64,000 bases of DNA, from NCBI GenBank assembly GCA_030041385.1, contig JASHNY010000020.1, positions 1 through 64,000 on the forward strand. The letters run 5' to 3'. Under the pieces are notes generated by a model that had not been told where the DNA came from, ran no database searches, and saw only the letters and a program-made list of their open reading frames with translations. Made by a program: the position numbers and the translations under genes. Shown here piece by piece: positions 1 to 64,000 of the stretch (position 1 is the first letter of the stretch; every line of letters starts with the position of its first letter). The stretch is from Alphaproteobacteria bacterium. Its GTDB lineage: Bacteria > Pseudomonadota > Alphaproteobacteria > ATCC43930 > CGMCC-115725.

Positions 1-144
1 CTGCGCAAGCGCCGCCTGTTCTGCGCGGGATCGCTTCCTGTTATCGAACGGTATCAGGCCCTGTTATTCTCCTGTTTTGAGGAGACGAATCATGAATAAT
101 CCGTGGCTTGGGCCTGATCTTTTTTTGCGCGGAAGGACGCGGGG

Positions 145-1587
145 ATGATCGAAGGCCGTACCGGCGCGTGGGAGGTCGTCATCGGGCTTGAGGTTCATGC
201 CCAGGTGATCGCCGAGGCGAAATTGTTTTCCGGTGCCGCGACCGCGTTCGGGGCGGCGCCCAACAGCCAGGTTTCGACCGTCGATGCCGCATTTCCGGGC
301 ATGCTGCCGGTGCTCAATCGGCATTGCGTCGAGCAGGCGGTCAGGACCGGGCTCGGCCTCGATGCCGCAATCAACCTCGTCAGCGTTTTCGCCCGCAAGA
401 ACTACTTCTACCCGGACCTGCCGGCCGGCTATCAGATCTCCCAATATGAGCAGCCGCTGGTCGGGCACGGCCAGGTCAGCCTCGACCTGCCGGACGGCTC
501 GACCCGCACGGTCGGTATTACCCGGCTGCATCTCGAGCAGGACGCCGGCAAGAGCCTGCACGACCAACACCCGCGCGACACCTATGTCGACCTCAACCGT
601 GCCGGCATCGGGTTGATGGAAATCGTCTCCGAACCCGACCTCAGAAGCGGCGAGGAAGCCGGCCTCTATCTGCGAAAGCTGCGCTCGATCCTGCGCTATC
701 TCGGCACCTGCGACGGCAACATGGAGGAGGGGTCGCTGCGCTGCGACTGCAACGTCTCGGTGCGGCGGCCGGGCGAGCCTTACGGCACCCGCTGCGAGAT
801 CAAGAACCTCAACTCGGTGCGCTTTGCGATGCAGGCGATCGATTACGAGGCGCGGCGCCAGATCGAACTGATCGAAGGGGGCGGAACGGTCGCCCAGGAA
901 ACCCGGCTGTTCGATACCGCGCGCGGCGTGACACGGCCGATGCGGTCAAAGGAACACGACTACGACTACCGCTATTTTCCCGATCCCGACCTGCTGCCGC
1001 TGATACTGGACCCGGACTGGGTCGCGCAGATGCGCGCCGAATTGCCCGAACTGCCCGATGCCAAACGGGCGCGGTTCGTCTCCCAATACGGATTGCCTCC
1101 GGCCGATGCGATGGTGCTGGTGACCGAGCGGGCGACCGCCGATTATTTCGAGACGCTTGCCAAAGGCCGCGATGCCAAGGCGGCGGCCAATTGGGTGATC
1201 GGCGATTTGTTCGGCGCGCTGAACCGGAAGGGAATGACGATCGAGCACTCGCCGGTTGCCGCGGCACAACTCGGGGCGCTGATCGACCTGATCGCCGACG
1301 GCACGATTTCCGGCCGCATCGCCAAGGATGTCTTCGCCGAGATGGTCGAAACCGGCGCCGACCCGGGCGCGATCGTCGCGGCCAAGGGGTTGCGCCAGGT
1401 CACCGATGCCGGGGCGATCGAGGCCGCCGTCGATGCCGCGCTCGCCGCCCACCCGGCGCAGGTGGCGCAATACGCGGCCAACCCCAAGGTGCTCGGCTTT
1501 TTCGTCGGCCAGGTCATGAAGGCGACCGGGGGCAAGGCCAACCCGGCGCTGGTCAACGAGTTGCTGCGGCGGAAGCTCGGCGGCTAA
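145..1587 (+). CDS. gatB: Aspartyl/glutamyl-tRNA(Asn/Gln) amidotransferase subunit B
   Basis: 480-aa ORF with GatB hallmarks ([60 protein letters not shown]). Confidence 0.97.
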
Positions 1588-1660
1588 ACCCTAGCTATTC
1601 CGGTCGATCGTCCGCTCCCGCGCCCGACTGATGCGATGCCGGCGGTGCTGCCCGCCCGCC

Positions 1661-2086
1661 CTAATCCCGGCGGTACGGATAGCAGCGGGCCCGCTCCAGG
1701 ACCATGCCGAAGTGATCTGCGAGCGCGGCGATCGCGTCGCCTTCTTCCTCGTACGGGTCGATATTGTTCGGCCCGACGATGATCGGGCGAAAGCCGCGGT
1801 CGTCGCGCCCGCCCGGCGGCAGCATCGCCGTGGCAAGCGCGTTGCCCTCGCCGTCGCGCAGGGTCAGGAACAGCGGCATCTGGCGCTGGATATGCGCGTT
1901 CAGCCCGATCTCCTGCTCGAAATTCACCTTGGAGAGCGGATGGAACGTCTGCGCCGCCCGCTCGCGCTCCTTGCGGAAATATTTCTCGACGGCGTGATGC
2001 ATGATCTCGGACTCGGATGCAGCCTCGCCCTCGGTTTCGATCCGGAACCAGGTCTTGCCGTCCGGCGCATCGCACACGTATCTCAT
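1661..2086 (-). CDS. Hypothetical protein
   Basis: 141-aa ORF with balanced composition (MRYVCDAPDGKTWFRIETEGEAASES...); overlapping frames look like GC artefacts. Confidence 0.6.
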   Translation of the reverse strand: MRYVCDAPDGKTWFRIETEGEAASESEIMHHAVEKYFRKERERAAQTFHPLSKVNFEQEIGLNAHIQRQMPLFLTLRDGEGNALATAMLPPGGRDDRGFRPIIVGPNNIDPYEEEGDAIAALADHFGMVLERARCYPYRRD

Positions 2087-2397
2087 GCTCCCTCCACGCT
2101 CGCCTCACACGGCCCGGTATCTCGGCGTTCAAGGATGCAATGCGGCCCAAGAAAAATCCTGAGCGGCGATCGAGTCAACACCTCGCGCGGGGATTGCCGG
2201 TGAGACCTTTTGCCATCGCCGTTGCGTCGCATTTTTCGTCGCAAATTGCGGCGCGGGGCGTACGGCACTCTCGAGCTGCCATCTTAAGCCATTAAAAAGA
2301 AAAGGCTCTTTATATTGGCCGGTGCTGGGAGCGGTGGCACGCGTCGTGAAGCGGCAGGGGCCACCACTCAGGCTACCGTTTCTGCAAGGAGTTCACG

Positions 2398-2667
2398 ATG
2401 TCGTTGTTGGAGGAACTGGATATTTCCCGGCGTATCGGCGGCGGACCCGACCCCTTCGCTCCGCTCGCCCCGGCGCCGGTGCGTCGCCGGTCGTGGTTCG
2501 CAGAGCTGGTGCTGGCGCCGTTCCTCCACCTCGACGAGCGGGTACATTACAGCGTCGCCAAGAAAAACGAGGCCAGGGCTGACGCCGCCGCTCCCGTCCG
2601 CAACGCCGCCGGCACCGCGAACTGGCCGGGCGGCGCGCCGCAATGGATGGGCGCGCCCGGCAAATAG
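2398..2667 (+). CDS. Hypothetical protein
   Basis: 89-aa ATG ORF preceded by an AAGGAG-like SD (gcaaggagttcacg atg). Confidence 0.5.
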   Translation: MSLLEELDISRRIGGGPDPFAPLAPAPVRRRSWFAELVLAPFLHLDERVHYSVAKKNEARADAAAPVRNAAGTANWPGGAPQWMGAPGK

Positions 2668-2697
2668 CGACGGCCGGCACCTGCCGGTCGGCAATGC

Positions 2698-3855
2698 CTA
2701 TCCCTTGCGACCGCCGGTCCGCCGCCCGTTGGGTTGCGGCGGCGCCGCGGCCGGTCGGGTGGCGGCCGGCCGGGCCGGAACCGGCCGCCGGGGATGCTCC
2801 GTCCCTTCGCGCCACAGCGCCAGCAATGCCGCCATGATCGCGGGACCGACAAACAGGCCGAGGATCCCGAGCGCCTCCAGCCCTCCGAGAATCCCGAGCA
2901 AAACCCACAGGAACGGCAATCGGGCAGCGCCGCCGATCAGCGCCGGGCGGACCAGATGGTCAGCGATGAAGACGACGAAGCTGCCGCTCGCCAGCACGAT
3001 GATCGCCGCACCCATGTTGTCCTGCGCGGCCAGATAAAGCGCGGCGAGGCAGAATACGGCCGGTGAGCCGAACGGGATCACCGCGGCGACGCCAGTCAGG
3101 GCACCGACCGAGGCCGGGTCGGGCAGGCCGACGGCGAGATAGACAAAGCCGAGCACGACGCCCTCGGCGAGGCCGACCAGAACAAGACCGGTGACGGTGC
3201 CGTGCACGGCCGCGATCATCTGGAACGCGATCCGTTCGCCGTGATGGCCGAACAGGCGATCCCCGAGGATGCGGGCCTGCGCGGCGAGCCGGTCCCCGTC
3301 GCGAAACAGGAAGAACAGCGTCAGCAGCGTGAATGAAAACAGCACCAGGCGGTGGACGATCTCGGCCCCGAAATGCCGCGCCGATTCGGCCAAGAGCTTC
3401 GGGTTGAGCCGGCCGAGCAGATCCTGTACCACTCCGGGATTGCTCAGATTGTCCTGCCACCATCCGGCGAGCGGAGCGCCGACCAGCGGCAACCGGGCAA
3501 TCCATTCCGGCAACGGGACGCCGTTGCCGCGCGCGTGCCCGACGAAATGCACGACGACATGCCCCTCCCGCGCCAGGGCAAAGCCGAGCAGCACGAGCGG
3601 GAGGATGAATATCAGCCCGACGGCCACGACCAGCAGCAACGGGGCGAGCTCGCGTTCTCCCCGCGCCGGCAGAACCTGCACGAGACGGCGCCGCAGCGGC
3701 CATAGCACGATCGCGAAGATCGCGGCCCACACCAGTGCGGGAATGAAATCCCACAAGATCCAGATTCCCGCGGCCACCAGCGCCGTGGTCAACGCCAGGC
3801 GGGCGATCACCTGAGGCAGCGGGGTATGAGAGGAAGCGCCGGGCTCGCGATCCAT
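2698..3855 (-). CDS. AI-2E family transporter (PerM-like membrane protein)
   Basis: About 8 hydrophobic segments, PALVWAAIFAIVLWPLRRRL, GLFVGPAIMAALLALWREG C-terminus typical of the family. Confidence 0.85.
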   Translation of the reverse strand: MDREPGASSHTPLPQVIARLALTTALVAAGIWILWDFIPALVWAAIFAIVLWPLRRRLVQVLPARGERELAPLLLVVAVGLIFILPLVLLGFALAREGHVVVHFVGHARGNGVPLPEWIARLPLVGAPLAGWWQDNLSNPGVVQDLLGRLNPKLLAESARHFGAEIVHRLVLFSFTLLTLFFLFRDGDRLAAQARILGDRLFGHHGERIAFQMIAAVHGTVTGLVLVGLAEGVVLGFVYLAVGLPDPASVGALTGVAAVIPFGSPAVFCLAALYLAAQDNMGAAIIVLASGSFVVFIADHLVRPALIGGAARLPFLWVLLGILGGLEALGILGLFVGPAIMAALLALWREGTEHPRRPVPARPAATRPAAAPPQPNGRRTGGRKG

Positions 3856-4091
3856 GCGGTCTCCTCCCTTAACCGTGGGTAGCAAAGTGCATCGCCTCAG
3901 ACCAAAAGCTTACGACATTTCCGGCCCCGCCGGTGCGCCCTAAACGGCTGAGCAGGCTTGCCGGTTCGCTCGCCGCGGAATACCCTCGTCGCGGGCCGGC
4001 ACATCTTGCCGCTTGGGCGTTTGCCTGCATTGCGCCGGGCATTTGCGGTCCCGGCCAGGGCCTATCGACCGCAATCGAAGGAGGTTCGCTG

Positions 4092-4592
4092 ATGGAGCGC
4101 ACACTCGATCAGTTCTCGGCTGAACTGCACCGCATTCTCGCCGATGATCCCGGCCCCGAGGGCCGCAAGAAGGTCTGCAAGGTCGTTCAGGAGATGTGTC
4201 TGGACAAGGCCTTCACTGCCCGATATCTACCCGACAACGCGCCCGAGCGAAACATCCTCTACGAGGACAAGGATCTCGGCTTCTGCATTCTCGGCCACGT
4301 CTATCACGGCGCCAAGGAAAGCAAGCCGCACGATCACGGCCCGACCTGGGCAATCTACGGGCAGGCGGACGGCGAAACGATCATGAGCGATTGGGAGCTG
4401 GTATCGCCGCCGCATGACAGCGAGCCCGGCCGGGTCCGCCTGGTGCGGAACTACACGCTGAAACCCGGCGCCGCCTATGTCTACAACGAGGGGGATCTCC
4501 ACTCCCCGCGCCGCGAAGGCTCAACCCGGTTGATCCGAATCGAAGGCCGGAACGTGGAAAAGATCAAGCGTCTGCCTTACGAAGCGGTATAG
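4092..4592 (+). CDS. Cupin / cysteine dioxygenase-like protein
   Basis: ATG with SD gaaggagg; HDHGPTWAIYGQ and later acidic/His cupin-like positions. Confidence 0.65.
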   Translation: MERTLDQFSAELHRILADDPGPEGRKKVCKVVQEMCLDKAFTARYLPDNAPERNILYEDKDLGFCILGHVYHGAKESKPHDHGPTWAIYGQADGETIMSDWELVSPPHDSEPGRVRLVRNYTLKPGAAYVYNEGDLHSPRREGSTRLIRIEGRNVEKIKRLPYEAV

Positions 4593-4625
4593 ACCCGGAG
4601 CCGCCGTCGACGCGACGGCCGGCGC

Positions 4626-4659
4626 AAAAAGCCGAGGGCGCCCGCGAGCGGGCGCCCTC
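4626..4659 (-). terminator. Rho-independent terminator downstream of the minus-strand OmpA-family gene
   Basis: Perfect 12-bp stem GAGGGCGCCCGC-GA-GCGGGCGCCCTC (4634-4659) followed on the minus strand by GGC then TTTTT (4626-4630). Confidence 0.75.
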
Positions 4660-4693
4660 ATTCCTCTGCATCGTCAGGTGCGGCTGAACGCGC

Positions 4694-5143
4694 CTAGCCT
4701 TCGACCACCGTGACGCGACGATTACGCGGCTGGCGCACGCCCGGCCCGGTCGGCACGGCGTTGTCGTTCTCGCCGCGGCCGGTAACCGTCATTGCCTTCC
4801 ACGGCACGCCCATCTTGGCGAGGATATGGGCGACGTGCCGCGCCCGGAGAACCGACAGCCGCTGATTGTAGCGGTACGTGCCCGAGCGGTCGGTGTATCC
4901 CGTCACCTGCACGGTTACGACCCCGCCCGCTTTGTAGACATTGGCTGCCTGGCGCAGGATGGCCACTCCCTCGGGGCCGACCCAGGCGCGGTTCCAGCCG
5001 AAATAAACGACGAAATTGTGCGAGACGGCCGGTGCGGCAACCGCCGGGGGCGGCGGGGGCGGCGGCGGAGTGGGAGCCGGGGGCGGGGTGGGAGCGCACG
5101 CCGCCATTGCCAGCAGCGAGCAGAGGACCAGGGCGCGTTTCAT
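4694..5143 (-). CDS. OmpA-family lipoprotein/peptidoglycan-associated protein
   Basis: Lipobox-like LAMAACAP, Pro-rich linker, OmpA C-terminal motif (VTGYTDRSGTYRYNQRLSVLRARHVA...GRGENDNAVPTGPGVRQPRNRRVTV). Confidence 0.88.
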   Translation of the reverse strand: MKRALVLCSLLAMAACAPTPPPAPTPPPPPPPPAVAAPAVSHNFVVYFGWNRAWVGPEGVAILRQAANVYKAGGVVTVQVTGYTDRSGTYRYNQRLSVLRARHVAHILAKMGVPWKAMTVTGRGENDNAVPTGPGVRQPRNRRVTVVEG

Positions 5144-5281
5144 CGGTTTCCTCCGATAGTTGAGAACTACATGCTATAAGAAATCTCCTTTTTATACTAG
5201 GGTGAAGCGGATTTCGGCCGGTAAACCCAGCCACCGGTTGAGGCGCCTCCGACAGTGGCGGAACTGTTGTCTTGCGGCTCT

Positions 5282-6703
5282 CTATGCCGCGTTGGCGCGG
5301 GCCACGGCGCCGAACCAGTCGTAGGATTCCTTCGGGGTGCGCTCCATTGTCGCGCGGTTCACCTGCACAATCCCGAAGCGAGCCGTGTAGCCGTGGGCCC
5401 ACTCAAAATTGTCGAGTATTGTCCAAATAAAATAGCCGCGCAGATCGACCCCATGAGCCAAGGCGCGCCGGCACGCGGCGATGTGGTCGCGCAGGTAGGC
5501 GATCCGCGCGCGATCGTCGACCCGACCGTCGCTACCCGTGCGGTCGCGGTAGAAGGCGCCGTTCTCGGTGACGTAGATCGTCGGATTGCCGTAGCGGTCG
5601 CGCAGTTCCACCAATAATTCGACGAGAGCGCTTGGATCGACCGGCCACCCCATCGCGGTCTTTTTCATGTCCGCGGGCATCGCGCCCCAGTTCGTGCCGA
5701 TGATCCCGGCCGGGTCGGCACGCTGGTACATCGGCCCGTAATAATTGACCCCGAGGAAGTCGATGGGCTGCCGGATCTCCGCAAGATCGCCCGGTTGTAC
5801 CAGCGGCGCCGCGAAAGGCTCGATCAGCGCCGGGTAATGCCCGTGGAACAGCGGGTCGAGAAAGGCGCGGTTCCACAGGGCGTCCCACATGGCGGCGGCC
5901 GGCCGATTCGCATCGAGCCCGCCGCCCGGCCGCACCGGCTGCAGGCTCAGGATCGTGCCGAGGCGAAAGCGTCCGCCGCCCGCGGCGCGCAGCGCCGAAA
6001 GCGCGCGGCCCTGGGCCAGGTTCTGGTGGTGCATCGCCGCAAACATCTTCGCGCGGCTGCGGAAGCCGGGCGCATGCTCGCCGAGCCCATGCCCCATCAC
6101 CGCGACCACCGAGGGCTCGTTGAGCATGATCCAGCGCGTCACCCGGTCGCCGAGGTGCCGGGCCATCAGCCGGGCGTAATCGGCAAACCAGCCCGCGATC
6201 GCGCGCTCGCCCCATCCCCCGCGATCCTGCAATGCTTGCGGCAGGTCCCAATGGTAGAGGCAGACCCACGGCTCGATCCCGGCCTTCAAGGCCGTATCGA
6301 CGAGCCGGCTGTAGAAATCGAGCCCTTTCGCATCGGGCTGCCCGGTGCCCTCAGGCAGCACCCGCGGCCAGGAGATCGAAAACCGGTAAGCCTTGAGCCC
6401 GGCCCGTGCCATCAAGGCGATGTCTTCGGGGTAGCGGTGGTAATGGTCGCAGGCGATGTCGCCGTTGCTGTGGTCGGCGATGGTGCCGGGGAGGCGGCAA
6501 AAAACATCCCAGATGCTGTCGGCTCGGCGGTCGCCCCGGCCTTCGACCTGGTAGGCCGAAGTCGAGGTGCCCCAGAGAAAGCCGGGCGGAAACGCGGAGG
6601 GCTCGGCGCCGGCAGGCAAGGCGCCGAGGAGTGTTCCGGCGACGCCGGCAGCGCCGGCCTTGAGCAGATCGCGCCGGTCCATGCCCGCAGCGCTCCGCGT
6701 CAA
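5282..6703 (-). CDS. Glycoside hydrolase family 1 beta-glucosidase with Tat-type signal
   Basis: GH1 motifs FPPGFLWGTSTSAYQVEG, MLNEPSV, IYVTENGAF; N-terminal DRRDLLKAGAAGVAGTLLGALPAGA. The start could be the ATG at 6682. Confidence 0.93.
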   Translation of the reverse strand: MTRSAAGMDRRDLLKAGAAGVAGTLLGALPAGAEPSAFPPGFLWGTSTSAYQVEGRGDRRADSIWDVFCRLPGTIADHSNGDIACDHYHRYPEDIALMARAGLKAYRFSISWPRVLPEGTGQPDAKGLDFYSRLVDTALKAGIEPWVCLYHWDLPQALQDRGGWGERAIAGWFADYARLMARHLGDRVTRWIMLNEPSVVAVMGHGLGEHAPGFRSRAKMFAAMHHQNLAQGRALSALRAAGGGRFRLGTILSLQPVRPGGGLDANRPAAAMWDALWNRAFLDPLFHGHYPALIEPFAAPLVQPGDLAEIRQPIDFLGVNYYGPMYQRADPAGIIGTNWGAMPADMKKTAMGWPVDPSALVELLVELRDRYGNPTIYVTENGAFYRDRTGSDGRVDDRARIAYLRDHIAACRRALAHGVDLRGYFIWTILDNFEWAHGYTARFGIVQVNRATMERTPKESYDWFGAVARANAA

Positions 6704-7656
6704 CCGCCGGCCGCTCCCTCGGTATTGACATAGACGGCGTACAGCGAATGGCTCGCGGCCATGAACAGCCGGTTCCGCTTGACCCCGCCGAAGCAGAGAT
6801 TGGCGCAGCGCTCAGGCAGGGCGATGCGCCCGATCATCCTGCCGTCTGGGGCGAACACGGCGACCCCGTTCAGCGCCTCGCTCATCCCCCAGCCGCACCA
6901 GAGGTTCCCCTCGGCATCGCAGCGGAAGCCGTCGGGCGTGCCGTCGCCGACCTCCCCGAAATCGCGCCCGTTGGCGAGGCGGGTGCCGTCGCCGATTACG
7001 TCGAACAGGCGGATCGCGCGGCGCGGCTGGGCGCGCGACTCGACCACGTAAAGCCGCGATTCATCGGGCGAGAAGCACAATCCGTTGGGGCCGCGGATGT
7101 CATCGGCAACGATCGTCACCCGGCCGGTGTGGCCGTCGATCCGGTAGACGTTGGTGACGGGCAGCTCGGGCTCGCTGCGGTTGCCTTCGTAATGGCTGAG
7201 GATGCCGAAGGGCGGGTCGGTGAACCAGATCGACCCATCAGACTTGACCACGACATCGTTCGGCGAATTGAGCGGCTTGCCGTCGAACCGGTTGCACAGC
7301 ACCGTGATCGTGCCGTCATGCTCGGTCCGGGTGACCCGGCGCATGCCGTGCTCGCAGGTGACGAGCCTGCCCTGGCGGTCGCGGGTATTGCCGTTGGAAT
7401 TGTTCGACGGATGGCGAAACACGCTGACCGCGCCGGTCTCTTCCTCCCATTTCAATATGCGGTTATTGGGAATGTCGCTCCACAGCAAAAACCGGCCGTC
7501 GCCGAACCATACCGGGCCTTCGCTCCAGCGGCAGCCGGTGTAGAGCCGTTCGACCGAGGCGTTGAACGGCGGCCGCACGCGCTCGAAGCGCGGGTCGAGC
7601 GTGATCACCGCAGGATCGGGATAAAGCGGGCTCGGCTGCCATTCGGCTGCGGTCAT
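6700..7656 (-). CDS. SMP-30/gluconolactonase/LRE family protein
   Basis: EGPVWFGDGRFLLWSDIPNNRILKW, NSPNDVVVKSDGSIWFTDPPFG, PNGLCFSPDESRLYVVES. Confidence 0.92.
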   Translation of the reverse strand: MTAAEWQPSPLYPDPAVITLDPRFERVRPPFNASVERLYTGCRWSEGPVWFGDGRFLLWSDIPNNRILKWEEETGAVSVFRHPSNNSNGNTRDRQGRLVTCEHGMRRVTRTEHDGTITVLCNRFDGKPLNSPNDVVVKSDGSIWFTDPPFGILSHYEGNRSEPELPVTNVYRIDGHTGRVTIVADDIRGPNGLCFSPDESRLYVVESRAQPRRAIRLFDVIGDGTRLANGRDFGEVGDGTPDGFRCDAEGNLWCGWGMSEALNGVAVFAPDGRMIGRIALPERCANLCFGGVKRNRLFMAASHSLYAVYVNTEGAAGG

Positions 7657-7777
7657 TTGCGGCTCCCTTGCTGGTTCCGGCGCCGTGTGGGCGGGGACGG
7701 ACGAAGCATGGAGCGTTTCTACCGGCGGCTCAAGACCGCGTGGCGCACTGCACCGGCTGCGCGGAGTACGCGCCTCG

Positions 7778-8358
7778 TGTGCCGAATCCGAAATTCGCCA
7801 TATCTTGGGGTGAGGCAGAGCGCGAATTTCGGAGTCGACAGCACCCGGAGCTATTTTGAAAAAAGCTGGTGATCCAATTCAGACGAGTGAATCCCGACCG
7901 TCATTCCGGGGCGGCCCAAAAGGGCCGAGCCCGGAACCCCATGTTCCAGAGGCCGGTGTTCATGGGTTCCGGATTCGCCGCTGCGCGGCGCTCCGGAATG
8001 ACTCGAGTGAAGGGTTTCAAATGTCAGATTCCGACCACTGGTGTGGCCGTGGATTTGAAGTTCGCCAACGCGGCCGCCGCCAAACCCGTGCGAACTGCAA
8101 ATCCGCCACACCTAGTGATCCAATTCAGACGAATGAATCCCGACCGTCATTCCGGGCTCGGCCCACAGGGCCGAGCCCGGAACCCATGTTCCAGAGGCCG
8201 GTGTTCATGGATTCCGGACTCACCGCTGCGCGGCGCTCCGGAATGACTTGAGTGACGGGTTTCAAATGTCAGATTCCAGCCGCTAGTGCGGCCTAGGATT
8301 TGGAGTTCGCAACCGCGCCCGCCACCAAACCCGCGCGAACTTCGAATCCGCCACACTA
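7778..8358. repeat. Composite palindromic repeat locus A: one GAATCCGAAATTCGC-type module plus two tandem ~246-bp units
   Basis: GATCCAATTCAGACG starts at 7871 and again at 8117 (period 246); each unit carries TCATTCCGGG...CCGGAATGAC and GGATTTGRAGTTCGC...GCGAACTKCRAATCCGCCACAC. Confidence 0.85.
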
Positions 8359-8517
8359 GAACGAGCTGGCGATATTGTTGAAGAAGGTCGACACCGAGCT
8401 GCCGACCTGGGTGACGCCGGTAACGATCAGCAGCGAGATCAGCGCTGCGACCAGCGCGTATTCTATCGCTGTGACCCCCAAGGCGTCGCGAATGATCCGT
8501 ATCAATGCCGCGTCCAT
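8356..8517 (-). CDS. Flp/Fap-type (type IVb) pilin subunit, 53 aa
   Basis: Translated by hand from minus strand: MDAALIRIIRDALGVTAIEYALVAALISLLIVTGVTQVGSSVSTFFNNIASSF*; has the Flp pilin G-x-TAIEYALVAALIS motif. Absent from ORF track (too short). Confidence 0.88.
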   Translation of the reverse strand: MDAALIRIIRDALGVTAIEYALVAALISLLIVTGVTQVGSSVSTFFNNIASSF

Positions 8518-8799
8518 CCGCCGGTGCTCCGAAATCGGTCGGTGATCCGATCATCGAGATCGCACGTTTACAAGTCGTAAATTCGCTCTCGATACCGAAA
8601 ACCTTGGCTTTGGCGCGTCGGTCGAGTTGGTTGTCATCAACGCTTCTTCAACGATATTCGCGCCGTTGGCGCCAGCGGGCTTCAGTACTCCCGGGTCGGC
8701 CGGCGACGCGGGTTTGCGCCGGCGGTCGGGGCGCGCCACAATCACCGCAAAACCGGATCAGCGGAGCACCGCCATGCCAACCCTGCCGAGGCCTTTCGA

Positions 8800-9285
8800 A
8801 TGACCATTCCGGCCCCGTTTGCCCGCTTCGAAGGCGAAGTGCTGCCCGAATGGATCGATTGGAACGGCCATTTGAACCTCGCCTATTACGTCGTCCTGTT
8901 CGACAAGGCGACCGACCTGTTGTTCGACGAACTGGGACTCGGCCTCGATTATCGCCGCACCACCAATCTCGGCACGTTCGCGGTCGAATCGCATAACCGG
9001 TACGAGCGCGAATTGCTGGTCGGCGAGCATGTCCGGGTCGCCACGCAGATCATCGCCGCCGACGACAAGCGGCTTTACGTGGCACACGAGATGTTCCGCG
9101 CGGCCGATGGGGTGCGCGCGGCAACGCAGGAATTGATGTTCCTGCACGTCGACCTGGTCGCCCGGCGCGTATGCCCGTTCCCGCCCGGCCTCAAGGCCCG
9201 GGTAGCCGCCGCGGCGGCCGCGCATGCGGTCTTGCCGCGCCCCGACTGGGTCGGCCGCCGCCTGGCGATGCCGGGAGAGCGCTAG
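8800..9285 (+). CDS. Hotdog-fold acyl-CoA thioesterase family protein
   Basis: WIDWNGHLNLAYYVVLFDKATD and FAVESHNRYERELLVGE, typical of 4-hydroxybenzoyl-CoA thioesterase-like proteins. Confidence 0.85.
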   Translation: MTIPAPFARFEGEVLPEWIDWNGHLNLAYYVVLFDKATDLLFDELGLGLDYRRTTNLGTFAVESHNRYERELLVGEHVRVATQIIAADDKRLYVAHEMFRAADGVRAATQELMFLHVDLVARRVCPFPPGLKARVAAAAAAHAVLPRPDWVGRRLAMPGER

Positions 9286-9439
9286 CGTGCCGAATCCTGC
9301 AATTCGCCGTATCTCGGCGCGAGCCTCAAAGCGGATTTCGGATTCGACAGCACACCAGCAACTCTATGAAAACTGGTGCGGATTTGACGTTCGCCAGCAA
9401 GACCGCCGTCAAAATCACGCGAACGTCAAATCCGCGACA
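9286..9439. mobile_element. MITE-like palindromic element flanked by CTAG (9282-9285 and 9440-9443)
   Basis: Two palindromic halves (GAATCCTGCAATTCGC...GCGGATTTCGGATTCG and GCGGATTTGACGTTCGC...GCGAACGTCAAATCCGCGACA) bounded by CTAG on both sides. Confidence 0.7.
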
Positions 9440-10156
9440 CTAGCCGCGCTGTTCCGCACGATGCGCATCGGCCAATTCGGCAAGGCTGGTGAAGCGGAAA
9501 TCGTAGCGGGCTTCGGCCGCCGGGGTCGCACCCCAGCCGGGCGCATCGGCGCGGCGGTCGATCCAGGCCGAATGGAGGCCTGCCGCATTGGCCGGCGCGT
9601 GGTCGTGGTAGAGGCTCTGCGCGACGTGCAGCAATTCGGCCGGGCGGTGCCCCATCTCGCCGAGCCGTGCGACCAGGTAGCGGAAATTGGCGCGATCGGG
9701 CTTGTACGAGCCGATCTCTTCGGCGGTGCAGATCGCGTCGAATTCGACGCCGAGCCGGATATTGCTTTTGGCAAAGCTGGCGCGGTCGACATTCGACAGG
9801 ATGACCAGTTTGTAGAACCGCTTCAGATAGGCGAGGGCCGCCGCCGAATCGGCAAAGGCCGGCCAATCCCCGACCGAGGCGCCGAACGCGCGGGCGGCAG
9901 CGTCGTCGGTTGCGATTGCCCATTCCGCCGCCAGCCGCGCGTAGACGCGCGCCAGCACCTCGCTGTAGCGGAGGCCCGGCGTCTCGGCCTCCTGCACGCT
10001 TTCGTGATGGCCGAAGCGCGCCAGCGCCGCCTCGCGCGCGAGCCCGCCGCCGGCTTTCGCCACCAGCGGCTGCAGCGCGGCCCAGATGCCGCTCTCCCAA
10101 TCGATCAGCGTGCCGTAGCAGTCAAAGCTCAAGACCTTGAAGTCACTCAGCCGCAC
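9440..10156 (-). CDS. Haloacid dehalogenase type II / HAD hydrolase
   Basis: FDCYGTLIDWESG, VILSNVDRASF, SYKPDRANF; GTG start at 10156 likely. Confidence 0.88.
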   Translation of the reverse strand: MRLSDFKVLSFDCYGTLIDWESGIWAALQPLVAKAGGGLAREAALARFGHHESVQEAETPGLRYSEVLARVYARLAAEWAIATDDAAARAFGASVGDWPAFADSAAALAYLKRFYKLVILSNVDRASFAKSNIRLGVEFDAICTAEEIGSYKPDRANFRYLVARLGEMGHRPAELLHVAQSLYHDHAPANAAGLHSAWIDRRADAPGWGATPAAEARYDFRFTSLAELADAHRAEQRG

Positions 10157-10270
10157 GATGAGCCTCCTCGGGCTTCCGGCCTGCAACTTGCCGTCCCGGT
10201 GCGCGGGGGGTGACGACCGGGAGCGGCCGCTCGTAATTTAGCGGCGCGGCGAGAGGGTGGCGAGGCGGCG

Positions 10271-11533
10271 ATGGCGGAGTTTCCGTCCGAGGTCGATATC
10301 GCGGTGATCGGCGCCGGCGCCGCCGGCGTCGGGGCGGGGCGCCGGCTGGCGGCGGGGACCGCGTCGTTCGCGCTGCTGGAGGCGCGCGAGCGCATCGGCG
10401 GGCGCACCTGGACTCGGCTCATCGACGGAATTCCCAGCGATTTCGGCGGCGAATGGCTGCATTCGGCCGACCGCAACGCGATCTCGCCGCTGGCCGAACC
10501 GGCCGGGTTTTCGCTTTACAAGAAACGGCCGGAGTGGACGACGCGGCTGCGCAACAGCGGCTGTACCCTCGAGGAAGAGGCCGACTGGCTTGCCGCGCGC
10601 GAGGCGCATCGCCGGGCGATGCGCCGCGCCGCCGAAGCGCCGGAAGACCGGCCGGCTTCGACCGTGCTGGTCCCGGGCGGGCGCTGGAACCCGCTTTTCG
10701 AGGCGATCAGCACCTGGGGCAACGCGGTCGAATTGGAAAAACTGTCGATCAAGGACAATGTCCGCTACGAGGATAGCGGGCTCAACTGGCGCGTGCGCGA
10801 AGGTTATGGCGCGCTGATCGCCGCGCTCGGCAGCGCCTTGCCGATAGCGTTCGGCGCCGCCGCGCTCCGCATCGATCATCGCGGCACGCGCATCCGCATC
10901 GAGACGGCGCGCGGGGTCTTGAGGGCGGCGAGGGTCATCGTCGCCGTGCCGACCCCGCTCATCGCGAGCGAGGCGCTGCGCTTCGACCCGGTCCTGCCGG
11001 GCAAGATCGATGCCGCGGCGGGATTGCCGCTGGGTCTCGCCAACAAATTGTTCTTCCGCTTCGACCACCATCTGGCGGGGATCGCCGGCGAAATTTTTGC
11101 GGTCGGCTCGACGCGCCGGCGCGAGACGATGAACTATCAGCTGCGCCCGCTCGGCCGGCCCCGCGTCAACTGCTTTTTCGGCGGCGAGTTTGCGGCTCGG
11201 CTCGAACGGGAAGGGCTGGAGGCGACCGCCGCCTTCGCCGGCGACGAGCTTGCCGCACTTTACGGCAACGATATCCGCCGCCACCTCGTGCCGCTCGGCC
11301 GCTCGACCTGGCACAGCGACGAATGGGCGCGCGGCTCCTACTCCTATGCCATGCCGGGCCACGCCGGCGATCGCGCCCGCCTCGCTGCGCCGGTCGACGA
11401 GCGGATCTTCTTTGCCGGCGAGGCGTGCTCGCCGAACTTCTTTTCGACGGCGCACGGCGCCTACGAAACCGGCCTCGCCGCGGCCGAGGCAGCGCTTACC
11501 AGCCTGCGGCCGCGGGTGACCGCGACCTCGTGA
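10271..11533 (+). CDS. FAD-dependent amine oxidase (flavin monoamine oxidase family)
   Basis: IAVIGAGAAGVGAGRRLA...LLEARERIGGRTWT and C-terminal IFFAGEACSPNFFSTAHGAYETGLAAAEA. Confidence 0.92.
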   Translation: MAEFPSEVDIAVIGAGAAGVGAGRRLAAGTASFALLEARERIGGRTWTRLIDGIPSDFGGEWLHSADRNAISPLAEPAGFSLYKKRPEWTTRLRNSGCTLEEEADWLAAREAHRRAMRRAAEAPEDRPASTVLVPGGRWNPLFEAISTWGNAVELEKLSIKDNVRYEDSGLNWRVREGYGALIAALGSALPIAFGAAALRIDHRGTRIRIETARGVLRAARVIVAVPTPLIASEALRFDPVLPGKIDAAAGLPLGLANKLFFRFDHHLAGIAGEIFAVGSTRRRETMNYQLRPLGRPRVNCFFGGEFAARLEREGLEATAAFAGDELAALYGNDIRRHLVPLGRSTWHSDEWARGSYSYAMPGHAGDRARLAAPVDERIFFAGEACSPNFFSTAHGAYETGLAAAEAALTSLRPRVTATS

Positions 11534-11541
11534 GCAAAGCG

Positions 11542-12333
11542 CTACGCCAGCGGCATCCCGGCCAGACGCAGACCCTCGTGAAACTGCTCTCGGCCCTCGA
11601 TGAAAAACGGGTCCGCATCCGGGCTTCTCTGTTCGTTCCTGATGACGCGGGCGATCGTGTATCCGGGAAACCTCGCGTCGAAGGCGCGCAGCGCCCGCCT
11701 GGCGCTGGCCAGCTTTCTGCTGTGGGCATAGGCGCTGACCAGGTAGAGCCGGCTGTACCAGAGCGTCGGCCAGAGCCGGATCGACTTTTGCAGCCAGGGG
11801 ATAGCGGACGGGTACTCGCCCTTGAAGAAATGGATCCGCCCCATGATCCAGAAAAACATCCCGCGGGTGTAGCTGCGCTGCGCAAGCTCTATCGCCTTTT
11901 GGACTTCCGGCAGCGCCTCGTCGGGCTGCCCGAGATAAAGGAGCTCGTTGCCCTTTTGCGCGTAGCCCCGGAAGAAATTCGGGTCGAGCCGGACCGATTC
12001 GCTGAAGGCGGCGAGCGCCTGCTCGTGTTGGCCCTTGATGCGATGGAGAAAGCCTTGCGCGTAATGGGCGAGGGCGAGATCGGGGGTGAGCGCCAACGCG
12101 TCTTTTATGTCCGTTTCGACCTTGTCGAGGTCGCTCGGCCCGGCCCGGTTCCAGCGGTTGAGGTATTCGCAGGCCGTGACGATGGCGAGGTAGGACGAGC
12201 GCTCGGCCGCACTGCGGCCATCGACATCGGCCTTTTTCAGCAGCGCTTCGATCTCGCGGCTGGTTTCGGGGGTCAGCGACGTGTCGTAAAGGCTCTCGGC
12301 CTGGGTGAGAGCGTCGTTGCGGGTGCGCGCCAT
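11542..12333 (-). CDS. TPR-repeat protein, paralogous to C-terminus of the adjacent cyclase
   Basis: TPR-like repeats; C-terminal half aligns by eye to the tail of the 12467-14389 product. Confidence 0.82.
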   Translation of the reverse strand: MARTRNDALTQAESLYDTSLTPETSREIEALLKKADVDGRSAAERSSYLAIVTACEYLNRWNRAGPSDLDKVETDIKDALALTPDLALAHYAQGFLHRIKGQHEQALAAFSESVRLDPNFFRGYAQKGNELLYLGQPDEALPEVQKAIELAQRSYTRGMFFWIMGRIHFFKGEYPSAIPWLQKSIRLWPTLWYSRLYLVSAYAHSRKLASARRALRAFDARFPGYTIARVIRNEQRSPDADPFFIEGREQFHEGLRLAGMPLA

Positions 12334-12466
12334 AATGTGCCTCCTGATCGATCTGTGGGTAGCTGGCGGGCTTCCCGGCGCGGTCGTTTACCGGCTCGGC
12401 GCCGGGTTATGCGGCTGCGTCAAGGCTGCAGCGATAGGGAGGAACGGTGCCGGCGGCGGACAGAGG

Positions 12467-14389
12467 TCAATTCTCGGTCATGCCCGCCCGCAATAAGCCT
12501 TGGTGAAACTTGTCGCGCCCGGCAACCATGATCGGCTCGCTGCTGGGCTCGGTCTTTTCCTGGTTAAGCACAAACGCCACGGTGTAAGCCGGCTTGGAAA
12601 ACCGGCGATTAAATTCCGCCAAGGCCTTTTGGGCCTCGCCGATCTTGTCGCTTAATGCATAGGCGCTGACGAGATAGAGCTGATTGTACCAGAGGTTCGG
12701 CCGCTCCTCTACCGACTTGCGCAGCCAGACGATCGCCTGCTCGTAGCGTCCGCTGAAAAAATTCGCGCGGCCGATCGTCCAGTAGAAAATCCCCAGCGAC
12801 GGATCGCGCGGGCTGAGCGCGATCGCCCGCTCGACCAGCGGCGGCGCCTCGTTCGGACGTCCGATCAGGATCAGCTCGTTGCCCTCCGTGGCGTAGGCGA
12901 GGGCGAAATTCGGATCGAGATCGATGGCGTGGGCAAAGGCCTCGTATGCGGCGTGATGGTCGCCCTGCGCGCGCAGCACGAAGCCCTTGGCCAGATGGGC
13001 GAGAGCGAGGTTCGGATCGAGCAGCAGCGCCTTGTGCACCGCCTTTTCCGCCTCGTGCAGTTGGGCGCGCCCGGTGTTGTTCCAATGGTTCAGGTAATCC
13101 GACGCGGTGATCTGGGCCAGCCGGGCCCAAGCCTGGGCCGAGTTCGGGTCGAGCTGCAACGATTCCGTCAGGAGCTGCCGGGCGGCCAGCGTGTGCTCGG
13201 GGGTCACCGACTGAAAAAACAGGCTCGTGGCATGCAACCGCAATTCGAGCGCATCGGGAGTGTCGGTGTGGTCGGCGCGGCGATCCTCTGCCTGGACCAG
13301 CTGAAGATCGAGCGATGCCGCAATCCTGCCGGTGATCCCTTCCTCGAGCCGCATCAGATCGACGAACTCGTTCTTGAAGCGGTCGGCCCAGAGCTCGACC
13401 CCCGAAGCGGCATCGACAAGCTGGACGTTGGTTTTCACCTGCTGGCCGACGCGCCTGATACTGCCGACGACGAGGTAGCGCACGCCGATCTCGCGGTATA
13501 TCCGCCTGGCATCAGGATCGCTGCCCTTGTAGGTGAACGCCGTCGCCGGCGAGATCACGGCAAGATCACGCACCTTCGACAGGTCGGTCGTAACGTCGCT
13601 GGTTACGGCGTCGGCGAAATATTCCTGCTTCGGGTCGTCGCTGACGTTGCGGAACGGCAAGACCAGGATCGATGCGGCATGCGAGACCCCCGGCTTCGGA
13701 TTGGGGAAGAACGACAGCCCCAGCGTGGCGGCCACGATCAACCCGACCACGCCCAGCCTGACCGCCCAGCGGCGCCGGAAAGCCGGCCCTCGGGGACGCG
13801 CCTCGGCCGTTGCGGAAACCTCGGGCGCAGCGGCGATCGTCTCTGCGCTCCCGGCATCGTGAACACGAAAAACATGGATCGGATGGCCGATGTTTTTGAC
13901 CTTGTGCGCCCCGCGATCGACAAAGCGGAGGCCCGGATAGTCGCGCAGTTGGTCGTGGACCGCCGCCGAGACACAGACGGAGCCGGCTTCCGCCAGCTGC
14001 TCCAGCCGTGCGGCGATGTTGATGCTGTTGCCGTAGATTTCCTGGTCGTCGACGATGACGTCGCCGGTATTGATGCCGATCCGCAGCAGGATGCGATCCC
14101 GCGGCCCGGCGCTGTCTCCCCACTCGGCGAGACCGCGCTGGATCGCGAGCGCGCAATGCACCGCCTTCAGGGCGCTGTCGAATTCGACGCGCAGCCCGTC
14201 GCCCATGGTGCGCACAAGCCAGCCGCCGTACCGCGTGACCTGCGGTTCGATCAGCTCTTCCATGACGCGGTTGATGCGCAGATGGGTGTCGTCTTCATTG
14301 GCACCCATCAAGCGGCTGTAGCCGACCACGTCGGCGAGCAGCACCGCGACCAGCTTGCGTTTTAAGGGCGCGCGTTCCATGTCGGCCAC
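12467..14389 (-). CDS. Class III adenylate/guanylate cyclase with TPR tail
   Basis: VAVLLADVVGYSRLMGANEDDT, MGDGLRVEF, GINTGDVIVDDQEIYGNSINIAARLE, one TM segment, FADAVTSDVTTDLSKVRDLAVISPATAF, then TPRs. Confidence 0.95.
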   Translation of the reverse strand: MADMERAPLKRKLVAVLLADVVGYSRLMGANEDDTHLRINRVMEELIEPQVTRYGGWLVRTMGDGLRVEFDSALKAVHCALAIQRGLAEWGDSAGPRDRILLRIGINTGDVIVDDQEIYGNSINIAARLEQLAEAGSVCVSAAVHDQLRDYPGLRFVDRGAHKVKNIGHPIHVFRVHDAGSAETIAAAPEVSATAEARPRGPAFRRRWAVRLGVVGLIVAATLGLSFFPNPKPGVSHAASILVLPFRNVSDDPKQEYFADAVTSDVTTDLSKVRDLAVISPATAFTYKGSDPDARRIYREIGVRYLVVGSIRRVGQQVKTNVQLVDAASGVELWADRFKNEFVDLMRLEEGITGRIAASLDLQLVQAEDRRADHTDTPDALELRLHATSLFFQSVTPEHTLAARQLLTESLQLDPNSAQAWARLAQITASDYLNHWNNTGRAQLHEAEKAVHKALLLDPNLALAHLAKGFVLRAQGDHHAAYEAFAHAIDLDPNFALAYATEGNELILIGRPNEAPPLVERAIALSPRDPSLGIFYWTIGRANFFSGRYEQAIVWLRKSVEERPNLWYNQLYLVSAYALSDKIGEAQKALAEFNRRFSKPAYTVAFVLNQEKTEPSSEPIMVAGRDKFHQGLLRAGMTEN

Positions 14390-14464
14390 GCGAATGTTCG
14401 TGCGCCCGCAAATTTTACCATAAGGCGCCCGGGCGGTCAGCCATGTCAGGCGCCTGGTGCCGGG

Positions 14465-15073
14465 TCAGGCAGCGGTGATCGCCGGCCCCCGTTCGTTGAC
14501 GGCGACGACGCGGATGCCGGCGACATCGATCCGAACCGTGCTGAGCGAGGCGGTGGCGACCTCGAGCCGGCCGAACATGTCGAGCGGCATGCCCAGGGCG
14601 AAGGCAAGCCCCGAGCGGATCACGTCGCCATGGCTGACCAGGAGCACCGCCGCGTCGCCGTGGACTTGATGCAGTTCGATCAGGATTTCGACGATGCGCC
14701 GCTGCACCTCGCGCATGGTTTCGCCACCGGGGATCGCGGCGATGCTGCGGAATGTCGCCCACGGCGGCCAGCGCGGGTCGAGCCGCACCGCTTCAAAGGT
14801 CGAGCCGGTCCATTCGCCGAAATCGAGTTCGTTCAATTCGTCTCGCACCACCACCGGCAGCGCCAGCTGCGCGGCGACGATCTCGGCGGTTTCCCGGGCG
14901 CGCTCCAGCGGGCTCGAATAGATCGCCGCGATGCCGCGATCGGCGAGGCGCGCGGCGGCGCGCGCCGCCTCCTCGCGGCCATGTGCGGAAAGCCCGATCC
15001 CGGGCAGACGCCCGGCGACGACGCGGTTCTGCAGGCGATGCTCGGCGTGGCGCAGCAGATGCAGAACGGTCAT
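14465..15073 (-). CDS. Histidine phosphatase (phosphoglycerate mutase-like) family protein
   Basis: LHLLRHAEHRLQNRVVAGRLPGIGLSAHGREEA, IYSSPLERARETAE, ELDFGEWTG, VLLVSHGDVIR. Confidence 0.93.
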   Translation of the reverse strand: MTVLHLLRHAEHRLQNRVVAGRLPGIGLSAHGREEAARAAARLADRGIAAIYSSPLERARETAEIVAAQLALPVVVRDELNELDFGEWTGSTFEAVRLDPRWPPWATFRSIAAIPGGETMREVQRRIVEILIELHQVHGDAAVLLVSHGDVIRSGLAFALGMPLDMFGRLEVATASLSTVRIDVAGIRVVAVNERGPAITAA

Positions 15074-16479
15074 GGCCGCGCCGGCCAGGCCGGCTCGTTG
15101 TAGCCGAGCGGGACTGACGGGCGCGCCCAGCGCGGCGGCGTCTCGGAGAGCTGCACGGTCGGCCGCAGATGGGTCAGCCGCCCGACCGGGGTGTCGCTGA
15201 CCATCGACCAGCGCGCCAGTTCGGCCGCAGTGAATTCCTTGGGCACGTCCTTCAGCTCGGCTTCGGGCACCTGGCCGCGGCCGACCAGCCAGCGCCCGGT
15301 CTGGGCCAGCGAGATGCGCACCAGCCAGCTCCCGCCCTCGCGCGCACGCCGGGCCAGCGCCGCCATCGCGCCGAACGCCATCAGGTACCCGGTCAGATAG
15401 TCGATCGCCGAGACCGGATAGAATTGCGGGCCGGGTTCGGCGCCGGGGAACAGTTCGCCCTGGCGGGTGGTGATGCCGCTGACGTTCTGCACCACGGTGT
15501 CGAAGCCGCGGCGCGACGCCCACGGGCCGACATGGCTGAACGCGCACAGCGACACGTAAACCAGGCCGGGGCGCAATTTGATGAGCTCCTCGGGCGACAA
15601 TCCGCGGTTGCCGAGCGTGCCGGGGCGATAGCCCTGCGAGAACACATCGGCCTCCCGCACCAGGCCTTTGAGGGTTTCGAGGTCTTTGGGCTGGCGCAGG
15701 TCGAGATGGGCCGACAATTTGCCGTGCCCGGTGTCGAATTCCTGGTAGCCGATATTGGGCAGGTGGGCGCCGGTGATCTTGAGCACGTCGGCGCCATGCT
15801 CGGCGAGGGTCCGGGCGCAAGTCGGCCCGGCCAGGACGCGGGTCAGGTCGAGCACGCGGATGCCCGAGAGCGGCCGGTCGCCGTCCGGCAGTTTCTCGGC
15901 CGGGGCGTCGCCGATCCTGACGATCTCGAACAGCGGCAACGAGGCGATCGCTGCCGCCTGCGGGTGCTTGGCCCACTCGTCCATGCTGCGGACCATGCCG
16001 CCGGCGCCGCCCGCGGCGATGATCGCCTCTTCGAGTTCGAGCGCGTCCCATTTGGCGACGGCCGCACGCACCGCCGCCTTTTCCTCCGGCACGCCCAGTA
16101 CCTTCAACGCGGCGGCGCGGTGGTTGGGGAAATTGGCGTGGATATAGCTCCAGCGGCCGTTTTTGGCTGGGTACATGCCCATCACCGGGTTGCGCTCGTG
16201 CGAGACCTCGCTCTTTTCCATCTTGAGGTAATGCCCGCTGCGCAATGACGCGGTCGCCTGGCGCAGATCGACCGCGACATCCTGCTTGCGCCCGGTGCGC
16301 AACTCCCACAAATCGGCGACCGCGAGGCCGGTGGCGGCGAGCGCCGCGGCGCTGGTTTCGCCGATGCGGAACGGGGTCGGCAGGACGGGATCGGCACCGC
16401 CGGTGATCTCCACGTTGCGGGCGCGTTCGGCGGCAATTCCCGCAACCGGCAAGATCGTGCGCAAAGCGTCATGGGCCAT
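15070..16479 (-). CDS. CoA transferase (CaiB/BaiF, family III)
   Basis: LSGIRVLDLTRVLAGPTCARTLAEHGADVLKI, DVFSQGYRPGTLGNRGLSPEEL; overlaps downstream gene by ATGA. Confidence 0.93.
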   Translation of the reverse strand: MAHDALRTILPVAGIAAERARNVEITGGADPVLPTPFRIGETSAAALAATGLAVADLWELRTGRKQDVAVDLRQATASLRSGHYLKMEKSEVSHERNPVMGMYPAKNGRWSYIHANFPNHRAAALKVLGVPEEKAAVRAAVAKWDALELEEAIIAAGGAGGMVRSMDEWAKHPQAAAIASLPLFEIVRIGDAPAEKLPDGDRPLSGIRVLDLTRVLAGPTCARTLAEHGADVLKITGAHLPNIGYQEFDTGHGKLSAHLDLRQPKDLETLKGLVREADVFSQGYRPGTLGNRGLSPEELIKLRPGLVYVSLCAFSHVGPWASRRGFDTVVQNVSGITTRQGELFPGAEPGPQFYPVSAIDYLTGYLMAFGAMAALARRAREGGSWLVRISLAQTGRWLVGRGQVPEAELKDVPKEFTAAELARWSMVSDTPVGRLTHLRPTVQLSETPPRWARPSVPLGYNEPAWPARP

Positions 16480-16571
16480 GGTTGAAACTCCTTCGCGATC
16501 GTCGGACAGGCTTGCCTCGCCATTGTTCGGTCGCCGATGATGCCGCGGAACACCACCGCAGGGAAACGCCG

Positions 16572-16859
16572 ATGAGCCGCATCATGATCGTGGTCGAGTT
16601 CGAGGTGAAGCCGCAGCATACCGCTGCCTTCATTGCATTGATGAAGGACCATGCCGCGCTGTCGCGCGCCGAGGACGGATGCCTGCAGTTCGACGTGATG
16701 CAGGCGCAGGACAACCCCAACCACGTCTTCTTCGTCGAGGCGTGGCGGGATCAGGCCGCGCTCGACGTGCATTCCAAGCTTCCGCGGATGGCGCAGAACC
16801 GCGAGACCTACACGCCGTGGCTGCAGAACCGCTGGGCGACGCGCTGCACGATGGCGTGA
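16572..16859 (+). CDS. Antibiotic biosynthesis monooxygenase-domain protein (putative quinol monooxygenase)
   Basis: VVEFEVKPQHTAAFIALMKDHAALSRAEDGCLQFDVMQ...FFVEAWRDQAALDVH. Confidence 0.88.
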   Translation: MSRIMIVVEFEVKPQHTAAFIALMKDHAALSRAEDGCLQFDVMQAQDNPNHVFFVEAWRDQAALDVHSKLPRMAQNRETYTPWLQNRWATRCTMA

Positions 16860-16880
16860 CGCGCCGGTCCGGGCGCCGGT

Positions 16881-17465
16881 GTGCATTTCCAGGTCATCCA
16901 TTGCCATCCGCTCGCCGACAGCTACAACCACGCGCTGTTCGAGACGACGGTGGCGGCATTGCAGGCGCGCGGGCACGAGGTCTCGGCGACCGACCTCTAC
17001 CGCGAGGGGTTCGACCCGAGGATGAGCGCGGCGGAGCTGCGAAGCTATTACCTGGTGGCCTACGACGATACGGCGGTGGCGCGGTATACCGAGTTGCTGC
17101 GCCGGATCGACGGGATGATCCTGTGCTTCCCGCAGTGGTGGTTCGCCATGCCGGCGGTGCTGAAGGGTTATTTCGACCGGGTGTGGGGTCCGGGCATCGC
17201 CTTTTCCCACCACGTCGCCGGCGGCATCAGGCCGCGACTGACCAATGTCAGGGTGTTCGGCGTCGTCACCACCTACGGCTCGCCGCGATGGGTTGTGTGG
17301 ATGGCTGGCGATCCCGGGCGCAAGGTTCTGATGCGGGCGCTGAAGCCGCTCTGCCAGGCCGGGGCCCGGTCGTTCTATCTTGCCCACTACGACATGGACC
17401 GCTCGACCGAAAGATCGCGCCGGGAATTTCTCGACCGGGTCCGCCGGGCGATCACGAAATTGTGA
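16881..17465 (+). CDS. NAD(P)H-dependent oxidoreductase, flavodoxin-like fold
   Basis: VIHCHPLADSYNHALF, FPQWWFAMPAVLKGYFDRVWGPGIAF. Confidence 0.92.
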   Translation: MHFQVIHCHPLADSYNHALFETTVAALQARGHEVSATDLYREGFDPRMSAAELRSYYLVAYDDTAVARYTELLRRIDGMILCFPQWWFAMPAVLKGYFDRVWGPGIAFSHHVAGGIRPRLTNVRVFGVVTTYGSPRWVVWMAGDPGRKVLMRALKPLCQAGARSFYLAHYDMDRSTERSRREFLDRVRRAITKL

Positions 17466-17597
17466 GCGGCGGGCGAGCGGTTACGCGGCGCTTGCGCCGG
17501 AATACCGCACCCGTGGCCAGTTGCGCAGGGAAGCGGTAATATCCATTATCTACAATATATACGGTTCATAATGCGGGCGTAGGAGGAGAAGCGTCGC

Positions 17598-18740
17598 ATG
17601 AGCAAGCTCGCGATCGCCGCGGGGGTGATCGTCGCTGTCGGCGCAGCCGCCGCGGTATGGGTGGTGCACGAGGTGCCGCGTCATGCGGTCGCCGCCGAGC
17701 GGCCGGCGCAGCCGGTCGGCGTCCCGGTCACGGCCGGCAAGGTGGCGGCCGCCAACATGCCGGTGTTTCTCAACGGCATCGGCACCGTGCAGCCCTACAA
17801 CATGGTAACCATCAAGAGCCGGGTCGACGGCCAGATCGTGGCGGTCAATTTCAAGGAGGGGCAGGAAGTCAAGGCAGGGGCGCCGCTGTTCCAGATCGAT
17901 CCGCGCCCCTACCAGGCGACGCTCGAACAGATGCAGGCGGCCAAGGTGAAGGACCAGGCTGCGCTGGTCAGCGCTCAACTCGACCTGGAGCGCTATAGCC
18001 ACCTGATCAAATCGGGGTATCAGACGCAGCAGAGCTACGATCAGCAGCAGGCGACCGTGGGCCAGCTGAAGGCGGCGATCAAGGGCGACCAGGCGCAGAT
18101 CGATGCGGCCCAGCTCAACATCCAGTACTCGGACATCCGCGCCCCGATCGATGGACGCCTCGGCGCCCGGCTCGTCGATATCGGCAATATGGTCCATGCG
18201 ACCGATACCAACGGGCTCGTCACCATCGCCCAGATCAAGCCGATCTATGTCAGCTTCACCCTGGCCCAGACGCATCTCGACTCGATCCGCCAGCGCCAGG
18301 CCGAGGCGCCGTTGGCGGTAGAGGCGTTCACCAGCGACGGTAAAACCAGATTGGCCGAGGGCAAGCTCACGCTGATCGACAACACCATCGACCAGACCAC
18401 CGGGACGATCCACTTGAAGGCCACTTTTCCCAACCAAGACGAACGCCTGTGGCCAGGCGAGTTCGTCAATCTGCGGCTGATCCTGAACACCCGCAAAGGG
18501 GTGCCGACGGTGCCGGCGCAGACCGTGCAGATCGGCGAGGACGGCAGCTACGTCTACGTGATCAAGCCGGACCACACGGTCGAGCGGCGCCTGGTCAAGG
18601 TGGCCGACGTGCAGGACGGCCTCGCCGTCATCGACAGCGGACTGAAACCGGGAGAACCGGTCGTCGTCGAGGGCCAGTACCGGCTGGTCAACGGCGCCCG
18701 GGTCAAGACCGAGGCCGCTGCGCCCGGAACCGCGGGCTGA
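17598..18740 (+). CDS. RND efflux transporter periplasmic adaptor subunit (MdtA/AcrA-like)
   Basis: VTIKSRVDGQIVAVNFKEGQEVKAGAPLFQIDPRPYQA, YSDIRAPIDGRLGARLVDIGNMV. Confidence 0.95.
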   Translation: MSKLAIAAGVIVAVGAAAAVWVVHEVPRHAVAAERPAQPVGVPVTAGKVAAANMPVFLNGIGTVQPYNMVTIKSRVDGQIVAVNFKEGQEVKAGAPLFQIDPRPYQATLEQMQAAKVKDQAALVSAQLDLERYSHLIKSGYQTQQSYDQQQATVGQLKAAIKGDQAQIDAAQLNIQYSDIRAPIDGRLGARLVDIGNMVHATDTNGLVTIAQIKPIYVSFTLAQTHLDSIRQRQAEAPLAVEAFTSDGKTRLAEGKLTLIDNTIDQTTGTIHLKATFPNQDERLWPGEFVNLRLILNTRKGVPTVPAQTVQIGEDGSYVYVIKPDHTVERRLVKVADVQDGLAVIDSGLKPGEPVVVEGQYRLVNGARVKTEAAAPGTAG

Positions 18741-18789
18741 TCCCACCGCATCAAGCAACAGCGCATCTGTCGCCCAGATACCGGGACCC

Positions 18790-21700
18790 TTGCCGATGAG
18801 CATATCCGAACCTTTTATCCGGCGGCCGATCGCGACCTCGCTGTTGATGCTGGGCGTGCTCGTCTTCGGCATCGTCGCCTACGGCCTCTTGCCGGTGGCG
18901 GCGTTGCCGAACGTCGATTTTCCAACCATTACCGTTTCGGCCACCTATCCGGGCGCCAGCCCGGACACGATGGCGTCGTCGGTCGCGACTCCGCTCGAAC
19001 AGCAATTCGCCTCGATCCCGGGCCTCGAGCAGATGACCTCGACGAGCGGCGTCGGCACGACCTCGATCACATTGCAATTTGCGCTCGAGCGTAACATCGA
19101 CGGCGCCGCCGTAGACGTGCAGCAGGCGATCAACGCCGCCTCGGGCGTGCTGCCTAAGGATTTGCCGAGCCCGCCGACCTATCGCAAGACCAACCCGGCA
19201 GACCGGCCGATCCTGATCTATGCGGTTCATTCCCAAGCGTTGCCGGTCTATCGCATCGACGACTATGCCTACACGATCCTCGCGCAGAAGATCGCGACGG
19301 TGCCGGGCGTCTCGGAATCGCGCGTTTTCGGCCAGAAGCAGTTTGCGGTTCGGGTCCAGGTCGACCCGGCCGCGCTCGCAAATCTGGGCCTCGGGCTCGA
19401 GGATGTGCGCAACGCCATTTCGGTCGCCACCGTCGATTTGCCCAAGGGCAATATCGAGAACAACTACCAGTCGGTGACGCTCGATACCAACGACCAGCTC
19501 TTCAACGCCGCCCAGTTCCGCAAGATCATCGTCGCGTATCGCAACGGTGCGGCGATCCGGCTCGGCGATATCGCCAAGGTCACCGACTCGATCCAGAACG
19601 ACCTCGTCGGCGCCTGGTACGACGGAACCCCGGCCGAGGGCATCGCGGTACAGCGCGAAGCGGGCGCCAACACGATCCAGGTGGTCGACACGATCAAGGG
19701 CCTATTGCCCGACCTGATGAAATCGGTGCCGCCGAGCCTGCATGTCGATCTGATGTCGGACCGTTCCCTGGGCATTCAGGCGGCGGTGCACGACGTGCAG
19801 TTCACGATGATGATCACGGTCCTGCTCGTGGTGCTGGTGATCTTCGTATTCCTGCGCACCCTCTGGGCGACGGTGATCCCGAGCATCGCCGTGCCGCTGT
19901 CGCTGCTGGCGACCTTTGCGATCATGTATGTGCTCGGTTACAGCCTCGACAACATCTCGCTGATGGCGCTGACGATCTCCGTCGGCTTCATCGTCGACGA
20001 TGCGATCGTGATGATCGAGAACATCGTGCGCTACCTGGAACAGGGAGACAACCCGTTCGAGGCGGCGCTGAAGGGCGCCGGGCAGATCGGCTTTACGATC
20101 ATTTCGATCACCTTCTCGCTGATCGCCGTGTTCATCCCGCTGTTGCTGATGGGCGGGATCATCGGCCGCCTGTTCCGCGAATTCGCGGTGACCGTGACCG
20201 TGGCGGTGGTTTCCTCCGCGGCGATTTCGCTGACGTTGACCCCGGTGATGTGCTCGCTGTTCCTGAAATCGCGAGCCGAGGAACACGAGCCCGGGCGCAT
20301 CAACCGCGTTGCCGAACGCGCCTTCCAGGGTTTCCTGAACGGCTATGACTGGGGCCTTCGCTGGGTCCTGCGCCATCAGCTGCCGATGCTGGTCGCGACG
20401 TTGGCGCTGATGGTCGGGACCGGCTACCTCTATATCACGATCCCCAAAGGATTTTTCCCGCAGCAGGATACCGGCTTCATCTTCGGCCAGCTGCAGGGGC
20501 GCGAGGACAGCTCGTTCGCCAGCATGGCGAAGATGGCGGGCGAGGTCGAAAAGATCCTGATCAAGGATCCGGCGGTCGCCGGCGTGTTCAACACGGCCGG
20601 CACCTATGCCTACAACCCCACCGAAGACGCCGCGCGTATGTTCATGCAGTTGAAGCCGCATGACGAGCGCAACGTCAGCTCGGACCAGGTCATCGAGCGG
20701 CTGCGCCCCCAGGTCGCCAAGGTCGAGGGCGCCAAGTTCTACATGCAGTCGGGGCAGGACATCACGATCGGCGGCCGTCTGACCAAGACCCAGTACCAGT
20801 ACACGCTGACCGACGTTGACAGCGACGAATTGAACCATTGGGCGCCGCTGCTCGAAGCGGCGATGCGCAAACTCCCGGTGCTGCAGGATGTCACCTCGGA
20901 CATGGAAGTTGCGGCGCCGCACCTCTCGATCGAGATCGACCGCGACGCCGCTTCGCGTCTCGGGCTGACCGCCCAGATGATCGACAATACGCTGTACGAC
21001 GCGTTCGGGCAGCGCCAGATCGCCACGATGTATACCTCGACCAACCAGTACAAGGTGGTCATGGAGGTTTCGCCCCAATACCTGCACGACCCGAGCGCGC
21101 TGTCGAAAATCTATGTTCCGGGCCCGAACGGAGCGGAGATTCCGCTCAGCTCCTTCGCCCACTACGTCACCAAGCTCGAACCGCTGTCGGTCAACCACCA
21201 GGGGCAATTCCCGTCGGTGACGTTGTCGTTCAATCTGCCGCCGGGGGTGGCGCTCGGCACCGCGGTCAACGCGGTCCAGAACCTCGAGGCCCAGCTTCAC
21301 GTGCCGGCGACGGTGCAAGGCTCGTTCCAGGGCGCGGCCCAGGCATTCCAGGATTCGCTCAAATCGACGCCGCTGCTGGTCGCGGCCGCGATCCTCGTCG
21401 TCTACATCGTGCTCGGCATGCTGTACGAGAGCTACATCCACCCGATCACGATCCTGTCGGCGCTGCCGTCTGCCGGTGTCGGTGCGCTGCTGGCGCTGAT
21501 CGTCATGCACTACGACCTGACCGTGATCGCATTGATCGGCGTTATCCTCCTGGTTGGCATCGTGAAGAAGAACGCGATCATGATGATCGACTTCGCGCTC
21601 CAAGCCGAGCGGATCGAGGGCAAGAGCCCGCTGGAGGCGATCCACCAGGCCTGCCTGTTGCGCTTCCGCCCGATCATGATGACGACGTTTGCCGCGTTGT

Positions 21701-21951
21701 TCGGCTCGCTGCCGATCGCGCTCGGCCACGGCGCCGGGTCGGAATTGCGCCGTCCGCTCGGGGTCGCGCTGGTCGGCGGGCTCCTGGTGTCGCAATGGCT
21801 GACGCTGTACACGACCCCGGTGATCTATCTCTACCTTGAGCGCGCCTCGCGCTGGCTGGGGCGGGCGCACAAGCCGTCGCGGCTCGCGAACGCATTGACG
21901 GACGCACCGCGGCCGGTATTGGCGGAGGATCCTCATGGCGCCGCCGAGTGA
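18790..21951 (+). CDS. Multidrug efflux RND transporter permease (MdtB/MdtC/AcrB-like)
   Basis: 1053 aa; FIRRPIATSLLMLGVLVFGIVAY, SVGFIVDDAIVMIENI, GIVKKNAIMMIDFAL. Confidence 0.97.
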   Translation: MPMSISEPFIRRPIATSLLMLGVLVFGIVAYGLLPVAALPNVDFPTITVSATYPGASPDTMASSVATPLEQQFASIPGLEQMTSTSGVGTTSITLQFALERNIDGAAVDVQQAINAASGVLPKDLPSPPTYRKTNPADRPILIYAVHSQALPVYRIDDYAYTILAQKIATVPGVSESRVFGQKQFAVRVQVDPAALANLGLGLEDVRNAISVATVDLPKGNIENNYQSVTLDTNDQLFNAAQFRKIIVAYRNGAAIRLGDIAKVTDSIQNDLVGAWYDGTPAEGIAVQREAGANTIQVVDTIKGLLPDLMKSVPPSLHVDLMSDRSLGIQAAVHDVQFTMMITVLLVVLVIFVFLRTLWATVIPSIAVPLSLLATFAIMYVLGYSLDNISLMALTISVGFIVDDAIVMIENIVRYLEQGDNPFEAALKGAGQIGFTIISITFSLIAVFIPLLLMGGIIGRLFREFAVTVTVAVVSSAAISLTLTPVMCSLFLKSRAEEHEPGRINRVAERAFQGFLNGYDWGLRWVLRHQLPMLVATLALMVGTGYLYITIPKGFFPQQDTGFIFGQLQGREDSSFASMAKMAGEVEKILIKDPAVAGVFNTAGTYAYNPTEDAARMFMQLKPHDERNVSSDQVIERLRPQVAKVEGAKFYMQSGQDITIGGRLTKTQYQYTLTDVDSDELNHWAPLLEAAMRKLPVLQDVTSDMEVAAPHLSIEIDRDAASRLGLTAQMIDNTLYDAFGQRQIATMYTSTNQYKVVMEVSPQYLHDPSALSKIYVPGPNGAEIPLSSFAHYVTKLEPLSVNHQGQFPSVTLSFNLPPGVALGTAVNAVQNLEAQLHVPATVQGSFQGAAQAFQDSLKSTPLLVAAAILVVYIVLGMLYESYIHPITILSALPSAGVGALLALIVMHYDLTVIALIGVILLVGIVKKNAIMMIDFALQAERIEGKSPLEAIHQACLLRFRPIMMTTFAALFGSLPIALGHGAGSELRRPLGVALVGGLLVSQWLTLYTTPVIYLYLERASRWLGRAHKPSRLANALTDAPRPVLAEDPHGAAE

Positions 21952-22471
21952 CGCCGTCCCGGTTGCGGCGCTGCGGCGTACCGCGATCGATCTGGTCATA
22001 GACCGGCCGCCGCCGGCCGCGCTGCAGCCCAATATCGGCGCGTTATTGACCGATGTTCACCGCCGGATGCGGCGCCGCTTCGAGCGCCGTGCGCGGCAGA
22101 CCGGATTGCCGATCACTCGGCAACAGGCGCGGGTGTTGCTGTGCATCGCCCGCAACGAGGGCGACAGCCAGGCCAGCGTGGCGACGATGCTCGACATCGA
22201 GCCGATCGCATTGGTGCGCGCACTCGACCGGCTGCATGAGGAGCGGCTGGTCGAGCGCCGGCCGCACCCGACCGACCGGCGGGTGTGGACGCTGTGGATG
22301 ACGCCGCTGGCCTGGCCGGTGGTCAACCACATCCTGGCGATCAACGAGGAGGTGCGGGCCGACGCCTGCGCCGGGTTGACGCCGAGCGCACGCACCGCAC
22401 TGCTCGGCACGCTCAATCACATGAAGGCCAACCTCGCCATCGAGGAAGAAAGCGCCGGCGAGGCGGTATAG
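21935..22471 (+). CDS. MarR-family transcriptional regulator
   Basis: LPITRQQARVLLCIARNEGDSQASVATMLDIEPIALVRALDRLHEERLVERRPHPTDRRVWTLWMT; overlaps 3' end of RND permease. Confidence 0.93.
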   Translation: MAPPSDAVPVAALRRTAIDLVIDRPPPAALQPNIGALLTDVHRRMRRRFERRARQTGLPITRQQARVLLCIARNEGDSQASVATMLDIEPIALVRALDRLHEERLVERRPHPTDRRVWTLWMTPLAWPVVNHILAINEEVRADACAGLTPSARTALLGTLNHMKANLAIEEESAGEAV

Positions 22472-22478
22472 CGGCGCC

Positions 22479-23231
22479 TCAACCCGCCAGGTACCCGCCG
22501 TCGACGTACAGCTCGGCTCCGGTGATGTACGAGGCCTCGTCCGAGGCGAGGAACAGGACGGCGTGCGCGACCTCCTCGACGCGCCCGTCGCGGCCGAGCG
22601 GCACCAGCTCCAGCATCTTGGCGCGCACCGCCGGGTCGGCAGTGCGGCCCGAGGTGCGCATCGGCGGCATCAGCCCGGGATGCACCGAGTTGACCCGGAT
22701 GTTATGGCGCCCCTGCTGCACGGCGCCGACCTTGGTCATCGTCCGCACCGCGCCTTTCGAGGCGTTGTAGGCGGCGTGAATGCCGCGCTGCCCGGTGACC
22801 CCCGAGATCGACGACAGGTTGACGATCGAGCCGCCGCCGGCCTTGCGCATCTCGGGGATCGCGTACTTCATTCCGAAAAACGCACCGCGCGCGTTGACGT
22901 CCATGATCTTGTCCCATGCCGCGGTGTCGAACAGGTCGTTGACCGCGCTGCCGCTGATCCCGGCATTGTTGACAAGAATGTCGAGCTTGCCGAATTCCGC
23001 GACCGTCGCCTCGACAACCTGCTTCCAGTTTGCCTCGTCGGTTACGTCGAGGTGGTGAAAGCGGGCGGCGCCGTTGGCCTGGGTGATGTCGGCGACGACC
23101 TTCCTTCCATCGTCGTCGAGCACGTCGGCGACAACCACCTTCGCGCCTTCGCGGGCGAAGACCCGGGCGGTGCTGGCGCCCATGCCGGAGGCGGCGCCGG
23201 TAACGATTGCGACCTTGCCGTCGAGCCTCAT
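22479..23231 (-). CDS. SDR-family NAD(P)-dependent oxidoreductase
   Basis: VAIVTGAASGMGASTARVFAREGAKV, DILVNNAGISG, YNASKGAV. Confidence 0.94.
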   Translation of the reverse strand: MRLDGKVAIVTGAASGMGASTARVFAREGAKVVVADVLDDDGRKVVADITQANGAARFHHLDVTDEANWKQVVEATVAEFGKLDILVNNAGISGSAVNDLFDTAAWDKIMDVNARGAFFGMKYAIPEMRKAGGGSIVNLSSISGVTGQRGIHAAYNASKGAVRTMTKVGAVQQGRHNIRVNSVHPGLMPPMRTSGRTADPAVRAKMLELVPLGRDGRVEEVAHAVLFLASDEASYITGAELYVDGGYLAG

Positions 23232-23249
23232 GTCGTTTCCTCCTCGGTG

Positions 23250-23405
23250 TCATGGATTTGAAGTTCGCATCATCCGGGTGGCGATCGTTCGCGAGCTTCA
23301 AATCCGAAAATCACACCAGCTTTATAGAGTTGCCGGTATGCTAGCGAATCCGAAATTCGCTTCGGGCCTTACCCCGAGACACGGCGAATTCCGGATTCGG
23401 CACAC
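23250..23405. repeat. Composite palindromic repeat locus C (same family as 9286-9439)
   Basis: GGATTTGAAGTTCGC...GCGAGCTTCAAATCC, then GCTAGCGAATCCGAAATTCGC...GCGAATTCCGGATTCGGCACAC. Confidence 0.7.
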
Positions 23406-23453
23406 TGGAGCGTGGGCGTCACGCCCGGTGGCAGACCCGAGGCCCGCGGTCTT

Positions 23454-24209
23454 TCAATTCACCCCGACCGCGTCGCCGAGCACATCGCCGATCCCGTCAT
23501 GGACGACCAGATCGGCGAGCGGGTCGAGGCCGGTCGGTTCGCGGTTGACGATCGCCAGCGCGGCGCCGTTGCGCTTGGCCAGCTCGGGAAACCCGGCGGC
23601 CGGATAGACGACCAGCGACGAGCCGAGCACGATGAACAAATCGGCGGCCAGCGTCTCCCGGTGGGCGCGCTGCATCGCCGCCTCCGGCATGGCCTGGCCG
23701 AACGAGATCGTCGCGGTCTTGACGAAGCCGCGACAGCGGAGGCAGCGCGGGGCGGCGCCGTCCTGGTCGAAGGCGACGCGGATTGCCGCGATCTCGTAGC
23801 GCGTGCCGCAATCGAGGCAATGGGCATAGGTCGTGTTGCCGTGCAACTCGATGACCTGCTCGGCCGCGATCCCCGACGCCTGATGGAGCCCGTCGATATT
23901 CTGGGTGATGACCGCCGCGACCTTGCCCCGGCGCACCAGCGCCTCGACCGCACGGTGGCCGCGATTGGGCGCGGCGGTGCGGAACATGTCCTCCATCGCG
24001 AAGCGCCGGCGCCATGTTTCCTGCCGCGCCGCCTCGGAGGCGAGGAAGCTGTCGAAATCGATCGGTGCCATCCGGGTCCAGATGCCGCCGGGGCTGCGGA
24101 AATCGGGGATGCCAGACTCGGTGCTGATCCCGGCGCCGGTGAACACGACGGCGCGGCCGGCAGCGGCGATCAGGCGGGCGAGGGCGGCGCTGCCGCGATC
24201 GTCTGGCAT
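23454..24209 (-). CDS. cobB: NAD-dependent protein deacylase, Sir2 family
   Basis: VVFTGAGISTESGIPDFRSPGGIW, ITQNIDGLHQASG, HCLDCGTRY...CLRCRG, VLGSSLVVYPAAGFPELA. Confidence 0.96.
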   Translation of the reverse strand: MPDDRGSAALARLIAAAGRAVVFTGAGISTESGIPDFRSPGGIWTRMAPIDFDSFLASEAARQETWRRRFAMEDMFRTAAPNRGHRAVEALVRRGKVAAVITQNIDGLHQASGIAAEQVIELHGNTTYAHCLDCGTRYEIAAIRVAFDQDGAAPRCLRCRGFVKTATISFGQAMPEAAMQRAHRETLAADLFIVLGSSLVVYPAAGFPELAKRNGAALAIVNREPTGLDPLADLVVHDGIGDVLGDAVGVN

Positions 24210-24258
24210 GCGCTACTTTGGCAAAACCGCCCCGGCGCGCCAAGTCCGCCATCGCGTG

Positions 24259-25179
24259 ATGTTCTTGTTTCTGCGCCGCCGGCGGGAGATGGTGATCCGC
24301 CGCGGGGGCGACGAGGGGGAGGCATTGATGGCGATGCGGGCGCGTAACCTGCCGGTGCTGGGGCCGCAGGGCTTCCTCAACCTCGCCTATTGGGATTGGG
24401 AGGGACCGCCCGGCGCGCCGGTGGTGATCTGCGTTCATGGGCTCACCCGCAACGGAAGGGATTTCGACCCTCTGGCCGAGGCATTGTCGGCCAGCTTCCG
24501 CGTCGTCTGCCCCGACATGCCGGGGCGCGGCCGCAGCGATTGGCTCGACGGCGGCGACGGCTACGGTTTTCCCCTCTATCTCGCGGTTGTCGCAGCGCTT
24601 TATGCGCGGCTCGACGTCCCCACGGTTGACTGGGTCGGCACCTCGATGGGCGGGCTTATCGGCATGCTGTTCGCCGGTTTGTCGAACGCGCCGGTGCGCC
24701 GGCTGGTGTTGAACGATATCGGCCCCCTGTTGCCTAAGGAGGGGCTCGAGCGGATCGCACAGACGGTCGGCCGCGATCCCGCATTCGCGAGCCATCACGA
24801 GCTGGAGGCCTATCTGCGCGAGACCTATGCCGGGTTCGGCCGGCTCAGCGACGAGCAATGGGCGCATCTGGCCGCTCATTCGGGGCGCACCCGCAGCGAT
24901 GGCCGGCTCGGCCTCGCCTACGACCCCCGGATCGGCGAGCCGTTCCAGGCCGGCCCGGCCGAGGATGTCGATTTCTGGCCGTTCTACGAGCGGCTGCAGA
25001 ACCCGGTTTTGGTGCTGCGGGGCGCGGATTCGGATCTGTTGCGGGTCCGCGACGCGGCGCGGATGGCGTTGCGCGGGCCGGGCGCGCAGATCATCGAATT
25101 TGCCGGGGTCGGCCACGCCCCGGCGCTGATGGCGCCGGACCAGATCGCCGCTATTCGCGACTTTCTCGTTGCCGCCTGA
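24259..25179 (+). CDS. Alpha/beta hydrolase
   Basis: VICVHGLTRNGRDFDPLAEAL, PDMPGRGRSDWL, DWVGTSMGGLIGM nucleophile elbow, GVGHAPALM. Confidence 0.93.
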   Translation: MFLFLRRRREMVIRRGGDEGEALMAMRARNLPVLGPQGFLNLAYWDWEGPPGAPVVICVHGLTRNGRDFDPLAEALSASFRVVCPDMPGRGRSDWLDGGDGYGFPLYLAVVAALYARLDVPTVDWVGTSMGGLIGMLFAGLSNAPVRRLVLNDIGPLLPKEGLERIAQTVGRDPAFASHHELEAYLRETYAGFGRLSDEQWAHLAAHSGRTRSDGRLGLAYDPRIGEPFQAGPAEDVDFWPFYERLQNPVLVLRGADSDLLRVRDAARMALRGPGAQIIEFAGVGHAPALMAPDQIAAIRDFLVAA

Positions 25180-26074
25180 ACGCACCGCCTATCTCGCCGC
25201 CAAGGGGTTTGCCGCGGAACTGGCGACCGAGCTCGGTGACGCCGCCGAGCAGATCGGCGACCGCCTGTTCCTGGCGCCGGGGCCGCCGCGACCCGCCGCC
25301 TGGGCCCAGAATATCTGGCTCGACCCGCAGGAGATCGCGATCGCCTCGATCGCCGAGGCAGCCCGCAAATTGCGCGCGATCCAGCGCAACTGGGCGCCCT
25401 ATGCACCGCAGTTCCATCGTCGCGCGATGCTGATCCAGGCGCGGCTGCCGGCGGTGTCGGCAAAGCCGCTGGTGTTTGGCGACAGCCCGCCGGCGGCACC
25501 GCTCGGCTCGTGGACGTTGCTCGACACGAACACGGTGCTCGCCGCGCCGCATTGCAGCAGCGCGTTTCCCAACGGCGAACTGCGTTTCGTCGAGGACCGC
25601 ACCGGGCCACCGAGCCGCGCTTACCTCAAATTGTGGGAGGCATTGACCCTTGCCGGGGTGCGCCCGCTTCCGGGCGAGCTATGCGTCGATCTCGGCGCCG
25701 CGCCCGGCGGGTGGAGCTGGGCGTTGCAGCGCATGGGGGCCCGCGTCGTCAGCGTCGACAAGGCGGCGCTGGCGCCGGCGGTCGCCGCGCTTCCCAACCT
25801 CGAACATCGCCGCGAAAGCGCCTTTGCCCTCGACCCGCATGCATTGGGGCCGGTCGATTGGCTGTGTGCCGACATCGCCTGCTACCCGGCGCGGCTGTTC
25901 GGCCTCGTCGAGCGGTGGCTCGCCGCCGGCACCTGCCGCAACTTCGTCTGCACGGTCAAGTTCCAGGGCCCGACCGACCATGCGGCGGCGGCGCGCTTTG
26001 CCGCGCTGCCGGGTGCGCGCCTCGTGCATCTCTTCCACAATAGGCACGAATTGACCTGGATCAGGCTCGGCTGA
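25169..26074 (+). CDS. FtsJ/RlmM-like SAM-dependent rRNA 2'-O-methyltransferase
   Basis: SRAYLKLWEAL, GELCVDLGAAPGGWSWAL, DWLCADIACYP, CTVKFQG, RHELTW: K-D-K-E tetrad of 2'-O-MTases. Confidence 0.87.
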   Translation: MPPERTAYLAAKGFAAELATELGDAAEQIGDRLFLAPGPPRPAAWAQNIWLDPQEIAIASIAEAARKLRAIQRNWAPYAPQFHRRAMLIQARLPAVSAKPLVFGDSPPAAPLGSWTLLDTNTVLAAPHCSSAFPNGELRFVEDRTGPPSRAYLKLWEALTLAGVRPLPGELCVDLGAAPGGWSWALQRMGARVVSVDKAALAPAVAALPNLEHRRESAFALDPHALGPVDWLCADIACYPARLFGLVERWLAAGTCRNFVCTVKFQGPTDHAAAARFAALPGARLVHLFHNRHELTWIRLG

Positions 26075-26094
26075 AACGAACCGGCCGCGGCAGG

Positions 26095-27114
26095 TCAATG
26101 CCCGGTCGTCAGGACGACGCGAAACCGCGCATTGCCGCTCAGCATCCGCTCATACGCTTCGGCGGCGCGCTCCAGCGGATACGCCTCGTTCATCGAGCGC
26201 ACCCCGGTCCGCGCGCTGAACGCGAGCGTGTCCTCGGAATCGGCGGACGTGCCCGAGTACCAGCCCTTGACCGACCGGCGCCCGGCAATCAGCGACAGCG
26301 TGTCCACCTGCATCGACGGCACGACACCGATGACCAGCAACGTGCCGTTGATCGCCAGGCCGCCCTGCACCGCGCTCATCGCCTCGCTGCTGGTCGCCGT
26401 CGCGAGGATCGCCGCGGCGCCGCCGAGGCGCTGCAATTCGGCCGCGGGGTCCTGCACCGCGTTGTCGATAAAGACCTGCGCGCCGAGCTGGCTCGCCAGC
26501 GGAGCCTTGTCCTGGCCGCGGGCGATCGCGACAGTCTTGAACCCGAGCTTTGCCGCGTATTGAACGCCGAGGTGGCCGAGACCGCCGAGGCCGAGCACCG
26601 CCACCACCCCGCCCGGCTCTGCGCCGCTGTTGCGCAAGGCGTTGAAGGTCGTGATGCCGGCGCACATCAAGGGCGCCGCCTCGACCGACGACAGCGTCTG
26701 CGGAACGTGCGCGAGCGCCTCTGCCGGCGCCAGCATGTAATCGGCATAGCCGCCGTCGCGCGTGATCCCGGTCACCTGTGTGGAGGTCTCGCAGGCGAAC
26801 GCATGGCCGCGGCGGCAGGCGCCGCAATAACCGCAATTCCCGCCGTGCCAGCCGACGCCGACCCGCTCGCCGAGCGTCCATCCGGCCACCCCCGGTCCAA
26901 GCGCATCCACGAGCCCGATCACCTCGTGCCCCGGCACGCGCGGGTACTCGATGCCGGGCCAGGTTCCGTCTTTGGTGAGCGTGTCGCTATGACAGATGCC
27001 GCAGGCCTGCACCTTGACGCGAACCAAGCCGGCGCCCGGCTCGGGAATGTCGCGCTCGACCAGCTCGAGCGGGCCGTTCGGCCGCGAAACCTGCAACGCG
27101 CGCATCGTTGCCAT
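26095..27114 (-). CDS. Zinc-dependent alcohol dehydrogenase
   Basis: CGICHSDTLTKDGTWPGIEYPRVPGHEVIG, VGVGWHGGNCGYCGACRRG, AVLGLGGLGHLGVQYAAKLG. Confidence 0.94.
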   Translation of the reverse strand: MATMRALQVSRPNGPLELVERDIPEPGAGLVRVKVQACGICHSDTLTKDGTWPGIEYPRVPGHEVIGLVDALGPGVAGWTLGERVGVGWHGGNCGYCGACRRGHAFACETSTQVTGITRDGGYADYMLAPAEALAHVPQTLSSVEAAPLMCAGITTFNALRNSGAEPGGVVAVLGLGGLGHLGVQYAAKLGFKTVAIARGQDKAPLASQLGAQVFIDNAVQDPAAELQRLGGAAAILATATSSEAMSAVQGGLAINGTLLVIGVVPSMQVDTLSLIAGRRSVKGWYSGTSADSEDTLAFSARTGVRSMNEAYPLERAAEAYERMLSGNARFRVVLTTGH

Positions 27115-27246
27115 CGTCTGCCTCCGCCGTCGCGCACCCCTCCGGATCGTATCACTGCCGGCCAGGGGCTGCCGAAAAACGCGCTAACGCCGCGACGGAC
27201 AAGCTAAGATCGGCCGGCCTGCGGCGCTCGAAGCGGGGAGGATGCG

Positions 27247-28032
27247 ATGGACCTGGGGTTGAGGGGCAAGAAGGCGCTGGTCACCGGCGCATCGAAAGGG
27301 ATCGGGCGCGCCTGTGCCGAGGCCCTGGCCGAGGAAGGCTGCGACGTTGTGCTGGTGTCGCGCACCGCTGCCGACCTGGAGGCGGCGCGGGCGGCGATCG
27401 CCGGCAAGCACAATGTCGCGGTGCAGGTGTTCCCGCTCGACCTCAGCGACGGCCGCAACGTCGATCGGCTGGCGGCCGATTGCCCCGATATCGACATCCT
27501 GGTCAACAACGCCGGCGCCATCCCCGGCGGCAATCTCGACATGATCGACGAGCAGCGCTGGCGCGAAGCGTGGGACCTCAAGGTCTTCGGCTATGTCAAC
27601 ATGACCCGCCGCTTCTATGCGCAGATGCGCCAGCGCGGCCACGGCGTCATCGTCAACGTGCTGGGTGCGGCCGGCGAGAACCCCGATTTCGACTATATCG
27701 CCGGGTCGTCCGGCAATGCCTCGCTGATGGCCTTCACCCGGGCGATGGGCGGCGCCGCGCCGCGCGACAATCTTCGCGTCGTCGGCATCAATCCGGGCCC
27801 GGTTTTGACCGAGCGGCTGATCACCCTGACCCGGACGCGCGCGCAGCAGCGTTTCGGCGACCCGGAGCGCTGGCCGGAACTGATGACCGGCTACGCTTTC
27901 GGCCGCGCCGCCAAGCCCGAGGAGATCGCCGCGATGGTGGCCTTCGTCGCCTCCGACAAGGTCTCCGGCTACACCACCGGCTCCATCATCACGATCGACG
28001 GCGGCGGGTCGAGCCGCCGCAGCGCTTTGTAA
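27247..28032 (+). CDS. SDR-family oxidoreductase
   Basis: KKALVTGASKGIGRACAEALAEEG, DILVNNAGAIPGG, GYTTGSIITIDGGGS. Confidence 0.93.
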   Translation: MDLGLRGKKALVTGASKGIGRACAEALAEEGCDVVLVSRTAADLEAARAAIAGKHNVAVQVFPLDLSDGRNVDRLAADCPDIDILVNNAGAIPGGNLDMIDEQRWREAWDLKVFGYVNMTRRFYAQMRQRGHGVIVNVLGAAGENPDFDYIAGSSGNASLMAFTRAMGGAAPRDNLRVVGINPGPVLTERLITLTRTRAQQRFGDPERWPELMTGYAFGRAAKPEEIAAMVAFVASDKVSGYTTGSIITIDGGGSSRRSAL

Positions 28033-28099
28033 AGCTGCGAGTGAACCCCGGCGGGGGCTGAAACGTTGGCGACCCTGTGTTGTCAGCAGGGTGAACGCC

Positions 28100-28426
28100 A
28101 TGGGTGCGCGGTGGTTGAATAGGGCGGCGGGTTGGCCGGCGATCTGCCTTGTCTGTGTTGTGCCGGCGGCACTGCCGGCACGGCCGGCTTCGGCGCAGAC
28201 TGCCCCGCCGGCGACACCGGCCGCGACCCCTGCATCGACGCCACCGGCTGGGACTGCTGCACCGGCGGAGCCGGCCAAGGCTGCCGCGGCGAGCGAGACC
28301 GGATTTTCCTTCTTGTGGTCGCGCGCGCTGCGCATGGATTTCAGCGTCACCGAGCGCAGCGAGGAGTTTCAGGGCCAGAAAACCCCGGACGAGATCGGCA
28401 CCGCGGCGCTGACCTTCAACTGGTAG
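28100..28426 (+). CDS. Hypothetical secreted Pro/Ala-rich protein
   Basis: Signal-peptide-like N-terminus ending ARPASAQ, then P/A/T-rich stretch and short conserved-looking tail MDFSVTERSEEFQG. Confidence 0.5.
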   Translation: MGARWLNRAAGWPAICLVCVVPAALPARPASAQTAPPATPAATPASTPPAGTAAPAEPAKAAAASETGFSFLWSRALRMDFSVTERSEEFQGQKTPDEIGTAALTFNW

Positions 28427-28454
28427 GGGCCGCGATCGCCGGTGCTCGTCTAAT

Positions 28455-28654
28455 GGTTGGAATCTGACATTTGAAACCCGTCACGCGAGTCATTCCGGAG
28501 CGCCGCGCAGCGGCGAGTCCGGAATGACGATCGGGGTTCATTCGTCTGAATTGGACTACTGGCTTTTTTCAGAATGGCTCCGGGTGCTTTTCGAATCCGA
28601 AATTCGCGCTCAGCCTCACCCCAAGACATGGCGAATTCGGATTCGGCACACTAG
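28455..28654. repeat. Composite palindromic repeat locus D (same family as loci A-C)
   Basis: Reverse complement of the TCATTCCGG module, then GAATCCGAAATTCGC...GCGAATTCGGATTCGGCACACTAG. Confidence 0.75.
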
Positions 28655-29070
28655 CACTGCATCAGTTCGATGCTCACCCCGTCCGGGGCGGCGACATAGC
28701 ACAACAGGCTGCCGCCGACGCCCTTCTTGAGCGCGACCGGAAAGTCGACGCCCTTGGCGCGCAGCGTGTCGCACAGCGCCGCGAGGTCGCCCTTGTACAG
28801 AAACCCGAAATGGTCGGTGCCCCAGGCGTTGTGGCTGGAGAAATCGGCATAAGGGCGGATCGGCCGTGCCGGCGCGGGGTCCTCGCCGGGCCGGCGGCCG
28901 CGGATCAGGATGGTCATGCCGCCGAGCGAGACGAAGATCTGGGGTGCGCCGCGCGCAACCGTGTCCTTCTCGATCACCGCCCCCAACATCTCGACATACC
29001 ATTGGGCGGATTGGTGTGGGTGCGCGCTGATGATGTGAACGTGGTCGAAGATGAAGGCCGGGTTGCTCAT
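28651..29070 (-). CDS. VOC-family (glyoxalase/bleomycin resistance) protein
   Basis: IFDHVHIISAHPHQSAQWYVEMLGAVI, WGTDHFGFLYKGDLAALCDTLRAKG. Confidence 0.85.
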   Translation of the reverse strand: MSNPAFIFDHVHIISAHPHQSAQWYVEMLGAVIEKDTVARGAPQIFVSLGGMTILIRGRRPGEDPAPARPIRPYADFSSHNAWGTDHFGFLYKGDLAALCDTLRAKGVDFPVALKKGVGGSLLCYVAAPDGVSIELMQC

Positions 29071-29137
29071 CGTTGTGTCCCTCCTGCGCCGCGGCATAGC
29101 CTATAGTTTCCCCGGTTTAGCCGAAAGGAACCCGCCC

Positions 29138-30001
29138 ATGCGCCCGCAAGCCGCCGCGTTGAAAGCGCTGCTCGACGAACCCCGGCTGCAAGTGATGCCC
29201 GGATGCGGCGACGGCCTGGGCGCGCGGCTGATCGCCGAAGCAGGGTTTCGCACCGGGTTCGTTTCCGGCTCCAGCATCTCGGCGATGCGGCTGGCGATGC
29301 CCGACATGGACCTGGTGACCTTTGCCGAAATGGCCGACACGGTGGAGGCCTGCATCGCCGCCGCGCCGGACGTGTTGTGGCTGGCCGACGGCGATACCGG
29401 CCACGGCAACGCGCTGGCGGTGCAGAAGACGATCCGCGCCTATGCACGGCGCGGTGCGGCGGCGATCCTGATCGAAGACAAGATCTGGCCGCGCCCGCTC
29501 GGCCATGGCGGCGCCAAGCTCGTCGTCGAGCGCGAGGCGGCGGTATTGCGCTGCCGCGCCGCGGCCGAGGCCTGCCGCGACGAGGGCATATTGCTGCTGG
29601 CCCGCACCGACGCGCGCACCTCGCGCGGGTTCGAGGAGGCGGTCGCCCGCATCCGCCACTTCACCGCCGAAGGCGCCGACATCCTGTTTCTCGATTCGCC
29701 GCAATCCGAGGCCGAGATGCGCGCCGGCATCGAGGCGGCGGGCGGCAAGCCGTCGCTGGCGGTGACCTCGCCGGCCGGCAAGCATTTCATGCCCGGCGAT
29801 GCCGAGCTCGAACGCATCGGCATCCGCCTCGTCGTCTATCCGCAGGACATATTGGCGGCGACCGTGCATGCGGTGCGCGCCGCGCTCGCCGGGCTCAACG
29901 GCGGGCCGAAACCGCCGCTGGCGACCCCACCCGAACTGGCGACCGCGATCCGCAGCGCCGACTATCTGGCGCAGGACGCGAAGTGGCCTGACCCGCGGTA
30001 G
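29138..30001 (+). CDS. Isocitrate lyase/PEP mutase family protein (oxaloacetate decarboxylase-like)
   Basis: MPGCGDGLGARLIAEAGFRTGFVSGSSISA, LADGDTGHGNAL, AAILIEDKIWPRPLGH, ILLLARTDAR. Confidence 0.9.
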   Translation: MRPQAAALKALLDEPRLQVMPGCGDGLGARLIAEAGFRTGFVSGSSISAMRLAMPDMDLVTFAEMADTVEACIAAAPDVLWLADGDTGHGNALAVQKTIRAYARRGAAAILIEDKIWPRPLGHGGAKLVVEREAAVLRCRAAAEACRDEGILLLARTDARTSRGFEEAVARIRHFTAEGADILFLDSPQSEAEMRAGIEAAGGKPSLAVTSPAGKHFMPGDAELERIGIRLVVYPQDILAATVHAVRAALAGLNGGPKPPLATPPELATAIRSADYLAQDAKWPDPR

Positions 30002-30064
30002 CTCGCCAAAGCAGCAATAGACAACGCTCCCCGGCGCAAGCCGGGGTCCACGTCTGGAGCACGC

Positions 30065-31078
30065 CTACCCCGCCTTGAGCCGCTTGGCGGCCTCGACCGC
30101 GAAATAGGTCAAAACCCCGTCGGCGCCGGCGCGCTTGAAGCACAGCAGCGACTCCATCATCGCCCGTTCGCCGTCGAGCCAGCCCCTTTCGGCGGCGGCG
30201 CGGATCATCGAATATTCGCCCGAGACCTGGTAGGCGAAGGTCGGCAGGCGGAACGCATCCTTCACGCGGCGCACGACGTCGAGATAAGGGAGGCCCGGCT
30301 TGACCATGACCATGTCGGCGCCCTCGGCGATGTCGAGCGCGACCTCACGCAAGGCCTCGTCGCCATTGGCCGGGTCCATCTGGTAGGTGCGCTTGTCGGC
30401 GCTGCCGAGCGCGGTGGCGGAGCCGATCGCATCGCGGAACGGGGCGAAAAAGCACGAGGCGTATTTCGCCGCATACGACATGATCCGGACGTGCTCGAAC
30501 CCGGCCTCGTCGAGCGCGCGGCGCACCGCGCCGACCCGCCCGTCCATCATATCGCTGGGGGCGATGATGTCGCACCCGGCCTCGGCCTGGACGATCGCCT
30601 GCCGCTGCAAGATCGCGACGGTCTCGTCGTTGGCGACATAGCCATCGCGGATCACGCCGTCATGGCCGTGTGAGGTGAACGGGTCGAGCGCCACGTCGCA
30701 CAGCACCCCCAGTTCCGGCACCGCCTTCTTCAAGGCATTGACGGCACGGCAGACGAGATTGTCCGGGTTGACCGCTTCATGCCCGTCGGGGTCCTTGAGT
30801 GCCGGGTCGATCGCCGGGAACACCGCGATCGTCGGAATGCCGAGCGAAGCGGCCTCGCCGGCGGCATCGACCAGCGCCGGGATCGACAGGCGCCAGGCGC
30901 CGGGCATCGCCTCGACCGGGGCGCGGTCCTTCGCGTCGTGAACGAAGACCGGCCAGATCAGGTCGCCCGCCGTCAGGATGCTTTCGGCGATAAGTCTGCG
31001 TGACCACGCATCGCGCCGGTTGCGCCTGAGGCGCGAGGTCGGATAGGGAGGCAGGGGCGGCAGATGGGATTGGCTCAC
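30065..31078 (-). CDS. hemB: Delta-aminolevulinic acid dehydratase (porphobilinogen synthase), GTG start
   Basis: LIWPVFVHD, LCDVALDPFTSHGHDGVI, DIIAPSDMMDGRVGAVR, MSYAAKYASCFFAPFRDA, MVKPGLPYLD, YQVSGEYSMI. Confidence 0.97.
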   Translation of the reverse strand: MSQSHLPPLPPYPTSRLRRNRRDAWSRRLIAESILTAGDLIWPVFVHDAKDRAPVEAMPGAWRLSIPALVDAAGEAASLGIPTIAVFPAIDPALKDPDGHEAVNPDNLVCRAVNALKKAVPELGVLCDVALDPFTSHGHDGVIRDGYVANDETVAILQRQAIVQAEAGCDIIAPSDMMDGRVGAVRRALDEAGFEHVRIMSYAAKYASCFFAPFRDAIGSATALGSADKRTYQMDPANGDEALREVALDIAEGADMVMVKPGLPYLDVVRRVKDAFRLPTFAYQVSGEYSMIRAAAERGWLDGERAMMESLLCFKRAGADGVLTYFAVEAAKRLKAG

Positions 31079-31137
31079 GATGTTTCCCCACGTTCCAGCG
31101 GCGCGGCTTCTGAAAAATAGGCGTGCCGCGACCGGGA

Positions 31138-31596
31138 TCAACCAAGCGCATAATCGTAACGGATGAAGCCGTTGAAGCGGGCGATGTAGTCGTAAAGCCG
31201 GCGGGCGCGCGCATTGTCTTCCTTGGTCGTCCAGTACAGGCGCAGGCAATCCCGTTCGCGCGCGGCCGCCGCGACCCGCTCGATCAGCGCCTTGCCGACC
31301 CCGCCGCCGCGCACCCCGGCATCGACGTAAAGGTCCTGCAGATAGCACACCTCCTTCGCCGACCAGGCATGGGCATGGAACAGGTAATGGGTGATGCCGA
31401 TGAGCGGCGCCGCCGCATCGCCGAGGCGCGCGCCGAAGCCGTGAATCGGCGCCGCCGGGTCCATCAGCCGCGCCCAGGTATGGGCGTAGACCGCCTGCGG
31501 CAATTCGGTCTCGTAGAATTCGAGGTAGAGCCGCCACAACTCGGTCCACCGCGCCCGGTCCGCGGCGCGCAATTCGGTGACGACGATTTCGGCCAT
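31138..31596 (-). CDS. GNAT-family N-acetyltransferase
   Basis: LQDLYVDAGVRGGGVGKALIERVAAAARERDCLRLYWTTKEDNARARRLYD. Confidence 0.92.
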   Translation of the reverse strand: MAEIVVTELRAADRARWTELWRLYLEFYETELPQAVYAHTWARLMDPAAPIHGFGARLGDAAAPLIGITHYLFHAHAWSAKEVCYLQDLYVDAGVRGGGVGKALIERVAAAARERDCLRLYWTTKEDNARARRLYDYIARFNGFIRYDYALG

Positions 31597-31670
31597 GGCA
31601 CTCCTCCGCACTTGCCTCCGCTGTGGGAATCGCAGCATATCGAAAGCGGGCATCGCGTGCGGAGGGTTCG

Positions 31671-32756
31671 ATGCTGATCTTTCGCCAACTCTTTGATCCG
31701 CAATCCTCGACCTACACCTATCTGCTCGGCGACCGCGAGGCCGGGGAGGCGGTGCTGATCGATCCCGTTTTCGAGCAGGTCCGCCGCGATGCGGCGCTGA
31801 TCGGCGAACTGGGCCTTAAATTGGTCGCGACGCTCGAAACCCATGTCCATGCCGACCACGTCACCGGCGCCTTTTTGCTGAAGCGGCGCACCGGCAGCCG
31901 CATCATGGTCTCGGCGGCCGGCGGCGCCCAGGGTGCCGACCGCGCCCTGGTGCAGGACGACGTGATCACGTTCGGCCGGCGGCGCCTGATGGTGCGAGCG
32001 ACGCCCGGCCATACCAGCGGTTGCCTCACCTATGTGCTTGACGACGCCACCATGGCCTTTACCGGCGACTGTCTGCTGATTCGCGGCAGCGGCCGCACCG
32101 ATTTCCAGGAGGGCAATCCGGCGGCGATGTACCGCTCGGTGCGCGAGCAGATTTTCACCCTGCCCGAACACTGCCTCCTCTACCCGGCGCACGACTACCG
32201 CGGTCTCACCGTGACCAGCGTCGCCGAGGAGCGCCGCTTCAACCCGCGTCTCGGCGGCGATATCGCGGTCGGCGATTTCACCGGCTACATGAACAATTTG
32301 CGCCTCGCCCACCCGAAATTGCTCGATGTTGCGGTGCCGGCGAACCTGCGCTGCGGCCGGCCGGACACCGACGCGGCAATCGCCGACACCCTCGATGCCG
32401 ACCCGAACTGGGCGCCGCTGCGCTACAGCTTTGCCGGAGTCTGGGAGATCGACCCGCACGGGCTCGAAGAACTGGCCGGGCGGGTGCAGATTCTTGACGT
32501 GCGCGAGACCGACGAGTTTTCGGGGCCGCTCGGCCATATCGACGGGGCGGTGCTGATCCCGCTCGGCGAACTCGCGGCGCGCGCCGGCGAGTTGGCAAAA
32601 GACCGCCCGGTCGTCGCGGTCTGCCGTGCCGGCAGCCGCTCGGCGCAGGCGACCGCGATGCTGCAGCAGGCCGGTTTCGCCGAGGTCGCCAACCTGAACG
32701 GCGGGATGCTGCGGTGGCGTGCCGAAGGCTATCCGGTGGAAGGCGGCAGCGGCTGA
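31671..32756 (+). CDS. MBL-fold persulfide dioxygenase (ETHE1-like) fused to a rhodanese domain
   Basis: THVHADHVTGAFLLK, GHTSGCLTYVLDDATMAFTGDCLLIRGSGRTDFQ, YPAHDYRG; C-terminal rhodanese loop VCRAGSRSAQAT. Confidence 0.92.
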   Translation: MLIFRQLFDPQSSTYTYLLGDREAGEAVLIDPVFEQVRRDAALIGELGLKLVATLETHVHADHVTGAFLLKRRTGSRIMVSAAGGAQGADRALVQDDVITFGRRRLMVRATPGHTSGCLTYVLDDATMAFTGDCLLIRGSGRTDFQEGNPAAMYRSVREQIFTLPEHCLLYPAHDYRGLTVTSVAEERRFNPRLGGDIAVGDFTGYMNNLRLAHPKLLDVAVPANLRCGRPDTDAAIADTLDADPNWAPLRYSFAGVWEIDPHGLEELAGRVQILDVRETDEFSGPLGHIDGAVLIPLGELAARAGELAKDRPVVAVCRAGSRSAQATAMLQQAGFAEVANLNGGMLRWRAEGYPVEGGSG

Positions 32757-32898
32757 ATACAACCGGTGCGATTTTTCTTGGTGCGGATTGCGCTCGGCGC
32801 TATTATGAACATAATAGGAACACGGTCGCGGTCACGCGAGTCAAAAGCGGGGGCGATGGCGGCGCGGCCTGGGCTTCGTGCGACGGGACAAACCGATT

Positions 32899-34290
32899 AT
32901 GGAATTTGGGGGACTGGCCGGCATCGCGGTGCTGGTTGCAGGGCTGGGTATCATCCTCGGGGGCATGCTGGGGCGCTATCTATGGCCGGCATCGCGGAGC
33001 AGTGAAGCCGCGGCTTTGCTGGCGGCGCAGGGCGAGGTCGCGCGCCTTGCCGAGGAGTGCCGCGGCTGGCGAGAACGCGCCGAGCTGCGCGAGACAGAAT
33101 CCCGTCAAGCTGCGACCGAGGCTGCCGTGCTGCGGGAGCGGGAATCGGCACTCTCGGGGAGGATTGACCAGCTGGTCGCCGAGCGCGGCGAGGTGCAGGC
33201 CCGCCTGACCGCGGAGTTCGAGAACATTGCCCACCGCATTCTGAAAACCAATGCCGCGGAGCTCTCCACGAATTCGCAACAGGCGGTGGCCGCGCTGCTG
33301 GGCCCCTTGCGCGAGCGCATCCAGGATTTTCAGAACACCGTCAGGACCACCTACGAGACCGAGCGCGGCGAGGTCCTCTCGCTCAAGGAGCAGATCAGAC
33401 ATCTCGTCGAGACCAGCCAGGCGGTCGGCTCGCAGGCGGACGGTTTGGCGAAGGCGCTCCGCGGCAATTCGCAGATGCTGGGGCGGTGGGGCGAACTCGT
33501 CCTCGAGCGCATCCTCGAAGCTGCCGGATTGCGCGAAGGAATTGAATTCATCTCACAAGGGCGTGGGCTCGGGCTGAGGAGCGAGGCCGGTGGGGCACAG
33601 CGGCCCGATTACATCCTGCTCCTGCCCGAGCAGCGCACGATGATCATCGATTCGAAGACGCCGCTCGCCTCATACGAGCGCCTCGTGGGGGCGGCCGACG
33701 ATGTCGAACGGCGGGCGAGCGGGGCGCAGTTCGTCAAGGATGTGCGCGGCCACATCGACGACCTGTCGGGCAAGCGCTACCAGGATAATGACAAGCTGTC
33801 GGCGCACGAATGTGCGCTGATGTTCATCCCGATCGAAGGGGCGCTGGCGGCGGCTCTTACCTGGGACCCCGACTTGTTGACGTATGCGTGGAGCCGGCGG
33901 GTTGTGGTGGTCGGCCCCGCGACATTGTTGATGACGGCCCGGACGGTAGGCTCGATCTGGCAAAACGAGCGCCAAGGCCAGAATACCCAGGAGATCGCCC
34001 GCCTCGCTGGCGTGCTGTGCGACAAGCTCAGTCTGAGCGTCGAGGATCTATTGACCGTCGGCAAGCGGCTGGCAGATGCGGCGGAGGCGCATAACAAGGC
34101 GTTGGCGCGGCTGTCGAGTGGGCGTGGCAATGCCTTGTCGATCGGAAAGAGCATTCGCGGCCTCGGGGTCAAGACTCGGCGGGTGACGCCGGAGGTCGCG
34201 ATCGATGGTGTGCTGGTCTACGCCGGTGACGGCGATGTACCCGACGACGATGAGCGCGATGCTGAGATAGATTTGGCTGCACAGGGGTAG
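32899..34290 (+). CDS. rmuC: DNA recombination protein RmuC
   Basis: N-terminal TM, coiled coil, LGRWGELVLERILEAAGLREGIEF, RPDYILLLPEQRTMIIDSKTPLASYE. Confidence 0.94.
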   Translation: MEFGGLAGIAVLVAGLGIILGGMLGRYLWPASRSSEAAALLAAQGEVARLAEECRGWRERAELRETESRQAATEAAVLRERESALSGRIDQLVAERGEVQARLTAEFENIAHRILKTNAAELSTNSQQAVAALLGPLRERIQDFQNTVRTTYETERGEVLSLKEQIRHLVETSQAVGSQADGLAKALRGNSQMLGRWGELVLERILEAAGLREGIEFISQGRGLGLRSEAGGAQRPDYILLLPEQRTMIIDSKTPLASYERLVGAADDVERRASGAQFVKDVRGHIDDLSGKRYQDNDKLSAHECALMFIPIEGALAAALTWDPDLLTYAWSRRVVVVGPATLLMTARTVGSIWQNERQGQNTQEIARLAGVLCDKLSLSVEDLLTVGKRLADAAEAHNKALARLSSGRGNALSIGKSIRGLGVKTRRVTPEVAIDGVLVYAGDGDVPDDDERDAEIDLAAQG

Positions 34291-34315
34291 GCGACAGGGA
34301 CGGCTGGTAGCGGTG

Positions 34316-34622
34316 TGGTGCGTCCTTCGAAACGGCGCTCCGCGCCTCCTCAGGATGAGGTTGGACGGAGAACGGCATCACCAACGCCCCTCATCCTGAG
34401 CGCGAGCACAGCGAGCAGTCGAAGGACGCACTGCCGTTGAGCCCAAGCGTCCTTCGAGAGGGCGCTGCACGCGCAGCGTGAATGTCGGACCGCTTCCGTC
34501 TCGGCCGCAGGCGGGCGGGACGCCCGCGTTCCGTTTTCCACAACGCGGCGTGAACGAGAACGGCATCATCAACACCCCTCATCCTGAGCGCGAGCGCAGC
34601 GAGCAGTCGAAGGACGCACCAA
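34316..34622. repeat. Intergenic repeat cluster (CCTCATCCTGAGCGCGAGC...GAAGGACGCA family, direct and inverted copies)
   Basis: 64-bp near-identical direct copies ending at about 34432 and 34619 (GAGAACGGCATCAYCAACRCCCCTCATCCTGAGCGCGAGCRCAGCGAGCAGTCGAAGGACGCAC); an inverted copy at 34318-34360. Confidence 0.85.
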
Positions 34623-34660
34623 GCATGACCCGCGTAGTCGTTTGGGCGTAGTCTTCCCGC

Positions 34661-35800
34661 ATGGATTTCACCCTCAGCGAGGAACAGCTCGCCTTCCAGC
34701 GCACTGCGCGAGAATTCGCCCGGGACGAATGGCTGCCGCACGCGCCGGGCTGGGACGAGCGGGCGGAGTTTCCGGTCGCGGCGTTGCGCGCGGCGGCGGC
34801 GCTCGGCTTTGCCGGGATCTATGTGCGCGACGAATTCGGCGGCAGCGGCCTGTCGCGGCTCGACGCAGCGCTGATCTTCGAGGAACTGGCCGGCGCCTGC
34901 GTGTCGACCGCGGCCTATCTGTCGATCCACAACATGGCGGCGTGGATGATCGACCGCTTCGGCAATGCCGAGCAGCGCGGCCGGTTTCTGCCGCGGCTGA
35001 TGTCGATGGAGCATTTCGCCAGCTATTGCCTGACCGAGCCGGGCAGCGGCTCGGATGCGGCGGCATTGCAGACGAGCGCGCGGCGCCACGGCGACCACTA
35101 CGTGCTGAACGGGGCCAAGGCGTTCATCTCGGGCGGCGGCGCCAGCGATGTTTACGTCGCGATGGTTCGTACCGGCGATGCGGGGCCGAAGGGCATCTCA
35201 TGCCTCGTCGTCGAGAAAGGCAGCCCCGGCCTCAGCTTCGGCAAGAAGGAAAGAAAGCTTGGCTGGAACACGCAGCCGACCGCTATGGTCAATTTCGACG
35301 ATTGCCGCGTGCCGGTAGCCAACCGGCTCGGCGCGGAAGGCGAGGGCTTCGCGATCGCGATGATGGGGCTCGACGGCGGGCGGCTCAACATCGGGGCCTG
35401 TTCGCTCGGTGGCGCCCGGGCCTGCTGCGAGGCGGCGCGCGACTATATGCTGGAACGGCGCCAGTTCGGCCAGCGCCTCGCCGATTTCCAGGCCTTGCAG
35501 TTCAAGCTAGCCGACATGGCGACCGAATTGGCGGCGGCGCGGCTGATGCTGTGGCGCGCCGCGGCGAGCCTCGATGCGGGCGACCCCGATGCGACGCTGC
35601 ATTGCGCGATGGCCAAGCGTCTTGCCACCGATGCCGGCTTTCATGTCTGCAACGAGGCGCTGCAATTGCATGGCGGTTACGGCTATCTCAAGGATTTCCC
35701 GATCGAGCGCTACCTGCGCGACGTGCGGGTGCACCAAATCCTCGAAGGCACCAACGAGATCATGCGGGTGATCATCGCCCGCCGACTGCTCAGGCAGTAG
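34661..35800 (+). CDS. Acyl-CoA dehydrogenase (isobutyryl-CoA dehydrogenase-like)
   Basis: [98 protein letters not shown]. Confidence 0.94.
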
Positions 35801-36040
35801 GCAGCGGCCGCGATGGCCGCCGGGCCATCACGATCAAGGCCGCCGCGAGCCGGATCGCGCCGATAGCCGCAAATGCCAGCGTGCCGTCGCCGCCGATCGC
35901 CCGCAACGCGCCGAAAACGGCTGCGGCGAAGGCACCGCGATCCGTAGATTCGGGCGAGCATCCGAAGCGCGCAGGCTGTGATCGCCCGCGCGCCGGCAAC
36001 GCAGTAGAATTGTCGGGACAGCGGCGGGAAGGAGCGGCCG

Positions 36041-37027
36041 ATGAAAGCGGCCATGATGGTGCCGGGCGGGTCGAGCGGAGGCTGGGAGTTGCGCGAGGTG
36101 CAGCGGCCGGTCGTCGGCCCCGGCCAGGTCGTGGTGCGGGTCCGCGCTTCGTCGATCAACCGCGCCGAGTTTCGCCGCCTCCAGGCGATGAAGCTGGAAC
36201 CCGGCAAGCCTGCACCCGAGACGCGCGTCGGCGGCGGCGATGCGGCGGGCGAGGTCGCGGAGATTGGCGCCGGCGTCGTCGGCGTCAAGGAGGGCGACCG
36301 CGTGATGGGGCGGTGCACCGGCGGGTTCGCGGAATACGCGCTGCTGGACGCGCGCGAGGTGATGCCGGCGCCGGACGCCCTGAGCTGGGACGAGGCGGCC
36401 TGCGTGCCGGTGGTCTTTGTCGTGGTTCACGACGGGCTGTGCGTCAGCGGCCGGCTGGATGCCGGCGAGACCTTGCTGGTGACCGCGGTGCCGTCCGGCG
36501 TCGGCACCGCCGCACTGGTGCTCGGCAAATATCTCGGCGCGCGGGTCATCGGCACGTCGCGCTCCGCCGACAAGCTCGAGCGGCTGAAGGCTCACGGCCT
36601 CGATGTCGGCGTCGTCAGCGATGCCGCCGGGCTCGGTGCGGCGCTCAAGGATGCGGCGGGACCCCCAGGCATCGACATGGTCGTCGACAATATCGGCGCC
36701 GACGCGCTGGTTCCCTGCCTCGATGCGCTCAATGTCGGCGGCCGTTTCGTGACGATCGGCAGGATGAGCGGGGTTCACACGGCTGAGCTCAACATCGATC
36801 GCTTCGCCGAGCACCGGCTCCATCTTTACGGGGTCAGCAACCGGCTGCGCAGCGCCGCCCAGCGCGCCGAATCGGCAAAGCGGTTCCTTGCCGATCTGCT
36901 GCCGGCGTTAAGCGACCGCCGGCTGCGTCCGATCGTCGACAGCGCCTTCGCCCTCGACAACATCGCGGCCGCGCAGGCCCATGTCGAGGCCGACCGCCAT
37001 GTCGGCAAGGTGGTGATCCGGGTCTGA
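36041..37027 (+). CDS. Zinc-type/quinone oxidoreductase (MDR superfamily)
   Basis: GGDAAGEVAEIGAGVVGVKEGDRVMG, FVVVHDGLCVSGRLDAGETLLVTAVPSGVGTAAL, DMVVDNIGADAL. Confidence 0.9.
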   Translation: MKAAMMVPGGSSGGWELREVQRPVVGPGQVVVRVRASSINRAEFRRLQAMKLEPGKPAPETRVGGGDAAGEVAEIGAGVVGVKEGDRVMGRCTGGFAEYALLDAREVMPAPDALSWDEAACVPVVFVVVHDGLCVSGRLDAGETLLVTAVPSGVGTAALVLGKYLGARVIGTSRSADKLERLKAHGLDVGVVSDAAGLGAALKDAAGPPGIDMVVDNIGADALVPCLDALNVGGRFVTIGRMSGVHTAELNIDRFAEHRLHLYGVSNRLRSAAQRAESAKRFLADLLPALSDRRLRPIVDSAFALDNIAAAQAHVEADRHVGKVVIRV

Positions 37028-37203
37028 GCGCGGCCGCAATCGCCCGCGCCGCTCCAATCCCGGCAGCGATGAGCAGGTTGTCTCGCACGCTCGGCAAACC
37101 CGCCGTCGCGCAGGCGGTCTTTAATAGATTTTAATACGTTTCCGTCCGACCGGTGTTTGATCTTTACTAATGGACCCTCGGGACGGCGCGTGGGGTGCCG
37201 TGC

Positions 37204-37935
37204 ATGATCGTTACCACCAGCTGGGACGATGGCGACATCCTTGATGAGCGCCTCGTCGAACTGCTCTCGCGTTATGGGATGCGGGGGACTTTCTACATCT
37301 CGCGCACTTATCGCCCGCGGCGCCTGTCCGAGGATCGGATTCGTGTCCTTGCCGCCAAACACGAAATCGGCGCGCATACGATCAACCACCTCGATTTAAC
37401 GCGGCTCAGCGACGACGCCAGGAAAAACGAAATCGTCGGCAGCAAGAATTGGCTTGAGGATGTCACCGGCGATGCGGTGACGATGTTCTGCTATCCGTTC
37501 GGCCTGTTCGACGCCGAGGTGAAGCAGATGGTCGCGACCGCCGGCTTTCGCGCGGCGCGCACGACCTGCCAGTTCGGCATCGGTCCCTATCGCGACCGCT
37601 TCGCGATGCCGACGACATTGCAGGTCCATCCGACCCTGGTGCGCCGGGCCAGCGCGCGCGATTTCCGGCAATATCTGCTCGGCCGCGGGCTGCACTGGGG
37701 CTCGCGTCTTGCGCCGCTGCGCATTACCGGGGCGATGCTGCTCGGATGGTCGCATTTCGCCGAAACCTTGCTGAAGGCGGCGCGCACCCTCGACGACAGC
37801 AACATCTTTCATCTCTGGGGGCATTCCTGGGAGATCGACGCGGCGGGCATGTGGGGCCGTTTCGATGCGCTGCTGAATTTCATTCAACAGCTGGGCTGTC
37901 GCGTTCGCACCAACGGCGAGTTGTGGTCGGACTGA
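37204..37935 (+). CDS. Polysaccharide deacetylase family protein (NodB homology)
   Basis: TTSWDDGDILDERL, RGTFYISRTY, EIGAHTINHLDL, FCYPFGLFDAEVK. Upstream GTG at 37195 possible. Confidence 0.9.
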   Translation: MIVTTSWDDGDILDERLVELLSRYGMRGTFYISRTYRPRRLSEDRIRVLAAKHEIGAHTINHLDLTRLSDDARKNEIVGSKNWLEDVTGDAVTMFCYPFGLFDAEVKQMVATAGFRAARTTCQFGIGPYRDRFAMPTTLQVHPTLVRRASARDFRQYLLGRGLHWGSRLAPLRITGAMLLGWSHFAETLLKAARTLDDSNIFHLWGHSWEIDAAGMWGRFDALLNFIQQLGCRVRTNGELWSD

Positions 37936-38031
37936 CGCTGCCGCCAATCGCGATCCTCCGCGGGGTGGACGATCGGGCGTTCGCCGGGGCATAGTTCCGG
38001 GACGGATCGCCCGATCAGCGAGGACACGCGA

Positions 38032-39279
38032 ATGTCCATTCAAGACCTCGATTTGCGCGCCGGTGTGGCGTGGCCGTCGAACGGGATCAGCGAGGTGCCG
38101 TTCCGGCTCTACACCGATCCCGAGCAGTACCGGCTGGAACAGGAGCGCATCTTCAAGGGCCCGACCTGGAACTACCTGTGCCTGGCCGGCGAGGTTGCGA
38201 ACCCCGGCGACTGGGTCGCCACCACGGTCGGCGAGGTCGCGGTCGTCGTCGCCCGCGCGCCCGACGGCGCGATCAACGCCTTCGTCAACCGCTGCGCCCA
38301 TCGCGGCAATCTGCTGTGCCTCGAAGGCAGAGGTCACGGCAGGGAGATCACCTGTATCTATCACGGGTGGAGTTACGACCTTTCCGGCCGTCTGACCGGG
38401 GTCGCATTCGAGCGCGGGGTCAAGCGCCAGGGCGGCATGCCGCCCGAATTCCGCAAGGAAGAGCACCATCTGCAGCAGCTCAGGGTGGCCGAGCTGTGCG
38501 GCCTCGTATTCGGCTCGTTCGATCCCGATGTCCCCGACCTCGAATCCTATCTCGGGCCGGTTGTCGTCGGCGGCGTCAAGCGCGTCCTGGCGGGCCGGCC
38601 GGCCCACATCATCGGCCGCAGCACGCAAATCCTGCCCAACAACTGGAAGCTTTATTTCGAGAACGTCAAGGACACCTATCACGCCAGCATCCTGCACACG
38701 TTTCTCAACGTGTTCCGCATCAACCGCATGAGCCAGCCCGGCGGGATCAACATCGCCGAGAACGGCGGCAACCATTTCAGCTTTGCCAAGCTCGATTACG
38801 CCGCGGAAGACGAGGATTATCGTCGCGAGGCCCTGCGTGCCAGCAACGATCTGCACCTGGAAGACCGCTCGATCCTCGATTCGGTCGACGAATACGGCGA
38901 CCAGGTCTCGGTCCAGATCCTGACGATCTTTCCCGGCATGGTGCTCCAGCAGATCCGCAACACGCTGGCGGTCAGGGTGCTGCGCCCGCGCGGGGTCGAC
39001 AAGAGCGAACTCGAATGGATCCATCTCGGCTTTGCCGACGATGACGAGGCGATGATGGAGCGGCGGTTGCGGCAGGGCAATCTGATCGGCGCCGCCGGCT
39101 ATATCTCGATGGAAGACGGCTGCGTCGGCGGCTTCGTGCAGCGCGCGCTGGCCTATAACGACGACCAAAGCGGCATCGTGATGATGGGCGGGCACGACGC
39201 CGAGTCGCAGACCTTCCGCGCCAGCGAGGCGGCGATCCGCGGCTTCTGGAAGCAGTACCGCGCATTGATGGGGGCATAG
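38032..39279 (+). CDS. Rieske [2Fe-2S] aromatic ring-hydroxylating dioxygenase, alpha subunit
   Basis: Rieske motif CAHRGNLLCLEGRGHGREITCIYHGW; catalytic-domain NWKLYFENVKDTYHASILHTF. Confidence 0.94.
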   Translation: MSIQDLDLRAGVAWPSNGISEVPFRLYTDPEQYRLEQERIFKGPTWNYLCLAGEVANPGDWVATTVGEVAVVVARAPDGAINAFVNRCAHRGNLLCLEGRGHGREITCIYHGWSYDLSGRLTGVAFERGVKRQGGMPPEFRKEEHHLQQLRVAELCGLVFGSFDPDVPDLESYLGPVVVGGVKRVLAGRPAHIIGRSTQILPNNWKLYFENVKDTYHASILHTFLNVFRINRMSQPGGINIAENGGNHFSFAKLDYAAEDEDYRREALRASNDLHLEDRSILDSVDEYGDQVSVQILTIFPGMVLQQIRNTLAVRVLRPRGVDKSELEWIHLGFADDDEAMMERRLRQGNLIGAAGYISMEDGCVGGFVQRALAYNDDQSGIVMMGGHDAESQTFRASEAAIRGFWKQYRALMGA

Positions 39280-39406
39280 GACCGCGGATGCCCCCGAGAG
39301 CCTTTTTCCTGTCGTCATGGACGGGCGTGACCGGGCCATCTTCCGGTTGCTGCGAAATCCCCGGGTCAAGCCTAGGGATGACGGTTCTTGGCCGGACGCC
39401 GCCGTA

Positions 39407-39880
39407 ATGGACGAACAGGGATTGCGGCTCGCCATCGGCGAATTGGTCGCCGCCTACGCCGACTGCATCGACGACGACCGGATCGAGGAATGGCCGGATT
39501 TCTTCGTCGACCAGTGCCGCTATCTGGTCACCAGCCGCGACAGCCACGAGGCCGGGTTGCGCCACGGCGTCATCTATGCCGCCTCGCGCGGCATGCTGGT
39601 CGACCGGGTCACGTCATTGCGGCGCGCCAACATCTTCGAGCGCCACCGCTATCGCCACGTGACCGGGCCGACGCGCATCCTGAACATCGCCGACGGGGTT
39701 GCCGAGGCGCGCACCAATTTCCTCGTCGTACGCATCATGCACGACGGCACATCGAGCCTGTTCGCAAGCGGCCGCTATCTCGATCGCATTGCCGTCGCGG
39801 CGACGCCGCTGCGCTTTATCGAGCGGCTCGTCGTCCTCGACAGCCAGAAGATCGACACGCTGCTGGTGATCCCGCTGTAG
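39407..39880 (+). CDS. Aromatic ring-hydroxylating dioxygenase, beta subunit
   Basis: YADCIDDDRIEEWPDFFVDQCRYLVTSRD, HVTGPTRIL...ARTNFLVVRI; directly downstream of the alpha subunit. Confidence 0.9.
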   Translation: MDEQGLRLAIGELVAAYADCIDDDRIEEWPDFFVDQCRYLVTSRDSHEAGLRHGVIYAASRGMLVDRVTSLRRANIFERHRYRHVTGPTRILNIADGVAEARTNFLVVRIMHDGTSSLFASGRYLDRIAVAATPLRFIERLVVLDSQKIDTLLVIPL

Positions 39881-39884
39881 CGAT

Positions 39885-40030
39885 CTCGCCCGGTCATCCC
39901 GGGATTGCCGGCAGGCCGGCGGCAGGTCCGCGGTCCTTTGCATGCCCCCTCGCGCGTCAGCGGATCGCGGCCGTCTCGGCCGCAGGCGGGCGGGAGGCCC
40001 GCGGTCCTGCGCATAGCCCCGTCCCGCGAT
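39885..40030. repeat. GC-rich intergenic repeats (CTCGGCCGCAGGCGGGCGGGAnGCCCGCG family)
   Basis: GTCTCGGCCGCAGGCGGGCGGGAGGCCCGCGGTCCTGCGCATAGCCCC; related segment GTCTCGGCCGCAGGCGGGCGGGACGCCCGCGTTCCG at about 34498. Confidence 0.6.
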
Positions 40031-40117
40031 AGGGGTTTTCCCGTTCCGCCATAAATGCGTAATCTGTGCCCCGACGCATTGTCGGAACCGGACCTGGCGG
40101 TCTTTCGGGAGGGGATT

Positions 40118-41776
40118 ATGGCTGAAATTACCGGCGCAGAGCTGCTGGCGCGAAGCCTCAAGCAGCAGGGCGTGCAATTCATGTTCGGGGTCGTCGGGTT
40201 CCCCGTCGGGCCGCTGGCCGAGGCGGCGCAGAAGGTGGGCCTGCCGTATATCGGCATGCGCAACGAGCAGGCGGCGTCGTACGCGGCGGGCGCGGTCGGG
40301 TTTCTGACCGGGCGGCCGGGCGCCTGCATCGTGGTGACGGGCCCGGGCGTCATCCACGGTCTCGCCGGCCTTGCCAACGCGCAGCAGAATTGTTGGCCGA
40401 TGATCCTGGTCGGCGGCGCGTCCGAGACCTTCCGCAACGGCATGGGCGCGTTCCAGGAAGAGCGCCAGGTATTGGCCGCGACCCCGGTGTGCAAATGGGC
40501 CCACGCGATCGAGCATGTGCACCGCATCCCGTTCTATGTCGAGATGGCGGTGCGCAACTCGATCTATGGCCGGCCGGGCTCCGCCTATCTCGACATCGCC
40601 GACGACATCATCCAGGGCAAGTGCGACGAGGGCCAGGTGGTCGAGGCGGCGAAGTGCCCCGACCCGCCGCGCACGATCGCAATGCCGGACGACGTCGACC
40701 GCGCGCTCGCTGTGCTGCAATCGGCGCAGCGCCCGCTCGCGCTGATCGGCCAGGGCATGGCCTATTCGGGCGCGACCGAAGAGGTGCGCAAGTTCATCGA
40801 GCGCACGCAAATCCCGTTTGTCCGCACCCCGAAGGGCAAGGGCGTGATGCCCGACGATCACCCGCTGTCGGCCGGTGCGGCCCGCACGCTGGCCCTGCAG
40901 CAGGCCGACGTGGTGTTTCTGATGGGCGCGCGGTTCAACTGGATCCTGCATTTCGGCCTGCCGCCGCGCTATGCGAAAGATGTGAAGGTCGTGCAGCTCG
41001 ACATCTCGCCGGAGTCGATGCACCAGAACAAGCCGGCCGACGTGGCGCTGCTGGGTGACGGCAAGGCGATCATGACCCAGATGAACCAGGCATTGCAGGG
41101 CCGCCAGTGGTTCCACCCCGAAGGCTCGCCGTGGCGCCAGGCGCTGGCGGCGAAGGCCAGGGAAAATGCCGAGATGATCGCCCCGCAGGTCAACGACGAC
41201 TCGGCGCCGGGCGGCTATTACCGGCTGTTCAAGGACATCCGCGAGTGGCTGCCGAAAAACGTCGTGCTGTGCAGCGAAGGCGCGACGACGATGGATATCG
41301 GCGGCACCCAGATGCCGCTCGAAAACCCGCGCTCGTACATGAACGCCGGCAGCTACGGCACGATGGGGGTCGGGCTCGGCATCGTCATCGCCGCCTGCGT
41401 CGTGCATCCCGACCGGCCGGTCGTCCACGTGTCGGGCGATTCGGCGATCGGCTTCTCCGGCATGGAGATGGAGACGCTGTGCCGCTATGGCATGCCGGCC
41501 AAGATCGTCGTGCTCAACAATGGCGGCATCGGGCCGGGGATGCCGGAAATCCCGAATGACCCGATGCTCAAGATGAGGCCGAACACGCTGATCTACGGCG
41601 CGCGCTATGACCAGATGATGCAGGCGTTCGGCGGCTTCGGCGCCTATGTCGAAGACCCGAAGGACGTGCGCGACGCGCTCAACCAGCTGATGCGCCACCC
41701 CGGCCCGGGCCTCGTCAACATCAAATTGAGCCAGGGCTCGCAGCGCAAGCAGCAAGCCTTCCGCTGGCATTCGTAA
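40118..41776 (+). CDS. ThDP-dependent 2-hydroxyacyl-CoA lyase / oxalyl-CoA decarboxylase-like enzyme
   Basis: GVVGFPVGPLAEAAQKVGLPYIGMRNEQAASYAAGA, VTGPGVIHGLAGLANA, GDSAIGFSGMEMETLCRYGMPAKIVVLNNGG ThDP motif, C-terminal RKQQAFRWHS. Confidence 0.9.
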   Translation: MAEITGAELLARSLKQQGVQFMFGVVGFPVGPLAEAAQKVGLPYIGMRNEQAASYAAGAVGFLTGRPGACIVVTGPGVIHGLAGLANAQQNCWPMILVGGASETFRNGMGAFQEERQVLAATPVCKWAHAIEHVHRIPFYVEMAVRNSIYGRPGSAYLDIADDIIQGKCDEGQVVEAAKCPDPPRTIAMPDDVDRALAVLQSAQRPLALIGQGMAYSGATEEVRKFIERTQIPFVRTPKGKGVMPDDHPLSAGAARTLALQQADVVFLMGARFNWILHFGLPPRYAKDVKVVQLDISPESMHQNKPADVALLGDGKAIMTQMNQALQGRQWFHPEGSPWRQALAAKARENAEMIAPQVNDDSAPGGYYRLFKDIREWLPKNVVLCSEGATTMDIGGTQMPLENPRSYMNAGSYGTMGVGLGIVIAACVVHPDRPVVHVSGDSAIGFSGMEMETLCRYGMPAKIVVLNNGGIGPGMPEIPNDPMLKMRPNTLIYGARYDQMMQAFGGFGAYVEDPKDVRDALNQLMRHPGPGLVNIKLSQGSQRKQQAFRWHS

Positions 41777-41833
41777 GCCACGGGGGCATCTGTTATTGCG
41801 AGGAACCCGCGGACCCGATCCGCTCGCAATGAC

Positions 41834-41874
41834 GACGAAAAGGGGCCGTCCGGCAACGGGCGGCCTTTTTCGTC
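41834..41874 (+). terminator. Rho-independent (possibly bidirectional) terminator after the ThDP lyase
   Basis: GACGAAAAGGGGCCGTCC-GGCAAC-GGGCGGCCTTTTTCGTC hairpin with T-run. Confidence 0.7.
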
Positions 41875-42152
41875 GGCCAGTAGCCGTAGGATGGGTTGAG
41901 CGCAGCGAAACCCATCAGCAAAGAATGATTCACCACAGAGGCACAGAGGACATGGAGAAGAGTCCTCCGCGCGCTATTCCTCTGTGTTCTTCGTGTCTCC
42001 GTGGTGAAAAGCAAAAGCGATGGGCTTCGCGATGCTTAGCCCATCCTACGGTGCTGTCATTGCGAGGAACCCGCGGACCTGATCCGCGGGGACGAAGCAA
42101 TCTCGACGGAGCAAGCACCTGATCGAGATTGCTTCGATCCGCTCGCAATGAC

Positions 42153-42193
42153 GACGAAAAGGGGCCGTCCGGCAACGGGCGGCCTTTTTCGTC
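42153..42193. terminator. Second copy of the same terminator-like hairpin inside the duplicated repeat
   Basis: Identical GACGAAAAGGGGCCGTCCGGCAACGGGCGGCCTTTTTCGTC. Confidence 0.5.
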
Positions 42194-42553
42194 GGCCAGT
42201 AGCTGTAGGATGGGTTGAGCGCAGCGAAACCCATCAGCAAAGAACGATTCACCACAGAGGCACAGGGGACACGGAGAAGAGTCCTCCGCGCGCTATTCCT
42301 CTGTGTTCTTCGTGTCTGCGTGGTGAAAAGCAAACGCGATGGGCTTCGCGATGCTTAGCCCATCCTACGGCGCCCTACTCGGCGCCGACGGCTGCGCCTT
42401 GGGCGAGGCGCTCGACCTTGGCCATCGCCGCGGCGGCAGGCCAGTCTTCGAGGAGCCAGGCGAGCAGCGTCTCGCCCGGACCTCTCCCGCGTCGGCACGA
42501 AACGTCCTCGCGATGTTAGCGCAGCGGCGTGGCGAGCGGTATAACCGCGACCG

Positions 42554-42889
42554 ATGACCTACGAGACTTATCGCGTCGAGGTGACCCGCGACGAGACGCG
42601 CGCAGACGCGCCGGTCGGCGTCGAGATCACCGCCTATCTCGACCGGGTTCCGGAAACCGACATGCCGACGCGCGGCATGCTGACCCGCGCGGCGAAGGGG
42701 GTGTGGAACACCCGGCTGCAATTCACCGGCGATTTCGAGACCCTGGGCGAGGCGCTCGCGGCGATCGATGCCGCCGTTCCCGCGGCTGCCCGCATCCGCT
42801 GCTACGAATACACGGTCGACGACGAGTTCCCGCGCGAGGCGGCGGCACTGGTGAAACAGGGCGGCCGATGGCTGCCGGAGGCGCCGTAG
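42554..42889 (+). CDS. Hypothetical protein
   Basis: 111-aa ATG ORF MTYETYRVEVTRDETRADAPVGVEITAYL... with non-artefactual composition. Confidence 0.6.
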   Translation: MTYETYRVEVTRDETRADAPVGVEITAYLDRVPETDMPTRGMLTRAAKGVWNTRLQFTGDFETLGEALAAIDAAVPAAARIRCYEYTVDDEFPREAAALVKQGGRWLPEAP

Positions 42890-43025
42890 TCCGGATCGGC
42901 GGCGCGCGCGGGTTTCAGGCGCTTCGCATTCTCGACAATACGCTTGGCTTCGGGGCGTCTCTCTTTTGCGCGGACCGGCTTCGGCCTAACATGCCCCGCG
43001 AACCGATATCGCGAAGGAGGCGAGG

Positions 43026-43409
43026 ATGGCGATCTTTACTCATGTCACGGTTGGCACCAACGATCTGGCCAAGGCGCGGGCGTTTTACGATGCGGTGCTG
43101 GCGCCGCTGGGATTGAAGCGGCTCCGCGATCTTGGCGACAACGGCTCGATCTGGGGGGCCGACGCGCCGGAATTCTTCGTGCTGAAGCCGGCCAACGGCC
43201 AGCCGGCGACACATGCCAACGGCGGCACGATCAGCTTTGCCGCGCCGAGCCGGGCGGCGGTTGCGGCGTTTCACAAGGCGGCGCTTGCCGCCGGTGCGGC
43301 CGATGAAGGCGCGGTCGGGCCGCGCTCCTGGCATCCGACTGCCTATGCCGGCTATTGCCGCGACCTCGACGGCAACAAGCTTGCCGCCTATTGCTTCAAG
43401 GCCGAATAG
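43026..43409 (+). CDS. VOC-family protein
   Basis: IFTHVTVGTNDLAKARAFYDAVLAPLGLKRL, FVLKPANGQPATHANGGTISFAAPSRAAVAAFHKAALAAGA, AGYCRDLDGNKLAAYC. Confidence 0.93.
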   Translation: MAIFTHVTVGTNDLAKARAFYDAVLAPLGLKRLRDLGDNGSIWGADAPEFFVLKPANGQPATHANGGTISFAAPSRAAVAAFHKAALAAGAADEGAVGPRSWHPTAYAGYCRDLDGNKLAAYCFKAE

Positions 43410-43438
43410 GATGCCGCAATGATCTGAGGGAGGGGCCG

Positions 43439-44224
43439 ATGCCGAGCGTCCGCAATGTCGCGCGCGAAAAGCTCGAACAGGGGAAATTGTCGCTCGGCGT
43501 CGGCATCCGCATGACCCGCAGCGTCGAGATCGCCAAGGCGATGGCGACCGCCGGGTTCGACTGGTTGTTCCTCGACATGGAGCACGGGGTCATGTCGCTG
43601 GAGGCGTGCGCGCAAATCTCGACCGCAGCGCTCGACGCCGGCATCGCCCCGATCGCGCGCGTGCCCAACGGCGAATACGCGATCGCAACGCGGGCGCTCG
43701 ACAATGGTGCGCTCGGCATCGTCATGCCGCATGTCGACACCGCAGCCGAGGCGCGCGAGGTCGTCAACCGGCTCAAATACCCGCCGGTCGGGCACCGCTC
43801 GATGGGCGGGATCGGGCCGCATTACGGATTGCGCTCGGCGTCGAGCGGCGAGGCGGCCTCCGCCCTTAACGCCGCCAACCTGACGATCGTGATGCTGGAA
43901 ACGCCGACCGCGATCGCCAACGCGGCGGAGATCGCCGCCGTGCCGGGGGTCGATGTATTGCTGATCGGCACCAATGATCTGTGCGCCGAAATGGGCATCC
44001 ACGGCGATTTCGGCAACGAGCGGGTTGCCGAGGCCTATGGCAAGATGATCGCGGCCTGCCGGCAGCACGGCAAGTTTCCCGGCATGGCCGGCATCTATAA
44101 CGAGGCGATCATGCCGCGCTATATCGAGATGGGCGCGCGGTTCATCCTGGCCGGCCAGGATGCGGCGTTCCTCAATGCCGGCGCGGCGCAGCGCACGGGG
44201 TTTCTGCACAAACTGTCGTCTTGA
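43439..44224 (+). CDS. HpcH/HpaI-family aldolase
   Basis: LGVGIRMTRSVEIAKAMATAGFDWLFLDMEHG, ALGIVMPHVDTAAEAREVVNRLKYPPVGHRSMGG, DVLLIGTNDLCAEMGIHG. Confidence 0.92.
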   Translation: MPSVRNVAREKLEQGKLSLGVGIRMTRSVEIAKAMATAGFDWLFLDMEHGVMSLEACAQISTAALDAGIAPIARVPNGEYAIATRALDNGALGIVMPHVDTAAEAREVVNRLKYPPVGHRSMGGIGPHYGLRSASSGEAASALNAANLTIVMLETPTAIANAAEIAAVPGVDVLLIGTNDLCAEMGIHGDFGNERVAEAYGKMIAACRQHGKFPGMAGIYNEAIMPRYIEMGARFILAGQDAAFLNAGAAQRTGFLHKLSS

Positions 44225-44237
44225 TCGGGGAGGGCGG

Positions 44238-45068
44238 TTGGACCTGACCATCGGCCCGCGCCTGTCGCCGGCAGGCGGCATCGCGATCACCGGCATCGAT
44301 CTCGCGCAACCGTTGACGATCGCGGCGCGGGACCGCATCGGCACGGCGTTGTGCGACCACCATATCGTCGTTTTCCCCGGGCAGGCACTAAGCCGCGAGC
44401 AGCAATACGCGTTTACCGCGCAGTTCGGCGAGGTCGAGCGCCATGGCGGCCACCGGGCCGAGAGCAAGCGACGCGAAATCGCCCATGTTACCGCCAATCT
44501 CGACGCCGACGGCCATCCGACCGACCGGGTCGCAGCGGGCGCCAATTATCGCTGGCACACCGACAAGCCCTATTATCCGACGCCGCCGCTATTGACGACG
44601 TTGCACGCGGTCGAGTTGCCGCCCGCCGGCGGCGACACCGAATTCGCCAACACGGTCCTGGCCTACGACGCATTGCCGCCGGAAACGAAACGGCGGATTG
44701 CCGGCCTGCGCGTCGTCTTTCAGTGGGAAGCCGGGCGCCGCAACGCCGGCTATTATGCCGCCGCGCTGCCGCCGGTGGATCATCCGCTGGTGCGCACCCA
44801 CCCGGAAACCGGGCGCAAGGCGCTTTATCTCGGCAACCACGCCAGGCATGTTTTTGGCCTGCCCGAGGCCGAAGGCGCGGCCTTGCTCGACGAGTTGCTG
44901 CGCCACGCGACGCAGCCTCATTTCGTCTATGTCCATCGCTGGCGGGTCGGCGACCTGGTGATGTGGGACAACCGCTGCCTGCTGCACCGCGCGGTCGCCA
45001 ATTACGAGATGACCCGTTACCGGCGCATCATGCACCGCAACGTGGTCAGGGGTACGGTGCCGGTCTGA
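44238..45068 (+). CDS. TauD/TfdA-family alpha-ketoglutarate-dependent dioxygenase (TTG start likely)
   Basis: YRWHTDKPYYPTPPLLTTLHAVELPPAGGDTEFANT (HxD), MWDNRCLLHRAVANYEMTRYRRIMHR (distal His/Arg). Confidence 0.92.
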   Translation: MDLTIGPRLSPAGGIAITGIDLAQPLTIAARDRIGTALCDHHIVVFPGQALSREQQYAFTAQFGEVERHGGHRAESKRREIAHVTANLDADGHPTDRVAAGANYRWHTDKPYYPTPPLLTTLHAVELPPAGGDTEFANTVLAYDALPPETKRRIAGLRVVFQWEAGRRNAGYYAAALPPVDHPLVRTHPETGRKALYLGNHARHVFGLPEAEGAALLDELLRHATQPHFVYVHRWRVGDLVMWDNRCLLHRAVANYEMTRYRRIMHRNVVRGTVPV

Positions 45069-45072
45069 GCGG

Positions 45073-46131
45073 ATGAGCGGGGACGACGACATCCTGTTCG
45101 AGCGAAGGGGCGGGCTGGGGCTGGTTACGCTGAACCGGCCGCAGGCGCTCAACGCGTTCACGCTCGACATGTATCGCCGGCTCGATCCGGTATTGCGCGC
45201 TTGGGAGGCCGATCCAGGCATCGTGGCGGTCGTGATCCGGGGTGCCGGCGACCGCGCCTTTTGCGCCGGCGGCGACATCCGCGCGATCTACGAGGCGGGG
45301 ATGGGCATCGCCTCCGACCGCTCATTGACCGCCGCCTTTTTTCGCGAAGAGTACCGCCTGATCCGGCGCATTCACCGCTATCGCAAACCCTATGTGGCGC
45401 TGATCGACGGCATCACGATGGGCGGCGGCGCCGGGATGTCGCTGAACGGGCGCTATCGCGTCGCCACCGAGCGCACCGCGCTGGCGATGCCCGAGACCGG
45501 CATCGGCCTGTTTCCCGATGTCGGCGCGACGCATTTCCTCAACCGTTGCCCCGGCCATATCGGCCGCTACATGGGCTTGTCCGGCGCCCGGCTCGGCGCT
45601 GCCGACGCGCTCTATTGCGGCCTCGCCTCGCATTTCGTCCCGCGCGCGCGGCTCGGCGAACTCGTCGCCGCACTGGCGGGTGCGGGGGCGATCGATGCGG
45701 TGCTGGCGGCCTTCGTCGGCGATCCCGGCCCGCCGCCGCTTGCGCCGCTGCAGGCGGCGATCGACCGGGCCTTCGCCGGCAATAGCGTCGAGGCGATCCT
45801 TGCGGCGCTCGAGAGCGAGGTCGGCGACGATGCCGATTGGGCAAGGAAGACGCGCACGGCGCTGATCGCGAGATCACCGACCAGCCAGAAAATTTTCCTG
45901 CGCCAGATGACGATCGGCGCGGGCTTCGACCTCGACGCCGCGCTTATGCTCGAATACCGCATCAGCCAGCACGTGATGGCCGGGCACGATTTCTATGAAG
46001 GGGTGCGTGCGGCGATCATCGACCGCGACCAGCGCCCGCGCTGGCAGCCGCCGACGCTGGGTGAGGTCGACGCCGCCATGGTCGAGACCTACTTCACCCC
46101 GCTTGGCCCCGGCGAGTTGACCTTCGATTAG
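45073..46131 (+). CDS. Enoyl-CoA hydratase/isomerase family; 3-hydroxyisobutyryl-CoA hydrolase-like
   Basis: LVTLNRPQALNAFTLDMYRRL, GDRAFCAGGDIRAIYEAG, MGGGAGMSLNGRYRVATERTALAMPETGIGLFPDVGATHFL. Confidence 0.93.
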   Translation: MSGDDDILFERRGGLGLVTLNRPQALNAFTLDMYRRLDPVLRAWEADPGIVAVVIRGAGDRAFCAGGDIRAIYEAGMGIASDRSLTAAFFREEYRLIRRIHRYRKPYVALIDGITMGGGAGMSLNGRYRVATERTALAMPETGIGLFPDVGATHFLNRCPGHIGRYMGLSGARLGAADALYCGLASHFVPRARLGELVAALAGAGAIDAVLAAFVGDPGPPPLAPLQAAIDRAFAGNSVEAILAALESEVGDDADWARKTRTALIARSPTSQKIFLRQMTIGAGFDLDAALMLEYRISQHVMAGHDFYEGVRAAIIDRDQRPRWQPPTLGEVDAAMVETYFTPLGPGELTFD

Positions 46132-46340
46132 AGCGGGTTTCGCCTGGACCGAATTCTCCTTTGCTCCCTTGGCCGGGCTTGGCCTGGCCACCCACGCCTT
46201 CGCTCTTGGCGCGGCTAAGGATGGCGACCGGTGGGTCCCCGCACCGGCGCAGCTTTGCCATTGGTCCTTGCTCGCGGGATTGCGTCGCCGCGCCGGCAAT
46301 GACAGAAAGTCGCCAGGTATCCGCACCGGAGAGGCAGGCG

Positions 46341-47240
46341 ATGGCGACGATCGGATTTATCGGGCTCGGCAATATGGGTGCGCCGATGGCGGCCAATCTC
46401 TTGAAGGCGCAGCACCGGGTCACCGGCTACGACATCGTCGCGGCGCCGCTGAAGATGCTGGGCGAAAAGGGCGGGCATGCCGCGGCAAGTGCGGTCGAAG
46501 CCGCTGCCGCGGGCGACATCGTGATCACGATGCTGCCGGCGGGGCCGCAGGTGCGGGCGGTTTATCTCGGCCCCGACGGCATCATCGCGCGGGCCAAGAA
46601 AGGCGCGCTGCTGATCGATTGCTCGACGATCGATGTCGAAACCGCGCGATTGGTTGCGGCCGCTGCCGCCGAGGCCGGTTTGGCGATGCTCGATGCGCCG
46701 GTCTCCGGCGGCACGATCGGTGCCGAGGCGGGGACGCTGACCTTCATGGTCGGCGGCGAGGCATCGGCCTTTGCCAGAGGTGAGCCGATCCTGAAGAACA
46801 TGGGGCGGACGATCGTCCATGCCGGCCCGTCGGGCGCCGGCCAGACCGCCAAAATCTGCAACAACATGATGCTCGCCGTGTCGATGATCGGCGTCTGCGA
46901 GGGCTTTGTCCTCGCCGAGAAGCTGGGCCTGCCGGCGCAGACCTTGTGGGACATCTGCAGCACGTCGACGAGTTCGTGCTGGGCAATGAACAATTACTGC
47001 CCGATGCCGGGTCCGGTTCCCGCAGCGCCGTCAAACCGCGGCTATGCGGCCGGCTTTACCGCAGCCAACATGCTCAAGGACCTGCGCCTTGCGCAGGCCG
47101 CCTCCGGCGCCAGCGGCGCGCCGACCCTGATGGGCGCCGCCGCCGCCAACCTCTACCAGCTCTTGGTCGATGGCGGCCACGGCGGGCTCGATTTTTCCGC
47201 GATCATGCAGTTCGTGCGCAGCGCCGGGACCAAACCATGA
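46341..47240 (+). CDS. mmsB: 3-hydroxyisobutyrate dehydrogenase
   Basis: IGFIGLGNMGAPMAANLLKAQHRVTGYDI, DAPVSGGTIGAEAGTLTFMVGG, GAGQTAKICNNMMLA, NRGYAAGFTAANMLKDLRLAQ. Confidence 0.95.
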   Translation: MATIGFIGLGNMGAPMAANLLKAQHRVTGYDIVAAPLKMLGEKGGHAAASAVEAAAAGDIVITMLPAGPQVRAVYLGPDGIIARAKKGALLIDCSTIDVETARLVAAAAAEAGLAMLDAPVSGGTIGAEAGTLTFMVGGEASAFARGEPILKNMGRTIVHAGPSGAGQTAKICNNMMLAVSMIGVCEGFVLAEKLGLPAQTLWDICSTSTSSCWAMNNYCPMPGPVPAAPSNRGYAAGFTAANMLKDLRLAQAASGASGAPTLMGAAAANLYQLLVDGGHGGLDFSAIMQFVRSAGTKP

Positions 47241-47303
47241 CAACGAAAATTTAACAAAACCCGCCCTATCTTCGCCGCCCGACGGTCGTCACGCGAGGCA
47301 GGT

Positions 47304-47777
47304 ATGTCCAACCGCTATCTTGAGGTGATTTCGCTGGTCGAGCGGCTGCACCGCCACTTCCTCGAAGTGGTGAAGCTCGAGCTCGATGGGCTGCGGATTC
47401 ACGACATCAACAACGTGCAAGGCATGATGCTGTTCAACATCGGCGACGCGGAGATGACGGTCGGCGAGCTCACCTTGCGCGGCTGCTATCTCGGCTCCAA
47501 CGTCTCCTACAACGTCAAGAAGATGGTCGAAAACGGCTATCTCTCGCAGGAGCGTTCGGTGCACGATCGCCGCTCGATCCACGTTCGCCTGACCGAAAAG
47601 GGCCGGCAGCTCCGCGACCGCCTGAGCAAGATGCATCACCGGCACAGCGAGATGCTGTCGCAGACCCTGGTCACCGGCGAGGATCTCGAGGCGGTCATCA
47701 CCACGCTGGGCCGGCTGGAGCGGTTCTGGATACGCGCCGGCGACCTGGTGCAGCGACCCGGGCAGTTCGCCGCGTAA
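47304..47777 (+). CDS. MarR-type winged-helix regulator (LdtR-like)
   Basis: LDGLRIHDINNVQGMMLFNIGDAEMTVGELTLRGCYLGSNVSYNVKKMVENGYLSQERSVHDRRSIHVRLTEKG. Confidence 0.88.
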   Translation: MSNRYLEVISLVERLHRHFLEVVKLELDGLRIHDINNVQGMMLFNIGDAEMTVGELTLRGCYLGSNVSYNVKKMVENGYLSQERSVHDRRSIHVRLTEKGRQLRDRLSKMHHRHSEMLSQTLVTGEDLEAVITTLGRLERFWIRAGDLVQRPGQFAA

Positions 47778-47877
47778 GACCTTCAGGAACCGGCCGAAAA
47801 CCGGTTTCCGCGATTTTTCTGATGACGGCGCGGCCGCAGCCTGCAACCCTGTCCGCAGGCAATCATGGAGCCGATCG

Positions 47878-48315
47878 ATGCCGTCGCCAATGCCTCCGCA
47901 TGCCGAGCTTGCCCCCGGGCTGAGTGTTGCCGGCAAGCTTGACCGTGCCGATATCGAGGCGCTGGCCGATGCCGGCGTCAAGACGATCATCAACAACCGT
48001 CCGGACGGCGAAGACCCGGGTCAGCTGCCCGCCGCCGAGGCGCGCAAGCTGGCCGAAGCGCGCGGACTGGCCTATCACCACATTCCGTTTACCGCGGCGA
48101 CGCTGACGCGGGCCGATGTCGATGCCTTCGCAACCGTGTTGGGCCAGGCGGTGCGGCCGGTTGTCGCCCATTGCCGCAGCGGCACCCGCTCGACGCTGGT
48201 GTGGGCCTTGACCCGGATGCGCGAGGGTGCCGACCCGGTGGCCTTGGTCTCCCAAGCGGCCGCGAACGGCATCGACATCGCGGCTCTTCCGGCGATCGCG
48301 GCGCGGCTCGGCTAG
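47878..48315 (+). CDS. DUF442/TIGR01244-type (Blh-like) phosphatase/sulfurtransferase
   Basis: GLSVAGKLDRADIEALADAGVKTIINNRPDGEDPGQ, PTP-like loop VAHCRSGTRSTLVW. Confidence 0.88.
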   Translation: MPSPMPPHAELAPGLSVAGKLDRADIEALADAGVKTIINNRPDGEDPGQLPAAEARKLAEARGLAYHHIPFTAATLTRADVDAFATVLGQAVRPVVAHCRSGTRSTLVWALTRMREGADPVALVSQAAANGIDIAALPAIAARLG

Positions 48316-48325
48316 GCTCGGCCGA

Positions 48326-48727
48326 TTGACCGGCGAGCCGCGCTGGGTCTCGTTCGAGGCGGTTGTTGCACTCAATCGCGAGATCGTCGCCAAGACCGGC
48401 GAGCCGCACGCCTTGCGCGATGGCGCCGCCCTGCAGACCGCAATCCGGCGCCCTTGGAACATCTGGGCCTATTTCATGGACCGCGACCACGCCGTGCTGG
48501 CGGCCGCGTTGATGGCGGCGGTCTACGGCGCCCGCGCCTTTGCCGCCGGCAACAAGCGCACCGCGCTCGCCGCCGCGTCGGCCTTTCTCGAAGCCAACGC
48601 CTATCGCGGCGCATTCGCTGACAATCCGCGCGCGCTCGACCGTGCGTTCGAATTTTTTGCGGGCCGGGTCAGCCAGGCCGGGCTGGTGGAGTGGCTTCGG
48701 TTGTGGATGGAGCCGGTCGAGAGGTGA
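48326..48727 (+). CDS. Doc/Fic (death-on-curing)-like protein with altered active-site motif
   Basis: WVSFEAVVALNREIVAKTGEPHALRDGAALQTAIRRP; motif RAFAAGNKRTALAAASAFLEANAY in place of HxFxDGNKRTA. TTG start inferred. Confidence 0.85.
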   Translation: MTGEPRWVSFEAVVALNREIVAKTGEPHALRDGAALQTAIRRPWNIWAYFMDRDHAVLAAALMAAVYGARAFAAGNKRTALAAASAFLEANAYRGAFADNPRALDRAFEFFAGRVSQAGLVEWLRLWMEPVER

Positions 48728-48847
48728 CCCGCCCGCGGCCGGGACATGCCCAGGCGCCGCTCGGAACAGCTCCAATCGATCGGCCGGTTCGGCAGCTCTC
48801 GGCGCGACCGGCCGGGTACAATCCGGGGCGAGGCAGCGCCTGTCCGG

Positions 48848-49291
48848 CTATTTTTTTGCTGCCCGCGAACGCCCTCCGGTGCCGCGCCCCAACCCGATCT
48901 TCTTGGCAAAGGCCGAACGCTGCTCGGCATATTTCGGCGCCACCATCGGATAGTCCGCGCCCAGCCCCCATTTCGCCCGGTATTCATCGGGCGACATATT
49001 GTAGGTCGATCGCAAATGACGCTTCAGCATCTTCAATTTCTTGCCGTCTTCCAGGCAAACCAGGTAATCGGGCATGATCGATTTGCGGATCGGCACCGCC
49101 GGCTTCAACGGTTCGGCCGGCGGCTCCGCTACTTGCGCATCAAGCCCGCGCAAAGAGTTGTAAACAGCATGGATCACCTCGGCAAGCTGACCCGTCGCCA
49201 GCGTATTGTTCCTGACATAAGCGGATACTACGTCGGCGGTCATTCGCAGCAATTCCTCTTCCGCCAGCTTGGGCGACGTAAGTTCAGCCAT
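48848..49291 (-). CDS. MucR/Ros-family transcriptional regulator
   Basis: VRKS-like IRKSIMPDYLVCLEDGKKLKMLKRHLRSTYNMSPDEYRAKWGLGADYPMVAPKYAEQRSAFAKKIGLGR. Confidence 0.95.
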   Translation of the reverse strand: MAELTSPKLAEEELLRMTADVVSAYVRNNTLATGQLAEVIHAVYNSLRGLDAQVAEPPAEPLKPAVPIRKSIMPDYLVCLEDGKKLKMLKRHLRSTYNMSPDEYRAKWGLGADYPMVAPKYAEQRSAFAKKIGLGRGTGGRSRAAKK

Positions 49292-49636
49292 GTTCTGCCT
49301 CGGCTAATCGAGCGAGATTGGGGAGGGCCAGAATTGCAGAGCGAATTGCCAGTGTCAACCTAAACCTACAAGTGATTACAGTAATGAGCAGTAAGGCTGG
49401 CGCAAATGACTTGGCAGTCACGCTCAAGACAGCTAAGGCCGTGACGACAGATCGAGTCTGATAATCGGTGAACATGCATTGTGCTTGCTCATGTTGCGAT
49501 TTGTCGGATTGCTCTGGGCGCGGCTCGACAGCGTGAAGAATCCGAATTCGACGCGAGTCCTGGTGGCACGCTGACATCGGCGACCGAGATATGGTAGGTT
49601 GTGCCGTATTGGCGCTGCGGCTGGCCGCAGCGTCGC

Positions 49637-50986
49637 GTGTCGTCTTGCCGGATAGGTGATCCCCTGCCCAATTCAACAGCGCCGTCCCCGCGCTTCGTCC
49701 CCCCCAGCGGCCTTTTTGCCGACAGTCTCGACGTAACGGACCCCGAATTGTCGGCGGCCGTCAGGGCAGAGCTCGGCCGGCAGCAATCGCAGATCGAGCT
49801 GATCGCCAGCGAGAACATCGTGTCCCGCGCTGTACTTGAGGCGCAGGGCTCGGTACTGACCAACAAGTATGCCGAGGGATATCCGGGGCGCCGTTATTAC
49901 GGCGGCTGCGAGTTCGTCGATATTGCCGAGCGGCTGGCAATCGACCGCGCCAAGCGGCTGTTCGGCTGCCAATTCGCCAATGTGCAGCCGCATGCCGGGG
50001 CGCCCGCGAACGAGGCGGTCTATCTTGCCCTGTTGGCGCCGGGCGACACGATCCTCGGCATGTCGCTCGCGGCCGGCGGCCATCTGACCCACGGCGCCAG
50101 CGCCAATGTGTCGGGCAAGTGGTTCCGGTCGGTGACCTATGGCGTGAGGGCCCAGGACGGACGCATCGACATTGAGGAGGTCGAGCGCCAGGCCGAAACG
50201 CACCGGCCGCGCCTGATCATCGCCGGCGGCAGCGCCTATCCGCGCATTATCGACTTTGCCCGGTTTCGCGAGATTGCCGACCGGGTCGGCGCGTACCTGA
50301 TGGTCGACATGGCGCATTTCGCCGGTCTGGTCGCCGGCGGGGTGCATCCGAGCCCGCTGCCGCATGCCCACGTCGTCACCACGACCACGCACAAAACCCT
50401 GCGCGGGCCGCGCGGCGGCATGATTCTCGCCAATGACGAAGAGCTCGGCAAGCGCATCAACTCCGCCGTGTTCCCGGGCCTTCAGGGCGGCCCGCTGATG
50501 CACGCGATCGCGGCCAAGGCGGTCGCCCTGGCAGAGGCGTCGCGGCCGGAGTTTGCCCTCTACGCCCGCGCCGTCGTCGACAATGCCCAGGCGCTGGCGG
50601 CAACCCTGGCGGAGGCTGGCCTCGCGATCGTCTCCGGCGGCACCGACACGCACCTGATGCTGGTCGATCTGCGCCCCATGGGGTTGACCGGGCGCGCCGC
50701 CGAGCAGGCCTTGGAGCGCGCCGGGATCACCTGCAACAAGAACGGCATCCCGTTCGACCCGCAAAAGCCGACCGTGACTTCGGGCATTCGGCTGGGGTCG
50801 CCGGCGGCGACCACGCGCGGCTTCGGGACCGGCGAGTTTCGCCAGATCGGCGAATGGATCGTCGAGGTTCTGCGCGGACTCGCCCGCAACCCGGACGGCG
50901 ATGCCGCGTGCGAGGCGCGCGTGCGCGGGCAGGTTGCGGCGCTCTGCGCGCGATTTCCGATCTATCAGGCGTTGGAGCGGTCGTGA
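49637..50986 (+). CDS. glyA: Serine hydroxymethyltransferase (start uncertain; GTG at 49637 is one option)
   Basis: [80 protein letters not shown]. Confidence 0.96.
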
Positions 50987-51040
50987 CGGCAAGCCCTGCG
51001 ATGCACGCGGCGGCGCAGGCGTGGAACGACGGAGGAGGAA

Positions 51041-51499
51041 ATGCGCTGTCCGTTCTGCGGCACGGATGATACCCAGGTCAAGGATTCGCGGCCGACCGAC
51101 GATCGCGGCGCGATCCGCCGACGGCGCTTCTGCCCGAACTGCGCGGCGCGGTTCACGACGTTCGAGCGCGTGCAATTGCGCGAGCTGATCGTCGTCAAGA
51201 AGAACGGCCAGCGCCAGCAGTTCGACCGCGACAAGCTGGCCCGCTCGATCTATGTCGCGTTGCGCAAGCGGCCGTTTGAGCCCGATCGGGTCGAGCGCAT
51301 CATCAACTCGCTGGTGCGCCAGCTCGAAAGCTCAGGCGAAACCGAAATCCCCAGCGAGGTCATCGGCGGCTTGGTGATGGAGGCGCTTTCCTCGCTCGAC
51401 CAGGTCGCCTATATCCGCTTTGCCTCGGTCTATCGCAATTTCCGCGAAGCCAAGGATTTCGGCGAATTCGTCGGGCGGATCGCGGCGGATGGCGATTAA
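51041..51499 (+). CDS. nrdR: Transcriptional repressor NrdR
   Basis: [49 protein letters not shown]-cone [13 protein letters not shown]. Confidence 0.97.
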
Positions 51500-52658
51500 G
51501 GCCGGCGCGCCGTCGCCGACCGACCAGGAGGAAACGGACCGGCGCGACCATGCCGCGATGCGCTCGGCACTGTCGCTTGCCCGGCGAGGGCTCGGCTCGG
51601 CCTGGCCCAACCCGGCGGTCGGCTGCGTGATCGTCAATGGCGGGCGTGTCGTCGGGCGCGGCTGGACGCAGCCGGGCGGCCGGCCGCACGCCGAAGCCGA
51701 AGCGCTGGCCCGGGCCGGCGCGGCGGCGCGCGGCGCCACCGCCTATGTTACGCTCGAGCCGTGCTCCCACGCGGGGCGCGGCCCGGCTTGCGCCGATGCG
51801 CTGATCGCCGCGGGGGTGGCGCGCGTCGTCGCCGCGGTCGAAGACCCCGACCCGCGCACCGCCGGCGCCGGAATGGCCCGGCTGCGGGCGGCGGGTGTCG
51901 CGGTTCAGACCGGATTGTGCGCTGACGAGGCCCGCGAAGCGAATGCCGGGTTCTTTCAGCGCTTGGGCACCGGACGCCCGCTGGTGACGTTGAAGCTCGC
52001 GACCTCGCTGGACGGCCGCATCGCGACGGCGAGCGGCGAAAGCCGGTGGATCACCGGCTCTGCCGCACGCGACCGCGCGCATGCATTGCGGGCCGCGCAC
52101 GACGCGATCCTGGTCGGCACCGATACGGTCGCCGCCGACGATCCGCAGCTGACCTGCCGGCTGCCCGGGCTTGGCGGCCGCTCGCCGGTGCGGGTCGTGC
52201 TCGATCGCCGGCTGCGGCTGCCGCTCGCAGCGCGGGTTTTCGCCGAGGCGAGCACGGTGCCGACCTGGGTGTTGACGCTCGGCTCCTCATCCCCCGAGCG
52301 TTGGCGCGCGTTGCGCGAGCGCGGGGTCGAGATCGTCGCGGCGGAGCCGGACGGGGATGGCCGGATCGACCTTGAAAAGGCCCTTCTGGCGCTGGGCGGC
52401 CGGGGCCTGACCCGCGTGCTGGTCGAGGGCGGCGGCCGACTCGCGGCCTCGCTGTGGCGAGGCGGCCTTGTCGACCGGGTGGTGTGGATGCATGCGCCGC
52501 TGGCATTGGGCGGCGACGGCGTAGCGGCGGTCGCCGCGCTCGGCCTCGACCGGCTCGCCGACGCGCCGCGCCTGGAACTGGCGTCGATCCAAACGGCGGG
52601 GGGCGACATCGTCGAAACCTACCGCCTCGCCCCGCCGGGCGCCGGCAGGCCGTTCTAG
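51489..52658 (+). CDS. ribD: Bifunctional riboflavin deaminase/reductase RibD
   Basis: [72 protein letters not shown]. Confidence 0.96.
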
Positions 52659-52975
52659 CGGGCCGCCGGCGGGCCCGACAGGTTTCCGCACTTGCGATCG
52701 AGAATGTCGTGCATCGCGACGCCGTGCGTTGACGAGTTGGGCGCGAAGACCGTGCCGGGGGCGAAGTGCATCGCCATGCCGGCGACATCGAGCGTGACCG
52801 GCGTCATCACGGTCCAAGCGCCGCCGGGATGGCGCGCGAAGGCGGGGCAGGGCACCGCCGGATCGGGCAAGGTCGAGCCGGCCTGGGCAAAGGCGGGTTC
52901 TGCGGCAGCCATCACCAACAGCAGGGAGGCCGCTCCCGCACAAAGGCGGAACCGTTGCTTTCTCAATATCTCCAT
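52655..52975 (-). CDS. Hypothetical secreted protein
   Basis: Signal-like N-terminus (LCAGAASLLLVMAAAEPAFAQ), mature HPGGAWTVMTPVTLDVAGMAMHFAPGTVFAPNSSTHGVAMHDILDRKCG; convergent with ribD, overlapping it by 4 bp. Confidence 0.7.
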   Translation of the reverse strand: MEILRKQRFRLCAGAASLLLVMAAAEPAFAQAGSTLPDPAVPCPAFARHPGGAWTVMTPVTLDVAGMAMHFAPGTVFAPNSSTHGVAMHDILDRKCGNLSGPPAAR

Positions 52976-53075
52976 CGCGTGGGCCTTAACAATGGGCGCA
53001 TCTGGCCGGTAAACGCCGGAAGGGCGGCTTCGTCCGCCCCTTGCCTGCGGCCGGAGAGGCTCTTAGCCTAGCGCC

Positions 53076-53690
53076 ATGTTCACCGGAATCATTACCGATC
53101 TCGGCCGGGTGCGGCGGCTGCGGCGCGGCAACGGCCTCGAGCTGACGATCGCGACAGGGTTCGACATCGCGTCGATCGATATCGGCGCCTCGATCTGCTG
53201 TTCCGGCGTATGCCTGACGGTGGTTGCGCTCGAGGACGGGGCCTTCGCGGTTCAGGCATCGGGCGAGACGCTGGCGCGCTCGACCCTCGGCGGCTGGACC
53301 GAAGGGACGGCCGTCAACCTCGAACGCTCGCTGAAACTCGGCGACGAGTTCGGCGGGCATATCGTCTCGGGCCATGTCGACGGCGTCGCCGAGATTGTCG
53401 AGCGCCGGCAGGACGCCGAGTCGGTCCGCTTCACGATCGCGGCGCCGGCCGAATTCGCCGCATTGGTTGCGGAAAAGGGGTCGGTCGCGCTCGACGGCAT
53501 CAGCCTGACGGTCAACCAGGTCGCGGGCCGGAACTTCGGCGTCAACATCATCCCGTACACGCTGGCCCACACCAATCTGGGCGAGGCGCGACCCGGCCAA
53601 TTGCTCAATTTCGAAGTCGACCCGATCGCGCGCTATGTCGCGCGGCTTCTCAATGCCCGCGGCGAAGCCGCCCACGAGGCCGGACGATGA
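53076..53690 (+). CDS. ribE: Riboflavin synthase, alpha subunit
   Basis: MFTGIITDLGRVRRL, GASICCSGVCLTVV, GDEFGGHIVSGHVDGVAEI, IPYTLAHTNLGEARPGQLLNFEVDPIARYVARLL. Confidence 0.97.
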   Translation: MFTGIITDLGRVRRLRRGNGLELTIATGFDIASIDIGASICCSGVCLTVVALEDGAFAVQASGETLARSTLGGWTEGTAVNLERSLKLGDEFGGHIVSGHVDGVAEIVERRQDAESVRFTIAAPAEFAALVAEKGSVALDGISLTVNQVAGRNFGVNIIPYTLAHTNLGEARPGQLLNFEVDPIARYVARLLNARGEAAHEAGR

Positions 53691-54130
53691 CCAAAACTCC
53701 CCATCTGCTGCTGGTCGAGGCGCAATTCTATCCGCATATCAGCGCCCTGTTGCGGCAAGGCGCCGAGCGGGCATTGGCGGAGGCGGGCGCCACCTTCGAG
53801 GCGGTGGCGGTGCCGGGTGCCTTCGAGATCCCCGGTGCGATCAAGTTCGCCGCGAAATCCGGCAATTTCGACGGATACGTCGCGCTTGGCTGCGTGATCC
53901 GCGGCGAGACCAGTCATTACGACCATGTCTGCAGCGAAAGCGCACGCGGCCTGCAGGACCTGGCCTGCCGCGACGGTCTCGCGATCGGTTTCGGCATCGC
54001 CACCTGCAACAACGAGGCGCAGGCCCTGGCGCGGACGTCATGCGATGGGCGCGACATGGGCGGCAAGGCGGTCCGTGCCTGCCTGGCGATGGTTGCCTTG
54101 AAGCGGCGATTTGCCGGGAGCGCGGAGTGA
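53687..54130 (+). CDS. ribH: 6,7-dimethyl-8-ribityllumazine synthase
   Basis: VPGAFEIPGAIKFAAKSGNFDGYVALGCVIRGETSHYDHVCSESARGL; ATGA overlap with ribE. Confidence 0.96.
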   Translation: MTKTPHLLLVEAQFYPHISALLRQGAERALAEAGATFEAVAVPGAFEIPGAIKFAAKSGNFDGYVALGCVIRGETSHYDHVCSESARGLQDLACRDGLAIGFGIATCNNEAQALARTSCDGRDMGGKAVRACLAMVALKRRFAGSAE

Positions 54131-54627
54131 ACCCGACCGAGGAGCCTGTGCATGGCGCCGGACCCGGCCGCCGTGGCGGCGGGAGCCGGCGCCGGGCCGC
54201 CCGCCTGGCGGCAGTGCAGGCTCTCTACCAGCTCGAACTGAACCCCGGGCTCGGCGCCGACGGGGTGGTGCGCGAATTTGCCAATCACCGCCTCGGTCGC
54301 GAGATCGACGGCAATGATTACGGCGATGCCGACGCGACGCTGTTTGCCGAGATCGTGCGCGGTGTCGTTGCCGACCGCGATCGCCTAGACGAGGCGATTG
54401 CGGCGTCGCTCACCGAGGAATGGCCGCTGGCGCGACTGGAGACGATATTGCGGTTGCTGCTGGAAGCCGGCGCGTTCGAGATCGTCCATCGCCGCGATAT
54501 CCCGCCGCGGGTGACCTTGAGCGAATATGTCGGCCTTGCCCATGCGTTCTTTGAAGGCAAGCAGCCGGGCCTGGCGAACGGCGTTCTCGATCACCTCGCC
54601 CGCACCCTGCGCCCTGCCGAGATGTAG
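54127..54627 (+). CDS. nusB: Transcription antitermination factor NusB (GTG start)
   Basis: SRRRAARLAAVQALYQLELNP, LARLETILRLLLEAGAFEIVHRRDIPPRVTLSEYVGLAHAFFEGKQPGLANGVLDHLAR. Confidence 0.95.
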   Translation: MNPTEEPVHGAGPGRRGGGSRRRAARLAAVQALYQLELNPGLGADGVVREFANHRLGREIDGNDYGDADATLFAEIVRGVVADRDRLDEAIAASLTEEWPLARLETILRLLLEAGAFEIVHRRDIPPRVTLSEYVGLAHAFFEGKQPGLANGVLDHLARTLRPAEM

Positions 54628-54630
54628 GCG

Positions 54631-55611
54631 ATGACTGCCGGCGGGCTCGGCGAGTTTGGCCGCATCCGGTGCTTTTTCGCGCCGCTTGCCGGGCCCGGCG
54701 GGCTGGGATTGACCGACGACGCCGCGCTGTTCGACTGCGAGCCGGGGCGCCGCCTGGTCGTGACGGCCGATGCGATCGTTGCCGGAATCCATTATCTGCC
54801 GGACGATCCGCCCGACCTGGTGGCGCGCAAATTGCTGCGCGTCAACCTGTCGGACCTGGCGGCCATGGGCGCGCGACCGCGCCATTACCTGTTGACGACG
54901 GCATTGCCTGAGACGATCGACGACGCATGGGTTGCCCGCTTTGCCGCAGGGCTTGCAGAGGACCAGCGCCGGTTCGGGGTCGATCTGCTTGGCGGCGACT
55001 CGGTTGCGACGTCGGGGCCGGCGGTGTTGTCGCTGACCGCGATCGGTGATGTCGCCGCGGGGGCCGAAATCCGCCGCCGCGGCGCGCAACCGGGCGACCG
55101 GGTGTGGGTGTCGGGGACGATCGGGGATGCCGGCCTGGGCCTGGCGGTGCTGAAGGGCGAATACGAAGCGCTTCCGGCCGAGCATCGCGCCGCGCTCTCG
55201 GGGCGCTACCGGTTGCCGGAGCCGCGCACGGCGCTGGGGCCGCGGCTCGCGGGGATCGCCCACGCGATGATCGATGTTTCCGACGGGCTGCTCGCTGATC
55301 TCGGCCACATCTGCGCGGCGTCGCAAGTGGCGGCGACGGTCGCCGCGGCCTTGTTGCCGCTGTCGCCAGCGGCCGCGGCGGCCATCGCGGCGGCGCCGGA
55401 AATGCGGGCAAAACTGGCCGGCGCCGGCGACGATTATGAATTGCTGTTCACCGCGCCGGCGGCGATGGACCCGGCGATCGTCCGGGTGGGGGCCGATCTT
55501 GGCTTGGCCTTGACCGCAATCGGCACGATCGAGGCGGGGGAGGGGGTGCGGCTCGTCGATCCCGCGGGCCGGCCTATCGCCGTGAAAAGCCCCGGCTACC
55601 GCCACTTCTGA
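54631..55611 (+). CDS. thiL: Thiamine-phosphate kinase
   Basis: LTDDAALFDCEPGRRLVVTADAIVAGIHYLPDD, RVNLSDLAAMGARPRHYLLT, MIDVSDGLLADLGHICAAS, AGAGDDYELLFTAP. Confidence 0.96.
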   Translation: MTAGGLGEFGRIRCFFAPLAGPGGLGLTDDAALFDCEPGRRLVVTADAIVAGIHYLPDDPPDLVARKLLRVNLSDLAAMGARPRHYLLTTALPETIDDAWVARFAAGLAEDQRRFGVDLLGGDSVATSGPAVLSLTAIGDVAAGAEIRRRGAQPGDRVWVSGTIGDAGLGLAVLKGEYEALPAEHRAALSGRYRLPEPRTALGPRLAGIAHAMIDVSDGLLADLGHICAASQVAATVAAALLPLSPAAAAAIAAAPEMRAKLAGAGDDYELLFTAPAAMDPAIVRVGADLGLALTAIGTIEAGEGVRLVDPAGRPIAVKSPGYRHF

Positions 55612-55731
55612 CCGCGATATCGGCGCCGATCTTTGATTCAGCAATGAATAATGCTAAAAGGTCGATGCCGACGCCGCCAATTCGACCGGTGCGCGGAAGC
55701 CCCGCTGGGCAAAGGGGAGACTCCGGCTGCA

Positions 55732-57036
55732 ATGAACCGGGTTTTCTTCTTTCTCTCGACGCTGTTAGTTACGCTCGCCGCGTGCTCGGCGATACCGACA
55801 ACCGGCCCGTCGGGCGATCAGGTCATCGCCGACTCGCACGGGCCTGGCTATCCCCGGTTCGACATCGTCAGGATCGACGATCGGGTGCTCGGCACCCTGG
55901 CGGCGCAGCCCACTATTCCGTTTCACTCGCGTTTCCCGAAATATACGCCGCCGCCCGAACTGCCGATCGAAGTCGGCGACGTGGTGTCGGTCGTGATCTG
56001 GGAAGCAGCCGGGAACGGGCTGTTCGGGCGGTCGTTGTCGGCGACCACGGCGACCGGCAGCGAGCTTGTCGACAGATTGCGAGCCGCCGGCGTGGCCCTG
56101 CCGGTCGGGCCGATATCGTCCGGTCAGCTGAGCAGCACGCTCGCACGTCTGCGGAACACCGCGGAAGGGCAGTCGACGTTGCAGTCGCTGCAGCCGACCG
56201 GGCGCTCCGGCACAAGCATCCCCGACCAGCAAGTCGGCCCCGACGGCGCCATCACCATTCCCTATGCCGGGCGCATCCCGGTCGTCGGCCTCACCCCGAC
56301 CGCGGTTGGGCACCTGATCGCCCGCCGTCTGGCGCAAAAGGCGATCGAGCCGCAGCTGCTGGTCGTCGTCAAAAGCAGCGACGTCAATTCCGTCGCGGTG
56401 TCGGGCGACCTCATCAAAGGGGCCCGGGTCACCCTCTCGGAGGGCGGAACGACGCTGATGCAGGCGATCGCGGCGGCCGGCGGTACGACCGCGCCGGTCC
56501 ACGACACCTATGTCGAGCTGTCGCGCGACGGGATCACGGCGGCGATCCCGCTCGCAGCCCTCGTCGCCGACCCCGACGAGGACATCTTTGCGCGGCCGGG
56601 CGATGTCATCACGGTCGAGCGCAAGCCGCGGGTCGTCAGCGTGTTCGGCGCCACCACGATAAACAGGGCGGTCACCTTCGACCGGGAAAACGTGTCGCTG
56701 ATCGAGGCGCTCGGACGCGCGGGCGGGTTGCTGGACCAAAATGCCGACCCGCGGGCGATATTCCTGATGCGCTACGAGCCGGCGAGGCTGGTCAAAGCGC
56801 TCGGCGAACCCCCGGTGCCGGGTGCGCCGCCGGGGGTCGAGCCGGTCGCCTATCAGCTCGACCTCTACAACGCGAAATCCTACGCCCTCGCCAAGCGCTT
56901 TCTGCTGCACGACAACGACGTGATCTATGTCGCGAACGCGAAGATCATGCCGGTCCAGAAGGTCTTCACCGTTTTCGAGAACCTCACCGCCCCGGCGATC
57001 AGCGGCTACCTGACCTGCAGGTCGATCAAGTGCTGA
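55732..57036 (+). CDS. Polysaccharide biosynthesis/export lipoprotein (Wza-like, SLBB domains)
   Basis: Lipobox LAACSA; IEVGDVVSVVIWEAAGNGLFG; PDGAITIPYAGRIPVVGLTPTAVGHLIARRLAQKAIEPQLLVVV. Confidence 0.92.
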   Translation: MNRVFFFLSTLLVTLAACSAIPTTGPSGDQVIADSHGPGYPRFDIVRIDDRVLGTLAAQPTIPFHSRFPKYTPPPELPIEVGDVVSVVIWEAAGNGLFGRSLSATTATGSELVDRLRAAGVALPVGPISSGQLSSTLARLRNTAEGQSTLQSLQPTGRSGTSIPDQQVGPDGAITIPYAGRIPVVGLTPTAVGHLIARRLAQKAIEPQLLVVVKSSDVNSVAVSGDLIKGARVTLSEGGTTLMQAIAAAGGTTAPVHDTYVELSRDGITAAIPLAALVADPDEDIFARPGDVITVERKPRVVSVFGATTINRAVTFDRENVSLIEALGRAGGLLDQNADPRAIFLMRYEPARLVKALGEPPVPGAPPGVEPVAYQLDLYNAKSYALAKRFLLHDNDVIYVANAKIMPVQKVFTVFENLTAPAISGYLTCRSIKC

Positions 57037-57054
57037 TGCGGCGGCCGGCCTGGC

Positions 57055-58035
57055 TCACCGCAGCAGTCGTCCGACCGTGTCGGAGGTGAATGCGGCGAGA
57101 TCCTCCGGCCCGAGGAAATTGATGTCGCCGGGCGTGGCGAGGGCGATCGCCGCGAGATAGGCCGCCAGGCGGATCGCAAGATCGAGATCGCCGTCGAGGA
57201 CCCCGTGCAACAGCCCAGCGACAAACGAGTCGCCGGCGCCGATCCGATCGACGATCTCGACCGGATAGCGCGGCGCCTCGCGCAATACGCCATGCGCCAG
57301 AAACAGGTCGCCGGTATCGCTGCCCGGCGGCCGGGTCAAGGCCACGAGCGGCGTGCCGTACCGGGCGGCGACGGCCTCGGCGAGGTCTGCGCCGGCCTCG
57401 GCGAAGCCGAGCACGCTCTGCGCATCGCGCTCGGCCAGCACCAGGAGTTCGAGATTTGGTGCAACCGCGTCGAGCACGGCGCGGGCTTCCGCCGGCGTGG
57501 TCAATGTCGCCCGATGGTTGAGGTCGTAGGAGAGCGGCTTCTTGGCCGCGCCGGCGAGCCCGGCAACCTCGATCGTCAGCGCCCGGCACCCCGGTCCCAG
57601 GGCCGGGGTGATGCCGCACAAGTGCACGCGCGCGCTCGCCCCGATCAAGTCGCCCCACGGCGCGTCGCCAAGCTCCATTCCGGCTGCGGCCGATTGCTTG
57701 CGGTCATAGATCACGCGCGCATTGCGTGGCGCCGGGCCCGGTTCGAAGAACATCAGGCCTAGCCGGGCATCCTCGATCCGCCTGACCCAGCGGGTGTCGA
57801 CCCCGTGGCGCCGCGCCTCGCCCTCGACGATGCGGCCGAGCGGCCCTTCCGGCAGGCGCGAGACCCAGGCGACCTGTCGGCCGAGCCGGGCCAATACGCA
57901 ACCGACATTCAGCTCGCTGCCGCCGATGCCGATCTCGAACAGGCGCGCCTGGTCGAACCGCTGCATTCCCGGCGGCGACAGGCGCAGCAAGGTCTCGCCC
58001 ACGGTAACCAGATCGTATCGGGGAATTTCCGACAT
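57055..58035 (-). CDS. PfkB-family sugar kinase (2-keto-3-deoxygluconate kinase-like)
   Basis: GGSELNVGCVLARLGRQVAWVSRLPEGPLGRIV, YDLNHRATL, DRIGAGDSFVAGLLHGVL. Confidence 0.92.
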   Translation of the reverse strand: MSEIPRYDLVTVGETLLRLSPPGMQRFDQARLFEIGIGGSELNVGCVLARLGRQVAWVSRLPEGPLGRIVEGEARRHGVDTRWVRRIEDARLGLMFFEPGPAPRNARVIYDRKQSAAAGMELGDAPWGDLIGASARVHLCGITPALGPGCRALTIEVAGLAGAAKKPLSYDLNHRATLTTPAEARAVLDAVAPNLELLVLAERDAQSVLGFAEAGADLAEAVAARYGTPLVALTRPPGSDTGDLFLAHGVLREAPRYPVEIVDRIGAGDSFVAGLLHGVLDGDLDLAIRLAAYLAAIALATPGDINFLGPEDLAAFTSDTVGRLLR

Positions 58036-58053
58036 CGGTGTGGTCTCGCTCCG

Positions 58054-58821
58054 TCAGACCGCCATCCATCCGCCATCGACGTTGTAGCAGGCGCCGGTCA
58101 CGTAGCTGGCGCGGTCGGAAACGAGCCAGGCGACCATCTCCGCGATTTCCTCGGGCTCGCCCATGCGCCCCTGCGGTATCTGGGCCATGATCGCCTCGCC
58201 GCGGCGGCGCATCGCGTCTTCGGTCATCCGGGTCTTGATAAAGCCGGGGCAGACCGCATTGACCCGGATCTTCGCGCCCGCATATTCGAGCGCCGCGGTC
58301 TTGGTCAACCCGAGCACGCCGTGCTTGGCGGCGACATAGGCCGACGAGGTCGGTAACCCGATCAGCCCGGCGATCGAGCCGGTATTGACGACCGCACCGC
58401 CGCCTTGCGCCAGCATGTGGCGGATTTCCTCTTTCATGCACAGCCACACGCTTTTCAGATTGACCGCGATCATGCGATCGAACGAGTCCTCGCTCCAGTC
58501 GGCGGTCTTGTGGCCGCTGGCCGCGACCTGGTACGGCGCGATGCCGGCATTGTTGAAGGCGCAGTCGATGCGGCCGTAGGCGGCGACCGTGCCGTCGACC
58601 ATCGCGCGCACGGTGTCGCCTGCGGTGACGTCGCCCGAGAACGAGATCGCCTGGCCGCCGGCACGGTTGACCAGCGCCACGGTCTCCTCGACCGCCGCGG
58701 CGGCCAGGTCCGCGACCGCGAGCCGTGCGCCTTCGCGGGCGAAGACCAGCGCCGCCGCCCGGCCGATGCCGCCGCCGGCGCCGGTGATCAGCGCCGCCTT
58801 CCCTTCGAGCATTCCGGTCAT
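58054..58821 (-). CDS. SDR-family oxidoreductase
   Basis: GKAALITGAGGGIGRAAALVFAREGARLAVADL, DCAFNNAGIAPYQVAASG, SSAYVAAKHGVLGLTKTAALEYA. Confidence 0.94.
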   Translation of the reverse strand: MTGMLEGKAALITGAGGGIGRAAALVFAREGARLAVADLAAAAVEETVALVNRAGGQAISFSGDVTAGDTVRAMVDGTVAAYGRIDCAFNNAGIAPYQVAASGHKTADWSEDSFDRMIAVNLKSVWLCMKEEIRHMLAQGGGAVVNTGSIAGLIGLPTSSAYVAAKHGVLGLTKTAALEYAGAKIRVNAVCPGFIKTRMTEDAMRRRGEAIMAQIPQGRMGEPEEIAEMVAWLVSDRASYVTGACYNVDGGWMAV

Positions 58822-58958
58822 CGCGATCCCTCCGCTAGAGATGCGGGTATAGCGCGGTTGGGCTCGCCCCGCTTCAGGCAACCGAGCCCACCGGCCTCAC
58901 CGGGCGATGATTTCCGCTTTGCCGGCGAAGTCAAACCGGTTTTGCCGTATAAGGCGGC

Positions 58959-59906
58959 ATGGACCTCCGCATCCGCTCGATCGCCTATCTCGCCGAGGAC
59001 ATCAACGGCTACGAGCTGGTCGACCCGAACGGGCATGACCTGCCGCGGTTTGCCGCCGGCGCCCATATCGCGGTGCGGGTCGCCGGCGGGGTCTGGCGCG
59101 ACTACTCGCTGTGGAACGACCCGGCCGAGCGCCGCCGCTATTGCGTCGCGGTCTTGCGCGAGGCTGCCGGGGAGGGGTCGCGCCAGCTGCACGAGCGGGT
59201 GCGGCCTGGCGACATCGTCGAAGTGTCGTGGCCGCGCAACCATTTTCCGCTCGCCGAGGATGCCGCGCGGCATCTGCTGATCGCCGGCGGCATCGGCATC
59301 ACCCCGATCATGGCGATGATCGCCGAGCTGAAGCGGCGCCGCGCCGATTTCCGGCTCCATTATTGTACCCGCAGCCCGGAGAAGACGGCGTTCCGCGAGG
59401 AATTGTCGCTATTGGCGGCGCTGGGCTGCGCGGTCTTTCACTATGACGGAGGCGACCCGGCGAAGGGGCTCGACATCGCGGCCCTGCTGCGCGAGCCTGA
59501 GCCGGGCACCCACCTCTATTATTGCGGCCCGACCGGTCTGATGCGGGCGGCCGCGGCCGCTTCGGCCCACTGGCCCGACGGGACCGTGCATTTCGAGTTC
59601 TTCACCGGCCCGGCAGCGGCGGCTCCGGCGGCGCTCGCGGACGACCGCCCGTTCATCGTGCGGCTCGCCCGGAGCGGCGGCACGATCGAGGTCGCGGTCG
59701 GCGAATCGATCGCGGCGGCGCTGGCACGGCGCGGCATCGCCGTCCGCACCTCCTGCGAACTCGGCTATTGCGGCACCTGCCTGACCCGGTACCTCGCCGG
59801 CGAACCCGATCACCGCGACGAGATCCTGCGGCCGGAAGACCGCGCCCAGTATCTGCTCGCCTGCTGTGCCCGGGCCAGAAGCGGCGAACTCGTGCTCGAC
59901 CTCTAG
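58959..59906 (+). CDS. PDR/VanB-family oxidoreductase (FMN/FAD + C-terminal plant-type [2Fe-2S])
   Basis: FAAGAHIAVRVAGGVWRDYSLWNDP, LLIAGGIGITPIMAMIAELKRR, C-terminal RTSCELGYCGTCLTRYLAGEPDHRDEIL. Confidence 0.94.
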   Translation: MDLRIRSIAYLAEDINGYELVDPNGHDLPRFAAGAHIAVRVAGGVWRDYSLWNDPAERRRYCVAVLREAAGEGSRQLHERVRPGDIVEVSWPRNHFPLAEDAARHLLIAGGIGITPIMAMIAELKRRRADFRLHYCTRSPEKTAFREELSLLAALGCAVFHYDGGDPAKGLDIAALLREPEPGTHLYYCGPTGLMRAAAAASAHWPDGTVHFEFFTGPAAAAPAALADDRPFIVRLARSGGTIEVAVGESIAAALARRGIAVRTSCELGYCGTCLTRYLAGEPDHRDEILRPEDRAQYLLACCARARSGELVLDL

Positions 59907-60038
59907 GCTGGACCTCGACTTGATCCGGGCATCTACGTCTTTTTTGTTCCGGCGCTCGGGATTGAAGACGTGGACCCCCGGGTCAAGCCCGGGGGAGACG
60001 ATCATCTGGAATGTGCTTCAATCCAAACGGATCACGGC

Positions 60039-60659
60039 CTAGGACGGGCCGATCACGACGACCAGCACCTCGGCGTTCTCGCCATCGAGCGAGCGCGAGC
60101 GGTGCGCCAGGTGCGAGTCGAAATACAATGCATCGCCGGGGTCGAGCGCGATCCGCCGACCCGCCACGGTGACCTCGACCCGGCCCGACAAAACAAACAG
60201 CAGCTCCTCGCCGACATGCGAGAACATGCGGTCGTCTTGAAAGGCCAGCGGCGGCCGCATGACGTAAGGCTCCATGCGTTTGAACCGCTTGGCGCCGGCG
60301 ATCATCTCGTAATTGTAGCCGGAAGGGCCGTCGGGGCGCATGAAGGCGCGCCGCTGGCCCTTGCGTGCGATGCACACCGCCCCCGACTCGTGATCTTCGC
60401 CGAGCAACTGGCCGACCGTGAGACCGAAGCTTTCGGCCAGCCGCATCGCCGTCGAGATCGACGGCACCGCGAGGCCGCGCTCGACCTTGGAGATGAAGCT
60501 CTTGGTCAGCCCCGCCGCCGCCGAAAGCTGATCCAGCGTCATCCGGCGCTGGTGCCGCATAAAGCGGATGCGGCTGCCGATGTCGGCCGCGCTCGCGGGT
60601 CTCGCCGCATTGTTCGCGCGTGCGCTGACGGCGGCCGCTTCTCGGTGCATCGACGGCAT
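60039..60659 (-). CDS. XRE-family regulator with C-terminal cupin sensor domain
   Basis: IRFMRHQRRMTLDQLSAAAGLTKSFISKVERGLAVPSISTAMRLAESF; cupin MFSHVGEELLFVLSGRVEVTVAGRRIALDPGDALYFDSHLAHR. Confidence 0.94.
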   Translation of the reverse strand: MPSMHREAAAVSARANNAARPASAADIGSRIRFMRHQRRMTLDQLSAAAGLTKSFISKVERGLAVPSISTAMRLAESFGLTVGQLLGEDHESGAVCIARKGQRRAFMRPDGPSGYNYEMIAGAKRFKRMEPYVMRPPLAFQDDRMFSHVGEELLFVLSGRVEVTVAGRRIALDPGDALYFDSHLAHRSRSLDGENAEVLVVVIGPS

Positions 60660-60672
60660 CGGCGGCGGTGGT

Positions 60673-61491
60673 TCACTCGGCCGCAGCTGGATGCGGGCTC
60701 GCACCCTGAGCCGCGAATGCCGCTTCGTCCGGATATTGCCGCAGGGCGCGCCGGGCGTAGTAATAGAACGTCGCGCCGATCGCTTGTTCCTTGAGGCGGT
60801 AGTCATGCGCCTCGCGGGCAAGTTCCGGCTCGATCGGCTTGATCTCGCCGGCGCTCATCGCCAACAGCTGCAATCTTGCCGCGCGCTCGATGAAGACTGA
60901 GCAAATCGTGGCTTCCTCGATCGTGCGGCAGGCCGCAAGCTGGCCGTGATGGGCCAGCAAAATCGCCCGCTTGTCGCCGAGCGCGGTCGAGATCAGCCGC
61001 CCTTCCTCGTCGCCGATCGGGGTGCCCGGCCAGTCCGGCAGCCAGGCGCAATCGTCGTAGAACAGGCTCGTATCCATGTGCGATACGGCAAGCGGCACGC
61101 CGATCATCGACAGCGCCGACACGTTCGGGGGATGCGTGTGCATGATCGCGCGGACCTGCGGCTTGGTGCGGTAGATCCACAGATGAAACCGGTTCGACGG
61201 GTTGGGCATGCCTTCGCCTTCGAGCACGTTCAGGTCGTCGTCAACCAGCAGCAGATTGCCCGGCGCCGCCTCTTCGAGGCCAAGGCCGAAACGCAGCATG
61301 TAATAGGTGCCGCGCCGGTCAGCGCGCGCCGACAGCTGCCCGGCGATGCCGGAATCGTGCCCCTCCGACGCCAGGATGCGCCCGGCCAGCGCCAGTTTCT
61401 GCCGCACCGACCATGGCGGCAGGGTGAAGTGCCGCTCCATCCGCTCGCTGGTCTGCCGGTGATACTCGCCCTTGTCGCGGATCGTCGCCAT
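60673..61491 (-). CDS. Class II aldolase/adducin-family protein
   Basis: LAGRILASEGHDSGIAGQLSARAD, NRFHLWIYRTKPQVRAIMHTHPPNVSALSMIG, ILLAHHGQLAACRTIEEA. Confidence 0.93.
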   Translation of the reverse strand: MATIRDKGEYHRQTSERMERHFTLPPWSVRQKLALAGRILASEGHDSGIAGQLSARADRRGTYYMLRFGLGLEEAAPGNLLLVDDDLNVLEGEGMPNPSNRFHLWIYRTKPQVRAIMHTHPPNVSALSMIGVPLAVSHMDTSLFYDDCAWLPDWPGTPIGDEEGRLISTALGDKRAILLAHHGQLAACRTIEEATICSVFIERAARLQLLAMSAGEIKPIEPELAREAHDYRLKEQAIGATFYYYARRALRQYPDEAAFAAQGASPHPAAAE

Positions 61492-61668
61492 CGCGCTCTC
61501 CCTGCCGTGCAACAGGCGAAACAAGTATCCTGAATGACACTCTGTGTCATGCAAATTTGTCGGCTTCCGGCGGTTGTGGCCCGGATACCCGTGGCGGCAA
61601 CGCGCAAATTGCCCGCCCGGGCGCTGGACAGGCAGAAGCGAACTCCTCTATAAGCCCCTGGCCAGCGC

Positions 61669-61744
<76 letters not shown>

Positions 61745-61817
61745 GTCTTTTCAGTGCGGGTGACGGCAGGCCGGCGGGCGGACCGGAGACGGCGGCCGGG
61801 GAGCGCGGGCCCGTGCG

Positions 61818-63563
61818 CTATTGAGCCGTGCTGCGGGACACCCCGACCGCTTTCGCAATGGTGTCTGCCGACCGGCTTCCGCCCGCGCCCTGGCGGCTGG
61901 ACCGCTCGGTTCCCGTTCGCCGCTGTTCCATCGGCGCCTCCGTCGGGTAGAAGAGGCGCCTGCGCAGGTTTTCTTCCCCGTCGGTGATCGCCTTCATGAT
62001 CACGTAGGGCTGCATCGTCGCGTCGGAAAACCGGTAGCGGTGGCGGGATTCGATCCCGCGCCGGATCAGAACATTGCCGCGCTTGTCGGTGATGAACTGC
62101 GCCAAATGCGGCTGAACATGGGCGGGCTTGTACAGCCGGTCGGGTTTCAGCAGGCTGATCGCCTCGATAATGTCGGAGGTACTGAAAAACCCGGCGCCAT
62201 CTGCGCGCGCCAGGGCGCAGGCGAGGATCACGTCGCGGAATATGTTGCGCGCCTGCTTGCTCTCGACGGCCCTGTAGTAATCGTCGGAGAAGGATTGGCC
62301 GCTTTCGGCGACAAATCTTTGCATCGCCGCTTCGACATCCTCGATAACGATCTGGGTCCGGTGGTTCTTGATGGCGTTCTGGGTCGAGAACCGGCCGAGG
62401 ATCTGAACGTAATAGGGCAATCCGCAGGAAAGAGCGACGATGGCCGAGCGCACGTCGCCGGTGATGGTCAGCGGCGTCAGCCGCAGCCGCTTGTCGAGAA
62501 TCTCGTTCAGTTCCGCGGCGTTCATGCGTTCGAGCCGGATGCCCAAAAGCACGCGCCGCAGCGATTGATGGTTGGCAACGAGCTCGCCGATGTCTTCCGC
62601 CACCCCGATCAGCAGCACCGTCACGTTGACGCCGTGGTCATGCAGCGACTTCAGCAGGTTGGCGGTAAGTTCGCGGGCCTCCTTCGACTTCAGCATGTCG
62701 AACTCGTCGATCACCAGGATGATCGGCAGATGCCGCCGCAGGTGCTGGAGTTCGCGCCGGATCACATCCGGCGTTATGACGTCGTAATCGGCGCTGATTT
62801 CATATTTGAACTGCTGTCCGGCGACCGACAGCTCCTCCAATGACCTGCGCCACAGCGCCTCGAAATCGTCTGTCGGGTAGGCTTGCACGCGCGCCGTGAT
62901 CACCGGCGGATGCACGGTATCCTGATGAGCCCAGAACGTATTCGAGATCGAGGTCTTGCCGATCCCGCGCTCGCCGTAAAGCACGATGTGCTTGGCCGAG
63001 TCGCGGACCGCCTCCATCATGCGGCGAATTTCAGCCGCCCGGCCGGCGTAAAGTTCCGCTTCGGGGGCATGACCGGCCGATCGCGTCGGCACCAGCGGCG
63101 CGGCGGTAAAAAGGCGGCCGACCTCCAGTTCCAGCTGATGCCACTCCTTGTCGTTTCTCGGCTCTTCGATGATCGCGGAACCGGGTGGCCGGGAGGCGAG
63201 CGCGCTTCGCGGCGCGGCGGCGGGGGTGTTCGGATGCCGCAGCGGGGCGACCGCAGGCGTGTTCGGATGCCGCAGCGGCGCGGCGGTCGGGGCATTGGGA
63301 TGCCGAAGCGGCGCGGCGGCGGGGGTGCCGGGATACCGAACCGGCGCGGTAGCCGGTCCGGTGCGCAGCGGAGCGACCGGGGCGGGACGGAAGGCAGCGT
63401 CGGTGCCTTCCGCGGCGATGTCGGCCGGCGGTGGGGGGCTGAGCATCGGGGGCGAGGCGAGACGCGCGCGCGCCCGGTAAGCCGCCAGGATCTGGTCGGA
63501 AAACGCCAGCCAGCGCGATTTCCAGCCCGCGGCGGCGATGAAAAGACGCTCAAGGGAAAGCAT
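61818..63563 (-). CDS. AAA/ORC-like P-loop ATPase with Pro-rich repeat N-terminal region
   Basis: Walker A VLYGERGIGKTSIS, Walker B IILVIDEFD, winged-helix-like C-terminal region; N-terminal APLRHPNTPAAAPLRHPN repeats. Confidence 0.88.
   Translation of the reverse strand: MLSLERLFIAAAGWKSRWLAFSDQILAAYRARARLASPPMLSPPPPADIAAEGTDAAFRPAPVAPLRTGPATAPVRYPGTPAAAPLRHPNAPTAAPLRHPNTPAVAPLRHPNTPAAAPRSALASRPPGSAIIEEPRNDKEWHQLELEVGRLFTAAPLVPTRSAGHAPEAELYAGRAAEIRRMMEAVRDSAKHIVLYGERGIGKTSISNTFWAHQDTVHPPVITARVQAYPTDDFEALWRRSLEELSVAGQQFKYEISADYDVITPDVIRRELQHLRRHLPIILVIDEFDMLKSKEARELTANLLKSLHDHGVNVTVLLIGVAEDIGELVANHQSLRRVLLGIRLERMNAAELNEILDKRLRLTPLTITGDVRSAIVALSCGLPYYVQILGRFSTQNAIKNHRTQIVIEDVEAAMQRFVAESGQSFSDDYYRAVESKQARNIFRDVILACALARADGAGFFSTSDIIEAISLLKPDRLYKPAHVQPHLAQFITDKRGNVLIRRGIESRHRYRFSDATMQPYVIMKAITDGEENLRRRLFYPTEAPMEQRRTGTERSSRQGAGGSRSADTIAKAVGVSRSTAQ
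63211..63342. repeat. Four in-frame 33-bp tandem repeats within the AAA ATPase gene
   Basis: Units at 63211, 63244, 63277, 63310 (e.g. ggcgcggcggcgggggtgttcggatgccgcagc), encoding an 11-aa P-L-R-H-P-N-T-P-A-x-A repeat. Confidence 0.9.
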
Positions 63564-63836
63564 CGTGAAGGTTACAACCTCCTGAGCTGCGGCGTCTGTG
63601 TACTGTTTTCTTTTTTTACGCGCGAACGCGAGGCATCGACATGGAAACGCCTCGGCTGGTCTTTTGCTCCTCTCGAATGCCGCAGCACCAAGCCTGATTC
63701 AGGCGATCGACCGCCAGATTCTGCCGGCGCACTCAAAACTTCTTTCAACTTGAGGCCGCCCGGCGGCTTGCGCAAGGCTTCAATTCGATTAGTGCCGTAA
63801 TCCCGACGCGCGCGTACGCCTCGCCGAAAGGCGAAT

Positions 63837-64000
63837 TCAGCGCACCGTCGGCAGCCGCAGCAGCGCCGGTAGCAGCCCTGCGATCAACAGGCCCAGAAAC
63901 GGCCAATCCCCGACCCGGGAGAACGGCGTACGCGGTCGCGGCGCCGGCAACAGCACGTCGGCATAGCCGACTGCGTCGAGTGCGGTACGGGCGACGACCC
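63837..64000 (-). CDS. C-terminus of a membrane protein, possibly apolipoprotein N-acyltransferase (runs off window)
   Basis: Minus-strand translation ...VVARTALDAVGYADVLLPAPRPRTPFSRVGDWPFLGLLIAGLLPALLRLPTVR*; resembles an Lnt tail (LP..., TP[FY][AS]R.GDWPF). Confidence 0.5.
   Translation of the reverse strand, partial: VVARTALDAVGYADVLLPAPRPRTPFSRVGDWPFLGLLIAGLLPALLRLPTVR

Follow-up and report, generated by a model that had tools for sequence, protein, structure and literature searches.

The 64,000-nucleotide stretch of alphaproteobacterial DNA analysed here (the window) carries, between two convergent genes, a short repeat that very probably belongs to a non-autonomous, MITE-type element family that has spread through the Alphaproteobacteria, inserts into CTAG and duplicates those four base pairs. 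The sequence and its open reading frames confirm the observation that started the analysis, a CTAG on either side of a 154-bp element with the TAG stop of a plus-strand thioesterase gene inside one and that of a minus-strand HAD gene inside the other (Table 1). The sequence-only reading had also called the element palindromic. Strong folding is indeed present, as the element plus its flanking CTAGs forms a much more stable fold than shuffled sequences do, on both strands (z about −5.2 and −5.4; 0 of 200 shuffles as good), but the fold consists of separate hairpins A, linker and B and not of one palindrome. A role as intrinsic terminator was considered and rejected, the one terminator-like site (minus strand) falling within the range obtained from shuffles, and an Rfam search of positions 7600–9600 returned no match near any gathering score.

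Table 1. Features of the thioesterase/HAD junction and other copies of the repeat family in the window
Feature	Position	Strand	Basis
Thioesterase gene, 4HBT_2, 161 aa; stop TAG at 9283–9285	8800–9285	+	ORF
HAD type II (haloacid dehalogenase-like) gene, 248 aa from a putative TTG start at 10186	9440–10186	−	ORF
Left CTAG copy; TAG at 9283–9285 is the thioesterase stop	9282–9285	+	Sequence, ORF
Right CTAG copy; HAD stop TAG is the complement of 9440–9442	9440–9443	−	Sequence, ORF
MITE-like element body, 154 bp; decayed member of the two-hairpin family of about 165 bp	9286–9439		Repeat matches
Hairpin A (CGTGCCGAATCC...GGATTCGACAGCACA); GANTC at 9292 and 9341	9282–9358		Folding, family comparison
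Linker hairpin CACCAG...CTGGTG	9353–9378		Folding
Hairpin B core, perfect 17-bp arms GCGGATTTGACGTTCGC at 9378–9394 and 9419–9435	9378–9435		Inverted repeat
Composite: hairpin A, linker, then alternating other repeat unit (GTCATTCCGGGG...GGAATGAC) and hairpin B	7774–8359		
Full-length family copy, more decayed, in intergenic space	23247–23406	−	
Hairpin-A-only remnant; terminal CTAG at 28651–28654 is the stop of a glyoxalase-family gene, 28651–29064 (−)	28587–28654	−	

A 181-bp query from the window found dozens of dispersed matches in the source genome (4.39 Mb in 264 contigs), and the end pattern TGTGSYGRATYYGAARTTCSC, allowed up to 3 mismatches, matched that genome 55 times forward and 58 times in reverse, against 1 and 1 for a reversed control pattern; given these dispersed matches and this excess over the control, the window element is not a chance structure. 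Well-kept copies share TGTGSYGRATYYGAARTTCSC in inverted orientation at their ends as terminal inverted repeats, which are weak in the window copy, and with a length of about 165 bp, no coding capacity and many dispersed copies the family has the build of a MITE. Matches occur in three of the seven other species of the same genus that were searched (G004, G006 and G007) and are lacking in G001, G002, G003 and G005. When GTDB species genomes were scanned with an exact pattern, several of the assemblies compared being fragmented MAGs, the same design of about 165 bp was found in Caulobacteraceae, Phenylobacterium, Sphingobium, Novosphingobium, Magnetospira, Roseibium, Martelella, Nitratireductor, Hyphomonadaceae and Xanthobacteraceae, whereas Mesorhizobium and Brucella gave element ends or single hairpins. 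A further match came from a possibly misbinned MAG with the label Acidobacteria. With at most 1 mismatch, the end pattern was present in 13 of 290 genomes sampled evenly across the Alphaproteobacteria, a lower bound because the element ends vary between lineages.

Alignment of 11 copies yielded a consensus structure with 51 base pairs, 20 of which show compensatory changes, and with four CTAGs located at the feet of both hairpins; the inner two have decayed in the window copy to CCAG (9355–9358) and CTGG (9373–9376). GANTC, the CcrM site, occurs about twice per copy (13.1 per kb, compared to 1.9 in the surroundings) and sits within the arms of one hairpin. Caulobacter CIR repeats are likewise organised as inverted repeats with GANTC in one repeat. 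A review classes the CcrM-associated intergenic repeats of Caulobacter (Chen and Shapiro 2003), which take their name from CcrM, among MITEs and describes them as strictly intergenic (PMC10969869). The family described here resembles CIR in being found in Caulobacter as well as other Alphaproteobacteria, in lying outside genes with few exceptions and in its roughly two GANTC per copy; compared with CIR1/CIR2 by description, it is probably CIR or its wider kin.

Departures from the two-hairpin form were also observed. Forms of about 72 bp (L119, L129, L130, L158, L166, L188 and L189) combine the left arm of hairpin A with the right arm of hairpin B and keep both outer ends, and several sit exactly on gene stops. 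Two copies in Magnetospira PL24a_bin.52 (L159 and L165) have the same right flank, one being full-length and the other ending after the first hairpin at CTAG, as if the linker and second hairpin had been gained or lost precisely between CTAGs. Many copies in the source genome join hairpin A to the second repeat unit listed in Table 1 rather than directly to hairpin B, and the composite in the window contains two alternations of that unit and hairpin B with a period of about 245 bp.

Tabulation of the flanks, as the sequence-only reading had suggested, places CTAG on both sides of 67 of 91 copies, with mostly one-base decay in the remainder. For the empty-site search, the flanks of single elements were joined in silico and sought in related genomes; the relatives compared are different species, and the empty sites are orthologous loci, not alleles. 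The site filled by L043 in G004 is empty in G006 (L308), where GGCAAT-CTAG-CGCGCA retains a single CTAG, and L041 has two empty sites, in G006 and in the family member G011 (L307 and L313), at which a single CTAG is the stop of the gene. Among Caulobacteraceae-type genomes, L160 (empty sites L265 and L260) and L166 (L263 and L267) give the same result, with a single CTAG at each empty site. Empty sites in other relatives hold a different 4-bp unit (CCTG, CCCG, TTAA, ATAG, CTAT or CTAC), explicable by later mutation or a non-CTAG ancestor, and at a few with no clear 4-bp unit the junction alignment is too poor to read. No base is fixed immediately outside the CTAGs, and the pair that a 6-bp NCTAGN duplication requires is found in 0 of 67 copies; the duplication is therefore 4 bp long, or formally TA within CTAG. 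Two CTAGs at filled sites and one at the relatives' empty sites amount to a target-site duplication as in MITEs, and the proposed 4-bp CTAG duplication thus holds at the level of the family.

At the window locus itself, the thioesterase/HAD pair was sought in sister species for an exact empty site, and none was found, the HAD neighbour being absent; the sister-genome comparison thus bears out the earlier proposal through the single-CTAG sites of relatives and not at this gene pair. The orthologous thioesterase in G004 is also 161 aa long, with no element at that end, and ends in a CTAG that is also the stop of a convergent DctP gene. That shared CTAG makes the ancestral overlap proposed from the sequence likely here as well: a single palindromic CTAG would once have held the overlapping stops of the thioesterase and HAD genes, and its duplication on insertion would have left each gene with a stop of its own. 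Removal of the element and one CTAG from the window would leave the junction GAGAGCG-CTAG-CCGCGCTG, in which the two stops overlap.

The position of each of the 91 non-redundant elements was set against gene calls from a codon-usage caller that was trained on the element loci and recovers the stops of both window genes, counting gene 3′ ends within 400 bp of an element; plasmid records were read with their own annotation. Among 87 element ends that face a gene 3′ end, the stop lies exactly in the terminal CTAG in 45, before the CTAG in 42 and inside the element in none. Besides the window, five convergent pairs (L030, L119, L134, L169 and L183) have both stops in the two terminal sites; the left site of L030 reads GTAG and the right one CTAA, changed only at bases outside either stop. 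Independent annotation of Roseibium plasmid NZ_CP045623 (L227) ends an SDR CDS at the fourth base of the element, in its CTAG. All nine Roseibium/Labrenzia plasmids carry the element beside the SDR gene, with no strain-level empty site among them, and the insertion is therefore older than the divergence of the plasmids. In the two plasmid records examined, the SDR stop lies in the element's CTAG, and the convergent gene beyond the element is of the thioesterase family.

Comparison with CTAGs outside elements accounts for this concentration at gene ends. CTAG is the rarest tetranucleotide there (271 in 600 kb, 0.145 of expectation), with 97 occurrences in genes, 65 at stops, five of these common to two convergent genes, and 109 elsewhere. 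The share at stops among non-genic CTAGs (65 of 174, 37%) does not differ from that of elements outside genes (40 of 89; Fisher p = 0.29), nor do convergent stops held in common (5 of 174 background CTAGs and 5 of 89 elements; p = 0.31). What differs is insertion into genes, seen for 2 of 91 elements, both possibly in shadow ORFs, compared to 97 of 271 background CTAGs (p about 3 × 10−12). A special preference for stop codons was therefore rejected: once genic sites are removed, the share of stop CTAGs equals background, and CTAG specificity with loss of harmful insertions suffices, so that the pattern does not call for a mechanism that recognises stops or convergent pairs specifically. Since CTAG is rare in genes and often a stop, a CTAG-specific element would tend to land at gene ends, where the duplication would always restore the stop, and insertions inside genes would be removed by selection.

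The sequence-only reading had likened the duplication to those made by IS5-family transposases; mobilisation by this family, which the 4-bp duplication fits, remains plausible, whereas none of the transposase loci examined has the element's ends. No autonomous relative with these ends was found among the IS481, DDE_Tnp_1 and Y1 loci or by the DDE_3 search in assemblies that are fragmented. DDE_Tnp_1 loci examined in carriers lack the ends, and a DDE_Tnp_1 match is absent from G054 and G187, two carriers with near-complete genomes. The source genome has a single DDE_Tnp_1 locus (G000 contig C241, L364 1089–1944), an IS5-like IS about 850 bp long (1093–1940) between two CTAGs, of which the left holds the TAG stop of a metallo-beta-lactamase-fold gene. 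Here a different element of this genome has inserted at a stop and is flanked by CTAG; its ends, GTTCTGTGGAC, differ from TGTGSYGRATYYGAARTTCSC. The transposase of this IS is split over two reading frames. E. coli IS5 makes a 4-bp duplication of consensus YTAR, with CTAG the most frequent target (15 of 24; PMC5493358), and ISMysh01 of the same family also has CTAG repeats (PMC9241763); the element shares this 4-bp duplication with the IS5 family, whose members are autonomous and have different terminal repeats. Because IS5 itself prefers CTAG, our leading guess, judged from sequence, is that the mobiliser is most likely an IS5-like transposase acting in trans with a 4-bp CTAG duplication.

Other routes of movement were weighed against the same observations. 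Mobilisation by a CTAG-targeting IS481-family transposase would have a close parallel in TnRErm46/ISRe46 of Rhodococcus equi, which inserts in CTAG and whose duplicated CTAG supplies TAG stops so that target genes stay uninterrupted (PMC6794481), and many element ends read TG...CA; we nonetheless find it quite unlikely, since the duplication in that family is the 6-bp NCTAGN that the free outer bases contradict, the Roseibium right ends are not TG...CA, and the IS481-family loci examined in carriers lack the element's ends, the source genome containing a short fragment match only. An IS630/Tc1-type origin, with only TA duplicated and the G and C belonging to the element's own ends, predicts intact copies of the form C-TA-[G...C]-TA-G that are indistinguishable from a 4-bp CTAG duplication, and the altered sites of L030 agree with it. 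Those sites are equally explained by drift at two bases outside either stop, the outer C and G are nearly always conserved, also at those ends for which the search pattern left them free, and a DDE_3 transposase of IS630 type was sought in the source genome and not found, which together make this origin very improbable. REPs and BIMEs are tandem hairpins with a conserved foot tetranucleotide, dispersed outside genes, and the covarying hairpin arms, the tetranucleotide at each hairpin foot and a 226-aa Y1 gene in the source genome would all suit single-stranded, REP-like movement by a Y1 (IS200/IS605 or RAYT) transposase recognising the hairpins and the CTAG at each end, one CTAG being target and the other the element's own. 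The chance of this is similarly small: most carriers tested have no Y1_Tnp match, the Y1 loci found in the few others are never flanked by the element, and the source-genome locus has no CTAG in 2.5 kb. That RAYT-like gene (L385 666–1346, G000 contig C25) has similar sequences of GTGCATTGTCACCG type on both sides, unlinked to the CTAG element. From REP/BIME systems with a RAYT the element also differs by its CTAG foot instead of a GTAG-type foot, its symmetrical ends and the lack of a linked RAYT.

The flanking CTAGs might also be intrinsic to the element as hairpin feet, with no target duplication and with genes gaining stops by truncation. Conservation of CTAG at the feet of both hairpins, and its pairing in the consensus structure, inner copies included, would agree with this, but we regard it as extremely unlikely: empty sites retain a single 4-bp unit precisely at the junction, several times CTAG, where relatives already have a stop, the G004 thioesterase keeps its length with no element at that end, and truncation would bring the TAG into frame for one third of genes only and leave the others ending inside the element, which none do. 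A bolder account, in our view unlikely, has a class-wide hairpin element whose two-hairpin, four-CTAG form is kept by structural selection and moved by an undescribed mechanism, with CTAG rarity in genes and frequency at TAG stops forming a safe-site rule that makes gene-end insertions, shared convergent stops included, self-repairing. The reading we favour remains the non-autonomous MITE-type family with 4-bp CTAG duplication. Its closest precedents are the Caulobacter CIR repeats and TnRErm46, the latter unlike it in being a 6.9-kb autonomous transposon with 6-bp NCTAGN repeats and other ends. Beyond these precedents, what is added appears to be a class-wide family, its empty sites and a quantitative link of CTAG rarity, stops and shared convergent stops.

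Together, these data put numbers on low-cost spread: the target is rare in coding sequence, often a stop, its own reverse complement and copied on insertion, so that every gene end is left intact, even two overlapping ones. This offers a safe-site rule that can be tested, accounts for the many alphaproteobacterial genes whose ends abut a repeat and warns against calling such stops truncations. It may further point to a CTAG-specific transposase active across the class Alphaproteobacteria.
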